DNA of 64,000 nt. Origin: Apiospora phragmitis (Eukaryota > Ascomycota > Sordariomycetes > Amphisphaeriales > Apiosporaceae). Shown here piece by piece: positions 1 through 64,000 of the stretch (within the stretch, counting starts at the first letter, position 1; every line of letters starts with the position of its first letter). The translations under genes and the position numbers were made by a program. The notes below the pieces were generated by a model. It saw only the letters and a list, made by a program, of their open reading frames with translations. It ran no database searches and was not told the origin of the DNA. The stretch covers positions 372,001-436,000 of the forward strand of contig JAQQWL010000018.1 in NCBI GenBank assembly GCA_038363925.1, in the 5' to 3' direction.

Positions 1-354
1 GGTCGCATTACGGGCATCTGCGATTGGAAAGATACGGCCATTAGTCCGTTTGGGACGTCGCTTGGGGGCCTCGAGACCCTACTCGGAATCCGCACGAGGG
101 AGGAAGGCTGGCGCTATCATGCCAACCAGGGAGAGCTTCGTGACCTGTTCTGGAAGGCATTTTATTCCGCCATGGGACCAGTTTCTCGGGAGGACATGGA
201 ACGTATTGAAGAAGCAAGATTGGTTGGCATTTTCCTGGATAATGGGTTTGTGTATGTGAATGCTGAGGACCAGGTTCCTGTTAGTGAGGGTAGCTTCAAC
301 TTGAAGTATCTTGAGGCAGTTACTCTGAGGCTCTGGGCTTCAACCGGGCACTGA
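1..354 (+). CDS. APH/protein kinase-like phosphotransferase, C-terminal part
   Basis: Open from base 1 to a TGA at 352-354, so the 5' part lies outside the window. The segment reads GRITGICDWKDTAISPFG, then a Leu/Gly-rich stretch and LRDLFWKAFY. This is the usual C-terminal block of fungal aminoglycoside-phosphotransferase-like (APH, protein-kinase-like fold) proteins: a conserved Asp-Trp following a G-x-I-T-G-I strand, then 'isPFG.sL.GLE.LLG'. In the family this Asp binds metal/ATP. Substrates of fungal members are mostly unknown and none is assigned here. The N-lobe and catalytic loop are not visible. Seen: one open frame of 117 codons. Inferred: family membership from motif spacing. Confidence 0.6.
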   Translation, partial: GRITGICDWKDTAISPFGTSLGGLETLLGIRTREEGWRYHANQGELRDLFWKAFYSAMGPVSREDMERIEEARLVGIFLDNGFVYVNAEDQVPVSEGSFNLKYLEAVTLRLWASTGH

Positions 355-472
355 TGTCAATTACATAACCTTAGTCTTTCATCTGATCACCTAGTAGCTG
401 GGCTCACACATCCCGATACGTGCCGCGATATGCTGAAAGTCACATCATACGCGCGGTGACGAAGAAGGAGTT

Positions 473-790
473 GTGTGTCCGAAACTGGCCCGTCTCATTG
501 CACCAAGTAATACATGGTGGGCACCAATGCACTCAGCCGCAAGCAGCAGGCACGAGGCTGTGGTGAGGTTGTTAGTGGAGAGCGATACCGGTCTCGAGGC
601 GAACGATAAGGATCAGGCACAAAGCTGCTATTGCTACTGGTGGTTGCATGTGCCTGTGAGGGATGTTACTCCCAGCAGCAGCTACTCGTAGTAATTACTG
701 TTGGCTCTCGCCGCTACGAGGAGCCGCTAGGTATTGCTAGCGTGATTACCTCGGATATAAATCAGAACGGGACGGGCGCCACCCCTTCAA
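473..790 (+). pseudogene. Ankyrin-repeat relic
   Basis: The frame starting near 473 contains HSAASSRHEAVVRLLVES followed by LEANDKD, matching the helix-turn-helix of an ankyrin repeat and the start of the next one. The reading then passes into another frame (from about 615), where KLLLLLVVACACEG resembles a second degenerate repeat. There is no initiator context, no full-length frame and no long partner. A broken ankyrin gene fragment is the simplest reading. A chance match over about 30 residues cannot be fully excluded. Confidence 0.45.
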
Positions 791-825
791 TAGACCAACT
801 AATAGAAGGTATCGGCATAGCTTAA

Positions 826-1353
826 TTGACGAGACTTTGGAGCAATGGAGTGCTGAGGGCTGGAAGCGGAGAACCTCCCATCTTTTGATCACATTCCCCA
901 ATTCCCGCGCTGGCGCATCTCATGGCTTGATTGGAGATCGACTTTTAGCTTGATGAGTCGGGGAATAACTTACAGGGCAACACCATGAAATGGCCCCAGA
1001 TAACATGAGGTTTTTGTTCCGGGCTTTCCCGGGGTTCACCCTGCATAGATGCTTGAAGGGGAATCCTGGATGAGCTGGGTGATCTAGGGCGATCTAGACG
1101 AGCTAGGTTGTCCACGGCAGGAAATTTATTAATAGACTGATCGGGAGATAAGCTGCCTATACAAGTTAAGGCAGTTTGAACTGCAATAACGGCTAAAGTA
1201 GATGGAACAACCTAGTAACAAGTGAAGGAACGAACGTGAATGATCCAACATGTACCACATATCTCAACTCTCTGAAGTCACGCCTTCTCTGTCTGTACCT
1301 CTGTGCCGATACCCACTTCACCTCTAAAGCATGGGCGCTACTGACGTATGTAA
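826..1353. other. Intergenic, nothing recognised
   Basis: About 530 bases with no convincing frame on either strand. It lies downstream of the ankyrin relic and downstream (3') of the minus-strand gene that ends at 1354. Confidence 0.4.
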
Positions 1354-2249
1354 TCAGGCCCTGATGAATTCAAGTTCAGTGAGTGCCTGGCGCAACAAAT
1401 CGGGGGTGACAGCTGCGCTACTGGTATAGATGACCTTGTGAGTGTCCTTCTTGGGCCCCACGACAACCTTTTCGTAATGCTCACCGGCCGGTGGATCAGG
1501 GTCGCTTGGGATAGTGCCTCGAGCCACATGGCGGAGGTTCCAACCCGTCGGGGTCAAGGTTGCGATGCCCCGACTGGCCTTGGCCCGGGCGGAGATAGGC
1601 AAGACGATGGTTACGGCCTCTGTCTTCCCCCACTGGATCTCTATCTCAGCAGTGGGTTCGAATCCCTTTTCATCCCGTTTAGCAAAGTCTTTGACCTCGA
1701 GAACCACCTTGTTGGTGATATCGTTCTCGGCAAGATATGTGGCAATGTCGCTGAGGAACTGAGGAGGAATCTTTATTCCGGCAGTAGGCGAAAGGCCCTC
1801 GGCGAACTCGAAGGCAACGAAGCCATTCTGGGTGAGCTTGAAGGCCGTGGCGTGTATGTTGTCGAGGTCGACATTCTCGATCGCAGTGGCCTTGGTCCAC
1901 GTGGACTCCTCAATGCCCAGCTCTCTCTCAAGGCGAACTGTGCCGAGGGGGATCTTGTCATGGCGATGGGCAGAGTGGACGCCGAAGTACTGGCCCATAG
2001 AGTAGCGGCCAATGATTTCAAGTAGGGCCTTCACATGTCCTTTGTACTGGAGCATCGACTGGTCGTCAATATAGGGAAGTTCATTGTACCTGCGATTGGA
2101 GCCAACAAGTCAGTGCACACTGGTTCTAAAGATTGATGACATCATTGGACTCACGTGAGGCAGGAGATGTCTAGATCACCCCGGCCAAGAGACTGCCCAA
2201 GGACCGGGATGGCCAGAGGATCGATCGACGCAACGGCTGCAGCAGCCAT
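1354..2249 (-). CDS. Conserved fungal protein of unknown function, two exons
   Basis: I do not recognise the family. Exon 1 is 2249-2155, starting at ATG 2249 (MAAAAVASIDPLA). A 65-nt intron at 2154-2090 has donor GTGAGT, a CTGAC branch site and acceptor CAG. Exon 2 is 2089-1354, ending in TGA. The joined frame is 831 nt (276 residues) with phases that match exactly. The product is soluble, with mixed alpha/beta character, an acidic middle and no signal peptide or membrane segment. The next ATG, at 2055, would give a 233-residue protein, but the clean splice and the in-frame residues before it favour the longer form. The gene is isolated and gives no contextual clue to function. Confidence 0.75.
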
Positions 2250-3618
2250 CGTTGACTGGGGCTTATTGGTGATAGCAGTTGAGTTGAGCAAAGGCTGTAG
2301 GTTTCAAGATGGCAAGCAAGACTTTGAAATTAGTTGAGTAGTTATACAAGCGAGTTTATCATTCGTCAAAATCGGCAGCATTGCCAGTTTATATATTAAT
2401 AACATGCTTCCTCTGGAAGAGCAGTCCACATATCGGCGTCTGCTGCACGTCTTTAATTTGATAGTTTCTGAAGGTAACCGTTGACCGAGCTCCAGCAACC
2501 TTTGAATCGTAGTTAACTTTATCCATCCAATGAATCAATTTCTACGTCCTAGGAGTGCCACACCATATGCAAGTGTGCCATCCCTTGAATGCACCTTTTC
2601 AATGGCTTGCAGTTTGACTCATATGTATGGCTTTCCCAAGAAGTCTGTAGATGGTGTCGTCTGTGTCGTCTGCTAGGTCGAACATGCGCCAATGTCTGGC
2701 CAATTTTCGCAGGCCGTTCTACAAAAACACACTTGGGTGGAGGGAGGCCTGTGCTGCCCTCGTCCTGGGCTCACTAAGTCTAAAACAGCAGTACGTTATG
2801 TATCTTGCATCTTCCTACACATTCCGTGTTCCGTGTACTTTAAAAATGGGTAAGAGATGGTTATGGACTGTATTCGCTCGAATTCTATTGATGAAAGAAA
2901 GCACTTGCAACCCCATCCTTCTACGGGGTGACGAATACTATTTCCACTCTATGCCAATGCATCCGAAAAAAAAGCCAACATGATATCTTCCCGATCACAA
3001 ACGCGTGATTATGCTCGAGCAGGGACGCTCACAGAACCGTGATTCAATTTGTACCAACGGTCGGCACTAGTTACATGCAGGCTCTATTATGACCATAATG
3101 TTTACCTTGACCGGGCATCCAGATGTGTCCATCACCGAATACAATCACAAATATGTGACTACCCTAGCTCCTATGCAGCCTTGCTACGATTAATATGCAT
3201 ATTAATGTGAACAAAGACCAGGCAGGCGTCTAGTAGATTCTACCTCATTTCAAACCAGTGAAGAGGATCCTTCCAATACTGTATATGCATAAGTGGGTCG
3301 GTAATCATATCCGTTATAGGGAGTTGGAATCCTTCATATGTCCAAAGCGAACCAATTGCATCTAATCAGACACGACACCATTCTGCCTCATCCGGCTTGG
3401 GAATAACCGCAATTGAAGAGTGGGAGCTTTTCCTTATGCATGCCCAAAGTTGTCACCCCAAAGAACGAATTCCATCCCACAATCAACTGAATCGAAGGGT
3501 CGTTATTGTGTCAGAATGCCTCTACACATTGACATGACTGATTCTCTCTTGGTCAATGCTATATGTCTTGTTGAAGATGTCGTAAAGCGTACCAAGTTGC
3601 TACCCAACTAAGGGTCAT
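2250..3618. other. Intergenic, nothing convincing
   Basis: AT-rich sequence between two minus-strand genes. Open frames here (for example about 110 codons at 2651-2983) have no recognisable motif, no splice-site support and atypical composition. I see no gene. Confidence 0.4.
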
Positions 3619-3702
3619 CTAAACCTTGCCCTTGCCCTTGCAGTCCGTGCATATGCCACCATCGATCGTGCCTTCGCCCTTGCATCGTTCGCAGACCGCC
3701 AT
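3619..3702 (-). CDS. 27-residue CxxCxGxG mini-protein
   Basis: ATG at 3702 and TAG at 3619-3621 give 27 residues. Two perfect zinc-ribbon half-motifs lie in tandem: CERCKGEG and CTDCKGKG, separated by TIDGGI. This is the CxxCxGxG pair of the DnaJ/Hsp40 central zinc-binding region, reduced to a single unit with nothing else attached. Four cysteines in this spacing could bind one zinc. Such minimal knuckle peptides are easily missed because they fall below usual ORF limits. It could be the last exon of a larger gene whose upstream exons are not visible. In-frame codons just before the ATG (R-R-A) are open, so the exact start is uncertain. Confidence 0.5.
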   Translation of the reverse strand: MAVCERCKGEGTIDGGICTDCKGKGKV

Positions 3703-3980
3703 TGCCCTTCGGATTTCCTGAAGATTATACTGAATGGTGACGATAAAATCGAATAGAGGTGAGTGTTCTTTGTGGTGTTAATGTTGGTTGTGAAATTCGG
3801 GAACTATCTCAGCTTTAAATAGCAACTCTTGAACGTATTGGGCAGCAAGGCAAACTATGGAGTGGACCCCGCTAAGGGCTACCCAAGATTAGCCTTAAGT
3901 TTACAAGCAGATGGACAAAGCATTCCAGCTTATTCCAGATTGTTCCGGCTTGACAATCCATCCACCTGAAGATTTCATCA

Positions 3981-5028
3981 ATGGCAGATGAATACAAGCA
4001 GCATCGTCAATGTCAAACTTGTTTTGCCTTCTTTGCATCGAATGAACAGTTGCTCGACCATGTCGAGTGTTACCGGGTTAGTACCATGATATTATCCAAG
4101 ATTTTGTCTCACAATCGGTGAAATAGTCACGAGAACGGCTCCTGCTTGCCGAATTAGAGCGCTGCCGAATGCATATTGCCCAATCTACCAATCTTCTCAC
4201 GAAGGAAGGCGAAACGGACGGGCTTTGTGACAAGCGTGATCTGCTTCCTTCCATTCAGCCAACCCTGCTTCACTGTCCATTCAAGGGATGCAATAGGAAA
4301 GAGGCCTTTACAACACGAAGCAATCTTGTCCGACATTTTCAGGCTCGTATGTAGCTCCATCCGAACTACTACCTTGCTAAGGACAGGCTGCAGATGTTCA
4401 ATGTCACGAAACTTGCCCGCATTGCTATGAAGTCTTTAAGCAAGTGCATCGTTATATAAGGCATGACTGCACAGGTAGCCAAAACCATCCAAAGAGCATT
4501 CTCACAGAGCGAAGGATCGCGGAGCTTAATGGATTGGTCAGTAGGGAGTTGAATCGATTGCAAGGAAGTGATGTTGGTAGTAAACGACTTCGAGACCTCC
4601 CCGATGCAAATCCAGGCCCGGCCCAAAAGAGAACCAGAATAAGTGAAAGTCCTCCTGAGGAAAATGAAACCGGCAACTCCATACTATCAGATCAAGACCA
4701 GGATAGGTGTGCTGATATAGTTGGTATTACTCTGGGTAGGACTCAGCAAGCATTTCACGAAATGGCTTCAGTCACTGGCGCAACCTATAATCCCATGGCT
4801 TCTCATACTGAGACATCTGTGGACGGCGAATGGTCTTTCACGGACATTGGTACGATGGCATCTACAGACGGTGATGAATGGGCAGTTTCGCAAACACTTG
4901 CGAACATGGCTACAAATGACAACGGGATTTGGGCATTCTCTGATATGAGTTCAGACGTCCCCGCCATCTGGAACATTGCTCCAACAGCTGCGAACATGGA
5001 CGCAAATGGCGAATGGGCTTTCTCTTAG
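3981..5028 (+). CDS. C2H2 zinc-finger protein, three exons, repeated acidic W-motif tail
   Basis: Exons are 3981-4076, 4127-4346 and 4394-5028. Introns of 50 and 47 nt have donors GTTAGT and GTATGT and acceptors TAG and CAG. All phases match, giving 951 nt and 316 residues. Three C2H2-like fingers are visible: one beginning CQTCFAFF (residues ~11-30), one beginning CPFKGCNRKEAF, completed by the second splice, and one beginning CHETCPHCYEVF. The second splice restores the last histidine of finger two and makes finger three contiguous, which strongly supports the model. A Lys/Arg stretch (KRTRI) may act as a nuclear localisation signal. The C-terminal ~80 residues are acidic and repeat a GEWSFTD / DEWAVSQ / GIWAFSD / GEWAFS motif about every 20-25 residues. 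Probably a nuclear nucleic-acid-binding regulator; target unknown. Confidence 0.75.
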
Positions 5029-5491
5029 CTCTGTACGGTTCTTTCTAGTCCAGTAATATTATAAATTACGCCTAACGTACACTGCCATGATACAGACTTT
5101 ATGAATAGGTCACGAATAAGCTCTCCATGTATTCCCTTGGGGCCATGGTACAATACATGATGAGAAACAGCCTTGCTGCTTGCTGTATCCCAATCAAGCC
5201 AAGGGTAGTCTAGCCCCTTAACCACGCCACCTCTAAGATATCGGCATTGACTGATACAAAGAATGTACACAGTACAGCAAGTACAGCAATGAGTGCAGGT
5301 CGAAGCCTAATGTGAGCTAGTTGCTGGACAGTGCGCACGGGGTGTGGAACCTAACCAAAAGTGGATTCGATCACATTTTCGTGATTTTCTCCACCGATCA
5401 TGCAACCGTGGGTGCTGCGGGCTTCTTTCTGAGGGTAGCAAACTCCCACATCACCTCGTCCACCTCTTTTCCATCACTAACCCGCGTTTTT
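5029..5491. other. Intergenic, nothing recognised
   Basis: Separates the zinc-finger gene from the next plus-strand gene and presumably contains its promoter. No motif was identified. Confidence 0.35.
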
Positions 5492-6278
5492 ATGGCTTCA
5501 ACAACATTTTCTGTAGAGGATGCTACTACAACCCTCAAAGAAGATGGATTTCTTTGCATACAAGATCCTTCAATAGGTCACCTGATCGCACAGATGGACC
5601 TGAATGAGTCGCAGTTTTCGCCCTCTTCGGAAGCTGGTATGGAATTCTACCGCCTCCACATACTTGGGGATACCGTAGGGCGCGCCGATTTGAGCTTTTT
5701 CTGACATTATTCTGACGGCCTTAGCGTATTGTCTCTATTCTTGAGCACACCTATAAATGGTGTGCACTGGGGGACTACCGGAGGATCCAAGAAGATCAAG
5801 GCCACATCTTCCAACTCAGGCGCGGCGGCACACACGCCGACGTACTCGTCGTCCAGTTATGGAACGCAAAATCCCATCCCACATACTTCCGCGGTTCACA
5901 CAAGGCTTCCCCAGCAATATTGAACAGTGTTCGTGCGGCAAATCGCATGTTTGAAGTTGCACTTGCTCGGCTGGAACGTGCTGGCTGTGAGCCTCAATCG
6001 ATTCCATTTGAAGATGGTGGACTGTGAGTGATGAGAGCGTTGCCGGCGTGGTTCGTACTAATGTATTCTACAGGGTTATTATGGACGCACGTGTTGCTTT
6101 CGAAATGAGAAACGGATCCCCAGTTACATTTTCCTTTGCCACTGCAGACCAACTGAAAAGCTGGCCCAAGCTGGTACCTCCGACATCACACAACACACCG
6201 CAGAGGGTGACTGAACTTCAGAAAGAAAAGATCGGGGCATACTATGTATCTCAATCGCTAGAGAACAGAGATGAATAA
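5492..6278 (+). CDS. Hypothetical protein, three exons
   Basis: ATG at 5492. Exons 5492-5674, 5725-6023 and 6074-6278 join to 687 nt (228 residues). Introns are 50 nt each: the first has a weak donor (GTAGGG) but a good CTGAC branch and TTAG acceptor, the second has GTGAGT...TACAG. The joined frame gives LKEDGFLCIQD near the N-terminus, a central charged region with SHPTYFRGSHKAS, and GGLVIMDARVAFEM after the last splice. The opening 'LKEDGF' and the GSH motif faintly recall phytanoyl-CoA dioxygenase-like proteins, but the iron-binding His-x-Asp motif was not found, so no function is assigned. No signal peptide or membrane segment. Confidence 0.6.
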
Positions 6279-7646
6279 AGTGTATGGGTTTCGCTGCTAC
6301 ACAATTTGAGTTCGAACGGCTAGGAGTGACATAGGCAAAGCGTAGTAGATTAAGAGAAAGCATCGCTTATCGCTTCGCTCAATGTTTACCTATGTGTGCA
6401 AATCACTATGGCTAGAGACAATTGCTAGAATCGCAGGCATAGGTTAGGATGTCATCATCAGGTGGCGTGGTGGTTCCGTCATTCCTATTGAGCAGATATT
6501 CAGGTCCCAACGAGCGAGGCTCATCGTTACCCCACGCTCTTATGCAGACCAGGGTGCTCACAAAAGAGTGATTGAATTTAAAACTACGGACAGTAGTACA
6601 TGATGCAGTAGTCGGTCCGCGTCTATGCAACCTGCTAGGTAGTTCGATAATGATTGGTCGTAGATACAAGCAGGTACGCTAGACTAGGTTAGATTCCTTT
6701 TCATAAGAAATCCTTCATCAAGTTTTAATAGATATCAATACTGAGTATAACTACTTGATGTGTCTACATACGAACATGTTGGGAAGTAGCAGCCATGCAT
6801 CTGGAATGTACTGGAAGAAGGAATGTAAGACATTATATTATGTATACGGTGATTCAACTTGAACTTTCTTATCTTGTTTTCCTGCTGATTCTACATGCTT
6901 CAGGATGAAAGGAGCCACTTACCTAGTAACAAGTAAAAGACCTGATAGTTACGGGACTGCTAAGCTGGGTAGTCTCTTATGGTTGACAACTATGGGCTGG
7001 ATACGTAGAGCTTCTACATGATGTATCAAGACGGGCATCTGTGTAAATGGACGTAGAGTATATTTATAGATGAGCTAAATTGGAAGATCGTAGTAAAATT
7101 TGTAGTATACGATAAAATGAAAACTTCAAGCAGACATTCCCAACCTTTTCCCCAGAGTCTTGATCACTCACGAGCTTTGCGGAAGATATATTTTGTATAG
7201 CCAGGAAACCCGCCAGCTTCCAAAAGTGTATATTTACACTAAGTGTCTGAGACCATAAAGATACTACGGTACCTCTCTCGGCTGTACTGGTACATGATAA
7301 GAACAAGAACCCCAAAACTGCCCTGACTGATCTGGAAAGACTTGCATGCAAGCCACCGGTTCGTCTTCCGGACGGGGGTTGTAACCTAGTATATTAATGA
7401 CGGCGATGTAACACTCCTTGAACCGGGAAGAGGTTCGTAATCGGGACTGCCATGAATATCACACTCTCAGTATTGGCCATATACACTTCTCTTGAAGTAT
7501 AAGAATACTAAGGCTCCCTAAAACGAGGCATATGTCTTGCTCTTTAACCAGCCTGACGATACCTCTTCAATACACTTCACTTCTTTATTCTACATCGAAA
7601 ATAAATCTCATAACAATTCACTTGCCTAGACTACATTCGCGATACC
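6279..7646. other. Intergenic, nothing recognised
   Basis: About 1.4 kb, AT-rich, with only short frames lacking motifs or splice support. The last few hundred bases presumably hold the promoter and 5' leader of the AAA gene at 7647. Confidence 0.4.
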
Positions 7647-9239
7647 ATGGCTTCCATCAACCAGACACGCCCCCAGCAATTCTACATGAGTTCACTGCCA
7701 AAGGCCTCTATCTTGGACTTCTTCTTCCCGGGATTCACTGGCATCTCTGTCACTATCGAGCAGTTGCTGGCTGGTAGGCGAAGTAGTCATGCTAGCTTGC
7801 TGTGCTTTTTCTTGGCTGCTTTATATTTTGGCAAACGGGCAGCCTTCACCATATGGGGATGGGTGGAAGAACATTTAAGTATGTACCCCCTCTATACCTA
7901 CCCGACCTATCAGCGAGTCTTGCTAACGACGCTAGCTTCTACTGTACAAATCTCTAACTCAAGCGAGGTTAGAGACATGGTGGTACCTTGGCTTGCTTCA
8001 CAGCAGTTCGCGTGCACCGCTCGATCATCACTCGTGAAGATCCGACGAGGTTTGGAAACCGAAGAGGCAAAGAAGAAGTCTCTGAGTTACTCTCCTTACA
8101 GAGGAACCTTTCCATTCTTCTATCAAGGTTATATGCTCTGGCTAAGCTCAATGGAAAAGGATGTAGGATTTCATTCTCAAGAGGTAATCACAATCTCCTG
8201 CCTCAGCAGGTCGCCCGCTATTGTGAAAAGACTTTTGGAGGATTGTCGAGAAGCGTACCTCAAAGCCAACGAGGGCAAGACATCGATTTTCGAGGACAAT
8301 GACGGCCATTGGAGACGCAAAGAAGCGAAACGCATCAGAAAAATCTCAACAATCATCATGGACGAGGAGACAAAGGCAAGTTTGATGAAAGATGCCGAAA
8401 ACTTTGTGCAATCCCAAAGGTGGTATTCCAGCCGCGGCATCCCATACCGAAGAGGATACCTTCTGTACGGGCGTCCTGGGGGTGGGAAGTCCAGTTTGAG
8501 CTTAGCCCTGGCCGGACGCTTTGGCCTCGAGATCTACATTCTCAACCTCTCAAACGTCAGTGCTAGCAATCTGCGCTCCTTGATTGCCGACCTACCTCCT
8601 CGCTGCGTTCTACTCTTAGAAGACGTCGATGCTGTGAACATGACGCTGTCCCGACAAGCCGACTCAGACACACAAAAGTGGGAGGATGGCAACTCTACAA
8701 ACAGCCCTAGAGCCAAGGCCAAGGCTGGGTTGTCTCTTTCAGACCTGCTCAATGCTCTTGACGGGGTTTCGGCACAGGAGGGTCGAATATTGGTCATGAC
8801 TTCAAACCACCCCGAACACCTCGATGAAGCACTCATCCGGCCTGGTCGCGTTGACCTGAAGATCGAACTTCCCCTTGCGGACAGCACCGTAGCAAAGGAA
8901 CTTTTCTGCATGGTGTTCAAGCAAGCCGAAAACGACATTTGTGATCCAGAAAGGCCCGTGCTAGATGGCGAGACTGTTGAAGGGCTTGCAAAGCAGTTCT
9001 CTTCCAGGGTGCCGGCAAACACAGTCTCCCCGGCAGCAATACAATCATTTTTGGTGCAGCATAAAGACAACCCTCGCTTCGCTATCAAGGAGGTGGATAA
9101 ATGGGTAACCGCTGCTACGAAGGGAAAAAACAAAGACCTCCCTACTTTCCGGGCCCATGCACGACCACTAAAACAGATGATAGAGCTACTCCAGCGTCCG
9201 AGCAATGGGACGAGGGGCAGAGCCTATCAGGCTCGCTAA
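7647..9239 (+). CDS. BCS1-like AAA ATPase
   Basis: Two-part BCS1 architecture. The N-terminal part has a hydrophobic segment (LLCFFLAALYFG, about residues 52-63) typical of a mitochondrial inner-membrane anchor, then the BCS1_N region (RGTFPFFYQGYMLW; HSQEVITISCLSRS). The AAA domain follows, with Walker A GRPGGGKSSL, Walker B VLLLEDVDA, sensor MTSNHPEHLDEALIRPGR and the BCS1 C-terminal helix region (SPAAIQSFLVQHKDNPR). Family role: AAA chaperones related to yeast Bcs1, which translocates folded Rieske protein. Fungal genomes carry many divergent paralogues of unknown substrate. A textbook intron (GTATGT, GCTAAC, TAG) lies at 7879-7935. Its 57 nt keep the frame open, so the raw frame would wrongly include 19 residues; the spliced protein is about 511 residues. 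The 3' end overlaps the next frame. Confidence 0.9.
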   Translation: MASINQTRPQQFYMSSLPKASILDFFFPGFTGISVTIEQLLAGRRSSHASLLCFFLAALYFGKRAAFTIWGWVEEHLSMYPLYTYPTYQRVLLTTLASTVQISNSSEVRDMVVPWLASQQFACTARSSLVKIRRGLETEEAKKKSLSYSPYRGTFPFFYQGYMLWLSSMEKDVGFHSQEVITISCLSRSPAIVKRLLEDCREAYLKANEGKTSIFEDNDGHWRRKEAKRIRKISTIIMDEETKASLMKDAENFVQSQRWYSSRGIPYRRGYLLYGRPGGGKSSLSLALAGRFGLEIYILNLSNVSASNLRSLIADLPPRCVLLLEDVDAVNMTLSRQADSDTQKWEDGNSTNSPRAKAKAGLSLSDLLNALDGVSAQEGRILVMTSNHPEHLDEALIRPGRVDLKIELPLADSTVAKELFCMVFKQAENDICDPERPVLDGETVEGLAKQFSSRVPANTVSPAAIQSFLVQHKDNPRFAIKEVDKWVTAATKGKNKDLPTFRAHARPLKQMIELLQRPSNGTRGRAYQAR

Positions 9240-10113
9240 CGCCTTCTTCGTCCATGGCTTCAACACCATCCGTGGCGAGAAACGGGCTTGCACCTGCACC
9301 TTTCAAGGCTTGCAATATGGCAGACGCCTACGAAACGTCCCACGATTATCCGACCAAGACGTTGTGGGAAGATCACGCGCCTATGGCACAAATCTCCTCT
9401 TCCCTGGCGAAGTTTCACCTGGTGTCCTGCAGGGACGTGTGATTGCACTTGATCGATTGGAATCGTTGATTCATGAAGTTCTTTCAGGACTTTCTCTTGA
9501 ACTCGAACCAAAGTCTCTTTATTCTTACTTTGATGGTCCAAGCAAGGATCCAAGCACATTTTCCTGGGTCGAGATGCAGCTGATGACTGCCATCCGAAAG
9601 CTCGCAGAGGATGGTCACCCTGTCCAAATGCAAGGCTCACTGAGTGCGAATCCGCAAAACTGGATCTTTCCCATCTGTGTACAGTGCAAAAAGGGGCAGA
9701 GTCAACACGAGTTGGCTACTTCTGCCTCTTCCACAGGGTCTTTTACACCATCTACGCACCATCCAGACGAGCTTGCGGCGAACGATAGTAACGCCATATA
9801 CGCTGCCCTGCGTTGTTATTCCATTTCGGCAAGGAGGTCTGATCAAAACCTGCTCACAGTCAATCAGGTGACATCACTGGTCCAGAATATTCTTGAACAG
9901 AATTCTGGTGTACTTGCTCAACGACCGGTATTCGACTGCTTGGGCGATCGGGATCTGGACGCAGCATCTTGGTTCGTCAAGAGGCTTACGAAGTCACTCG
10001 AGGAGCTTGCAACTGCAAAGGGGGTGCCAAACACGCCGCCGCCATCTGAGTCAGGAGAAGAGTGCACAGCGGCAGGTGATGAGGCAGCGGAAATAGAAGG
10101 ATTATTGTGGTAA
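9205..10113 (+). CDS. Hypothetical protein with internal duplication
   Basis: An open frame of 302 codons. Its first 35 nt overlap the end of the BCS1-like gene, so its true start is doubtful and may lie nearer 9430. From about 9440 the composition looks like a real protein. Two segments of about 60 residues resemble one another: one from about residue 79 (LDRLESLIHEVLSG...SLYSYFDG...LMTAIRKLAEDG), another from about residue 217 (VNQVTSLVQNILEQ...PVFDCLGD...LTKSLEELATAKG). They are joined by a Ser/Thr-rich linker containing a Cys pair (CVQCKKG). I do not recognise the domain. It lies immediately downstream of and co-directional with the AAA gene, and a C-terminal exon of that gene is a possible alternative. 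Confidence 0.5.
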   Translation: MGRGAEPIRLANAFFVHGFNTIRGEKRACTCTFQGLQYGRRLRNVPRLSDQDVVGRSRAYGTNLLFPGEVSPGVLQGRVIALDRLESLIHEVLSGLSLELEPKSLYSYFDGPSKDPSTFSWVEMQLMTAIRKLAEDGHPVQMQGSLSANPQNWIFPICVQCKKGQSQHELATSASSTGSFTPSTHHPDELAANDSNAIYAALRCYSISARRSDQNLLTVNQVTSLVQNILEQNSGVLAQRPVFDCLGDRDLDAASWFVKRLTKSLEELATAKGVPNTPPPSESGEECTAAGDEAAEIEGLLW

Positions 10114-11746
10114 TGCCTGGAGATAGGCGAGCACGCATCGGCAGCGGCATGCCAAACACGATCAGCGAGATGGAGACGCAGAACAACGATGTAATGAATG
10201 TTTTTCTATTTAATCGTGTCGTGGTGTTTAACCGTCTATTCTACAAGAGTGTATGTGGTGAGCCCGAAGTGGCCATGTCTGACACTGCAACCCTCTTCTT
10301 GTTTTGCTCCAGACGCCCGCCTATTGACTGGAAACCTATAGTTGACATAGCTGAAAGCCAACCTGTCTCATGGGACTGTTGGGAATGACAGTCCCGCCGT
10401 CCTCGTCAGGGATGATGTCGTAGATAGAGAGACTCTGCCGCGCCAACAGGAGCTGCTACAATATATTCGAGGTCGGTTTCATACTCGGCATCGGCATCGA
10501 TATCCACATCGACACCGGCGTTCGCGTCGTCACTGGCGGCTGGCTGGGCCTCGAAATCGACGGCTTCAGCATGGCGGCGCGATCATGTCGCTCGCCGTGG
10601 CTCGGTCTCGCATGGTAGGCGACTGATTGGCGAAACTGCGGCTGTCAGCAACGGAGTTGCATACACTCGACGGAACGGTAGCTGAGAGATAGGGACAGAC
10701 AATCCTGTTCAAGTCCGGCACACACTGCCCGCGCGGGACGTGCATCGCCGTGCCCACCGCTCGTGTGTCGGGTTCTAGTACGCAAGCGCGCTGAAGACGT
10801 TGCAGTAGCGGCCGAGGTCCCGCGTCTTGTTTTGTGTGGGCCATGGCAGAGTTCTAGCTATCCAAAACGGTTCGGCAGCTTGCTGGGCCTCTTAGAGCAT
10901 ATTTCTGCGTGTTCATGGTGCTACGATAGCGTCTCGCGGAACGGTAGATACACTGTATAGCAAGTGCTGGCTTGCGGGTGGGAAATGTGAATGATACAGC
11001 AGGTAACGAAATCGGCTTCCTCTTCGACGGCAACCAAAACGAGTTCTCCGGTCAGACCACTTTCCGCTTTAGGAAAGCACACAGTGCGGGTCGTAGTATG
11101 CTGACTGTCTCTGGATGTAGTTACTGACGCCTTGGCAGGTACATCACGAAGTACTGTGTCGGTCATCCAATTCTGCACTCCACTTCAAGTAGTCCATCCG
11201 ACTCTAGAGCAGACAATGGACGATAAGCAGAACCGTCATCAGCGATTACTGCATACCGGGCTTCGCTATGCATTGAACAAGGTTCTAGCGTGTCATCGAT
11301 CCTGTTATGTTAAGAAGTCCTTCAAAACCATGGGACTAGCTGTGCAGCAGCACCTCTTGAACTTGACGATTTCCATGCGAGAGAGAAGCTCTTGGTCATT
11401 GGAGACTTACCCTGCAAATGCGACCGCCAAATATTGGAAAGAAGCGCTGTCGGCTGCCTGCCAAATGGCAGCGCAGCACAGGGGCCTCAAACTGAATGCA
11501 GCTTAGCGTCCAGCATCGTCTCTGGCTCCTTTGTCTGCTCCAAACCAACAACAATACAATCCACGTCCAATACTGGATACAGTTCCTAATTTCCGCCATA
11601 CAGTATCTAGCGGTTCGCTGCTTCTGGAACCATCTGTGACTCATTTCGTTCGAGTCTGACAATGGATCTCTCTACCCCCGCCAAATCTGTTTCGCCACCG
11701 TCTTCGTTAAGACTGGCGCTGTCTTGCCCAGTGCATAGCCGCGAAA
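10114..11746. other. Accessory spacer with decayed coding fragment
   Basis: No intact gene. On the minus strand, 10566-10380 encodes an Asp-rich tail listed separately. A plus-strand frame at 11132-11506 (124 codons, helical, non-distinctive) has no recognisable motif and is not called. The last ~200 bases before 11747 precede the repeated-family gene. Confidence 0.35.
10380..10566 (-). pseudogene. Asp-rich tail fragment resembling the tail at 13003-13144
   Basis: The reverse strand reads an acidic stretch containing VDVDIDADAEYETDLEY and then APVGAAESLY. The plus strand at 13003-13144 reads a similar tail containing MDVDADAECEIDPEC and then APTGTAGADPMAVYDI. The two are in inverted orientation about 2.5 kb apart, on either side of repeated-family copy 1. 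No complete gene is attached to either. Probably a fragment of a duplicated accessory gene. Confidence 0.35.
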
Positions 11747-12958
11747 ATGGATGATGAATTTGATTCGTATCTATACGATTCGTTCGACGACGATGGTGGT
11801 GCTCCTTTTGGCTCCGCTAGTCTATCTCCTCAGGCTATAATCAATACCCAGCAGAGCTGGCGAGCGTCGCTTGCACCTTCGGAGGGTTTCGCGTGGGAGG
11901 AATCGGTTCAGTGCGCTGGTCGCAGGCAGCTGAGCATCGAGCGAGCAACGCTTCCCTTACTGCAGCTTGCTGACTGGAAAGAGGACGAAGCCTACGATGA
12001 TGAGCCACCTCGCTGCATTCACTACTCGATTAAGTTCAAGGTGATGTACAATAATAGAGTCCTTCTAAAGGATACGGAACCGGACCTTGTGCTTGCACCG
12101 GGTGCCTACTGGCTCAAGTTCTTACAGCCAAAGCTAGAGGAATTGGTTAGAGCAAAGCTCCGAAAAGCTAAAGATTCAGTGCAAATTGATGATACTACAG
12201 TCACAGTCTCTGTCCGAGATCGCTCGGCGCGCGATCTCGTTAAGTATTTTAGCAGTTTCGATATTGACTGGAGCCTTGTCGAGAAGCAGCTTCGGACATG
12301 GGCGCCTCTCTTTCGAGAAGGGAAGCCGCTGCGACTCGCAATCGCCTTTAACTACATAGATATCGACAGACCCGGCGACGCGTCAATGGGGGCCACTACC
12401 CGGGGGAGGTTATCTGCTACCCAAACAATGCTTGCCAGACGAACAACGCAGCTACACGCTAAAGCAACGACGGGTCATCAGACTACCTGGAACGAGCTCT
12501 ACGAACGAATGCGATGCCCGGGACCTCCCTGCCATCTTGGACCATATTGCTGGCGTGATAGTGCGAACAGCAAACACTACAGGCTACGTACCCATCACTT
12601 CCGAAGCCTGATTCGGCATATCGAAGAAGGTCACCCCATCAATTGTCACGACGATGTGCCTGATTTCCTTCGTACGCAGCTCTATGCCGAAGAACAGCAG
12701 GATACAGAGCCCAAGCAGAAGCGCAAGCGCGATGTCTCTCCCCGAAATCTTCCATCTATCCAGATTACCAATGTCTTGCCTGGTCATAATCTGCGCCAAG
12801 GGCCTTCTAGCCGCCACCCAGCTGTTCTGACGTACAGCTCTCTGCAGCGACGCATCCATCGCGGCGTGGTCAGGGTACCTAGTGTGTGTTGGCCGGGTAT
12901 CTGCGCCTGTCGCAGCGGTCGGCGTAGCGTTCGTCGTGGAGCTGGACTCGGTACGTAG
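11747..12958 (+). CDS. Repeated Cys/His-cluster family, copy 1
   Basis: ATG at 11747; 403 codons. The N-terminus is acidic (MDDEFDSYLYDSFDDD). A conserved middle contains DRSARDLVKYF and a Trp-centred block ending LRLAIAF. A putative metal-binding cluster follows: RCPGPPCHLGPYCW, then KHYRLRTHHFRSL, then DDVPDFLRTQLYAEEQ, and then a Lys/Arg-rich patch. Copies at 60118-61020 (+) and 62145-63293 (-) share these blocks. Those copies end in a SAM-like segment (GLDLEQLHEDQ...GVKLGIARRFVRDV) that copy 1 lacks. After about residue 345 copy 1 becomes Arg/Ser-rich and unlike the others, so its 3' end is probably altered. Function is unknown; multi-copy status and mutational decay suggest association with a mobile or subtelomeric unit. 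Confidence 0.65.
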   Translation: MDDEFDSYLYDSFDDDGGAPFGSASLSPQAIINTQQSWRASLAPSEGFAWEESVQCAGRRQLSIERATLPLLQLADWKEDEAYDDEPPRCIHYSIKFKVMYNNRVLLKDTEPDLVLAPGAYWLKFLQPKLEELVRAKLRKAKDSVQIDDTTVTVSVRDRSARDLVKYFSSFDIDWSLVEKQLRTWAPLFREGKPLRLAIAFNYIDIDRPGDASMGATTRGRLSATQTMLARRTTQLHAKATTGHQTTWNELYERMRCPGPPCHLGPYCWRDSANSKHYRLRTHHFRSLIRHIEEGHPINCHDDVPDFLRTQLYAEEQQDTEPKQKRKRDVSPRNLPSIQITNVLPGHNLRQGPSSRHPAVLTYSSLQRRIHRGVVRVPSVCWPGICACRSGRRSVRRGAGLGT

Positions 12959-13002
12959 ATACGGAACCATAACGCCGGTATGGAACTTGAAGCAACATGA
13001 TT

Positions 13003-13144
13003 AGTCCGGCTCCAGCGTCGATGTGAATGCCTCTGTCCATATGGATGTCGACGCGGATGCTGAGTGCGAAATCGACCCCGAGTGTACTGCAATAGCGCCT
13101 ACTGGCACGGCAGGCGCCGACCCTATGGCCGTATACGACATCTG
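13003..13144 (+). pseudogene. Asp-rich C-terminal fragment
   Basis: A short plus-strand frame ending in TGA, with an acidic stretch (MDVDADAECEIDPEC) and a terminal MAVYDI. It resembles the inverted fragment at 10380-10566. It lies just downstream of repeated-family copy 1 and may be its displaced last exon or a separate relic. Confidence 0.3.
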
Positions 13145-13680
13145 ACTATGACGGCGGCACTGTCATTCTCACGAGGCAGAAGAGTCAGAGGCAGCTAGCT
13201 GCCTTCCAATGATTTCCACACAACCTATTTGCAGGCTTCCTATCTCCTTTGGCTTGGGGAAAGCGGGGACCCCCACCAAAGAAGCTACCAAAGCTACCCC
13301 GCCAAACCAAATAAGCTACCCCGCCAAAGAAGCCGCTGCGCTCCCACCCAAAGAGCATTGAAGCTAATCGTATGACAACCTTGATAGTTAAAGCATGATG
13401 AATACAGCTTGATGCTTTAATGACGATATCTGGTGGGCAATGGCGGTAACACGATATTAATAATATCTAAAGCCCTAGAGCGAGACCAGAGCATTGACAC
13501 TAAAGAGTATGAGCGTTCGGTGAGATAAATAGAGTTGAAGCTGTTGGAGGAAGATAATTAAATTCACTTGGTTCATGTCCCGCTCAGCGGGACGGCTCAG
13601 CCTACGTAGCCTCGACAATTCTTCTCTTCGACCGTTTCTCAGTTGCAGCCGACGCGAAACGAAACACCACCCAAGACTCG
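13145..13680. other. Spacer with short imperfect repeats upstream of the NLR
   Basis: Contains a low-complexity stretch at about 13260-13350 in which 'ccgccaaa(g/c)' and 'aagctacc' motifs recur. The remainder is presumably the promoter and leader of the NACHT-WD40 gene starting at 13681. Confidence 0.35.
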
Positions 13681-16600
13681 ATGGCTGAAGTGTTCGGCAC
13701 CGCGGCCAGCGCTCTTGCCGTTATCGAGTTAGCAGTAAAGATCACCAAGCTTTGTGCGCAGTACGTGGAAGATGTTTCGAACGCGAGAGACGATATCGGA
13801 CGAATCAATACGGAAGTGACGAATCTGAAGGCTGTCACCGAGAGCGTCCGCAAACTCCTAGACGGCCCCCAAGGGACAAAGCTCCGCACATCCCAGAATC
13901 TATACACCGCATTACAAGATGGACAAGGAGAACTTCAAAGGCTAGAAGAGGACCTTACCTCCAGGAAGAGCAGGAAAGCGATGAGACGATGCGGCCTTCG
14001 CGCTCTGAAATGGCCTTTCAGGAGTGAGGATGTTCAGAAGAAAGTTGATATTCTCCAACGATGCTCGCAAACAATCTCCTTGGCCTTACAGGTTGATCAA
14101 ACGTAAGCCGCTTCTTCCAGTCCAGATATGCTCTCGGCTGCTCACGATCTACCCTTACAGAACCGTTCTCCTTAATATCGACCAAAAACTTGTGCTCGCC
14201 AGACTCCCTGTCGCACAAGGAGCCGCATTTGACTCACATGCCGAGGAACACAATCCCCAATGCCTTCACGGCACTCGAGTCGAGCTCCTAGCCGAGATTG
14301 ACGGATGGATTCAGGACCTGAAGGCAAAAACAATGTTCTGGCTCAATGGCATGGCAGGAACGGGCAAGTCGACTATCTCGCGTACCCTAGCGCATACTGC
14401 CTCCACGGGTGGGTTTCTTGGTGCTAGCTTCTTTTTCAAACGTGGTGAAGGGGATCGCGGTGGCGTGTCCAAGTTCTTCTCCACCCTGGCAGCGCAGCTG
14501 TGCTCACGGGAACCGGCTGTTATCCCGCACATCCAAGATGCCATCGATTCCGACCCTGCGATCTTCGGAAAAGCGATGCGAGAACAAATCGAGAAGCTCA
14601 TATTTCAACCGCTATCGAAAATTTCTAGAGCTGCTTACAAGAACCGTGCTCTTCTGATTATCGTCGATGCCTTGGATGAGTGCGAGCACGAGGAGGATGT
14701 CAGACGCTTGATACACTTATTCTCGATCTCGAAAAGCATACAATCGCCCCGGCTCAAAATCTTTCTTACCAGCAGACCCGAGCTTCCTATCCGTCTTGGC
14801 TTCGCTGCGATTAAAGAGGAATACCAACACCTTATCCTTCACAAGGTCGCTACATCCGTAATTGAGCACGATATCCAGGTCTTCTTCAACAGTGAGCTCA
14901 CGCGAGTGAAGAATGACTACAACGCTTCCGTGGCAGAAGACCGACACATACCCGCCGTATGGCCAAGCGAAGACGACATGCGGATCTTGGTCAAGATGGC
15001 GGTACCGCTGTTCATCTTTGCCGCTACCGTTTGTCGGTTTGTCGCTGACCGAAGACTCGGGGACCCTGCAGACCAACTACAAGAGATCATAAGCTACCGG
15101 GCGACGGCTCAAGTCTCTCAGCTCGAGGCGACATATATGCCTGTATTGAACAAGCTCCTCAGCGATACGTTAGGCGAACAGAGAAAGCACACCGTTGAGC
15201 GGTTTCGATCGATTGTTGGGCCAATTGTTATTCTCGCTGAACCCCTTGCCCTAGCACCCTTGGTGCGGCTACTAGATATGCCCTTAAAGACGGTTGCCGT
15301 CACTTTGGACCTACTTCATTCTGTACTCAGTATTCCCTCTTCTTCCGACCGGCCAATCCGACTACTGCATCTGTCATTTCGCGACTTCCTTCTCGACCCG
15401 GAGAAGCGAGAGAGCAACCTGTTCTGGATTAATGAGAAGGAGGTCCATCGTCGGCTAGCTACGGAATGTCTGCAAGTCATGAATAGCTCGCTGCGGACGG
15501 ATATCTGCCAAGTCCAAGCACCTGGGATAGCGCTCTCAGAGATCGATCCTGAGCGGATCAAGAAGCACCTGCGACCAGAGATGCAGTATGCCTGCCGCTA
15601 CTGGGTTTACCACCTAGAGCATTCAGGTACACAGCTCTCCGATGGTGATGAGGTGCATAACTTCTTGATCCGCCACTTTCTCCACTGGCTAGAAGCGCTC
15701 AGTCTGATAAATAGAGTTTCGGAAAGCCTAGAGATTCTAGCCACGATAAGAGGCCTCACTGTAAGTTACGAATCAATTCGTTTCGTTAGGTGGCTAACAT
15801 CCGTTTAAGTCAAGTCCTGCTAAACAACTCGACGCTTTCTTCGACGATGCGAACCGCTTTATTCTAGCCAACGTTTCTACTATTCAAGCTGCCCCTCTTC
15901 AAGTCTATTCATCTAGCCTCCTCTTCGCCCCGAAACAGAGCGTGATCCGTGCTATATTTAGAGATGACGTTCCACAATGGATAAAAACGTCGACCGGAGG
16001 TCGACGACAAGTGGGAATAATTGCCGCCAGACGCTCGAGGGCCACAACAATGCGGTCAACTCGGTGGCGTTCTCGCAAGACAGCAAGCTGGTGGCGTCGG
16101 CGTCGGACGACCATACGGTCAAGGTCTGGGACGCGGAGACGGGCCAAGAGCTGCAGACGCTCACGGGCCACAGCCTTAGGGTCAACTCGGTGGCGTTCTC
16201 GCACGACAGCAAGCTGGTGGCGTCGGCGTCGCACGACCAGACGGTCAAGGTCTGGGACGCCGCAACGGGCCAAGAGCTGCAGACGCTCATGGGCCACAGC
16301 CGTTGGGTCACTTCGGTGGCGTTCTCGCACGACAGCAAGCTGGTGGCGTCGGCGTCGCTCGACCAGACGGTCAAGGTCTGGGACGCCGCAACGGGCCAAG
16401 AGCTGCAGACGCTCAAGGGCCACGACTCTGGGGTCAACTCGGTGGCGTTCTCGCACGACAGCAAGCTGGTGGCGTCGGCATCGCACGACCAGAAGGTCAA
16501 GGTCTGGGACGCCGCGACGGGCCAAGAGCTGCAGACGCTCAAGGGCCACGACTCTGGGGTCAACTCGGTGGCGTTCTCGCACGACAGCAAGCTGGTGGCG

Positions 16601-17110
16601 TCGGCATCGCACGACCAGAAGGTCAAGGTCTGGGACGCCGCGACGGGCCAAGAGCTGCAGACGCTCAAGGGCCACGACTCTGGGGTCAACTCGGTGGCGT
16701 TCTCGCACGACAGCAAGCTGGTGGCGTCGGCGTCGGACGACCACACGGTCAAGGTCTGGGACGCGCAGACAGGCCAGGAGTTGCAGTCCACCTACATAGG
16801 CATTATTTTCCCTATATTATCATTTAGCCCGGATTCTTCATATCTTCTTACTGATGTTGGAGCCATTTCTGTTGGTGCCCAACCTAGTCAGTCATCACCT
16901 CCACAGCGCGAGGTTGCACGCCTTGGCTATGGTATCAGCGAGGATCACAGGTGGATTACTTGGCAAGGGAATTATTTTTTATGGCTACCACCTGATTTCC
17001 GGCCAACCTATGGTGGATCCGCTGTTTCCGGTTCTTTGGTAACTATCGGCTGTGCTTCGGGGAGGGTGTTTTTTATAGAATGCGACATGGAAGGGGTTGG
17101 AAAGCAGTGA
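13681..17110 (+). CDS. NACHT-WD40 NLR (HNWD-like), frame broken at the NACHT-WD junction
   Basis: Exon 1 (13681-14102) encodes a helical N-terminal domain (MAEVFGTAASALAVIELAVK...) of the type found on fungal STAND proteins. A 58-nt intron (GTAAGC...TACAG) leads to exon 2 (from 14161), the NACHT module: P-loop GMAGTGKST, Walker B LLIIVDALDEC and FLTSRPELPIR. A second intron (donor GTAAGT, branch GCTAAC, acceptor at 15808-15809) leads to a winged-helix-like linker ending VPQWIKT. The WD40 array (16031-16786) is in another frame: the linker frame must shift twice (near A5 at 15983-15987 and near 16013-16021) to join it. Family role: STAND receptors; Podospora HET-D/E/R are allorecognition NLRs of this class. 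A possible last intron (GTGAGT at 17109, TAATAG near 17166) would extend the product to 17359. Either an inactive allele or an assembly error. Confidence 0.75.
16031..16786 (+). repeat. Six tandem 126-bp WD40 repeats
   Basis: Each unit encodes 42 residues around GH-x-x-x-V-x-SVAFS-x-DSKLVASAS...VKVWDA-x-TGQELQ. Units start near 16031, 16157, 16283, 16409, 16535 and 16661. Units 4 and 5 appear identical at the protein level. Variation concentrates at the residues after GH and around the 'HDQT/DDHT/LDQT' positions, the exposed loop positions known to vary in HNWD receptors. A degenerate seventh repeat follows (LSFSPDSSYLLT). The other plus-strand frame through the array is also open. Confidence 0.85.
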
Positions 17111-17359
17111 GTCTTGTACAGTTTCCATTCTAGAGCTTTTACTCTTTATTTTCTCTTTTCTAATAGCTTTGAAAATGGAGGGTTCAGGGCCATGCCGGCT
17201 TCTTCGTGGTGCTCAATTTGGGATGCTGGAACATTCCTCAAAAAGGGGTTATGTACATATGCTTTTATGGTAATGCCTTCATGTGGTTATATAGAAAGCA
17301 GCGTGGAGCTGGTTCGCGACCCCGCGCTATTAAGGTTAACTGTCCTCGTGATTGATTAG

Positions 17360-17801
17360 AATACCTAAGAGCCTATATAGGATGACAGGTACATGCCAAG
17401 CCTTGGTAGAGTACAAAACCAGGCATCTGGTTAGCGGGTAAGCGTCACTGTGCACCTTTCCTAAAATAGAAAGTGGTCCAAGCGGAGATGAATTTCTCGG
17501 CCCCCAGCGAGGAAGCCGATTTCGTTACCTTCTGTATGGCGTCGCAAGCGGGCAGCGAGAACGTCTCACACGTCCACACGTCCACACGTCCACAATGTAC
17601 ATAACGTACTCTCAAGGAAGCCGTAGTAGGACTCAATCTACTGTAGTCGGCGACCCAGTTCAAGGAAGGATATAGCGTTTCGCTGATCAGATGGTCCTAG
17701 TACAGCTTGATACCACAAGACGTCTTGCAAATCAAAGACTGTGACCTCTGATCAGACCCCTCCGTGCCTCCCGTCAAAGCAGTCGCGAAACACCGACCTA
17801 C
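17360..17801. other. Intergenic with a short tandem repeat
   Basis: No gene seen. A 9-bp unit (acgtccaca) is repeated about three times at 17568-17595. The 3' part lies upstream of the small gene at 17802. Confidence 0.35.
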
Positions 17802-18280
17802 ATGTCGTCTGATACTGGTCTACGGATGTCTGTTGATGCAGTTCATAATTTTTCGATAAAAGAAATGGCCTTTGGTACTCCGAGTGACACACGATCAACC
17901 ACGCCGGGTCAGATGCAATGTGACGAGTGGTATGAGCCAACTGTGGAATCTAGCCGCCAGCAGCATGCTGCTAGTGATGTAGTGACTCGGCGAGACGACA
18001 GACCTCAAGTCATCGCCGTTGGCGGTGCTACAAGCTGCCGCACCTGGCATGTTGTCGGACAACGTGGGTAAGCTATGCGCAAGTAAGAGTCCGCCCTCTG
18101 AGCAGCTTTTACCACGAAGTTAGCAGCGCCGAGCCGGCTCAGTACCAAAGCGAGCTTGACGATATCAACGACTTGATCGAGATTTTGGGCCGGGATTTCG
18201 AAATCGAGGAAAGCGAGCACGAGCTTCAACACAATAGAAGACACCGGCGGTCTGCGCGAATCGCGGCTAGGGGCTACTGA
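17802..18280 (+). CDS. Small two-exon hypothetical protein
   Basis: ATG at 17802. Exon 1 is 17802-18067; a 56-nt intron (GTAAGC...GTTAG) spans 18068-18123; exon 2 is 18124-18280, ending TGA. The joined frame is 423 nt (140 residues) and phases agree. The N-terminal part is polar. The C-terminal part has an acidic helix (ELDDINDLIEILGRDF, then EIEESEHEL) followed by a strongly basic end (HNRRHRRSARIAARGY). No known domain recognised; an acidic-then-basic tail suggests a nucleic-acid or chromatin contact, but this is only a guess. Confidence 0.5.
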
Positions 18281-18696
18281 AGCTAATGCGAATTGACGGA
18301 ATTGTATTCATTCAGCTAACCAGAGGCCTTCAGGGAATCGGTAGAATGGACAACCTACGGGCTACCAGATATCAAGAGACCACACCACAGTACTGGTCAG
18401 AGGTAGCTGTATGGAGATGGGGGAAATCGGTTGGTGTATTATGCAAATACTGCGGCAACATTATAAAGTCTAAGCGACTTGGGAGCGGCGAGTGGAACAT
18501 CGTACTTTTCCGTGCCCAGAGCATAGTGGCGTGCTTGTAGAAGGAGAGCTGGATTGCATGCATAGTAAGAGAGGGAAGTGGATTCACTAGCTGTTAAAGG
18601 CAGTGACTGATCATGTTGGACACTGTCACACATCGATGGAGAAGAGCGCAAAGAGCACAATGACTTAGAAAACTGAACTGAATTATGGAGCAACTG
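18281..18696. other. Intergenic; possible BED-finger scrap
   Basis: A plus-strand frame at 18286-18540 includes VAVWRWGKSVGVLCKYCGN, vaguely like the start of a BED zinc finger of hAT transposases. The downstream His residues are missing, so no gene is called. Confidence 0.25.
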
Positions 18697-19374
18697 CTAA
18701 AAACGCGTCTCGTCAACGCTGGCCTGAGTGCTGCCCACAATCTCCCGGCTGGCTCTGGCTGTTTCGTCGAAAAGGAAATACCTCCTATGGCGTCCATATC
18801 CCACTCTTCGTACCAATGAACCCCCTTTTACTTGATCTCTATGGTGCGTAGTTGGCTTTGGAAGCGTCACTTCCATCCCAATATTCCACATGCGGCAAAT
18901 GCGACGAGGGTGTCGAAGGGGCAGATTACGCCACTCAGTCCGGCATGTTGGACATGCAGCCGAGTACATACGGTTCAGTGCCACGCATCGACAGCAAAAT
19001 GTGTGTCCTTTCCCATGTTAGCTACGTTCGACATGGGGAAATACAGCATACCACACGGCAGCCTGTCCGGAGCCTTCATCCACTGCCAGCATATCTCACA
19101 CGTCCCGAGCCGGAATGTCTTCAAGGGTCTTTGAGGCCCACAAAGTCCTTGATGGGAGATCTGCGGACACCGATATACTTGACAGCTTGCGCAAAGGACC
19201 TATCGCTGATCAGTGTGGTTTAACGTGGGGATCCTCAAGACGTACACATCGACAATGCTCCAGAACATAGCAGACCTCGGCAGTTTGCTCATCGCTTGAA
19301 ATAACGGCGCGGCAACGACGACAATTGAGTACGTTGACTGTGAGGTCGATTAAAGCCGCCGCTCCGTTGATCAT
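18697..19374 (-). CDS. RING-type zinc-finger protein, three exons
   Basis: Exon 1 is 19374-19246, intron 19245-19200 (GTACGT...GATAG), exon 2 19199-19052, intron 19051-19008 (GTATGC, branch GCTAAC, AAAG), exon 3 19007-18697. Phases match. From ATG 19374 the product is about 195 residues. The second splice builds a RING signature: GTCEICWQW, then LPCGHTFCCRC, then ACPTCRTEW, i.e. C-x2-C...C-x-H-x-F-C-x2-C...C-P-x-C. Upstream there is an additional Cys cluster (NCRRCRAV; EHCRCVLCASCQVYRC). Likely a RING E3 ubiquitin ligase; partner unknown. The C-terminus is basic (RRVGYGRHRRYFLF). The open frame runs 16 codons upstream of the ATG without another ATG, so a further 5' exon is possible. Confidence 0.7.
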
Positions 19375-20505
19375 CGGGATTCTAGCTCTGAGCCTCTCCG
19401 TATGTCGGTAATGATCCCACACGTAAAACGAGCGTGGGTGGGAGCCGTCTGCTGAGTTTCGGGCCCCTCGTTACTGAGACAGTGGTCGTTCCCTGCAATT
19501 AAGAGAGGAGAATAAGACGACGCCTACGGAACCACCAAGTAGGGAGAGTGAGTGGCTACGAAAGAAGATAAAAAGAACGGAAGCAAAGTATTTAAGGCAT
19601 GGGGAGAGACCACAGAGCGCTTATAGTTTCTATGATACAGTACGCACGACCGTGTGCATTGTACAATATATGTTGTAAGCACAGTGAAGCAGCATCAAGA
19701 GAGCAAGTGACTTGCTACGTGAGTGTGCTGGTGCCTGCATGATCTCCACCCTCCATGGGTCTGCTGCTGTTCGCCAATATGGAGTGGCGGCGTCATCAAC
19801 ACCTCTATCCATTCTGGGGTCTATATCTAGGCTATTGTAACATATGGATCTTATCGTCCTGTACGCCATAAACGCGCGATCATACAGCCCGGTGTCCATA
19901 ATCCGAATGCAGTTGGGAACAAGCTGCATGTGAGTCGGCTACAAAAAAGCGCTTCCTCCTCGAGGAATCGCTAGCTTCGCAACAAGGCCTACTAGCAGAT
20001 GATGCCTCTGAAGAACCGGCGCCTGTGTAGTGTTACCGTCCGTCACGGTTCTGCTGCTATGAACGACGAATCAGCAACTCTCCCCATCCTGAGGTGTATA
20101 TCTACCCTACTGTAGCTTATGCATCTTGCAATCCAGTATCTATGCAAAGGGCACCCGGTGCAAATGTAAGATCCGTCTCTTCTGAAACAGGGTTACAGTC
20201 CCGAGTGAATCACCGCTTCATGTTCTTGATGCCTACAGTATCAATCTTTCTACAATGTAAGCGGCTAAAAAGCGAAAAGAGCAAGAAGCTGAACGATTGA
20301 TGACACTGCGCTTTCATTTTGGCCGTACATACAGTTCGGCTTCAGTATATATGTCTAGTAAAGTAATGATTGTAGTATAGTAGAACTTCAAGGCTTCCAT
20401 CACTCCACCTTTCCTTACTACCTGAGCTTTTTTTACTCATCCAAAACATCTTTGCAAACGAAATTGGTATATATAGACAGCATATCGAGAAGGACAGCCA
20501 CGGCA
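19375..20505. other. Intergenic with a degenerate direct repeat
   Basis: No gene recognised. Around 19790-19860 and 20070-20135 the sequence is similar ('ct[at]cc[ac]attctgggg' against 'ctccccatcctgagg', each followed by 'tatatct' and 'ctactgta'-like strings), suggesting an old duplication with a period of about 280 bp. Confidence 0.3.
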
Positions 20506-21122
20506 ATGTCAGCTCACTGCAACACATTCCTTGATGATTCGGAAGCGGAAGACGACGACATAGGTAAGTCGATGGTTAAGCAAAAGATGGCTTTTCATTA
20601 ACTAATTGATGTAGGAACGAACAGTAATTTATCTAGTGATGTACCAGACAGCCCAGGCAGTCTCAAGGACTTCATCGAAGACTCGGCCTCAAACGAAAGC
20701 AGTTTCGCTATATCAGAGCAGCACAGCCCCTCGACCGGTGACGAGGGTGAGTCCAGCACGTCGAGATCCCCCCAGAGGAGCGATCGCCCTCCGATGTTGG
20801 ACATCTCTACAGGCTACTTGCAAACCTACATAAAGCACTTGTCCTGCTTCAGAAGTCGATGGGGGTCGTGGAAGAGCTAGTACTACAGCAGACAGCGTCG
20901 CCAATTTTGGCGGAGGATAGGAGCAGGTAAAGCATACGAAGCGCATAGAGGGTTATGCAGGTCTGGATATACCTTTCACCACAGACGCATCCTGCGGTTC
21001 GTTATTTCTAGGAGAGCGAGATACTATAGATTCATCAATGGAACAGCTTAGCGTGTCGAGAGCAGTGGTCATGCGCATCTCTGTCTTTGTGCCTCGTAGA
21101 GATATGGAGCCCCCTCCCCGCT
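20506..21122 (+). pseudogene. Frameshifted acidic coiled protein gene
   Basis: ATG at 20506 (MSAHCNTFLDDSEAEDDD) is followed by a good intron (GTAAGT at 20564, TGATGTAG), then a Ser/Asp-rich exon (VPDSPGSLKDFIEDSA). Near the C6 run at about 20768-20773 the sensible frame shifts to one reading LLANLHKALVLLQKSMGVVEELV, a clear amphipathic helix. A second shift near 20930 leads to GLDIPFTTDASCGSLFLGERD and ends at TGA 21120-21122. No intron of plausible size explains the shifts. A small, acidic, partly helical protein of unknown function, inactive or affected by sequence errors. Confidence 0.45.
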
Positions 21123-21645
21123 GATTTCGTATGCACCTACCCACACTGGCTCCCAAGTGGCGTCAAACTTGATGGCATTCTCGAACACGGTGGGGTTGGA
21201 AATGGTGGTAGGCAGGTGGCGTTCCTTGCTGCGAGCGCAATATAGTCTATTGATTTTGTTGAATCCAGTATCGACTGAGAAGTCGAAATAGTCGTATTGA
21301 TGGTTGACATGGTGCGTAGTAGCTAGAGAAACCAGAGTAAAGGTATGCTTTGAGGTTGTTTATATGCAGGGAAGCTGTTGAATGGAATAGAGCAAACGGC
21401 ATGGGAAGAACAGAAAGAGATCACTGGGAGATAACAGGAGTAGAGTATTTATAGTGTGCTACTCCCCTAACACCCGTGTAATTGTTATGCTAACAAGACA
21501 GCGTCAAGACACAAAGCTTCCTTCCACGCCTTCCATTCGAGTTTAACGCCAAAACCTCACTCATGATGACCGGTATGCGAAACGAAAAGCTTCATTCCCC
21601 TGCCTTACGAGAAATTGCGTGGAATCTTTCTTGCTGAAGAACCTA
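21123..21645. other. Intergenic, nothing recognised
   Basis: Lies downstream (3') of both the frameshifted gene on the plus strand and the AA9 gene on the minus strand. No coding signal was found. Confidence 0.35.
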
Positions 21646-22544
21646 TCAACATTGTATGGGTAGAGGACCTGGATTCGTGTAGTTTGTAGGTACCGGCCAC
21701 CACAAGTTCACATGGATACCGGGGTCATTCTCCTGCAAGCACGTTAGGTATCACGATATGCTACCAATTTTCTTCTGCTTACTGAATAGGCACCAGGAAG
21801 ATGGACTCCAGGGAACTCCCTAGTGCCCGACCCAGACACAGACAGCTGAGCGCATGCTTGGAAGAACTGTCTCATAGTTATAAGCAGAGGCCACCGCAAG
21901 ATAAAGACAATGTTCTTACTTGTGCACCGCCAATATTATAGGCGCCATGTAGACCGAGGTGCTCTACTCGAAGCAAGTAGTCTCCAGCGACTATACACTG
22001 GGGGATCCGGACAGACAGTTCGGTTCGTCCCTCCGACGGCCACGTCAGCTGTGAGATGCCAAAGTCTGGCTGTTCCTGAGCAATCTTGAACCAGACGTCG
22101 CCGTCGCCGTCGAACGTCTTTGCCGTATGCGCTTTTGGAGCTTTGGCCATGTAGAATGCCACTGGGCCGGGGTGTTGAATGCTGGGGCTGACCCGAAACC
22201 CCACTGTCTCCCCAGCTATGACCTGGCGAATTCCGGCGCTATAAGGGGGACTCCCCAGTTCGTCGCATCGGATCTGTGCTGCGGAGGCATGCATGACCGG
22301 GCTTTGGCTCTCGTAGTTCGAGGTTTGACGGACATAGCTGTGTACAAATAAGTCTTTGGTGGCAGGGGCACGCATAGGAAGGGACTCACGCCCAGTCTTC
22401 CGTCACTTCACCATCATGTATCAGGTTAGGGAATATGTCTTCCAACCATATCAGTCACCCATCGCCTGGCAGCCGTGCTCTCGATTACTCACAGTGGGCG
22501 TGTACCAGGCCAAGCAAATGCGTAATCAGAATAACATGCTTCAT
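21646..22544 (-). CDS. AA9 lytic polysaccharide monooxygenase, five exons
   Basis: Exons: 22544-22493, 22438-22390, 22337-21920, 21866-21783 and 21732-21646. Introns are 50-54 nt, all GT...AG, and every phase matches: 690 nt, 229 residues. A 16-residue signal peptide (MKHVILITHLLGLVHA) is followed by mature N-terminal His (HYIFPNLI), so cleavage exposes His1 of the copper histidine brace. The second brace His is in SIQHPGPVAFYMAKAP. Other AA9 hallmarks are DGDGDVWFKI, IPQCIVAGDYLLRVEHLGLH, GGAQFFQACAQL and the C-terminal LPGAYSENDPG. The family oxidatively cleaves cellulose or hemicellulose outside the cell. No CBM1 or linker follows. The axial copper position, normally Tyr in AA9 (QFY), reads Phe (QFF). 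The second and third exons were found from splice signals alone. Confidence 0.93.
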
Positions 22545-23459
22545 TCTGCTCTCTTCCTCGTTGAATCCACGGTAGTCTCCGGGTTTCTCCTTAGTGAGCA
22601 GCTAGTATGTCTAATATGTAAGTTAGTATGACAAGGTTCTGGGCAGAGCCACCGTAGAAGACATCGACCGGCTGCCTTAGCAATCCTATCTGGGTCAGCA
22701 GCGAAGCTGGGGCCAGTTCCTGATTTGGGGCGGAAGCGTGCCTGGGCCAGTCCATATGCTGAGAGGAATAACAGCCCAATGCAGAACCCGATCCAGTTCC
22801 TAGTCGGGACCCTTTCTGCTGACCTGGCTCTCGTAAAACCAGGATGTAAGGCCGAAGCCAGTTGCGGAATTGATTGACTCAGATAAGCTACGTTCTCGGT
22901 GGGAAGCCCCAAGCATCGAATTGGCTGCAGCGGGACATGAGGCTAGTTCAGACGCGAGGTTTCCTAGACAACGAGCCAGATGCAATACTCGGAGCCCCAT
23001 GCGCAAACAGATACCCTCAAAGCCAAGCGTCAAGCGAAACTAATAAGGTCTTCCGTATATGCAGTTCAGCGCTGGATTGTGATGAGCAAGGGTTTCCTCC
23101 AAAAGTGTGGTTACTAAAACGTCCTCTTTAATAGATATTGACAGATATACACAAAACTCAGCATTCTGTGGCTGTACTAACCAGTAATCGAGCTCTAAAA
23201 CATAGCTGAAGCGTTTCCCCCGGGTTTCCGCATCCAGTACGCAAAGCTATGCAACCAGTCTTTTCAGCTATCGTCGGCCTCCGCGTATAACGTCCAGATG
23301 GCGCTCGTTTCTCAATTCCTTTTTCAGGCCTTATATTTCTTGTATTTCTTAGGCTGCCTTACTGAGATGATTATGCTTCTTGCTATCCTGTTGGCCATCC
23401 CGGGGGCAGCCGCTTAATTTGCATGGTTTATATAGAACAGACTTCGGCCAGTTTTTGAG
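22545..23459. other. Intergenic, AA9 upstream region
   Basis: About 900 bases upstream of the minus-strand AA9 gene, presumably including its promoter. Open frames here lack recognisable motifs. Confidence 0.35.
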
Positions 23460-23888
23460 ACAAACGACGCCTACCGTCATGTTGACGAATCCCTTGTACA
23501 CCTTGCTTTTATCACAGTTTACTTTACTATCGTCATCTGGGGGATGGTTCTATTCCTGAGCCTCGAGCCACGGTTAACTGGACGAGCTAAAGAACGCATC
23601 TCACGTATCGTGAAACTGCTTATAGTGATTTGGGCAGCATCCTCTATTCGAACCATCTTCTTGGCCTGGAACTGGTCTCTTCCACTGGATGCGGCAGGGT
23701 ACGTCCACCTCGCTGGTATTTGCTAAGTGATGGTAATTTGTCTAGGTATCGTCCTTTGTGCAGGCTTGGTATGTCTCGGCCATCCACCTCATCTGGTCGA
23801 TTCTCAGAGCTCCCTAACCATAGAGCAGGTACTTGCTGATACGATGGGAATGATAGATATCATGGGTGGTGTAGCTGGCATATGGGCT
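23460..23888 (+). pseudogene. Membrane-protein fragment
   Basis: In one frame the sequence reads hydrophobic segments VHLAFITVYFTIVIWGMVL and VKLLIVIWAASSIRTIF with a charged loop (RLTGRAKERISR) between them, as in a polytopic fungal membrane protein. A possible intron (GTACGT...GTCTAG, ~23701-23745) follows but leads to a different frame from the next hydrophobic stretch (GIVLCAGLVCLG). There is no start codon for the first segment. Probably a decayed fragment; family not recognised. Confidence 0.35.
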
Positions 23889-24724
23889 TAGATGGGCATC
23901 TAGCCTTTCAAAACAGTGAGCAGGTACAGAATATGTTGTCCCTCTTAAGAAGAGCCGCCTTTGTACAAGCTAAGGCTGGGTCCATTTGAGGGCCCTGTCG
24001 ATCTATGTCGTTCACATTGGTTGTAAGGTTGTTGAATGCGGTGGAGATGTAAACTAGGAAGCTGGGTTTCCCTAAGAAATTTACGTCGTTATTATATAAA
24101 ACATGCTTCGTCCTACCAAACCTCCCATTCCACTCTATTCTTGTTGGGAGATACCTCTCCTCCCTTCTCTGCAAGTCTACCAGACTCCAGATGTATCTAG
24201 ATTATTCTATAGACACTCTGTCCACTTCTGACTAGGTCTATAAAGACCTAGCCTGCAACCAGGCTTCAGTGGTGGAAGGCCAAGGCATTTAGACAATACA
24301 CTCCTTCACCCCTCTCACAATTCTTAGTTCTGACACTAGACTTTATAGCCTCCATCCTTGCCCCAGAAAAGAACTAACGGGCTCCAGTAGGATAAGGGAC
24401 TTCCATACCCTACATGTAGTCGTAGTTCACAGACGGATAAAAGGCTTCCTCCGGGTTAGCTCTCCTCATTGATAGCGTCGATGAAGTGCGTAATAGATAG
24501 AAGTGTGCACGGCACCGTTGTGGCCATGTAGGCCTCGGCCGTGCTGGGGCGGGCGTAGGGTATCTGTCCCGTGAGGCAACAGAGGCGACAACTTCATGTC
24601 GTCCAAGAGAGGATGAAGGTTAGGGTAGGCCGTATGCGGCGGTGTGCGTGACCTCTGAAGAGTATAACGTAAAGGTGGAAACAGCCGCTCATGATCGATA
24701 TACATAGCTGGTATACACTGCGAT
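23889..24724. other. Intergenic, nothing recognised
   Basis: No convincing frame or repeat. Lies downstream of the minus-strand NLR pseudogene ending at 24725. Confidence 0.35.
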
Positions 24725-26974
24725 TCAGGCTGGGGTGCGTTGAAAGAGGCTACATTGGAATCTGATTTCATACTCAATAGAGATGGCTTCATCATGTCGA
24801 CCTAGTGCTTTGAGTGTGAAAGCAAGGTTATTCATGCTGGTCAGCGTGGAAGGATGATCCGGCCCGAGTTTCTGCTTGCGAGTCTCCATCACTTCTATAA
24901 ACAGCTTCTCCGCTGCCTCCCATCGGCCTTGGTTCCAAAACGTCGACGCCAGGTTAGCCATGCTGGTCAGCGTGTCTGGATGATCCGGCCCGAGTTTCTG
25001 CTTGCTCGTCTCCATCACTTCCACCTCCAGCTTCTCCGCTGCCTCCCATCGGCCTTGGTTCCTGTACGTCGACGCCAGGTTGGCCATGCTGGTCAGCGTG
25101 GAAGGATGATCCGGCCCGAGTTTCTGCTTGCGAGTCTCTATTACTTCCATAAACAGCTTCTCCGCTGCCTCCCATCGGCCTTGGTTCCTGTACGTCGACG
25201 CCAGGTTGGCTATGCTGGTCAGCGTGGAAGGATAATCTGGCCCGAGTTTCTGCTTGCGAGTCTCCATCACTTCCACCTCCAGCTTCTCCGCCGCCTCCCA
25301 TTGACCTTTATCTCTCAAGACTCCACCGAGTATCGAAACACTATCCAACGTCAATTCATGATCTTTTCCAAATATCTCTTCCCTTGTAACCCGCGACTTC
25401 TTGGCTATCCTTTCAGCTATAGAATACCTCCCTTGCGCCTGTGCATACTAGCCTGCATTGTACAGGATTAAAGCCCAATCTTCTAACAATGTTAGGCTGT
25501 ATGGACGGTAGTTCAAAGCGCTTTCAGCGTGCGGAAACAGCTTTTGGCAGACTTCCCAATTTTTATAGGCACCAGTCGGCACTTCCTATGCCATCCGCCT
25601 GAGGAACTGTTCCTTAAACCTTTCTGTTTCCTCCTCCGTATCGAGCTATCTTCTTGTCGACAACTGCACGAGACCATGTATCTCAAGGACGTCACCATCT
25701 TTGTTCGTAGAAACTAAAGAGTAGTTTCGAAGTGTTGCTAAATCCTCTTTAAATATATCTCTAGAAGATATATTAGAGGAATCGCTTTGGTTAGAAGCAT
25801 CGCTGTTTTCGCTCGTATCTTGACTCGATCCGTCGTTAAGCGGTCGTAGCCACGACTCTAAGATGCCCTGACGATTAAAGAAGCTTATGAGAGAAAGTAG
25901 ATCAGCCGCTGACCGCCTGTCCGATCGAACAGCATCGAAACAGATCTGTCACGTAACAATGACAGAGTTCGATGCGTTCGGATCTCGTCGGAGGTCGTCT
26001 GAGTCGTGGTTTAAGAGACTAGTCTTCTTCCGTTCGCTTTTTCGAAATTCATCTAAATATCTTCGGATTGAAGTTCGCGGGGCTCGCTGCTGGATATACG
26101 CTCCTGCTTGGCTAATCGCTAGAGGCATATATTCCAGTGCTTCCACTAGCGCAGGACCAGAATCCATGTCTGGCTGATCGCCAGCCTTCGTGGCGAGCAG
26201 TACCAGTGCATCGTCTTTATCCATCGGGTGTACCTCGATGATGCTTTTGTGGTCTCCTGTCAGCTTGAAGGCGACCCTCTTGTTTCGTGTTGTGATCAGA
26301 ATTGACCCGTTTGAAGCCTGTGGCAAGTAGGTCCACAGAGCCCTCCGCGTGCGTTCGTTCGCTGCGTCCGAGTAAGCGGTGCTCTGTTCGTTCTCGAAGA
26401 GGACGTCAGGGTGGTCGGCGTTGTCCAGAACCAGAAGCCATCGTCCATTCCTGTCGTTGCGAAGCCACTGTTCCACGAGCTGAGGGATGTCTGCGTTCGG
26501 CTGATTTCGACCGGGGATCTTAACATCATCGGCTATCTTTCTAAAATCCTCCTCTATACGGGCGCGGGTCCCAGCATGGACCCAGAATACCCATATGTCT
26601 TCGTTCTTCTGCGACGACGCGGCCTCCCTGGTCTGATAGCAGCACTCGATTGCCAGCTGTGACTTGCCGACCCCGCCGAGCCCCACAAGGGCAGTGCGGG
26701 AGGCTGGGCTTGAGCATGCCTGTAGTAAGGGGTCGAAGAGTGTCTTGCGGTTGACGAAATCGGTATCGCGGCGGAAGGGGATGTTGGAAGAGGGTGTCGG
26801 CGGTATTTCTGGTCGTTCTGTTAAGGTTCTATTTAGCCTGTGTCGTGGTACTACAGAGGAAGCCGCTGAGGCTTAACTTACCTGGGGGAGGTGCACTTGC
26901 AGAGACCCGCTGTTCGTACCCACTTGAAACCCATGGTTTATCCCTTTAAAGGCGACTGATATCCGCTCTGCCAT
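24725..26974 (-). pseudogene. NB-ARC-TPR NLR with sigma-like N-terminal amyloid motif, inactivated (NLR-3)
   Basis: ATG at 26974; exon 1 (26974-26882) encodes 31 residues carrying KGINHGFQVGTNSG, like the sigma motif of fungal NLRs (G-x-N-x-G-x-Q-x-G-x-N-x-G). Donor GTAAGT follows. The next exon holds the NB-ARC: GLGGVGKSQLAIE (P-loop), WLLVLDNADHPD (Walker B), ILITTRNK and EYMPLAISQAGAYI. C-terminal kinesin-light-chain TPRs (W-E-A-A-E-K-L...RKQKLGPDHPSTLTSMANLA) run to TAG/TGA at 24725. The frame is closed by TGA at 25949 and TAGs at 25646, 25586 and 25448. Those where the family expects Trp (25949, 25646, 25448) fit TpG->TpA transitions. The exon 1/exon 2 phase could not be reconciled. Role in intact relatives: ligand sensing by TPRs, NB-ARC oligomerisation and amyloid templating of a cell-death effector. 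It lies head-to-head with the effector-like gene at 27237. Confidence 0.8.
24830..25310 (-). repeat. 126-nt TPR repeat array of NLR-3
   Basis: About four tandem units of 126 nt encoding 42-residue kinesin-light-chain-type TPRs. Units are nearly identical to each other and to units at 56530-57010 and 28595-28804. Differences fall mainly in the helix after 'AAEKL' (EVEVMET / FMEVIET / FIEVMET). Confidence 0.85.
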
Positions 26975-27236
26975 TTTGAAGATTCGATCGCGGTATAACT
27001 CGACGTAGTGGAATGTAGAAAATAAACTGCAGAAGAGAAAAAATGGGATTGGCTCAGCTGGCCTGCAGTAAACCACGTAGGAGGCCTCTCAGGCAGGCTG
27101 CGTCTGCACGTGACATAAGACGGCTTCTCTACACTTACGCCAATGAGACATAAGCCATTCCGATCCCACCCGCACACACCGTTCAGTATCGTACTGCGAA
27201 GAAAGTGCGGACTTCTCTTCCTTCATTCCGAACACC
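26975..27236. promoter_or_regulatory. Shared 262-bp intergenic region of a divergent NLR/effector pair
   Basis: The NLR start (26974, minus) and the effector-like start (27237, plus) face away from each other over 262 bp, so both promoters must be within or overlap this region. Assigned by position only; no specific binding site was identified. Confidence 0.4.
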
Positions 27237-28063
27237 ATGGCTGATCCCGTGAGTCTTGCGCTTGGTCTGGCCGGCATTCTTACCCCCGCGCTACATTGGA
27301 CACGGCTTCTAGTTGAAGACCTCTGGAAGATCTCTGACGCTCCATCCACCCTGAAAACCCTCCACGAGGATGTTCGCTCTGTCGAGGCAGCTCTCCAGTC
27401 ACTCGATTCAATCAGCCCGCCGCAATGGGAAGCGCTAGGAGCAGCTATCCTCGAACAATCGAAAAGCGCCATCGATGCTTGTACTAAGTCCTGTACCCAG
27501 TTTAGGGATGACCTACAACGATGGACTAGACACTCCAATGAGGGCAGCATGTCAACACGAGATCGGCTGACCCTGGGCTTCGTCAGACAGAACCAGGTCA
27601 AATCGATGTCCGAGCAACTATAGAAGTATCAAGTAGCTCTCAACCTGGTGATCGGCACGGCAACTCTGTAAGTATCATATCAACCTTTCTTGGCTATCTT
27701 TGTCTATACTCGGCATTGGAAAGCACGGTTCCCGCAATCCGACCATTACTGCCAGTTCTGCTGCGCCTGCTCAGCCCAGTCCTGTTCAGCCCAGTCCTGC
27801 TGGCAGCTACTGATATGGTTCCAGAACCCATATTGGGAAAATGGATTTCGGTCCTGCTTCTCTTCGGCGTGTCTTGACGAGGATAAGCCTCTCACCTCAC
27901 AAGTGCTGAAATACCGCTACACATGCTCACGACAGGGACCCCTCGAGTGTCTATTTCAAATGCTCAAGAGCCATACATTAGCTCAAATGCTATACTGGAT
28001 GCCGAAGACCAAGTGCGAATCGATGTTTCAGGGGACTTCTCCCGCAGACTTCAATTTGGATAG
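27237..28063 (+). pseudogene. HeLo-like/SesA-type helical effector gene, inactivated
   Basis: ATG at 27237 opens MADPVSLALGLAGILTPALHW, the typical start of helical N-terminal domains of fungal STAND proteins and their HeLo-like cell-death partners. The helical domain runs to an in-frame TAG at 27621-27623, where the flanking residues read sensibly on both sides; CAG to TAG is a CpA->TpA change. The frame then continues to a donor (GTAAGT near 27667). A downstream stretch in one frame (DAEDQVRIDVSGDFSRRL, ending TAG 28061-28063) looks like the remains of the last exon. No C-terminal amyloid motif can be read in the decayed middle. Divergent arrangement with an NB-ARC gene supports an effector role in the ancestor. 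Confidence 0.6.
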
Positions 28064-28099
28064 AAAGATGAGACAGAAGCAAGTTGAGTGGAGGACAGG

Positions 28100-28374
28100 G
28101 GTGGCACAGGTACTGTATGTATAATGTGTTGGGCCTCGTTGGCGGCGTGGGCCGCCAGGTTGAGCAGGCTCTGGCGCTTGTCGTCCGTGTATCACACGTA
28201 GTACGGCTTGCTGCTGTCCTTGCAGAACGGCGTCGGCTTGAAATAGGGGGCTGGGACCTTGCCGTCTCCGAGGTCGAAACGGGCCGTGGCCACGATGGCG
28301 TAATCCCAGCTGCTGGCCCTGGTGCTGTCCTTCTTGGTGTCGTCCAATGCAATCGTCAATGTAAGCGTCTGCAA
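28100..28374 (-). pseudogene. Fragment of an unidentified gene
   Basis: The minus frame reads SSWDYAIVATARFDLGDGKV, then PAPYFKPTPFCKDSSKPYYV, TGA, and continues in frame as YTDDKRQSLLNLAAHAANEAQH. The consistent character on both sides of the TGA suggests a once-continuous coding exon. Family not recognised. No start or partner exons were found. Confidence 0.4.
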
Positions 28375-28594
28375 AAAGAACCTTTGACATGAATCCGGCC
28401 ATCGCCAGCTTCGACGCTCATTTCATCTTCTATTATCACAGTATGCGCGAGTTCCTATCTCGTGATCGTCGCATCCTTTATTAATTTAGTCTTATAATTT
28501 TCTTTGAGACCACGACCGCCATCGTTACCCCAAAATGCACAATCCTTACACGATCGACCATTTAATACTCAACCAGCATCTGCGCCGGTTTGCT

Positions 28595-28804
28595 TCAGCT
28601 CCCAAGCATGTAATGGGGATGTTGAGCACCCAAGACATCTCGCCTAGCCCGCACACATTCCTGCATCAAAGCAAGAGCTTCAGGTAGCCGGCCTTGGCCC
28701 TCGCACGTATAAGCAAGGTTATTCATGCTGGTCAGCGTGTCTGGATGATCCGGCCCGAGTTTCTGCTTCCTCGTCGCCATCACTTCCACGAACAGCTTCT
28801 CCTG
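28595..28804 (-). pseudogene. TPR scrap in frame with the HIT gene
   Basis: Encodes QEKLFVEVMATRKQKLGPD and a following partial TPR (NNLAYTCEGQGRLPEALAL), closely related to the NLR TPR units. It directly follows, in the same frame, the TGA that closes the HIT-domain gene at 28805. The TGA occupies the position where the TPR family has Trp. Confidence 0.6.
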
Positions 28805-30031
28805 TCACTCCGTCTCGTAGATTGCCCCAGTCACCTGTATGCGGGCAAACTCAAGAAGCGTCGCGTCCAGGTCAGACTGCCAATCCTCTAGCTCTGGCTG
28901 AGCTTTTGCTGCCCTGATGCGGGCAAGTAGCTCGGCAGCTTGGAACGCCACCAACTGAGTGTAATTGTAGGGTCTTGCCTTGTCTAGGTGGTCTTCCCTC
29001 AGCATCTCGAGCACCTCTTGGCCCATGACGTCTTGTGCAAAGATTGAGACCATTTTGACCGTAGTATCTCCCAATCTGATGAACCATGTGTGACTTTTGC
29101 TGTATTCCTCCATGCAAATTTCAAGATTGTCAGGCTTCTCGAACCTGCCATTTTCGGCAATGACCATACATCCGTCACTACACTCGCAGATGGTGATTTC
29201 TGTCGTACAGTCTGCGGCCTCCGTCACGGTTGTAGTCGTATCGTGCGTCGGAACTTGGACCTTGCCATTCCTTATCATATCCCGTACCTCCAGAGCATCT
29301 TTTGTCTTCTGGTCATGGTGCGACGTGCTGTATTTGCGCATACTCTTGGTTGCTGCAATGATGTGCAGGTGCAGGTGGGGGATGCTTTGATCTGGGAAGA
29401 GGTGCAAGCCGAATTTGAAGTCTTCGGCCTGGAGCTGATGTATGCTGCTCTCCAACTCTTCGTAGTGCTTCAATGCAAGCCTATAGCCTTCGTCGTCCTT
29501 GCTGCCCTTGGCATTATCGATGGCCTCTCTTTGGTGAGCTAACACCTTATTCCGAAATTCCGCTTTCTTCCAATTCGACTTGAAGAGATCGATCATGTTG
29601 TCTATCAGATAGACATTCTCCTTATTCAAGGAGACACCGTTGTAAACGCGCTTCCTAGGAAGAGCGAGTAGATGGATCATGGACATGCCGGCAGATGAAG
29701 CCTTATCGTACTGTGCGACGTCAAAGGATGCTCGATTGCCAATGATGTAAACCTCATCGTTTTCTGCCAGCTTTTCGTTAGGCGGATCTGTAAACGGAGT
29801 GCGAGCCTGCACCCATTTGTCGATCTTGGCGTAGTCATGACCCTCATCACCTTCCAGGTAGGCCTTGACGTCTCCCGTCGCCTGACTATGCGCCCAGAAT
29901 TGCGAGATTTGCTGGGCGATCGCGTCTTGCTTATTGGTAAACTCATACTGCATCCCATCGAGCTCCGTCTTGTACAGTTTCTCAAAGTTTTTACTCACAG
30001 TCATGATGCCGGATGTCATTGAGCCAGACAT
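28805..30031 (-). CDS. HIT-like domain protein
   Basis: ATG at 30031 (MSGSMTSGIMTVSKNFEK); 408 residues to TGA 28805-28807. The middle has the HIT fold signature: MSMIHLLALPRKRVYNG early in the fold and the histidine triad HLFPDQSIPHLHLHIIAA, where H-x-H-x-H-x-x supplies the catalytic and nucleotide-binding histidines. HIT proteins are nucleotide hydrolases or transferases. The N-terminal ~110 and C-terminal ~150 residues are not recognised. An in-frame upstream extension of 31 codons exists, but ATG 30031 begins the better-looking protein. The frame continues past the TGA into a TPR segment, so the C-terminus may have been changed by recombination with an NLR TPR array. Confidence 0.75.
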   Translation of the reverse strand: MSGSMTSGIMTVSKNFEKLYKTELDGMQYEFTNKQDAIAQQISQFWAHSQATGDVKAYLEGDEGHDYAKIDKWVQARTPFTDPPNEKLAENDEVYIIGNRASFDVAQYDKASSAGMSMIHLLALPRKRVYNGVSLNKENVYLIDNMIDLFKSNWKKAEFRNKVLAHQREAIDNAKGSKDDEGYRLALKHYEELESSIHQLQAEDFKFGLHLFPDQSIPHLHLHIIAATKSMRKYSTSHHDQKTKDALEVRDMIRNGKVQVPTHDTTTTVTEAADCTTEITICECSDGCMVIAENGRFEKPDNLEICMEEYSKSHTWFIRLGDTTVKMVSIFAQDVMGQEVLEMLREDHLDKARPYNYTQLVAFQAAELLARIRAAKAQPELEDWQSDLDATLLEFARIQVTGAIYETE

Positions 30032-30750
30032 ATTCGAGAAAGCTTCAAGTGATGAAAATTCAATTGTGGACTGCTTTCGACAAATTAAAAGATGTACTGA
30101 AGTCGTCCTTATATAATAAAGCATCGGTATCAGGTGATCCAGCTCGGGACTTTTGCCAGCCGCCCTTGGCGCCGAACCGGCTCGTAACCCTTTCCCTAAG
30201 CTGGCACACTTGAACTAGAGTCAGCATGATATATGGAACCAGACCAGACACCTAAAAGAAGATGAGCATCTATGGCTGCTTGGAAGCAGCGTTAGAAGCG
30301 GTGCAGGCCCTGTTCTAGATCTCACATAGTGTAGAGCCAGAAATTACGCGCTTGGTCTCACGCGGTCGGCGTTATTACAGCTCTTCTATCTGTACTCTCT
30401 TAAGTCACATTGGCAGGTACAGGTGCAAGCCCGTTTCTCGCTACGGATGGTGTCGAAGCCCCGGACGAAGAAGGCGTCAGCGAGCCGGATAATCTCTGTC
30501 CCTCGTTGTATCTTGCGGTATGAAATTCATAACGCTAGAAGTAGCTTCAGCTGGCATGATCCGAAACATATGCACGAGTAGGTGCGAACTAGAAGAACTA
30601 ATGAATTATTGGAGAGCACTACGAGGTCTGATGTGTCAGCACACAGGTTACGCGCTACCTACAGCCGCGCCCTTCCTGCCCACCAGGGGGGCCCCCTCAA
30701 AATCTCAATCTCCCCTGGCACCCTCTCTCCTCAGATTTTGAAAGTCAAAG
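30032..30750. other. Intergenic, divergent promoters
   Basis: Between the minus-strand HIT gene and the plus-strand gene at 30751. No coding or repeat signal was recognised. Confidence 0.35.
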
Positions 30751-31376
30751 ATGGCCCAAGAAGGTATTGGCGAACAGGAAGCTTGGCTTGCAAAAGACAA
30801 GGCAATTGTCGCAGCTGCCTCTCCGTCGAAACCAGCAATCTCTGCTAAGGACAAATTGCAGACAGGATATTATGGTGGACTAGTCACAGCAAAAGGACAC
30901 AGATCTCACGATGCCCGGTCCCAACCCACTCCGAACAACGACACTACGTTTTCCAAATTCTGGGAACATAAACTACTGCCCAGGATCGTCCAGATTCTCG
31001 AAGCCAATGTTCAAGGGGCTTATGTTATCAATATCCTCAAGGGTGCTCGATCTGGAGAGCGGGTTATAAACATTATGAGTAAGGAAAACTGTGCACAGGG
31101 CCACAGTGATCTATTTGAGTCGGCAAAGAATGGGCTGTTACCAGAGGAGTTCCGCACCAATACAATATTCGATTTCCGTGGCGGCGAACTTGTCTACTTG
31201 GCCGAGTCGAATACAAGTAAGGCACTGGTGCCCTAACACACTGGCTACTTGATGGTGATGACAGTACATCCTTTGAAAGTCATCTCGTCATAGAAGGAGC
31301 AGATGGCAAGGGTCGTTTTGCCATTTGGATGCACATAGATGCCGAGAAAGAATCTGGTTCTGAGTTGTGCTATTGA
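30751..31376 (+). CDS. Hypothetical protein, one frameshift
   Basis: ATG at 30751; the frame runs LPRIVQILEANVQGAYVI, SGERVINIMSKENC and FDFRGGELVYLAESNT, then closes at 31236. From about 31220 a second frame continues plausibly (LTHWLLDGDDSTSFESH, VIEGADGKGRFAIWMHIDA) to TGA 31374-31376. A candidate intron there does not give matching phase, so a one-base deletion near 31219-31222 is more likely. No signal peptide or membrane segment; family not recognised. The 3' end overlaps the 3' end of the convergent cyclin-like gene. Confidence 0.5.
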
Positions 31377-31890
31377 GAGTAGAATCTGGTTGGTGCATAC
31401 CGCAAGCAGGTTTATCGTCATCGTCATCTAACATTTTTCTCTGATCCCAAGACCACATGTATAGGAGGATAGATGTGTATCTGGCCCACTTCTTGTTCTT
31501 CGGCGACCAATCGTATAGATACTTGTTCGCTACTATCAGCGAAGCTGGGAAGATACGGTACGTTGTACATTTGAACTTGCGTGTCGCCAACCTGAGCTTG
31601 CCTTTCAAGCGGTGTAAATGCTCCAAGGTAGCCAGCAATGTAAGCGGATTGGTGTTGGAGGCCTTCACCAGATGAGAAATGAAACGCTGAAGCAAAAATG
31701 CCTCGCTTTCCACTGAACTATCGGAGACGCCTCCAGTCCATTCTCGACAACACCTGGAGGCTTGATGAATCCCAACTGCATCCGACGATGTTATGTGGGA
31801 GAGGAGATCGTGGGCAGTACGTGCTAAAATGGACGTTATGGCTTCGCTCACGGAGTCTAGGCTTAGTCGTTCAAGCGCAGTTGTATTCAT
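31288..31890 (-). CDS. Pho80/Pcl-type cyclin, truncated
   Basis: ATG at 31890; 200 residues. Residues ~68-142 match the first half of a Pho80-like cyclin box: FISHLVKASNTNPLTLLATL, EHLHRLKGKL, YRIFPASLIVANKYLYDWSP and NKKWARYTSI. Such cyclins bind Pho85-type CDKs. After ARYTSI the expected second half of the box (the NLMERQLL-type helix) is missing and the sequence becomes an unrelated tail with a run of Asp. Truncation or a lost splice site is likely, so binding to a kinase partner is doubtful. The 3' end overlaps the convergent gene at 30751-31376. Confidence 0.65.
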   Translation of the reverse strand: MNTTALERLSLDSVSEAITSILARTAHDLLSHITSSDAVGIHQASRCCREWTGGVSDSSVESEAFLLQRFISHLVKASNTNPLTLLATLEHLHRLKGKLRLATRKFKCTTYRIFPASLIVANKYLYDWSPKNKKWARYTSILLYMWSWDQRKMLDDDDDKPACGMHQPDSTLNSTTQNQILSRHLCASKWQNDPCHLLLL

Positions 31891-31943
31891 GGCTCATTTG
31901 GTAGCCTGACTCACATAAGAGATCCAACCAAGTTCCCATGCTG

Positions 31944-32040
31944 ATTGGGGAGACCAAGTGCACATCTATGGCCATGCTTCTCATGCCGTATCAAATGACG
32001 GCTGTTGTTTAAGTAGTGTTATATCTTTCGAAATACAGGT
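31944..32040. repeat. Dispersed repeat, copy 1 (pair of 63422-63515)
   Basis: Begins gggagaccaagtgcacatct and shares about 95 bp with 63422-63515 in the same orientation. Differences are almost all C/T or G/A transitions (for example ctatggcc/ctgtggcc, tgtttaag/tgcttaag), consistent with RIP of a repeat. Confidence 0.6.
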
Positions 32041-32271
32041 ACCGCATCTGTAATTGTTGCATATGCAGATCACGGGTATAGGAACGGATAAGTCCACCAA
32101 CTTAGTCATAGAGAGCCGTTGTACAACATTGGAAGCTCACCGAGCAACCCGAATGTTGGCGCCTCATATTTATTTGACAATGTTTATTATATAGACTATG
32201 GCAATATCCTGAAGTACGGCTCTTAGCACTCGGAGAAGCTCGTGTTGGGTTAAGCAGTCAAGACCTTGAGT

Positions 32272-32817
32272 CTATGCTTTAGCAATGCGGCCTTGGGAAT
32301 CGAACGTCTCCATATTATCCTTCTCAAAGTGGCCAACCACTTCTCGTCCGAGAACCTGCCCAAGCCGCTCCTTAAGGCCCATAACAGGCCATATAGGTAC
32401 GCGGATGTAGTCAACCAGTATTTGCGCATCGCCCACTGGCGCCTTGTGTGGTTTATGGAACATCATCAAAGACGCAGCTGGAACTGTCGCCGTGTAGACA
32501 ATAAAAGCATCATTGTTCTTAGAAGTTGTCATCAAACGAACTCTGACATCTTTCGGCGAGAAATTAATCCCCTCTAGATTATCGGCATAGACCGAGTTTT
32601 GAGCAATGGCGATCATAACAGCGAGGAAGTATTGGTCCTCGTTAACATTGCTCGGTACCAGGCGGTTGGCGCGTATCTTCTGCAGCCGGTGCACTGGGCC
32701 GTTATCTGGCCCATTGCGCCCACGCGTCATGCGTAAGCGTTTCTTGCGCATTTTATTTAGATTACTCCGGTTGACATATGCTAGTATTGGCGCGTCGCTG
32801 GCGATGTTGACATCCAT
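32272..32817 (-). CDS. Conserved accessory protein segment
   Basis: 181 codons in one frame with a coherent fold-like pattern: GPVHRLQKIRANRLVPSN, NEDQYFLAVMIAIAQ, KDVRVRLMTTSKNNDAFIVY, then RVPIWPVMGLKERLGQVLG and a C-terminal acidic end. A conserved fungal family with these blocks exists as far as I can recall, but no function is known to me. Upstream (33388-32820) the frame is interrupted and shifted, so this may be the 3' half of a broken gene. Confidence 0.5.
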   Translation of the reverse strand: MDVNIASDAPILAYVNRSNLNKMRKKRLRMTRGRNGPDNGPVHRLQKIRANRLVPSNVNEDQYFLAVMIAIAQNSVYADNLEGINFSPKDVRVRLMTTSKNNDAFIVYTATVPAASLMMFHKPHKAPVGDAQILVDYIRVPIWPVMGLKERLGQVLGREVVGHFEKDNMETFDSQGRIAKA

Positions 32818-33199
32818 CAGCAGCTCTACATCCTGAGGCCTACATCTGCCTACCGCAACTTGCCCATTCTACACCCCTGTAGAGCGCACGGCGGAGCAGA
32901 TCGTGGCGGAGCAGACCAAGGGGATTTTGCGTCCGCCTTCGGTCAGTATCGAGGAGGAGACGGCGGCGGAGGGAATGGGGGAGCAAGTATTCAAGCTCCG
33001 GTCTACGGCTTTGGTTCCAATCGACGACGTGGGCGACGTAGCCGAGGGGGACAAGCTCCATTTTGTTAGCCAGACATTCCATGCACCCACCTTTGAAACC
33101 CATCAGGTCCGTCTTCCGAATGGGTGCCGTAGTAGAGGTAAGGCCTGCTATTTCGGACGAACAATCGTATTGCAGATTCGGGCAGAATCGCGTTGACCA

Positions 33200-33745
33200 G
33201 CTTATGATTTTCTGTCGATAATCAAGAGCCAATCTTCTGGTTCGGGTAGCGTAAATGAGTATAGACAGCTTGTAATTATTGTGAATAACGCTAAACGAGT
33301 AATCTTGGCGGTCTTTAAAGCGCGGGGCGGCCTGTGGGCTCGTCTGGGCGCTGCCGGTAAGGGCCGCGCCGTTCCTGGGTACTTCCAATTGCTGGGTGAC
33401 GGTTTGAAGCTTAGCGGTGGGCCACTGGATGATTGCCTGCTAGTTGTCGATGATCTCTTTCAGGTCTCGGATCTCGATGCGGGAATCATGGATCTCGTTA
33501 CGGGAGTTGGCCACCAGCTCGTAGATGCGCTGCAACATTTCCGGTCCGATGGTTCCATTGCCGTTCGAACTTGTCTCTGTTCCATTGTGGCTTTCATTTG
33601 AGAGTAGCGCATCTCGTGCTTTGGCACTGGGCTTCGCCCGCTTCGTTTGTTTGACCGACGTCGCGATAGAATTTGGCGCGTCCACCACGATCTCCATCTC
33701 TACACAATCCTCCATTATCGCGTTGGACGTCCGCCGCCTCTTCAT
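33200..33745 (-). pseudogene. Tad-like ORF1 (gag-like) fragment, possible
   Basis: The frame starting at ATG 33745 has a basic N-terminus and a coiled coil (MLQRIYELVANSRNEIHDSR, EIRDLKEIID), closed by TAG and continuing in frame (QAIIQWPTAKLQTVTQQLE) with a Ser/Pro/Ala-rich segment. This resembles the N-terminus of ORF1 of Tad-type LINEs of fungi. No reverse transcriptase is nearby. The assignment is weak. Confidence 0.35.
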
Positions 33746-33867
33746 CTAACTCCCCTCTGAGTATGTAATGGAATAACAACTAATTGAACAAAAAATAAAA
33801 TACAGGTCTCTTGCTAATCTACTGATCCTGTTATTGTACTCCAGACCTAGTACAGCTCTTTCGATAA

Positions 33868-34050
33868 CCGTACTGTCGCTAGCGAATCCTGCGTCCTCTC
33901 TCCACTGTTTGGCATTTCCCTTCTGGATCCAGTTTGCCGGCCAATGTTTTCTGTTTAGCATCACCGAGTGGGCATTTCAAGGTTGCCTATTTGCGGCTCG
34001 ACCATTACTTCATCTCCTAGAGCAAAATCATCCCATGCTTTCATAACTTG
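33868..34050. repeat. Dispersed TIR-like repeat, copy A
   Basis: Starts gtcgctagcgaatcctgcgt and shares its first ~50 bp, and its end (ttcataact-), with copies B (38946-39113) and C (56111-56280). The interior is more diverged. The CAGT[CG]-x-CTAGCGAA start looks like a hAT-type terminal repeat. Confidence 0.5.
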
Positions 34051-34197
34051 CGCCTTCTTCTTCTGTCGAAGTTAGAGAAGAATTTCTGTTTAGCCTGAGC
34101 TCAGCTCTCAAATGCACGTCAGCATATATCTGTAGTCTGGGACGTTTGACCGGGGTTTGTTGCATCATGCCAAGCAAGCTAACGCTGTTGTGCTTGT

Positions 34198-34211
34198 GGG
34201 GGGGGGGGGGG
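34198..34211. repeat. Poly-G run
   Basis: A run of about 14 G, upstream of the HET gene. The length in the assembly may be unreliable. Confidence 0.9.
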
Positions 34212-34396
34212 CGGGAGCTGCTTACGCTGACAACCGTCTACCCGGGAGAGAAAAAAAAAGGTGCGTCAGGTCAGGTCAGAAAGCGTAGGACCGAATTATA
34301 AGCTGACTCCGTTCCAGAAACTAGATCCCCAGACTTGACAACTCAAAACAAACACTTGGCATCTTTAAGGACGCAATTCGTTTGACCATTGCGACC

Positions 34397-36310
34397 ATGG
34401 TTAGACGACTGGCCTCAACCGAACGACCCCTCGATACACCGGCACTCGATGAGCAAAACACCAGTATAGGCCCAATTCGCGGCGCAGAGCCAGCCGCTAG
34501 TTTCAACGACCCTGGTTTGACCGATATCACCAGCGTCGGTCGGGCAGCATTCGCCTATAACCCGCTGGAGGGAAATGACATTCGGGTACTCAGGATCGCC
34601 CCAGGCAAACTTGGCAGTCCGGTTGTCTGCACCATCCATCACGTCCCACTGGAGCGGGCTAGCAAGTTCATCGCACTCTCCTACGTCTGGGGTAGAAAGG
34701 AAAGCGAGACTCAAATCAGCTTGAATGGGTTGCCATTTACCATTACAAATAGGCTTCTCGCAGCGTTGGACGAGCTACGATACCACTGCAAACAGTGGAC
34801 CAAGCGTAACATATGGATCGACGCTATCAGTATCAACCAGGATGACACCGCCGAAAAGAACGAGCAGATTCTTCGTATGACGAATATCTACCGCGATGCC
34901 ATAGAAGTGCTGGCTTGGGTCGGTCTTACGAAGTACTATGAAGAAAAAATGCTCCAACCTGTCTTTGAAGCTGCCGACACGCACTTCCCTAAGGGTCGGG
35001 CCCGCCCACTTCCCAACCTTACACCTTCTCTTGTCCAACTCAGCGATCCTTCGATCAGGGAAGGGCTTCTCAGATTGGCCAAGAGGAAATGGTTCGGGCG
35101 GGTCTGGACTTTCCCAGAAGCGGTCATGGGTGAGTATCGATGCACCGTATGGACCGGAAGGCACCATACATACATGCGTTCTCTCTGCGAATTAGCCATG
35201 ACGGTCTTTGGCAGCGGGAGAATGCTCCAAAATGTTGACCCCTCATACAACTTCAAACAGATTCTGGAATTCAGCCATGACGCACGTGATGGACCCGCGC
35301 TGACCCCGAGGGAGGCGGCACAAAAGTTATTCGAACTGATCTTTGCCACCTCGTTCCGCCAGTCCAAATTGAAACGCGATCACATCTACGCGGTGCTGAG
35401 TTTTTGGAAGTGGGCTTACTTTCAGGACCTTCCGAGCGTCCTTTTACCAGACTATGGGCTGAACAACAACGAGGTATTTTACCAGTTTGCCCTCTACATC
35501 TCGGAAAACATGGGATCCCCTGTCGTGCTTTGCACAAAACGCCAGGAAGGCCCAGGAACATCTGAACAGTCGGGCCAAATCCCGTCTTGGGTGCCCGACT
35601 TCAGCGCCATGTGGAATCCAAGCTACGCTCTGGACCTGGAGACCGGTGCATCGTTCGATTCGGATCTCACCATTTCTCCTGACCGAAAGCACATGAGTGT
35701 AAACGGATATTTGATAGAAGGCTGCGTGGCTTCGCTCGAGCACGAACCGTCACCGGTCGATGCTGATGTCAGTCAGTGGCTTGCGCACCGGTGGAGAAGA
35801 ATCGAGCTAGATCTCATGCATCCTGTGTCGGGCATAACTCGGAATGAGCTGGACTTTGCCTCTCTGCGGTGGCTAGAACAACGGCTGGTTCTGATACTCG
35901 CAATAGAAGAACCACAGAATGTTGCTAAGAGCCTCCTTGCTCTCCTTCGAACTGAAACAAATGCGTCGTCGTTTTCGCTTCAATTAAACGGCATTCTCGA
36001 CAGTCAATATCACGAAGATTTAGCCGCCTATTTGGGGCACAGGATCTACGTTTTGGGGAATGGGGCCATCGCCACGTTGTGCACTATTCCAACCCTGAGC
36101 GCAGGGTCGCATGAGCTGAGCGATACAATCTGCTTTCTCCCTGGCTCTGGTTACTATCATGCTATCCGACCATGCGGTGATAGTTACCGTGTCTTGGGTG
36201 TGGTGGCCTTCTTGTCACCAGAGGGGAAGTCGACAAATGAAGCCAGGAAAGAGTACATGGTGAACGGGAAGTGGTCACAAGGAGGGAAGACACGGTTTGA
36301 TTTAGTGTGA
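34397..36310 (+). CDS. HET-domain protein
   Basis: ATG at 34397; 637 residues, no intron needed. The HET domain (about residues 80-260) shows its three blocks: KFIALSYVWG, then NIWIDAISINQDDTAEKNEQ, then IYRDAIEVLAWVG and the following RVWTFPEAVMG. HET-domain proteins take part in heterokaryon incompatibility, where the domain triggers cell death after recognition of a different allele or partner. The C-terminal ~370 residues have no named domain but end like other long HET proteins (CFLPGSGYYHAIRPCGDSY, a lipocalin-like 'GR...VGE' position replaced). The frame is intact, unlike the neighbouring NLRs. Confidence 0.92.
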   Translation: MVRRLASTERPLDTPALDEQNTSIGPIRGAEPAASFNDPGLTDITSVGRAAFAYNPLEGNDIRVLRIAPGKLGSPVVCTIHHVPLERASKFIALSYVWGRKESETQISLNGLPFTITNRLLAALDELRYHCKQWTKRNIWIDAISINQDDTAEKNEQILRMTNIYRDAIEVLAWVGLTKYYEEKMLQPVFEAADTHFPKGRARPLPNLTPSLVQLSDPSIREGLLRLAKRKWFGRVWTFPEAVMGEYRCTVWTGRHHTYMRSLCELAMTVFGSGRMLQNVDPSYNFKQILEFSHDARDGPALTPREAAQKLFELIFATSFRQSKLKRDHIYAVLSFWKWAYFQDLPSVLLPDYGLNNNEVFYQFALYISENMGSPVVLCTKRQEGPGTSEQSGQIPSWVPDFSAMWNPSYALDLETGASFDSDLTISPDRKHMSVNGYLIEGCVASLEHEPSPVDADVSQWLAHRWRRIELDLMHPVSGITRNELDFASLRWLEQRLVLILAIEEPQNVAKSLLALLRTETNASSFSLQLNGILDSQYHEDLAAYLGHRIYVLGNGAIATLCTIPTLSAGSHELSDTICFLPGSGYYHAIRPCGDSYRVLGVVAFLSPEGKSTNEARKEYMVNGKWSQGGKTRFDLV

Positions 36311-36957
36311 GTCACTCCCCCATGCCTCTTGCACGAGCGTACGTAACGAAAAGGACTGACCAGGACCATCTGCAATTCCAGATAACTTCCTAACCGCTGC
36401 TTTAGTGAAAGGTCGGATTTAGACTCAGATTGGGTAAACACCTTCCGGTACCGTCGCCTAGTAAATCGCAGACAGGAGTGAGCCGCTGCATCGTTGCGAC
36501 GCATCACATTCCTCGGCCCACTGCCAAAAGTCAAAAGTATACTAAGGCACTGTTGGCAGATCGTGCAAAGGCCAAAATACAAAATTGTACGAGTAAGCGT
36601 CAAAACCAAACCTATGCCAAAATTGGGGTCAACGACAACGGGAAAGGGGTGTTTGGGATTGTTCAGGGCGGCCTGAGCAAGAGCGAAGATTGAAATGCTG
36701 CTGGCCCATCAGCTGGCGAAGATCGGACGCTGCAAACCGATGCCCAAAACCCTTACAGTTATACAGACTTGCAGACAGCAACTCCAGTCTCACTACTTAG
36801 CACTGAGGATAGTAGAAAGAGCAAAGAGCGAATCTCTGGGACAGCTTCTCCTGACACTCCGCAGACACCTAGACGACAGAGCCCCCCCGACCAGTCGGTC
36901 AGAGCCACATCAACGTATAGGGAACAACAATGGACAGAGGATCAAGACCCAATCGCC
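36311..36957 (+). other. Upstream part of the BRCT gene region, interrupted
   Basis: The frame of the BRCT gene is open upstream from 36430 to a TGA at 36691-36693 and again from 36694 onward. The Lys/Ser-rich reading (TKALLADRAKAKIQNC...) is plausible as a disordered part of the same protein, so an ancestral longer gene may have been broken here. Confidence 0.35.
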
Positions 36958-37911
36958 ATGGTGGATAGCAACCTACCGCCTATGGGTGACGGCACGGGAA
37001 ATAGCACTGACACGAGGACACCGCAGAGCTCTATACCCAAGCTAGCCAACAAGCGAACACGCCGTTTGAGGCCGGCTCAACCTGCCAAAGGTCCTCTCGG
37101 AGGCGTTTCTGCGTCTTCAGATCTCTTCAAGGGCATGGTCTTTGCTCTATCCTTCAACTCTCAGGGCGAAGCGCGAAAGCAGTTCACCAAGTCCCTCATC
37201 CAACAAGCGAGTGGAAAGATACTCGTAACTGGCTTCGAAGAATTGTTTGAGCCTGCGTGTCTTGGTCTGCCACTGAAGCTATCTTCATCCACTGAAGCAA
37301 GGAGCCTAGCATTAAAGTCCGATTTCCAAGCTACTAGCTTTACGGCACTGATTGCTGACAGCCACTCTCGCGAGGCCAAGTATATGCAAGCCCTTGCATT
37401 AGGGTTCCCTTGCCTGTCTGCTAAGTGGATCTCCATATGCATTTCTAGAGGAAAGGTTGTGGACTGGTCTTCATATGTGCTTTGTGCTGGCTCCAGCAGA
37501 ATACTTGGTGGCGCAATACGCTCTCGCAACATACCTATCTACGAAGCCAGTAGCAAAACGCTTCCGCAAATCCTGGAAGAGAGGCCAGCGTTTCTGCGGA
37601 ACATGTTTATCTTCGTTGCTCGTGAGAAGGGTAGTGAGCAGAACCATACGCCATATTTACTTCTCCTGCGGATGTTAGGCGCAACTGTAGTCGGCGCAAG
37701 GAGTCTTGAACAGGCCAGGACAAACATGGAGAGCAGCACTCATGCGTTCGACTTCGTCTACACCACAGGCCAAGGTGCCAGTGCAGAACAAAGCAGACTC
37801 AGCACAAACAACAACTACCCATTACATGGAATCAGGGTACTCACAAGCGAGACGCTCGTGCAGAGTATCATACTGGGAAGACTTGTGAAAGAGGATGAGG
37901 TGGAAGTGTAG
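36958..37911 (+). CDS. Rad9/Crb2/53BP1-type tandem BRCT fragment
   Basis: First in-frame ATG at 36958; 317 residues to TAG 37909-37911. After a disordered, Ser/Thr/Pro-rich start come two BRCT-like units: LFKGMVFALSF...LIQQASGKILVTGFEELFE, then TSFTALIADSHSREAKYMQALALGFPCLSAKWISICI and DWSSYVLCAGSSRILGGAI, followed by NMFIFVAR...LLLLRMLGATVVGARS and HGIRVLTSETLVQSIILG. This is the C-terminal region of checkpoint adaptors of the Rad9/Crb2/53BP1 group, which bind gamma-H2A phosphopeptides. Full-length relatives are much longer and carry a Tudor domain that is absent here. An orphan C-terminal duplicate, possibly a pseudogene. Confidence 0.7.
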   Translation: MVDSNLPPMGDGTGNSTDTRTPQSSIPKLANKRTRRLRPAQPAKGPLGGVSASSDLFKGMVFALSFNSQGEARKQFTKSLIQQASGKILVTGFEELFEPACLGLPLKLSSSTEARSLALKSDFQATSFTALIADSHSREAKYMQALALGFPCLSAKWISICISRGKVVDWSSYVLCAGSSRILGGAIRSRNIPIYEASSKTLPQILEERPAFLRNMFIFVAREKGSEQNHTPYLLLLRMLGATVVGARSLEQARTNMESSTHAFDFVYTTGQGASAEQSRLSTNNNYPLHGIRVLTSETLVQSIILGRLVKEDEVEV

Positions 37912-38640
37912 TTGAAGCAATGTTACGCACATCACCCCATATTGGTTCAATATTACCCATTTATTAACCTCCCCCAGTGTCTAACTCAGTATTTATTTCT
38001 ATAGTTAACAGATTCTTCTGCACCTGAAATTTATCGCAACACTGTGCGCAAGCTGCGATATGGTTGATTGAAGACACAAGTGTAATACTCTGCCTAAACC
38101 CTTATAATCACAGCCCAAAGGCAGTCGCCACGTCCGCTGCCCTTCTTGTCCTCGGGAGGATAGCGCTCCTCCAGGTACTTGCGTAATATGAAACCAATAG
38201 GAATGCAAGGGTCGGTGTTGAAGCCATGCAACCATCAAATGTTTCCAGCTCACATTTCGAGCAGGGCACCTCGGCTTTTCGACATCTGCGGCGCAAGTCA
38301 CCAGATTTTCCATGTGGCTGTAATGGTTGCAGCATACATCCATTTCGATGGAATTGTATCCGCTTTCCGCTTTGCTCGATCCCAACCAGGTGCATGTTCC
38401 GTTGTTTAGATGAGAGAGGGGCAGGGTTCCGATCAACTCAATCAATTACACGAACGGGGTTTATGGAGTGGAAGTGTAGATCCACGGATTTGAAGACGTG
38501 GAGTGTAGTAAATTGATCCACGTTAGGGTCGAATGGGGTGTATGTACACAGTGGACATAAAAACGCTATCCTGAGAATGTGATGTTGAGTGGAGTTGCCC
38601 AGAACTATTTATCTTCTGGACATCACAACTACTCGCTGGT
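37912..38640. other. Intergenic, unresolved frames
   Basis: Overlapping frames on both strands (minus 38445-38005, plus 38226-38516) contain several Cys residues but no pattern I can name and no splice support. No gene is called. Confidence 0.3.
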
Positions 38641-38898
38641 CTAATCACTGGCATTACCAGTATCCTCGCTCGAGCTGTCCTTGCCCTCGCGAGTCTCCAT
38701 CTTTCCGGTTGCCGGCACGAACAATGGGTCAAGCTCCTCAATCAGCCCTGCCGCCAGCCAACTTCGCAACACTTGGCTTATCGAAATCGTGCGCGCATCT
38801 AACCTGTTCCTGCAGGGCGTCACCATACGTCCTGCCCCAGAAAATAGGCGTTCACACTCCGCCGACATCGACTGTGCCGTGAGAATTTCCAATGCCAT
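38641..38898 (-). mobile_element. hAT transposase C-terminal dimerisation fragment
   Basis: The minus frame reads MALEILTAQSMSAECERLF, SGAGRMVTPCRNRLDARTIS and QVLRSWLAAGLIEELDPLF. This is the hATC dimerisation motif ('iPamSaecERlFS.ag...r.rL...ti...l.lrsWl'). Only the last ~85 codons remain; the catalytic part is missing. A relic of a hAT element. Confidence 0.8.
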
Positions 38899-38945
38899 TC
38901 GAGAGCCGCGGGTATCGGGTTCTCTTCTCGTGCCAGTATGCGATT

Positions 38946-39113
38946 ACAGTCACTAGCGAAACCTACGTCCTCTCTCTACTCTTTTATAGTTCCCGTTCTG
39001 GACCCACTCTGCAGGGGTATGTGCTGACACCATGTACCCCTCCAAGCTCACAAGTACCGAACCAATTTTGGCTTCGCTTACTCTTCCCTTGTGCATTCAT
39101 AACTCGCATATAG
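38946..39113. repeat. Dispersed TIR-like repeat, copy B
   Basis: Begins cagtcactagcgaaacctac and aligns along ~170 bp with copy C (56111-56280), ending ttcataact. It lies next to, but outside, the hAT fragment. A CAGT-type end with a palindromic CTAG core is reminiscent of hAT terminal repeats, so a non-autonomous derivative is possible. Confidence 0.6.
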
Positions 39114-39799
39114 TACAGTATATTTGCATTCCCTTATGCCGGACAAGATCTGGAGCCAGAAGCTGCTGACAGTTTATGCTCTCTTTCGCAATGCAACCGT
39201 CCCTGTCAGCGTCTGCAAATAGAGCTTTGGATACAAATCCGGTCAGCAGCGTCTTCGGCACGCATTCCACTCCTTATTCCTACAATACGAACGATTTCCC
39301 ATGTCGAGATCACTCGTACATATCTTTCATCCACTCGGTCTTGTGTGTTTTCCTTTTAGACCATAATCACCAACCACAAGATACAGAATCCAGATAACAC
39401 ACCTCTCCAAGATAGCCAAGAAGTAGTTGAGCCATGCTCACTCCAGCATGTTTGACGACTGCTGTCTGTTAGCATCGCCTTCGAATCCTTCATTGAAATC
39501 ATCATAAAATTCTCCTAGGCAACTGCGGATAGCGTCTATAATATGGGGCTCTTAGTTTTCCAAGCTAGCAGGCTGTCAGATTTAAAGCAGAGGTGCCTAG
39601 CAGCGCTATGGTCACTTGACTGTTCGGCCACAGTGGCTGCTGCCACAGGGCTCTCCCAAAAGATGGGTTCCCCGACAAAATGACTCCCCTAGTTCCTTTT
39701 CTTCTTTCCCTTCCTTCCGCAACACCTCTGCCGTCGAAGCAGGCAGCCGAGCAATTATGTTTATTACTACCTTCTTCCTTCCTGTGCAGCCATCCCACG
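39114..39799. other. Intergenic, nothing recognised
   Basis: Downstream (3') of the minus-strand effector pseudogene. Frames on both strands at 39565-40065 are shadows of the effector exon or lack motifs. Confidence 0.35.
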
Positions 39800-40701
39800 T
39801 TATCCAAACATGCGAGCGAAGGAAGCCGCATCCATTTGCCCTTGGAATGCCCTGCTGTTGTTTTGCGCCGACAGCTTTCCGAATGACTGGTCCACCCCGT
39901 TTTGAGCTTCGCCCACTATCCCTTGCATGGCAAGAGACTGATCTATCTGCATGTCTCCAAAGCTCTGGCCGGTCCGCGCTGATTGAGTGGCTTTCAGAGA
40001 AGTTTCGCACGCTTTTTGCAGGGTCGCGAACCGCTGGAGGCTGGCTTGTTCGTTACCACCTATAGTGTTTGGCACAGTGGTATCTCCTTCTGGAGTGGTG
40101 GACTTCTTTGATAGTTCTGTAGCCAAGGTGGATAGAGCCTGTTCTTGGGCTTGGAAGCGTGCGTTTAAATGTTGAACGTCGTTCGAGGTGCTGTGAGAGA
40201 CAATCCTGTAAACAGTAAACCTCATTAGTACGGCTCAGCTCTGATTAAAATGTGTAAAACATATAATGTGATCGTCTCTATAACCAAGGAGATGGTTCTC
40301 TGACAATTACTTAATTGGTTATTAAATTGTGCGATCTGCGATTCGTGTAAGTTCACAAGGAACCTATCACGGCTACTAAATCTCGAATCAGTCGAATGGC
40401 TCGTGTACTTCGTAATTGTCGTATTGAATCTGTCGCATAGCTCTTGGGTAGACGATAACGTCTGATCAAGGTTAATCGATCGCAGAACAGAACCAAACCG
40501 GGCTTGTATATCTTGGCTTGTTATTAATGTGCCTGTCAGGGTGTCCAATGAGTTTTGTGTCCCTGCGACAAGAGCCTTCGAGTTAGCGATAGTCTGCGGG
40601 GCCTCGACCAAGCCATCGATGACCTTGTAAACGGCTTTAGTACTCTGCGTCGCAAGGCCAGTAATAGCGATTATACTCGCCGTGACGCTTAATGGATCTA
40701 T
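39800..40701 (-). pseudogene. HeLo-like effector with two amyloid-like C-terminal repeats, inactivated
   Basis: The reading DPLSVTASIIAITGLA at 40698 downward is the typical beginning of HeLo-like domains of fungal cell-death effectors. The codon before it is ATA (40701-40699), where ATG is expected. Exon 1 is 40701-40265 and exon 2 is 40205-39800 (TAA); together 843 nt with exact phase. The 59-nt intron between them keeps a CTAAT branch and TACAG acceptor, but its donor reads ATATGT instead of GTATGT. Both lesions are TpG->TpA. The helical domain has ~230 residues. The last ~50 residues carry two related units, QSFGDMQIDQSLAMQG and QSFGKLSAQNNSRAFQG, 26 residues apart. The NLR next door, transcribed away from it, has the same motif. 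By analogy with HET-S and HELL/HELLF proteins the intact protein would be a membrane-active death executor. Confidence 0.75.
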
Positions 40702-41028
40702 GGCGTTTAACGGTTAAATATAATATAGTAGTAACCACGGACGAGGAGGTTGTCTTCGTACCCTGATCGTATGAAATGATATTCAGCCGCAAAATATACT
40801 GACACTCTGATTCGTTGGTATAAAGCACACGTGATTTCCTCCGCACAGGACCATTGTCAGCAGAAAGCTGTCGAGAATCTACAATAGCAATTGAAACCAT
40901 TCCATCTTCGAAAACGCTTCTCGATGGACTTGAAATACTCTGTACGATAATCGCGACCGAAGTCGAAATCTCCCCAGCCAAACCTAGTTACATACTGGTC
41001 CACTCATTAGACACGTACTAGGTGCACC
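40702..41028. promoter_or_regulatory. Shared intergenic region of the divergent effector/NLR pair
   Basis: 327 bp between the presumed starts of the effector (minus) and the NLR (plus). Both 5' leaders and promoters must lie here. Assigned by position only. Confidence 0.4.
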
Positions 41029-42612
41029 ATATCGGATTCCGTGCGGAAACGACCGGCCACGAACCAACAACAGTTCGGTAATGCAACAGCAACCGATAGC
41101 AGTCAGGTATTCCAGGGTAATGCTTCGGGCAATATTGCGATGAACTGTAAGTCGGTTAAGATATAGTTTCCATCGCTCAATTCTAAAATTCCTGGGCAGT
41201 AACCTATAATCATCACTACTCCGCTCCAGGTACGTTGCTATATAGCCAAACCTTGAGCCAAATAGCGCTAACGTTAGGTCCAACCCAACCCAGAACGACC
41301 CGGAACCCCACCGAAGCCGACAGCCCTCATTCCTTTCAATCGCGACAAAGACTACGTGCAACGGGACACAATCCTCGACCAGGTCCAACGCTTATGCAGC
41401 GAGCCAGCCTCGTGAACTGCACTTGTCGGCTTGGGCGGAGTCGGCAAGTCGCAACTCGCCATCGAATACGCCTACCGAATCCGAGACCGATCGCCCGAGA
41501 CCTGGGTTTTTTAGGTCCACGCGAGTAGCGCAGCCCGTTACGAGCAGAGTTTCCGAGACATTGCAGACTACCTCAAGCTACCCGAACAGAGGAATCCTAA
41601 AATAATATCTTCCAATTGCTGTATAACTGGCTACGCGGAGAGAAGAGTGGGAAATGGGTTCTAATACTCGATAACGTCGATAAAGCCAGTTTTCTATTAA
41701 ATAACCTAGCCGATTATGGCGACGGGCAACAGGACAGCTCAAACGGTCAGAGTCAGCCGCTCGTCTCATATCTTCCTAGTTGCCAACATAGATCTATCCT
41801 CATCACGACAAGAAGCAGAGATGTGGCGGCTAAGCTGGCCGAATTACGTGATATCATCGCGGTCGATCCTATAAATCAGGTGGAGGCGATCACCCTAGCG
41901 CAGAAAAAGTTAGGAAAGCTAAACAAGCAGGGAGATATCGAGGCTATTAAATCCCTCATCAAGACGCTCGAATATATGCCGTTAGCAATCGTTCAAGCGA
42001 CAGCCTATATCTCGCAGAGAGTTCCACGTTATTCCGTGCGACAATACCTCGAGAAGTTTACACAGAGCGACCGGAATAAAGCGAGTCTTCTTAATTACGA
42101 AAGAGGGCAGTTACGGCGGGATCGAGAAGCGAAAAACTCAATCATCATCACATAGCAAATCTCATTCGACCACATCCGTCAAACCAGACCATCGGCAGCC
42201 GACCTACTTTCGCTAATAAGCTTCTGCGATCGCCAAGGCATCCCTGAGAGTCTCCTACGACCTTTAGATAAGAAAGGTGCCATCAGTGATTCAGACCGAC
42301 AGCAACACAGCCCTACTTTGGATAGTTCGAGTAGCGATGAAGAATCTACCGATGACGACTCTAAGTCGAGTTCTAGTAAGGATAATCAATTCGAGATCGA
42401 TATTTCGGCTTTGCATGATTACTCGTTTATCTCTATAAACGAGGATAGAGAGACGTTCGCAATGCACAGTTTGGTGCAGCTGGCGACGAGACGATGGCTT
42501 GAAGCCGAGGGACAACAGGAACAGTGGAAGTCTCAGTTTATCGGTCGCCTTGAGCAGGTTACTCTCAAATATCGTCATATCACATTCATAGCAGTCTTCT
42601 CCCAATTCTTAT
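41029..42612 (+). pseudogene. NB-ARC NLR with matching N-terminal motif, inactivated (NLR-1)
   Basis: A presumed start at 41029-41031 reads ATA followed by SDSVRKRPATNQ. The exon carries QQFGNATATDSSQVFQG and then NASGNIAMN before a GTAAGT donor (~41137). After further splice sites (acceptor GCTAACGTTAG at ~41276) comes NB-ARC: GLGGVGKSQLAIEYAYR (P-loop), WVLILDNVDKASF, ILITTRSRDVAAKLAE and EYMPLAIVQATAYI. Damage: a one-base loss near 41303, TGA at 41413, TAG at 41512, a one-base loss near 41600, TAG at 42153. The C-terminal part ends after MHSLVQLATRRWLEAEGQ, so the TPR array present in paralogue NLR-2 is lost. The N-terminal motif has the spacing of the effector motif at 39800-40701, whose gene is head-to-head with this one. 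Confidence 0.8.
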
Positions 42613-42646
42613 AACTTATCTTCCGTTGTAGCTCTAAAGTTATAAA

Positions 42647-43775
42647 CTACAACACAGCAACACAAACATTGTATCCACCCCAAAGGCCCGCACAGCTAGT
42701 CCCGACAGCAGGGTTCCATTTGTAAAAATCATCCAGGGAAACCCCAGCCGCCGCCGCGATGTCGTAGCACGAGTCTCCCCCACCACCGCGTGGAACGCCT
42801 TGCAGTTCTTGGTCATGCCGGCCTGGATCGGCGTCGGCGTCACGACCCCGTTTCCGGGGCTGGCGGTAGTAGTCGGCTGCTGCGTGGTGGTCGGGGTTCC
42901 ACCGCCCCCAAGGACGCCGGTGCACACGTAGTAGCCACCCCAGAGCGCGGCGCACGTGTCGCCGACCGCCGGGTTCCACGCGTAGAAGTCGGCCAGGGCG
43001 ACCCCGGCGCCCGCGGCGATGTCGTAGCAGCTGTCGCCCCCGACCACGAGGTGGAAGGCGTCGCAGCTGCCGACCATGCCAGCCTGCATCGGCGTCGGGG
43101 TGGCGATGCCGTTGCCGGCGGCGCTGGTCGTGGTAGCGGCGCTGGTCGTCGTGGACGTGACCAAGGTGGTGGGCGGTGGCGCCGCCGAGCTGGTGCCGAC
43201 GCAGACCCAGTACCCGGACCACAGGGAGGCGCAAGTGCTGCCTATGGCGGGGTTCCACGCGTAGAACTGGGCGAGTGGGACGCCCTGGGCGGAGGCGATG
43301 TTGCCGCAAGTGTCGCCGTCGCCCACCTGGTAGAAGTTGTTGCAGCCGGCCACCATACCGGCCTGCGTGGGTGACGGGGTGGCGACCCCGCTGGGGCCCG
43401 TGGTGGCTGTCGCGGCCGGCGGGCTTGTGGGCGAAGGGGTCGTCTTGGCATAGTTGACCTCGACGCAGTAGTAGAGGTTCTGGATGAGGGTGCAGCGACC
43501 TCCGAGCTTGGTGCTGGGATTCTGTTTTCGAGGTCAGCATCTGCTGTCGTGAGGATATGGCCTGGCTCGGGTTACTCACCCAAGATTGGAACTGTTGCAT
43601 CGTAATACCCACGGCCTTGGTAAGGAACCTCGCACGTCAGGCTGTACGAGTCTTGCACCCAGGCACTGCAGCTCTGCGTGGCGCCTGGAGCCGCGGTTCC
43701 CTCAGGGGTAACCAAGTAGGTGTCTGCCAGGCTCAGAGCCAGCGCCGAGGAAAGAAGGGTACTGAACTTCACCAT
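42647..43775 (-). CDS. Secreted protein with four LysM domains, two frameshifts
   Basis: ATG at 43775 begins a signal peptide ([17 protein letters not shown]). Exon 1 is 43775-43580; the intron (GTGAGT...GCTGACC...ACAG) ends at 43522; exon 2 is 43521-42647. Four LysM units are visible: one split across the intron ([20 protein letters not shown]), then [36 protein letters not shown] and a last with [18 protein letters not shown]. Each ends like 'fy.WNPa.g..C..Lw.GY.VCV'. Linkers are Thr/Pro/Ser-rich. The LysM family binds chitin oligomers; secreted multi-LysM proteins of fungi can mask hyphal chitin. Two single-base frameshifts interrupt it, at about 43628 (one base too many) and at the C5 run 42777-42781 (one too few). 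Such indels may be assembly errors. Confidence 0.8.
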
Positions 43776-44622
43776 GTTGTCGACGGGGCGGGAAGCTATG
43801 GGGTTGGTGCTATGGGACTGCGAGTGAGACGTGATCAGCAGATTGTCGATGATACTTATTACCAGAGCTCGTCGGCTCCAGCCGGAGTTTGACCCCGAAC
43901 GATGTCCTGCATGAAAGTTGAACTGGCTGCCTAGTCCCGAGATGGAGCCGGAACTATAATCAAGATGATATTGGTCTGGCCACCTGACGATCTCGAAAGT
44001 GGACTCTCGGAGGAACTTAGAAGTTGGTTCTCAGATGAACTCGAAAGTGATTGAAATTGATAATGCGCGAGAAGAGAGACAGCCTCTCGTTAGATGGTCA
44101 TACCAGTACGACCTCGAACCAACTCGTAGATGTTGTAAGCTCTAATGCAAGGAATCAATATTACGGCACCATTTGATCTAATTAGTCCGTGGTTGTCCGG
44201 TTATTCCTAATATGCATGAGGCCGCGGTTTGCGCCATACTTTAGTAAACATCCATGTGCGTGGTGTCCACTATGCGCGGCACAGATTGCGGGCCCGTGGC
44301 TCGTCACAGACCGGGTGGAGATCTAGTACTACCCTGTCTAGCTTGTCGACCCTTGTACAGGCGGGCCGGCGCAATTACCTCTATACTTATGCACAAAACG
44401 AGGCACAACGCTGGAGCCTTGGGCCTCTGGGCCTCTGTGCTTACTCGCGGGCAGCCGGGCCCCGGTGAGGGTGTCATCATGCTGGCACTTCCTTTCCAAA
44501 GGGCATGAGGCGTTATAGATGCTGGGGCCTGCAGGTTGAAAATCCGACAAGTCCTTTGCTGTCTGTCTGATTTGCCCCAAGCATCACATCCTCAGCCGGT
44601 TGCTTGTCTAGTCGTCGCTAAT
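43776..44622. other. Intergenic, divergent promoters
   Basis: Separates the LysM gene (minus) from the HExxH gene (plus). A run of similar phrases (ctcgaaagtg, ctcggaggaacttag, ctcgaaagtgattg) occurs near 43990-44060. No gene seen. Confidence 0.35.
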
Positions 44623-46031
44623 ATGCTTCTCCTCAAGTCACTGTCGGCTGCGCTGGGCCTGGTCCTTGTCGCCAACGCATTTCCCTTGCAAGCTCACGGT
44701 AACGCATCCGACTTCGAGCTTAGTCTCAGAGCTCGAGGAGATGGTAGCCATGGGGTTGGTGAGAATACAGGCTCCATTACGGACCTCTTCCTACTCCATG
44801 ATGACTGTCTGGGGCAGAAGGACACTCTCAATCTTTGGTTGCACGAGGCCCGCGGGTTGCACGCCGCCATTTTGAAGGCATACGAAGACGCCCCTACTGA
44901 CGCGTACATCATGGGCACTTTCGACGCCTTTTTCGGATTCAAAACGGACGTGGAGTGGTTTGGACCAAAGAAATTCGTGATACACCCAAGGGATAAAGGG
45001 CGGTGGTCCGAGATTGGAGGTACTTGACCCGAATTCATTGCCGTCAAAATGAGCAATTATACTAACACAGCCAACAGCCCATATCGATCGCGTTTCTAGG
45101 TTTCTGAACAGCGGCGTCGTGGACTCCCCCCAAGTACCGGGAGAGAAGCCTCGACTGTTTTGCGGCCCAGATGCGTTTGAGTACCAGCCCTGGGGCTCAC
45201 TAGCCAAAGACAAAGATGGCGAACTGGTCGTGAAGAACGAGGGCCAGAATGGCGAACCCCGGAGTATCTTCCCATCGACGAACCCTTTTTCAGCTTCAAG
45301 CGAAGAAAGATTTCCGTCTTTTGGGTAGACGCATTCAAAGGCTACGACTTTAGCCAAAAGAAGGCTGAAACCATATGTCCACCCAAAGACGAGAATGGAA
45401 ATGTACTGGCAGCTAGAACCTCCAAACACCCCAGGGACATCCCGACTGTGAGGAATTTCGAACTGGGAACGACCAACAGGCATCTGGTATTCTGCCCACC
45501 AGCGTTCAACTCCGCCGCGGGGACAGGCCATTCCTACGAATCTCTCGCAAAGGCCACCTCAGCAGAGGAATACCCATTGCCTAATGCTGAGGAGGAGAAG
45601 ACTTATCTCGATCGGATCATGCCCCGCAGTGCCACCTTCTACCACGAGCTATATCACCTTGCGGATGCGGCGAATACCGAAGATGTGGAGTGTAAGTGTG
45701 CCCCTTTCCCGGCTCTTTTGGTAGGCCTGTGTGTCAGGCCAGTCCGAAGCTAGATGAAATCAGTCACTGACACCTATTTCTGGGCTTAGACAATTTTGGC
45801 AGCATAATAAGGGCCAGTAGCAAAAGGGAACTCCCGCCGAGACAGCTCGACGAAGATGGGGACCCCTTGATGTCCCTCAGCGAATGGCTCATAAGGAACG
45901 CCAGGAACCCGGAAACATACACCCTCATCGCCATGTCGTTCTATATGCGCTACAATGCACCTGATGGGAAGCTTCCTGTTATATACACGAAATCCAGTCC
46001 CGAGGAGTATGTTAACATGCGGTCAGAATAA
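44623..46031 (+). CDS. Secreted HExxH metalloprotease-like protein, one frameshift
   Basis: ATG at 44623 starts a signal peptide (MLLLKSLSAALGLVLVANAF). Exons: 44623-45019, 45078-45691 and 45790-46031 (introns GTACTT...CAACAG and GTAAGT...CTTAG). The second exon has SATFYHELYHLADAANTEDV, an HExxH zinc motif (H-E-L-Y-H) in a zincin-like helix; the third exon ends NPETYTLIAMSFYMRY, as in other fungal proteins of this kind. The third zinc ligand is not certain. The sensible frame shifts by one base near the C4 run 45257-45260, after which VFWVDAFKGYDF follows. Located between a LysM gene and a LysM/GH18 chitinase, it may act on extracellular proteins of the same process. Family not named with confidence. 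Confidence 0.65.
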
Positions 46032-47567
46032 CACGGGGTGGGATTTGACGCACGAAAGCGCCTGAAGATCTTGGTTTCAGTGTTGGGCCTTGCTGAGATT
46101 GAGCTTTTGGAGCATTGTTTTCATAACTTAGACATACCATTTAATCTAAATCCTTCATGTTCAAAGGCAAAATGCCCGATGCAGACATGTCTCTTCTTTT
46201 CTCTTGCTTTTTGGCGTGTCTGCGATTCATATCGAAGCAGGAATGGAGACTCAGAACGAGCTGGGTACCCTCAAAGATATGACTGTGTTTTCTTTCCTTT
46301 CCTTTTTGAATTCTTTTTGGATTCAGTTACAAGGCAGATATCAAAGCAGCAATGGAGACTCGAAACGAGTAAGCTACTCCCACAGATGGCTATTCTTTAC
46401 TGAGCTTACGCTTGGGTTGCTCGAGATCCTTGATGACCATACCATTAATATCGCGATTTGAAAATTATTGTAAACAATGACACGCTGAGCCCATATGGTT
46501 CCATCAGGCTCTGACTAACTCATCATGGTCGCCGGTGAAGACGCAGCTCCGTTGAGCAATCTACTCATTCCAGCGAAATGTCCAGCTGACGGTACCTAAC
46601 AGTAAGGGAAAACATACCTATCGAAGCCGAATTGCCGGCCATTGCTGATTGCGCCGGGTGGCCTGGCATGACGTCGGGTGGATATGAAATGAAAGACTCA
46701 TTACCAGTACATGTTCATGCGAGGTACGTCTTTTTCTCTTCGCCAGGAGGTCTGTTGAGTTCACACATACCCCGCGGCGGCGGCTATAACCATGTGTTTC
46801 GGAGCATCTTGTTGTAACGGAGTTATTCCGGAATTCAAACAATCCATTTTGCATGACTATTGAAAGTTTATCTAGCAACTAGCGTAACGGTGTGTATCTC
46901 GGCGCATAGCTCGTTACAGCCATAAACTGGCGTGGATTTCAATAGCGTAAGGCACAGAAGAGGCACAGAAGAGACACAGCGCAGAACCAAGTCGAGGATT
47001 GCTCCATCCCAGGCACCAGGGGCGGGTATGTTGCTGCGGAGGTGGGGCCGCAAATGCTTATATTCGCTTGCCCGGAGTAATATAGATTTGCAAGGTATAG
47101 ATAATATGCTTACTGCAGGTACACCAACAGCCCGAGTAAGTACGGCACAGCAGCGCTAGACCGCAAAGGCCCCGCTCCTCGTGCTATCGGTCCCATCAAG
47201 ACAGTGATATATTTCCCGACAACTCCACTGGACCAGGGCTAATCGCCTGCTCGCCAACGCCGCGGCCGAGGTAACGCCGCGGCCGAGGGTCAGATTCTCC
47301 GAGTCAACACGACCCTGCTCAGTCCCCCCGAGAGCATCCACGTGCGATAGACCCGGGGTTGACGATGGAACCATGTTCTACCTGAGCACATCCGTATGCT
47401 GTGCCGGCGGACAGGCATCAGTGATATGCTGCCGAGTGGCAATTGTTCATATGTGTGCACTATGTAAGGAATCATGAAAGGCAGAATGTTTCCAGGCCAT
47501 CCCTCTATCTCCTTGACCACACCTCCTCTCCTTGTGCCTTTCCTGGCCTTTTCACCGGCGCAGCACA
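46032..47567. other. Intergenic with an imperfect duplication
   Basis: No gene recognised. 46236-46285 and 46346-46395 are similar (agca[gc]aatggagactc[ag]). A short tandem (gcacagaagag) occurs at 46952-46975. The last part is the upstream region of the chitinase gene. Confidence 0.35.
46222..46395. repeat. Imperfect direct duplication, period ~110 bp
   Basis: Two copies beginning 'atatc[ga]aagcag[gc]aatggagactc' at about 46229 and 46337, each followed by a diverged ~40 bp. Confidence 0.45.
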
Positions 47568-50500
47568 ATGAAGCCCCCTTGTTCCCTGGCCATCGCCACC
47601 CTTTGCTTCTCATGGGTCTCTCCAGGAGCGTTGGCAGCGGACGGCAAGGCTGAGAATGCTGCCAAAGCCAAAGCCTTAGCCGCGTCCATTCAGGTCAGCA
47701 CAGCTACTGGGCCCGTCCCAGGTAGACCTACCGACATCGAGAGTGCCCGTGCTGCCGTCCTGGCCGGGAACTACACTAAGAAAGTGCACTCCCAAAACAG
47801 AGACCGTTGCCCCGCAGCCTGCTCCAGCGCTGCCACCAACACCAGCGCATGGTACGTCTACGGCGGCCTGGATCGCCTCCACAAAGCTTGCCAGAAGCCC
47901 ATGCTCCTGGATTTCGCTCTATCCAACCCGGTCGACACAGACAAGACCAACGTAGCTGTCTCTGCTTGCACGGCGGATTTGGAGTCGCCCGTGGGCGGCG
48001 AAGCCTCCTCCGATCTCGTCTCTCCCACATCATGCGGTCTTGAAGGGGTCGAGACCAGCAAGACTACCTCGTATGTCCAGCTCAAAAAATCGGGATCCTC
48101 CACTTCGACCCATGTCGACGACGTGGCATCCGTCGTGGACCAGCTACATCGGTTCTCCGAGTTGTCGGGCTCAGGCTGCAACGAGACCATAAAGTTCGCT
48201 TCTTTCGGCACAGTGGCTGTTGGCCTTTACTCCGGCAGCGGGTTCGCCAACCGAGGTGTCCTCGGACCCATCCTCGGAGCGCTGAGCAGCCAAGTCCGGA
48301 CCGACAACAGCGTCGCCGAGGAAACCTTCGCCCAACTGTGCAGCAACTCTTCCTCCCGTTATTCCCTGGGTGTCATGGTCAATACCAAAGGCGACCTTGG
48401 TGCCGTTCAGCGTGCTCTTCAAACCTGGAAGAGCAGCAGCTGCATTGATGGGGACACAGATGTCTCGGATTGGCAGAGTGTGTCGTACTATGTGCCTTCT
48501 CTGTTACTCCACGGTAATAGCTCATCAACAACCAACACTACAGGGACCGCGCATCGACGGGGTATGCTCAAGCGCCTCGTCACTCGCGACGACTCCTGCA
48601 CAACCATCCAAATCCACTTTGGTGACACATGCGAGTCCCTTGCCGCGCAGTGTGGCATCAGTCAACCTGATTTCAAAAAGTATAATCCAAGCTCCAGCTT
48701 GTGCTCTGGGTTGCTCGAAGGTCAGCACGTTTGCTGCAGTGCTGGAAGCCTCCCAGATTTCACGCCCAAGCCAGATGCTGATGGGTACTGCCACAAACAC
48801 CTCGTGCATGCCGGAGATTCGTGCTCGTCCCTCGCAGCCGCTAACGGTATCACCAACGAGCAAATTGAGGAGTTCAATAAAAATACTTGGGGGTGGTAAG
48901 CCAAACGGAATAATATTTCCAATTTTCAAAGCTAACCTAAGACGATGACAGGAATGGCTGCGAGAAAATGTTCGCCGACTATAATATCTGTCTCAGCTCT
49001 GGATTCCCGCCCATGCCAGCCTCGCTTCCGAACGCTCAATGCGGACCGCAGGTCAACGATACGGCAACGCCCCCTCCAGGAACAGATTTAAAAACCCTCA
49101 ATCAGTGCCCCCTTAATGCTTGCTGTAACGTCTGGGGCCAGTGTGGGACGACGGCGGAGTTTTGCACCGAGTCGAAGTCGAAGACGGAAGCCCCAGGAAC
49201 AGCGGCGCCTGGAGAAAATGGTTGTATATCTAACTGCGGCACGGCTATCATCGCCTCAGAGGCTCCAGCCGAGGTAGTAAGCATCGCCTACTTCGAGGCG
49301 TATAACTGGCAACGCCCATGCCTAAGCATGCCGATTACCAAGCTTGACACCAAGGCGTATACCCATGTCCACTTCTCCTTCATCACGCTAAACGAGGACT
49401 TCACCATCAGCACGAATGGCGTTGCCGACCAGCTCTCGCTCTTCCGCGGTATGACGGGCTTCAAGAAGATCGTGTCGCTGGGAGGTTGGGGGTTCTCCAC
49501 CGAGCCTGCCACGTACGCCATTTTGCGCAATGCCGTGGCCACCGAAGCCAATCGCCAAACGCTCGTGACCAACGTTGTCAACTTCCTCAACGATAACCGC
49601 CTTGACGGAATCGACTGGGACTGGGAATACCCGGATGAGCCTGACATCCCAGGTATTCCCGTGGGAGCGAGGACGAGAGTACCGGCTTTTTCTTGCTGCT
49701 CGACGAACTGAAACAGAAGATGCCGGCTGGCAAGACAGTTTCTGTCACAGCCCCTGCCTCCTACTGGTACCTTCAGCACTTTCCCATCCAAGCCATCAGC
49801 CTCGTGGTGGACTACCTAGTCTACATGACATATGATCTGCATGGGCAGTGGGACTACACCAACAAATACGCCTCTTCGGGGTGCACCTCGTACGATAAGG
49901 GACTGGGAAACTGCCTACGGTCCCATGTGAATCTTACCGAGACTATCAACTCCCTCTCTATGATCACCAAAGCAGGCGTTCCGTCCAAGATGATCGCTGT
50001 AGGCGTCAGCAGCTACGGCCGTTCCTTCCAGATGGAGACCCCTGGCTGTTGGACCGAGCAGTGCACCTACACAGGCCCGGAATCGGGCGCGTATAAGGGC
50101 CGCTGCACGGGGACCGCCGGCTACATCTCCGACTTCGAGATTGGCGAGATTCCCAGCCAAGAACCCGACGGCCCAGTCTCTGTACGATGCCGACTCCCAG
50201 TCTAACATTGTCGTCTTCAACCAGACGCAATGGGTTGCGTACATGGACGAAGACAACAAGGCGCAGCGAAAGGGCCTCTATTCGGGCATCAACTTCATGG
50301 GGTCAGCCGATTGGGCTGTTGACCTGCAGTCGGACGATGGCGACGGCGATGGTTCTGGTGGAGATGGTGGCGCCAACCAGACCGTCTACATCGATCCAGC
50401 AATCTGGGGCTCAGCGACGCCGCGCGTCACTGCTCCTCCCGGTGTTACGCTCATCTGGCCGCCGATGCCTCTGCCTACACCGACGACTATCACGTTTCCG

Positions 50501-51876
50501 CCATGGACCACGTCTGTCTCGTACTCCAGCTTGTCGACGACAACAAGCACCGGATCGGACGGGTCTATCACAACTTCCCCTATCTTCGTGTATATAACAT
50601 GGGAGACTGTATTAACGATCCCTCCGGTAACCACGACGGCCATCCCGGTTTGGGGCGTTACTCTTGACGAGTCATCCACTGATGGAGCCATTCTCCTGAC
50701 AAGCTCCATACAGCCACCGCCGTTTACCGTTACTGTCACTCCGGTGGTGAACGGCTCAACGTCTGTCATTGACGCTTCAGAAACCACAACTACCACACCA
50801 ATTCCCATAATCTGGGGCAGTAAGACCTACACTCCCCCAATTGTTACGCAAACCAAAGGGCGAAGCACCACCGTCGTCGGTGGGGCAACACTGCCCGTGG
50901 GAATCATCACGGTTACGCCCAATCCTCATCCCATGACCACGCCTACGCCTCGGATCACAGATCCGGTTCTCAACTCGCGGCAGCCTTCGTGGACTTCCGG
51001 AACAGGGACCAAGATCCAACCCACAGCCAAGCCCGGTTGTAAAGGCTGCGGTACCACTTGTGAGTATTTAGACACGTCATCTCTGACAGGTGATGGGTAG
51101 TATGCTAACGCCATCTGTCTAGGTAAATTGTTCTGCGATTCTCTTTGCCCTTTCTGTCCGCCGGGCATCTTCGGCAATCTCCACGGCGGCGGCGGCTCGT
51201 CCGGCAGCAACCCAAACGATCCCGACGAGGACCCCGAGGACCCCGAGGACCACCATCATACCATGCTGATCAGCGATCTGGACGGCGAGGGCTACCCCCA
51301 GTACATGGCGGCGGCCGACGCGCAGGCCCTCGACGCCGACATGAATGACTGGTTCGCCGCGATCCGCAGCTCGTACGTGCCGACGGTGACGGTGACCAAG
51401 ACGAAGAAGCCGACGACGTCGACGACGGTGGTGGTGGTGCCGGGGCCGCCGCCGCCCAAGGCGACGTGCGACTACTGGTACGAGTTCTCGCTGCTGCACT
51501 TCCGCATCAGCGGCATCAAGGGCTGGGCCGAGGAGGACCGCGGCGGGGGCTGCACGACAACGAGAACGGCTGCGGCTGGGTGACGTCGTGGTCGTGGCAG
51601 TCGCTGACCGAGAGCCGCGAGCCGACGGTCGACTTCTACCTGCCCGTCCTGCTGGCCAACGGCTGCGTCGAGCGCGCCATCGCCTCGGCCGGCGGGCCCA
51701 AGGTCTCGTGCACGTACAGCGGCGTCAGGCTCGAGAGCGTCGAGGACGACGGCGGCACGCCGCCCGTGCCGTCGTACGTCCCCATGGACTGGAGCAAGGA
51801 GTCGGAGTACGCCGGCCTTGCGTCGGCGGTTCCCACGGCGAGTTGGAGTGCTTCAAGGCCGTCTCGGACAGCGTAG
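47568..51876 (+). CDS. Subgroup C (killer-toxin-like) GH18 chitinase with LysM and chitin-binding domains, several frameshifts
   Basis: ATG at 47568 with signal peptide (MKPPCSLAIATLCFSW...). Exon 1 ends at 48895, exon 2 is 48952-51059, exon 3 starts at 51123 (introns GTAAGC...ACAG and GTGAGT...TCTAG). Domain order: an N-terminal region of ~330 residues, two LysM (FGDTCESLAAQCGISQPDF; HAGDSCSSLAAANGITNEQI), a type-1 chitin-binding domain (NQCPLNACCNVWGQCGTTAEF), then GH18 with catalytic DGIDWDWEYP, a Thr/Pro-rich stalk and a C-terminal Cys region. GH18 enzymes hydrolyse chitin. Subgroup C members resemble the alpha subunit of yeast killer toxin. Frameshifts are needed near 49665, 50152-50154, 51545-51549 and 51832-51834; the first two cancel each other. 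The C-terminal end is therefore approximate. Confidence 0.85.
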
Positions 51877-52625
51877 ACCTGGTAGGGCTGGACTGGGGTC
51901 GGAGCTGGAAGTTTGCTCTGATGTATATATATAGACTCTCTAATGTTGTATGGCATAGTGACGCCAAAATAGTATCCTGATTATGAATTCGATCGTATGT
52001 TAAAGATCTCTCGGTTTGACATGTGAAGTAATTGCTTTTTGTTTGAACTATTCATATTCCATGGGTGTGGACATGGGTGAGCAAAAGGGGTTACTTAGAT
52101 GACTAAGGCATATACTGCCTACCTACCTAGCACAGATATTCAACGTCGTATGAATTCCTGTCGCACGGAGACGACAGGGAGCAACAGGAAGGGCATGCGA
52201 GGCTCATCCAGTGAGCAAACTAGCGGGAGAACTGTCTTAGGAATAAAAGTCTCTACTCTCTCTCCCCAGGAGAGAAAGTACAAAAGGCGTCCTGCCCTGC
52301 TATATATACATATGAACCAGGTTAGTGGACCCTGCCAATCGGCCGCAGGGTCCTTGTGGGCCTATTCTGCCACAATTCCCCTCCCTGATCGTAGGATAAA
52401 AGGTGGGTCAATGGCTACCCCCGCCCCCCTCTTGCTTTTATTTTCTTTAAAGCCGGGATTCCTCCCACTTTTACGAGTCTTTTCTTAACTTCTTAACCCG
52501 CCCGTCTATCACACACCTGATTTGGCGGTTCAAGAATTAAGTACTGTCTACTCGTTATTTGTCGCCAAGTATCGTAATATTGACAATATACTTGATTCAT
52601 TTTGATACGTCTGCCCTATCCCAAC
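51877..52625. other. Intergenic, nothing recognised
   Basis: Contains no convincing frame. The last ~150 bases precede the kinase/ankyrin gene. Confidence 0.35.
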
Positions 52626-55411
52626 ATGTCTGCCTCGCCTTCCAATAAACAGGCCGGGGATAGCAACGACCACCCACCGCTCATACAAAAAAGGCTAAGT
52701 GAGTCGACTAAGACGGCATGCCCCAGTAAATGAACACTTTGCTAACGGAAATTTCTAGCCACAGCAGATCTGATTTCTCTCTACCCATGCAACCCTCCCA
52801 GACGGGGAGTCTTGGAAATTGGTCTAATCAAGATTCAAAACCTGCACCTGCCAGACGAGATCATAGGAACACTCTCTGTGGATAGCTCGACGGATATACC
52901 AAAGACAGAGCGATGGCGTCCACTCGCCGTTCTGGAATACGACGGTTTCCAAGTCCCTGCTCCGGCTTTTATGTGGACGAATCAGAACGGTATGGCTTGG
53001 ACGGAGACATGTAAGCTCGATATCACAGCCTCTTCGGACCTGACGATTCATTTTCTGGCATTTGGATCAAATGACCCGAGCCAGTTACCAAGATGCATAT
53101 CACTTGCGCGGTTGACTATTGACCCTTTCCTGGAGACTTGGCAATCGTTCGATGTGGCCAACATCGATCTCCCCGACAACACAGGGAACTTGTCCATCCA
53201 TATTTCCTTTTGGGAGAAACAAGTCGGCCCTTCAAAGATGCCGCAAATGCAGGAAAACTTCAAGAACATCCAGCTGAACGACCTTATCCAGGTCGAGAAC
53301 GTCTGCGCCAAGAACGGCATATATCCCCTCAAGAGATACTACGGCATGACAACTGTTCATGCTGCCGAGTTCAATGGAGAATCACGGATAGCTCCATTGA
53401 GACACCCATTCATCGCGCCACTGAAATATGCGTTTGAGTCACCGGCAGGTTTGAGCCTCCTTTCCCACCTCGGGTCCGGTGGCCATTTGTTCGGCCACCT
53501 ACAAGAAGAGCGAAGGTTCGACATTGAGAAGGCGAGGTTCTACGCCGCCGAGTTGGTCTGTGTCTTGGAGTTTCTACATGGACAAAACATTATCAACTGT
53601 CTGAAGCCGGAGAACACCACGGTAGACCCTTTCGGCCACATTAGCATCTGCGCCCCCGGCCTTTTCGCATTGGAAATCAGCCCCGAAAAGGTGCGGAGTA
53701 CGCCCGGTGATCCAGATTTCCCAGCCCCTGAGCTTATCCGCGGGGTGCGATTTCCAAGATTGCAGATTGGTGGACATTGGGCGTCTTTCTCTATGAGATG
53801 CTCACCGGTTTACCGCCTTTCTATTCTCATAAAGACGAGGCGAGGAAGACCAATATCACCAGCCAAGACGTACAACTTGCTACAGATATGCAGCCAGAGG
53901 CAGTTGGTCTGTTGACTCGTCTTCTTGACAAGAATCCGGCCAAACGCCTGGGTGCTAATGGCGCATCCGAAATCAAGTCTCATGTCTTTTTTGGTGGCGT
54001 TAACTGGCATCAGCTGCAGCAAAAGAACCCCACCCCATTCATACCGAGTATGATCAGTCCTGTCTATAAGCTTGAACCTGAGAAATCTTCCTCCCAAGAG
54101 AGACCGCAGGATTATACAGGCAGAAGGCGGGAACATAACGGGTGGCTACAGGAGGAATCCCGCCACGGCTTGGAGGGCTTTCTGACCATGTGGATAGAAA
54201 TAGCCAGGGTCCGGGGCGGGTACGAAGATGATGCGACCAAACAGCCGCCGGTCATACCCGAGGCAGATGGCTGGGAATTTGCATGGGACTCGCCTGCCTG
54301 CGAGTTACGATTCAAAAACGCTGTCACCAACCAAGAATTCCTAATCAAATTTCCAAACCAAGAAGCATGGCAACTGGCACCCAGACCCACCGACGAGGCC
54401 CAAGTCGATAGTGACCGCGACAGACCAAGCACGCTGTTTTGGAGAGAGGCACTCAGGACGGCGCTAAAGAACAATTATGGCAGACAGCTAATCTCAATGA
54501 TTCTGCGACAGGGGGTGGTCGACATTAACCAGCCAATCCTTCTCTACGAGGAGCCTGCTGAAACTAAATACTTACCTCTTGAACCAGAAATAATCCCATT
54601 GACGCCGCTTGAATGGGCCGTGGAACATGAAAGAGTCGATCTGTTTCATGTCTTCCTGGAGGCCGGTGCCAACGCCAACAGGACCTGCCAGGCAGCCAAG
54701 GGCCCGGCACTGCTGAAGGCGGTGCGGAGGGAGTACCTATACATGGTACAGGTCCTCGCGCCGCTGACTGGCCGCGTTTCCTGCACCCGGGCTCTCGGCC
54801 TCGCCGTCGGCCGGCAAAGCGCCGCCGTCGTCGAGGCCTTGCTCCAAGCACGCTCGCCCTCGACGGAGGGCGGACAGCAGCAGCATGTGCGCTGCGACTT
54901 CGAAGCCGACGACGCCCCGCTGCGCGACCGCAGCTACGTCGGCTGGACGCCCGACAACGACCAGTACGTCGGCGGGGGCCCCGCGCCCGTGCCGCACGAC
55001 TTCACGCCGCCCCTCGCGCGCGCCGCGCGCCTCGGCAACGCGGCGCTGGTCCGCGTCCTACTGGCGCACGGCGCGGACCCCAACGCGGGATACCACGACG
55101 GCGCGCCCGTCGCGGTCCCGTACGGCTGGTACGACAAGGGCGAGAAGCCGGCGGGGCACCCGCCCTCGCCCCAGATCCGCTGCGGCAGGCCGGTGCAGCT
55201 GGCCATGGAGCTGCACGGCCACGGCGAGGTCGTGGACTTACTGCTGGACGCGGGCGCGGATGTTACGCTGGCGCAGCCGGTTTGGCCGGTGCCGGTGGGG
55301 ATGGAGCGCGCGGTGCCGGTGCATACTTGTGCACTGGCGCCGCGGAGTGTGTATCTCAGGGTCACAGCTGCGCTAGAGGATGCGGTGGCGCGGAGAAAAG
55401 AAGCGTACTAG
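52626..55411 (+). CDS. C2 - AGC pseudokinase - ankyrin fusion, one frameshift
   Basis: ATG at 52626; exon 1 (52626-52698), a 60-nt intron (GTGAGT, GCTAAC, TCTAG), then a long exon from 52759. Residues ~40-190 look like a C2 domain (GLIKIQNLHLPDEI...TIDPFLETWQSFDV). An AGC-kinase-like domain follows: RHPFIAPLKYAFESPAG, RFYAAELVCVLEFLHGQNI, then LKPENTTVD, APELIRG, and after a frame change WWTLGVFLYEMLTGLPPFY and LLTRLLDKNPAKRLGANG. The catalytic loop reads INCLKPEN where AGC kinases have YRDLKPEN, and the DFG position reads CAPG, so it is a pseudokinase. The C-terminal 350 residues have ankyrin repeats (TPLEWAVEHERVDLFHVFLE; PPLARAARLGNAALVRVLLA). The frameshift lies at the G4 run 53742-53745. 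Confidence 0.8.
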
Positions 55412-55688
55412 AAGCCATTTGGCGCTGACACGAGATAGGGGGCGTAGAGCTAAAGGGTGTAATAGGTTGTTGTGGCTACGGCAAAAGAGGATGCGACGAG
55501 CTCTTATAGAAGTTAAAGGTTATTGTTGTTTTACTAGTCCCGAGTGGTGGTGTGTCTAGTGGGGTGGTGGGGGATGGTAGTAACCTGTTTCGTGCACCCT
55601 CTCTTAGAGTGTCTACCAGCTCACAACAATCTACCAACGCCTGTCTTCCAGACGTATCAAGTTTCCAGGCATCACTCAGGATCACCCC

Positions 55689-56108
55689 TCACTCTCGACC
55701 GCTGGACACAAAAACAGCGATCACAGCAGCATACGCAGCGGATGGAGCCATCATTTCGTAGCTGGATACCTTCAACGTAGCACCCACCACAATTGAAAAG
55801 AGCGCGACGAACACACAAATCACCGCCAGTCGATTGCCTCCAACGGAGCCAGCCGACAGAACTGCCAGCGGCGTAATTAAAAACAAAGCGACAATAAGTG
55901 TGGTCACAATCCGGCCTGCTACACTGGCTATCAACACAGTGTTTTGGTATGGCCAAACCCCCTTCGGCAACGTCATGAAGGATCCCGGGCTGTCTTGTCC
56001 TTTGCTAATCCTCCAATAGCGGAAAGCACGCAGCTTCTTATGTAGCCATCGTTGGAAAGGGTCGGTCCGAGAGCGCGTTCCAACATCGACTCGGATCAGT
56101 CGTGTATT
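55689..56108 (-). pseudogene. DUF6594-type membrane protein, C-terminal fragment
   Basis: The frame reads RTDPFQRWLHKKLRAFRYW, then three hydrophobic segments (LIVALFLITPLAVLSAG; LAVICVFVALFSIVVGATL; APSAAYAAVIAVFV) ending at TAG/TGA 55689. This matches the C-terminal three-helix part of the fungal DUF6594 family ('DpfqrW...r....i.......l...l...Pl..L......r........lf........a....e..aatAaYaAVLvVF'). Upstream coding stops where dispersed repeat copy C begins (56111), so the N-terminal part was cut off by that insertion or a rearrangement. Confidence 0.7.
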
Positions 56109-56110
56109 GT

Positions 56111-56280
56111 ACAGTCGCTAGCGAAACCTACGTCCTCTCTCCACTCTCTTATAGTTCTTATTTTGGACCCACCGGTAGGGGTATATGCTGACAGCATGTA
56201 CCTGTCCATTCTCACAAGTATAGAGCCAATTCTGGCTTTGCTTATCCTTCCCTTGTGCATTCATAAATCGATTACAATAT
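56111..56280. repeat. Dispersed TIR-like repeat, copy C
   Basis: Begins cagtcgctagcgaaacctac and matches copy B (38946-39113) along its whole length at roughly 80-85% by eye, including ccttgtgcattcataa near the end. It borders the truncated DUF6594 gene on one side and NLR-2 on the other. Confidence 0.65.
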
Positions 56281-56333
56281 GTATTATGTCCTCTATAGCA
56301 AGGTATGATTAAAATATACAAGTCAATGCCACT

Positions 56334-58563
56334 TCATATATCGTCGGATAAGCTCAATTCCGAGAGAGGTGGCAATACTCGCTCGGCACGCCAAGTATCC
56401 AATGTTTCGATGGACGAAGAAGTGTCTGGATGCTCCGGTCTCAGTGTTTTGCGGCGAAGTTGGACGCAAGATTCCATCAAGTCGATAGCATCAGTCGTAC
56501 GTTCTTGGGAGTACCAGGTGAAAGCCAGGTTGGCCATGCTGGTCAGCGTGGAAGGATGATCCGGCCCGAGTTCCTGCTTGCGAGTCTCCATCACTTCCAC
56601 TCCCAACTTCTCCGCTGCCTCCCATCGGCCTTGATTCCAGTACGTCAACGCCAGGTTGTTCATACTGGTCAGCGTGTCTGGATGATCCGCCCCGAGTTTT
56701 TGCTTGCTCGTCTCCATCACTTCCACTCCCAGCTTCTCCGCCGCCTCCCATCGGCCTTGATTCAAGTACGTTGACGCCAGGTTGCCCATGCTGGTCAGCG
56801 TGTCTGGATGATCCGGCCCGAGTTTCTGCTTGCGAGTCTCCATCACTTCCACCTCCAGCTTCTGCGCTGCCTCCCATCGACCTTGGTTCCTGTACGTCGA
56901 CGCTAGGTTGGCCATGCTGGTCAGCGTGGAAGGATGATCCGGCCCGAGTTTCTGCTTGCGAGTCTCCATCACTTCCACTCCCAGCTTCTCCGCTAGCCCC
57001 CACTGACCCTTGAAGTTGTGCACATGACCGACCATCTCTATAGCCTCTAGGCTTTTTTCGTGTGTCCGCCCGAATATCTTTATTCTGCACTTCATTGCCT
57101 TCTCTGCTCTCTTCTGTGCTCGATGCCCTTGTCCCATCATCCATAGATACTAGGCCGCTTTATAGAGGATCGCCGCCCATTCCTTCAATGATTCATCATC
57201 CTTTGGTTGCTGCTCTGCTGCCGCGACAGTGTGTGGCAGAAGTGCCTGGCAAAGTGCCCAGTTCTCATATACTCCAGTTGGGAGCTGGGCGTTAAGGCGG
57301 CAGATAAACTCCGATTTCCACTTTTCCTGCTGTCCCTCAGCTTCAAGCCATCGTTTCGTAGCCAGCTGAACTAAGCTGTGCATTTTAAACGTCTTTCCGT
57401 CCTCCACTGTAGAAATAAACGAGTAATCGCGCAAACTAGAGACATCCTTTTCGAACTGATCATCCATGCTAGAGTCCGATTCGACGTCTTTATCGCTTGA
57501 TTCTTGGTCGCTGCCTGAACCGTCCAAAGCAGAGCTCCGTCGGTATTAGTTTGGTCTACTAGTAGCGCCTTCCTTCTCATCTGAAGTCCGCAGGAGACTC
57601 TCAGGGATACCTTGGCGATCGCAGAAACTCATAAGTGAAAGGAGGTCGGCTGCAGATGGTCTAATTTGACGGATGTGGTCGAACGAGATTTGCCATATGA
57701 TAATAATTGAGTTTTTGGCCTCTCCATCCCGCCGTAATTGCCCGGCTTCGTAATCAAGAAGAGTCGCTCTCTTCCGGTCGCTCTGTGTGAATTTCTCGAG
57801 GTATTGCCGCACTGAACAACGCGGAGCTCTCTGCGAAATATAGGCTGTCGCTTGGACGATTGCCAACGGCATGTATTCCAGCGTCTTAACGAGGGATTGA
57901 ATAGTCTCGATATCTCCCTGCTTGTGTAGCTTTCCTAGCTTTTTCTGCGCGAGGATTATCGCCTCCACCTGATGCATAGGATCAACCGCAATGATATTAC
58001 GTTCCTCGGCCAGTGTCAATGCTGCATGCTTGCTTCGGGTAGTGACGAGGATGGATCCATGTTGGCAGTTAGGGAGGTAGGAGACGAGTGGCTGACTCCG
58101 GCCGTCTGAGCCATCTCGTTCCCCGTCATGATCGGCCGGATTGTGGAGGAGAAAGTCGGCTGCATCAACGTTATCGAGTATAAGGATCCATCTCCCACTC
58201 TTCTCGCCACGTAGCCAGTTATAGAGCAACTGGAAGATGTTGTTTTGGGGATTCCTCCGTTCGGGTAGCTTGAGGTAGTCTGCAATGTCTCGGAAGCTCT
58301 GCTCGTAACGGGCTGCGCTGCTGGCGTGGATCCAAAAAACCCACGTGTCGGGCGATCGGTCTCGGACTCGGTAGGCGTACTCAATGGCGATCTGCGACTT
58401 GCCGACGCCGCCCAAACCGACTAGTGCAGTTCGCGAAGCTGGCTCGCTGCATAAACGGTAGACCTGGTCGAGGATTGTGTCCCGTTGGACGAAGTCTCGG
58501 TCACGATTGAAAGGTATAATGGCTGTCGGCTTTGGTGGGGTTTCTGGCCGTCCAGTGTTGGAC
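56334..58563 (-). pseudogene. NB-ARC-TPR NLR, interrupted (NLR-2)
   Basis: The NB-ARC exon starts at an acceptor (GCTAACGCTAG) at 58564-58565 with SNTGRPETPPKPTAIIPF. P-loop GLGGVGKSQIAIEYAYR, Walker B WILILDNVDAADF, ILVTTRSKHAAL and EYMPLAIVQATAYI are clear. The hinge reads MHSLVQLATKRWLEAEGQ. The C-terminus has about five 42-residue TPRs (WEAAEKLGVEVMETRKQKLG type) and ends at 56334. TAA at 57546-57548 and TAG at 57150-57152 interrupt an otherwise continuous frame; both fit CpA/TpG->TpA changes. The 5' exon, where the amyloid motif of paralogue NLR-1 lies, could not be found upstream of 58565. It shares long stretches with NLR-1. A SesB-like hydrolase gene lies just upstream in the same orientation. 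Confidence 0.8.
56530..57010 (-). repeat. 126-nt TPR repeat array of NLR-2
   Basis: About four to five tandem 126-nt units, nearly identical to each other and to those of NLR-3 (24830-25310). Unit variation is at 'LGVEVMET' / 'LEVEVMET' and 'RKQKLG' / 'SKQKLG'. Confidence 0.85.
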
Positions 58564-58759
58564 CTAGCGTTAGCGCCGCCTGGCTGAGGGGCTATTATAG
58601 CGGTAACCTACCTAAATTGACGGACCTAGTCTCGCTCTTACGACGTCGTGTATTGCCTTTTTACTAGATATGTATTAGCGACTTGTTCTTAGATAGGCTA
58701 TTCGGAGATATATTATAAAAGCTGTTGAATTATGGCGAGATCTAGTTTAAAATAGACCT

Positions 58760-59903
58760 CTATGATTCGTTTCTTTGCAGTCGAGCAAACCGCTCCTGCA
58801 GATCGCCCACAGCAGAAGTCTCCTCTTGAACAGTTAATGACGGAGCATGTAACTCACGTTTCTTAAGCGCTTTCTCGTACACGTCTTTGATATTTCTCCG
58901 CACAAGCTTCATATTATCTTGATCCGTCTGACCAGGTCCGAACTTGCATACACCTCCGTGGTCCGCGTTTAGCTTGACGACGTTCTCTCGGTCGCCCGGC
59001 ATTCCGAGCCGTGCGCTTTCTCGTGGTACAATCTTTATCCAGCAATGGTTAGCAAACCAGCTCTTGTCTTACATTTAAGATAAGATAACGTAACTTACGT
59101 TATCCAGGCCGCCCCAGAACGACACAATGTCGTACTCGAGTAGCTGATGGCGCCAATGCTCCTGCATGATGTCCGAGAACATGCTGCCGCTCTTCAATAC
59201 CTCGAGCACGTCGTCACCCTTCTGGAATCCTGTCGTCGTCGCAATCTTCGATGCTATCTTTCCCAGGCTAACAAGTTTCGAGTCTCCACCTTGATGCGGC
59301 GTCGCAAAAAAGACTAGTCCGGAGGTCATGGCTTTGATGGGTGTATATTTCGGGTTATTATGTGCGTTGATTAACGCCTGCTTCACCAGAAGGCCACCTA
59401 TGCTGTGTGATAGGAATGTTATCTGTCGCGATTCGTCCTCATCCCTCTCGATCCGGATCGCTTCGAGTAGTTCATTCGCTTTTCCTACGAACGTGTCTCG
59501 GTCTCGGCCATAGACCGCCGTCGCATTATATTCGTACAGGAAGACACGCGGGTCGGTCACGTACTGCGGAAGGTCGTCACGGAGCCATAGACGGCCTTCG
59601 GGTCCCGGAAGACTTCGCCATGTGTCCCAGGCATGGTCGGTGTCGTTCTTGCTTCGCGGGTTAAGGCCGTGTACGGCGATAATGCTAGGTAAGTTAATTA
59701 ATATTCGATAGAAATAATTGATAGGAACCTTCTTACTCAACTCGGGCCCCCTCGTCCTCACTAGGCCCGCCTAACTCTGGGAACAACTGGCGTAGTGGCT
59801 AGCTTTCCGTTAGTCGATGTCCAAAAGAGGCAATAGACACGTACCATGTCTAACACTCGCTGCTCATACCAGCTAAGTTTTGAAGAGCTTGGTGATTGAT
59901 AAG
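58760..59903 (-). CDS. SesB-like alpha/beta hydrolase
   Basis: Exons: up to 59845 (start unresolved; WYEQRVLDM), 59798-59737, 59684-59099 and 59032-58760. Introns GTACGT...CTAG, GTAAGA...CCTAG and GTAAGT...AAAG give exact phases. The product reads DIIAVHGLNPRSKND, HAWDTWRSL, VFLYEYNATAVYGRD, then nucleophile elbow TFLSHSIGGLLVKQALINAH, GLVFFATPHQGGDS, ending with LNADHGGVCKFG. This is the SesB-like lipase/esterase module found alone or fused to NB-ARC in fungi, and often encoded near amyloid-signalling NLRs; substrates are unknown. Ser of S-H-S-I-G is the expected nucleophile and His of ADH the catalytic histidine. No start ATG is seen in the first exon, whose frame opens after a TAA near 59905, so a 5' exon is missing or the start has been lost. 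NLR-2 follows 200 bp downstream. Confidence 0.75.
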
Positions 59904-60117
59904 AAGTGTTTTACGAGGAGACCGGTCTTAACGAAAGACGGACGAGACGTTAATATGCCTTATAGAAGCCGCCAGCCTAGTGCGGCTGACATTACTGCTG
60001 CAACTAACCCCGCGCGACCGCCCAATTAGAATCGCATACGCCGCGGTAAATGCTACGCTTAACGGCGAGCGCAATACATGGTATCATATTACGGTATTAT
60101 TTGCGGGATCGTTTTTA

Positions 60118-61020
60118 GTAGTACTACTATCACAGTCTCCGTGCGAGATCGGTCCGCACGCGATCTCGTTAAATATTTCAGCGGATTTGATATTGACTGG
60201 AGGCTTATCGAGAAGCAGCTTCGAACCTGGGCGCCTCTCTTTCGAGAAGGGAAGCCACTACGACTCGCGATCGCCTTTACCTACGTGGATACCGACAGAC
60301 CCGGCGATACATCGACGGGGGCCACTACTCGGGGGAGATTTTCTGCTACCTAAACAATGCTTGCCCGACGAACAACGCAGCTACACGCTGAAGTGACGAC
60401 GGGCCAGCAGACTACCTGGAACGAACTCTACGAGCGTATGCGATGCCCCAGGGCCGCCGTGCCACCTCGGACTATATTGCTGGCGTGATAGTGCGAATAG
60501 CAAACACTATCGACTACGCACTTATCACTTCCGAAGCCTGATTCGGCACATCGAAGAAGGTTACGCTGTCAACTGTTATGACGATATACCCGACTTCCTT
60601 CGTACCCAGCTCTACGCCGAAGAGCAGCAGGATATAGAGCGTAAGCAGAAGCGAAAGCGCGATGCCTCTCCCCGAAATCTTCCGTCTATCCAGATTACTA
60701 ATGTCTTACCTGGCCAGTCGAATGAATAAGCCTTAGAGGAGTATCCGGTTGCCTGTTCTAGTCCTATTACTATCTGCGGTTTAAGAGATCGAGCGGTTAA
60801 GAGATACTGCGAATGGCAGTGCACGAAAGTGGACGATGTAGTACTGAAGTTCGAGTTCCGGAAGGCTCGAGATTTGACTCTAGCTGAAGGGTTAGACCTT
60901 GAGCAGTTGCATGAGGATCAGGATTACCAGTTCCTGCTAGACAAGGGTGTGAAGCTTGGTATCGCCAGACGCTTCGTTCGCGATGTTAAAAGCTGGGCTA
61001 GTTTGTTAAATAACGAGTAA
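60118..61020 (+). pseudogene. Repeated Cys/His-cluster family, copy 2
   Basis: Aligns with copy 1 (11747) from DRSARDLVKYFSGFDIDW onward. It has a TAA at about 60351-60353 where copy 1 has CAA (CpA->TpA), a one-base insertion in the cluster region (near 60446) and further changes. From 60483 the frame continues to a terminal SAM-like segment (GLDLEQLHEDQDYQFLLDKG, then VKLGIARRFVRDVKSW) ending TAA 61018-61020. Differences from copy 1 are dominated by transitions. Confidence 0.75.
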
Positions 61021-61081
61021 CGAGTAATAAGCGATAAATGAAATAGTTGTTTCTATTTCCGTCTAATATATTTTTAAGCTT

Positions 61082-61618
61082 CTATAGTTCTTCAATAGAG
61101 ACTCCTGCGTGCCGAAAATGTCCCTCTGTACTTGACCGTCTTGATCCTACGACGTCCACACACCACTGTAGAAAGACGGCAAAATCATGCTGTATGGTAT
61201 AGAGGTGCCCGTGTCGTTTGATAAAGGCCTTAAGCTCGGCAAAGAACTTTTCAATGGGATTCAAGTCGGGCGAGTACGGTGGCAAGAACAGGAGCTTGAC
61301 TCCGGCATCGTCACATAGCTGTTGGATTCTATCGGGTTGATGAAACGGTGCATTGTCCATGATCAGGACAGACTTCGGTTCCGGCCATCTCCCACATAAA
61401 GGCAGAAGCTCTTGAATAAAGTCTTCAAATTCTTCACTATCCGTAAACCCCTGGAAGATACGCGAAAGCATAATGCCGTCTTGGGTGTAAGCCGGCAGGA
61501 TCTGGTACCTACGACGACGGTGGAACCGTTCTATTTGTACGGGTGCCACGCCTTGAGGAGACCACCCGGTTCGTCGAAATCCCGCACGCTTGTCACAACC
61601 CGACTCGTCAATGTACAC
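61082..61618 (-). mobile_element. Tc1/mariner-type DDE transposase, C-terminal half
   Basis: 178 codons: YIDESGCDKRAGFRRTGWSP (first Asp), VLIMDNAPFHQPDRI (second Asp) and LPPYSPDLNPIEKFFAELK (Glu), the DDE_3 catalytic triad of IS630-Tc1-mariner elements. The DNA-binding N-terminus is missing. The frame opens only ~20 bp from a second, oppositely oriented copy. Confidence 0.85.
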
Positions 61619-61639
61619 TAGGTGGTAAGAACGGAAGTC

Positions 61640-62076
61640 GGATAGAGTATGGCTATAAAAGTCGCGTAGGTCGGCATTCCGTTCTTGTCCGCATTTACGC
61701 CGGGTCGATTAATATAGACGTCTTCGAGGATTATATCGAGCAATTACTACAGTATTGCGGCAGGTGGCCGGAGCCGAAGTCCGTCCTCGTTATGGATAAT
61801 ACTTCCTTCCACTATTTTATCCGTATAAGTTAATTATACGAGGACACTGGCGTAAAGCTTCTCTATCTTCCCCCGTACTTACCGGATCTGAACCCGATCG
61901 AGGAGTTCTTTACAGAGTTGAAAGCCTTTATCAGACGAAATTGGCAACGTTATAGCAATAATCCCGGATCGGACTTTACGGTCTTTTTAAAATGGTACGT
62001 CGACACGGTAGGCGAACGGAAAGCGAGCGCCTGGGGCTATTTCTGGTATTCTAATATTACGATTAAAGAACTTTAA
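61640..62076 (+). mobile_element. Second DDE transposase relic, opposite strand
   Basis: Reads VFEDYIEQLLQYCGRWPEPK, SVLVMDNTSFHYF, a stop, then VKLLYLPPYLPDLNPIEEFF, TELKAFIRRN, ending at TAA 62074-62076. Closely related to the copy at 61082-61618 but inverted, with the two opening away from ~61630. Stops and altered catalytic surroundings (PYLPD for PYSPD) make it inactive. Confidence 0.75.
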
Positions 62077-62144
62077 GGAAAGTCTATTCTCTGCCAAGCT
62101 AATCCATACCTTTATTCTAAAATCCGTACCACATTAATACTGAA

Positions 62145-63293
62145 CTAGTTAGCCCATAGCTCGATATCTCGGATGAATCTATGTGCGACGCCCTGCTTCA
62201 CGCCGTTTTTCGTATAGAATTCGACGTCTTATCTTTCTAACATAAGCTCCAGGTCCAGGCATTCGTCCAGTGTCAGCTTATATGCCTTTTGGTACTCTAT
62301 CCGAGTAGAAATGCTGCTGAATCGGGACTGTTGCTAGTCTATATAGCTCCGAACTGCATTATCAAGCGGTTCTGGGATCTGGAGTCTAGTCTTACGCGCT
62401 CCGCTTCCTATAGGGTCCGGCTGTAATCTACCCGGCTGCACGTTCGAAGCCTACGGAGATTGGGTGGGGAGCACATTAGTGATATTAATCGGCGGATAGC
62501 TCGACACAGATAGGGCTCGCCGCTTCCGTCGGCGCTCTACGTCCTACTGTACTTCGGCGTAAATCTGCTTACGAATATCTTCGGGAACGTCGTCGTAGCT
62601 CTGTAATGAACCACCGGTCTGTACGAATTTAATTATGCTTTCTAGATGATGCGTCTTTAGCTTATAATGCCTCTTGCCGACATTATCTATCCAGCAATGC
62701 GGGCCCAGGTTGCAAGGCGGCCCAGGACATCGCATAAGGTTGTAGACATGCCGCCATACGGACGGACTACCTGTACTACCCTCTTCGGCCTTAACTTCTA
62801 TATTCTGTCGCACGAGCATCTCCTGGGTGGCCGAAGGATGCTGTCGTTTAGTGCCTCGCCGGGAGGGGTTACCTAGGGTGCCGCCTGGCTCTATATAGTC
62901 AAACCTTATGTCTATTCGGAGCTTCTTTCCCACGCGTAATAAATGGCTCCAAGCCTGGAGCTGGGTCTCCAGTGCTGTCCAGTTAATCTCGAGTCCATTA
63001 AAATGCAAGTGGAGGTCATGCTCCGTACGGTCGGTCACGGATACTATAGCGGACGTGTTATCAGGTCGAAGAGCCTTATTGGGGAATTTCCTTGCTAACA
63101 ACTTGCTTAGCTTCTCTTGTAGTGTCGTAACCCAGAAGGTGTGAGGTAGTATTGCTAGGTTTAGCTCCGTCTGTTTGGCGACTTGTTTGCTATTCACAAG
63201 TACCTTCCACTCTATCGTATAGATAATTTGCGGCGTATCGTCCTCTGGTTGTGAGCGACAAAGTAGACGCCGAACGTACGGCTTCTGCGGCAC
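62145..63293 (-). pseudogene. Repeated Cys/His-cluster family, copy 3
   Basis: A more diverged member: DRTEHDLHLHFNGLEINW, LMRCPGPPCNLGPHCWID, HYKLKTHHLESIIKF and DDVPEDIRKQIYAEVQ, then a TAG at 62544-62546. The same frame continues through three more stops to the SAM-like end (LTLDECLDLELMLER, stop, DVEFYTKNGVKQGVAHRFI) and TAG 62145-62147. The stops fit Gln or Trp codons changed by CpA/TpG->TpA transitions. The frame is open for some codons upstream of 63293 but with stops near 63310, so the true start is lost. Confidence 0.75.
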
Positions 63294-63421
63294 ATCCCAT
63301 GCCTACCTGTCCTAGTACACGCAAGTACGCCCCAAGCAGCACAACAGAAGCAAAAGGACGACATCGACTGCTTCCGTGATAAAGTTACCAACGATGGGAA
63401 GATGGATGAGCTCGATTCTAG

Positions 63422-63515
63422 ACGGGAGACCAAGTGCACATCTGTGGCCGTGCTCCTCAGACCATATCAAATGACGGCTGTTGCTTAAGTAGCGTTATAC
63501 ATTTTAAAATGCAGT
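63422..63515. repeat. Dispersed repeat, copy 2 (pair of 31944-32040)
   Basis: Starts gggagaccaagtgcacatct and follows copy 1 closely to 'tgcttaagtagcgttata'. It lies just 5' of family copy 3. Confidence 0.6.
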
Positions 63516-63670
63516 TGCCGCAGTAGAGGCTCGAAAACTACGATCGATAACTGGGCCATGGGAACAGAGTATCTTGATGAACTGGCCCAAAGCGCCATCA
63601 CTATGCTCCAAATAGCATATCCCAGCCCGTTACCGGAGACCAGGGATCAACCAGATCCCAGATTGTCCGA

Positions 63671-64000
63671 TTATTCATCGCTGTCATTCCGATACTGGAT
63701 CGCCCATATCGCGGCCAACAGATCTTCTAGTCCATAGCCAATGGAGATGACCTAATTTGTCAGAGTATCCATTTTCATATGGGATAGACCACCACTCACC
63801 AGTAGCATGTAGAGCCTAAGTACAGGAAGAAGACGCCAGTCTTTGGCATACGTTATGCCCATAGCACCGGCTACGACCACCACCGAAAGAAGAAACGCCT
63901 CCATGAAGACGTAGCCCTTCATCCGGTGCTTTTTCTGAGAATACACTATCCATTCACACGCTACCCATAACCGAAATGCGGCTGCAGACACGAGCATGAC
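63671..64000 (-). CDS. Polytopic membrane protein, C-terminal part
   Basis: The exon entering from the right edge (64000-63800) reads RLWVACEWIVYSQKKHRMKG, a hydrophobic helix (AFLLSVVVVAGAMGITYA) and LPVLRLYMLL. A 48-nt intron (GTGAGT...AAATTAG) spans 63799-63752. The last exon (63751-63671) reads VISIGYGLEDLLAAIWAIQY and ends RNDSDE, TAA. Phases match. At least two membrane helices are visible. Family not recognised; the N-terminal part lies outside the window. Confidence 0.6.

Follow-up and report, generated by a model that had tools for sequence, protein, structure and literature searches.

The head-to-head gene pair described here, which lies in a 64,000-nucleotide stretch of Apiospora phragmitis DNA (the window, to which all positions refer unless another sequence is named), is, with a probability of about 94%, a decayed copy of a cell-death signalosome of the HELLF/FNT1 type. 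The initial annotation had proposed an amyloid-signalling pair of the HET-S/NWD2 kind, in which one motif (r0) on an NLR matches two motifs (R1 and R2) on the neighbouring effector. That identification was right and can now be specified as the HELLF/FNT1 (HRAM) type, a class that is already known, with the copy in the window being decayed. HELLF of Podospora anserina is a HeLo-like protein that bears two repeats at its C-terminus, and FNT1, whose gene is adjacent to hellf, is an NB-ARC/TPR NLR with an N-terminal repeat R0; the HELLF repeats form a beta-solenoid prion, [Phi], without cross-seeding with [Het-s], and conversion of HELLF leads to its relocation to the membrane region and to cell death (PMC7885112, PMC7889193).

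If both genes of such a pair were intact, the activated NB-ARC/TPR receptor would bring its N-terminal r0 motifs together in an amyloid nucleus with a beta-solenoid fold; R1 and R2, in the C-terminal part of the HeLo-like protein, would be templated by this nucleus, and the templated protein would relocate to the membrane and kill the cell. By analogy with Podospora, the intact relatives in this lineage probably work like HELLF and FNT1, and this motif set may likewise form an amyloid or prion and seed its partner; the copy in the window itself probably no longer works. What can be read at the level of sequence is the effector domain, the HELLF-like R1 and R2, the matched r0, the head-to-head layout and the occurrence of r0 in four NLRs. 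The features of the pair are collected in Table 1.

Table 1. Coordinates and basis of the features of the putative HELLF/FNT1-type pair in the window.
Feature	Position	Strand	Basis or remark
Effector exon 1, HeLo-like (PF17111 PigL_N) domain	40264..40701	-	Pfam match, E 4e-17
Effector exon 2: stop codon, linker, C-terminal prion-forming region	39800..40205	-	Reading frame and PDB match
Repeat R1 (QSFGDMQIDQSLAMQG)	39920..39967	-	PDB 6EKA match and sequence
Repeat R2 (QSFGKLSAQNNSRAFQG)	39839..39889	-	R2 profile, 52.5 bits; PDB 6EKA match
Intergenic region common to both divergent genes	40702..41028	.	Coordinates of the r0 loci
NLR exon 1 (N-terminus) bearing r0	41029..41146	+	Without the start codon of relatives
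r0 motif (QQFGNATATDSSQVFQG)	41068..41118	+	R2 profile, PDB 6EKA match, sequence
NLR NB-ARC and DUF7779 part	41300..42614	+	Interrupted by three premature stops and one frame change; not followed by TPR repeats

The minus-strand gene had been described as effector-like, and this is borne out by PF17111 in its first exon, which scores 62.7 bits in the Pfam scan, where the cutoff is 27.2 (PigL_N, PF17111, is called HeLo-like in the literature on amyloid signalling). By-eye comparison with the intact paralogue at locus L012 and with the public protein P0009 showed that this exon is without the start codon and the 5′ splice site present in the relatives. Exon 2, an open frame of 144 codons, is identical in the second copy of the locus on contig C3. 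The starts of R1 and R2 are 26 residues apart, in agreement with the distance of about 26 residues given earlier for the two pseudo-repeats, and R1 is shorter than R2 by one residue. From the first codon position of the effector to the start of the NLR, the distance in the window is 328 bp.

The AlphaFold2 model of P0004, the effector homologue of A. arundinis, was computed from alignment A1 (12 sequences, P0004 first); it has helices at residues 3-220 and a pLDDT below 50 at residues 223-276, where R1 and R2 sit. The model fits a predicted folded effector domain followed by an unstructured tail. The comparison of the effector model with PDB folds returned only generic or unrelated helical chains and decides nothing.

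All three motif copies lie where the initial annotation had placed them, and its count of 8 identities between R2 and r0 in an ungapped alignment of 17 positions is correct. The significance of this likeness was measured with a profile of R2 from 25 public effector homologues (P0001-P0025), which holds no NLR sequence; P0026 was left out because its C-terminus is missing. Among 1945 six-frame pieces of the window (at least 20 codons each), the effector's own R2 ranked first with 52.5 bits and r0 second with 10.9 bits (E 0.035), and a best score above 10.9 bits was reached in 2 of 100 residue-shuffled windows. Taken alone, this whole-window test gives r0 a moderate significance; together with the finding that just 4 of the 121 public NLRs examined carry r0, it is what speaks for r0 being a random stretch rich in Q, F, G and S that happens to be near an NLR. 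The case against chance is strengthened, however, by the location of r0 on the first exon of the adjoining NB-ARC gene and by its occurrence in four public NLRs: annotated NLRs of four named fungi have retained it at the N-terminus, by which the chance reading is largely refuted. HELLF is moreover the only PDB match of r0, and all four r0 loci found in the genome adjoin effector copies. An origin by chance is accordingly regarded as highly improbable.

As for public relatives, the intact effector paralogue of L012, used as query, retrieved 26 public proteins, with the top match from Apiospora at 57% identity. NLRs were searched for with a related NB-ARC core (from locus L043), and among the best 120 of 2767 matches r0 was found in P0030 (Xylariaceae sp. 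FL1651), P0034 (Apiospora hydei) and P0042 (A. kogelbergensis), by a pattern that had been fitted to the r0 family itself; the fourth r0 NLR, P0147 (A. arundinis), came from a search with the N-terminus. When the R2 profile was run on the first 100 residues of the 121 public NLRs (P0027-P0147), these four ranked first, with iE values of 0.024, 0.093, 0.093 and 0.81, the weakest being that of P0030 (0.81). The profile search suggested in the initial annotation thus places r0 near the N-terminus of public NLRs. In the annotated P0034, r0, a linker and the NB-ARC domain follow one another uninterrupted, and the r0 exon is therefore part of that predicted gene; as far as gene prediction goes, this answers the doubt whether the exon belongs to the NLR gene. 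The further expectation that motif-bearing NLRs and effectors are encoded next to each other held at the r0 loci of this genome; the r0 NLRs and effectors found in Apiospora have locus tags that are not consecutive, and adjacency in other species is taken from the literature.

The divergent plus-strand gene had been taken for an NB-ARC receptor with the motif on its first exon, and this agrees with a P-loop downstream of the r0 exon and with an NB-ARC match in the piece 41601-42155, which is weak (E 7.6e-5, 22.5 bits) and just misses the curated Pfam cutoff of 23.5. This NB-ARC piece shares 80% identity with a further NLR of the window (56334-59770), which has an above-cutoff NB-ARC match, and the piece 42156-42614 matches DUF7779 with E 1.1e-9 in the Pfam scan. 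After the NB-ARC/DUF7779 part no TPR was found in the window copy, unlike P0030, P0034 and P0042, which bear NB-ARC-region and TPR sequences. Interrupted by three stops and a frame change and without a TPR region, the NLR of the window is thus a relic of the FNT1 type and not an intact member. Directly downstream of the truncated NLR, at 42640-43800, there is a LysM-domain gene (PF01476, E 1.2e-10), inside the duplicated block described below.

The motif class was identified by direct comparison with the PDB. Exon 2 of the window matches one chain up to E 1, namely 6EKA (E 7.9e-21, residues 79-143 of the open frame), the solved prion-forming domain of HELLF of P. anserina; the entry is titled P. 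anserina genomic DNA. Against this chain, the intact paralogue in L012 has an E value of 1.8e-19, and for the peptide of the r0 exon 6EKA is the sole match up to E 10 (E 0.029), the second repeat aligning better.

In the HRAM numbering of PMC4518210, R2 reads Q3 S4 F5 G6 K7 L8 S9 A10 Q11 N12 N13 S14 R15 A16 F17 Q18 G19. Among the public homologues, Q3, F5, Q18 and G19 of R2 are each present in 25 of 25, as is R/K15, and the two C-terminal repeats are joined in all 25 by a six-residue loop, which is within the range of 6-18 set for HRAMs; D7 of R1 stands opposite K/R7 of R2 in 13 of the 25. According to PMC4518210, HRAM4 is defined by hydrophobic residues at 5, 8, 10 and 16 plus Q18, with R/K15 preferred; Q18 is its mark, and Q3 is the mark of HRAM2. 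The positions in question are F5, L8, A10, A16 and Q18 in R2 and F5, A8, A10, V16 and Q18 in r0, in keeping with that definition, and position 10 of R2 is T in 14 of 25 homologues, which the same paper permits. The window motifs are therefore like HRAM4 (Daskalov et al. 2015, PMC4518210) in G19, which is present in R1, R2 and r0, in Q18, in the hydrophobic or small residues at 5, 8, 10 and 16, in the loop of 6 and in that r0 is closer to R2 than to R1. Against the assignment speak position 3, which is Q as in HRAM2, and position 15, which is R/K in R2 of the window but L in R1 and Q in r0.

The Podospora HeLo-like protein was placed in HRAM4 by PMC4518210, whose HeLo-like query Pa_3_9900 is hellf in PMC7885112, and under HRAM4 Table 1 of PMC4518210 counts two proteins of Apiospora montagnei and one of P. 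anserina. In the papers of 2021 (PMC7885112, PMC7889193), HELLF is labelled HRAM5, that is to say, the group number differs between papers. Beyond that Table 1, no paper naming such a pair in Apiospora was found in a limited literature search.

It could also be supposed that the motifs belong to another amyloid class, such as PP, PUASM or canonical HET-s/HRAM1; the PP motif does occur, by a strict pattern, in 47 of the best 120 listed NLR N-termini, and these have related cores. In r0, R1 and R2, however, neither the PP core NxGxQxGxN nor the PUASM pattern FxGxGxQxxGxGxF (PMC9815663) is present: the relaxed PP pattern has 2 matches in the window, both outside the three motifs, and the PUASM pattern was looked for by eye. 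The Pfam scan of exon 2 gave no match to PF11558 (canonical HET-s) up to E 1 and one unrelated weak hit only. Set beside the direct HELLF match, these results reduce the probability of another class to an almost negligible level. In the comparison with published motifs that the initial annotation had proposed, here covering the HRAM, PP and PUASM classes, the motifs fall in the HELLF class; the motif class is an already described one, the HELLF/FNT1 (HRAM) type.

The state of the copies was surveyed in the genome (52.7 Mb, 19 contigs) by searches that score best candidates only. The frame of effector exon 2 had 11 matches and the r0 exon 4; the four r0 loci found are the window, L009, L010 and L014, all of them head to head with an effector copy and with a spacing between first codon positions of 327-329 bp. 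Since these loci are paralogous and two of them lie in one recent duplication, they are not four independent cases. None of the four looks intact: L009 is a duplicate of the window NLR and carries more stops; at L010 the NLR match extends over about 150 codons before breaking off, and the effector is interrupted by stops; at L014 the NLR has stops and the effector a large internal deletion. The sole effector seen that looks intact is that of L012 (on contig C5), and within the 10 kb of this locus no r0 match was found near it; as the searches rank best candidates, an intact receptor may exist elsewhere. The window copy is a decayed relic and cannot be taken as functional, because the effector is without the start codon and donor site of its relatives, and in the NLR the frame is broken by stops and a frame change and the TPR region is absent.

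Effector fragments that bear R1/R2 and are without the HeLo-like part occur in L011, L013, L016 and L017, at about 4.8-5.2 kb in each; those of L011, L013 and L017 have a common 5′ breakpoint, corresponding to window position 40027. The fragment loci have 3.8-8.1 kb in common with L013; to judge by eye, the shared part includes an ankyrin-repeat gene resembling NLRs. The conserved R2 glycine is lost in the L013 fragment. Such fragments, three of them with one 5′ breakpoint, together with the open exon 2 and its identity in the C3 copy, would suit an altered but active module, in which the effector uses another start or the R1/R2 exon acts as a free prion or decoy without the HeLo-like domain; a parallel is HET-s, whose HeLo domain is considered inactive. 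Nevertheless, no start codon is available for the effector, the adjoining receptor is truncated and has stops, and the fragment loci are segmental duplicates, one of which lacks the glycine, and such a module is considered very unlikely. An equally slim probability is given to the more specific idea that the R1/R2 exon of the window, of C3 and of the HeLo-less fragments is made as a free prion piece, tuning or seeding the intact effector of L012.

Read as a decayed HELLF/FNT1-type pair, the locus can be compared with the known systems. Like FNT1/HELLF, it consists of a HeLo-like effector with two C-terminal repeats and a neighbouring NB-ARC NLR with one N-terminal repeat, and its repeat region matches HELLF directly (PDB 6EKA, E 7.9e-21); unlike FNT1/HELLF, both of its genes are broken, the NLR has no TPR region and R1 falls one residue short of its HELLF counterpart. 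With NWD2/HET-S of P. anserina (HRAM1), it shares one repeat on the NLR and two on the effector; it differs in the motif subclass (no PF11558 match), in having a HeLo-like instead of a HeLo domain and in having NB-ARC instead of NACHT. The NWD2/HET-S and HELLF systems are reported not to cross-seed (PMC7885112, PMC7889193). PNT1/HELLP (PP motif) is similar in its NB-ARC/TPR NLR and HeLo-like effector and different in motif from the r0 pair; on the NLR side it is resembled by the other pair of the window at 24.7-27.6 kb. A matched-motif amyloid pair can therefore be recognised from raw sequence, broken genes included, and the HELLF/FNT1 type gains one more genome, while the pair itself opens no long-standing question. 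Closely related NB-ARC cores are joined to a HELLF-type r0, to a lipase-like domain or, often in public relatives, to a PP motif, which illustrates module swapping.

The surroundings in the window are richer and more unusual than the HELLF/FNT1-type pair, which is ordinary, and at least 4 NLR genes or relics lie within 47 kb of the window. The second head-to-head pair (24725-27623) consists of a minus-strand gene with NB-ARC (PF00931, E 6.7e-12) and TPR and a divergent PF17111 effector (E 3e-14). The first exon of its NLR bears the PP core NxGxQxGxN at 26912-26938, scoring 24 bits (iE 2.8e-6) with a profile built from 47 public NLR N-termini; by the same profile, no PP motif follows the effector. 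The NLR at 56334-59770 has a lipase-like N-terminus (DUF676, E 2.1e-5), NB-ARC and TPR, with paralogues in L043 and L044. It shares 80% identity with the r0 NLR in the NB-ARC core, so that related cores bear different N-terminal modules. Another NLR, at 13558-17107, combines a PF17111-like N-terminus (E 2.8e-6) with NACHT (E 2.8e-8) and tandem WD40 repeats.

A segmental duplication relates 16154-60129 of the window to G000:C3:49434-93437, with 91.4% identity over an alignment of 44,037 columns and a leftward continuation at 85%; the C3 copy is less than 100 kb from the contig start. The 3674 differences of the 44-kb duplication consist of 3647 transitions and 27 transversions, and of the transitions 3629 show the C-to-T-type state on the C3 side and 18 on the window side, 2251 being in CpA/TpG context. 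Per 2-kb bin, identity is 79.8-90.5% at 16-38 kb, 95.3% at 38-40 kb and 99-100% at 40-60 kb. This pattern is RIP-like, that is, the duplication appears to have been changed in the fashion of RIP in one copy only and with an abrupt end.

Just downstream of the effector, at 38945-39762, there is a dispersed repeat in two halves with at least 64 genome matches, and beside it, at 38641-38943, a remnant of a hAT dimerisation domain (PF05699, E 5.3e-9). Elsewhere in the genome, at L045 (2905-4862), an NB-ARC-type gene and a HeLo-like reading frame (MADPLSVAASVVGITVP...) were seen by eye to diverge from each other, and a frame resembling a DDE transposase lies close by.
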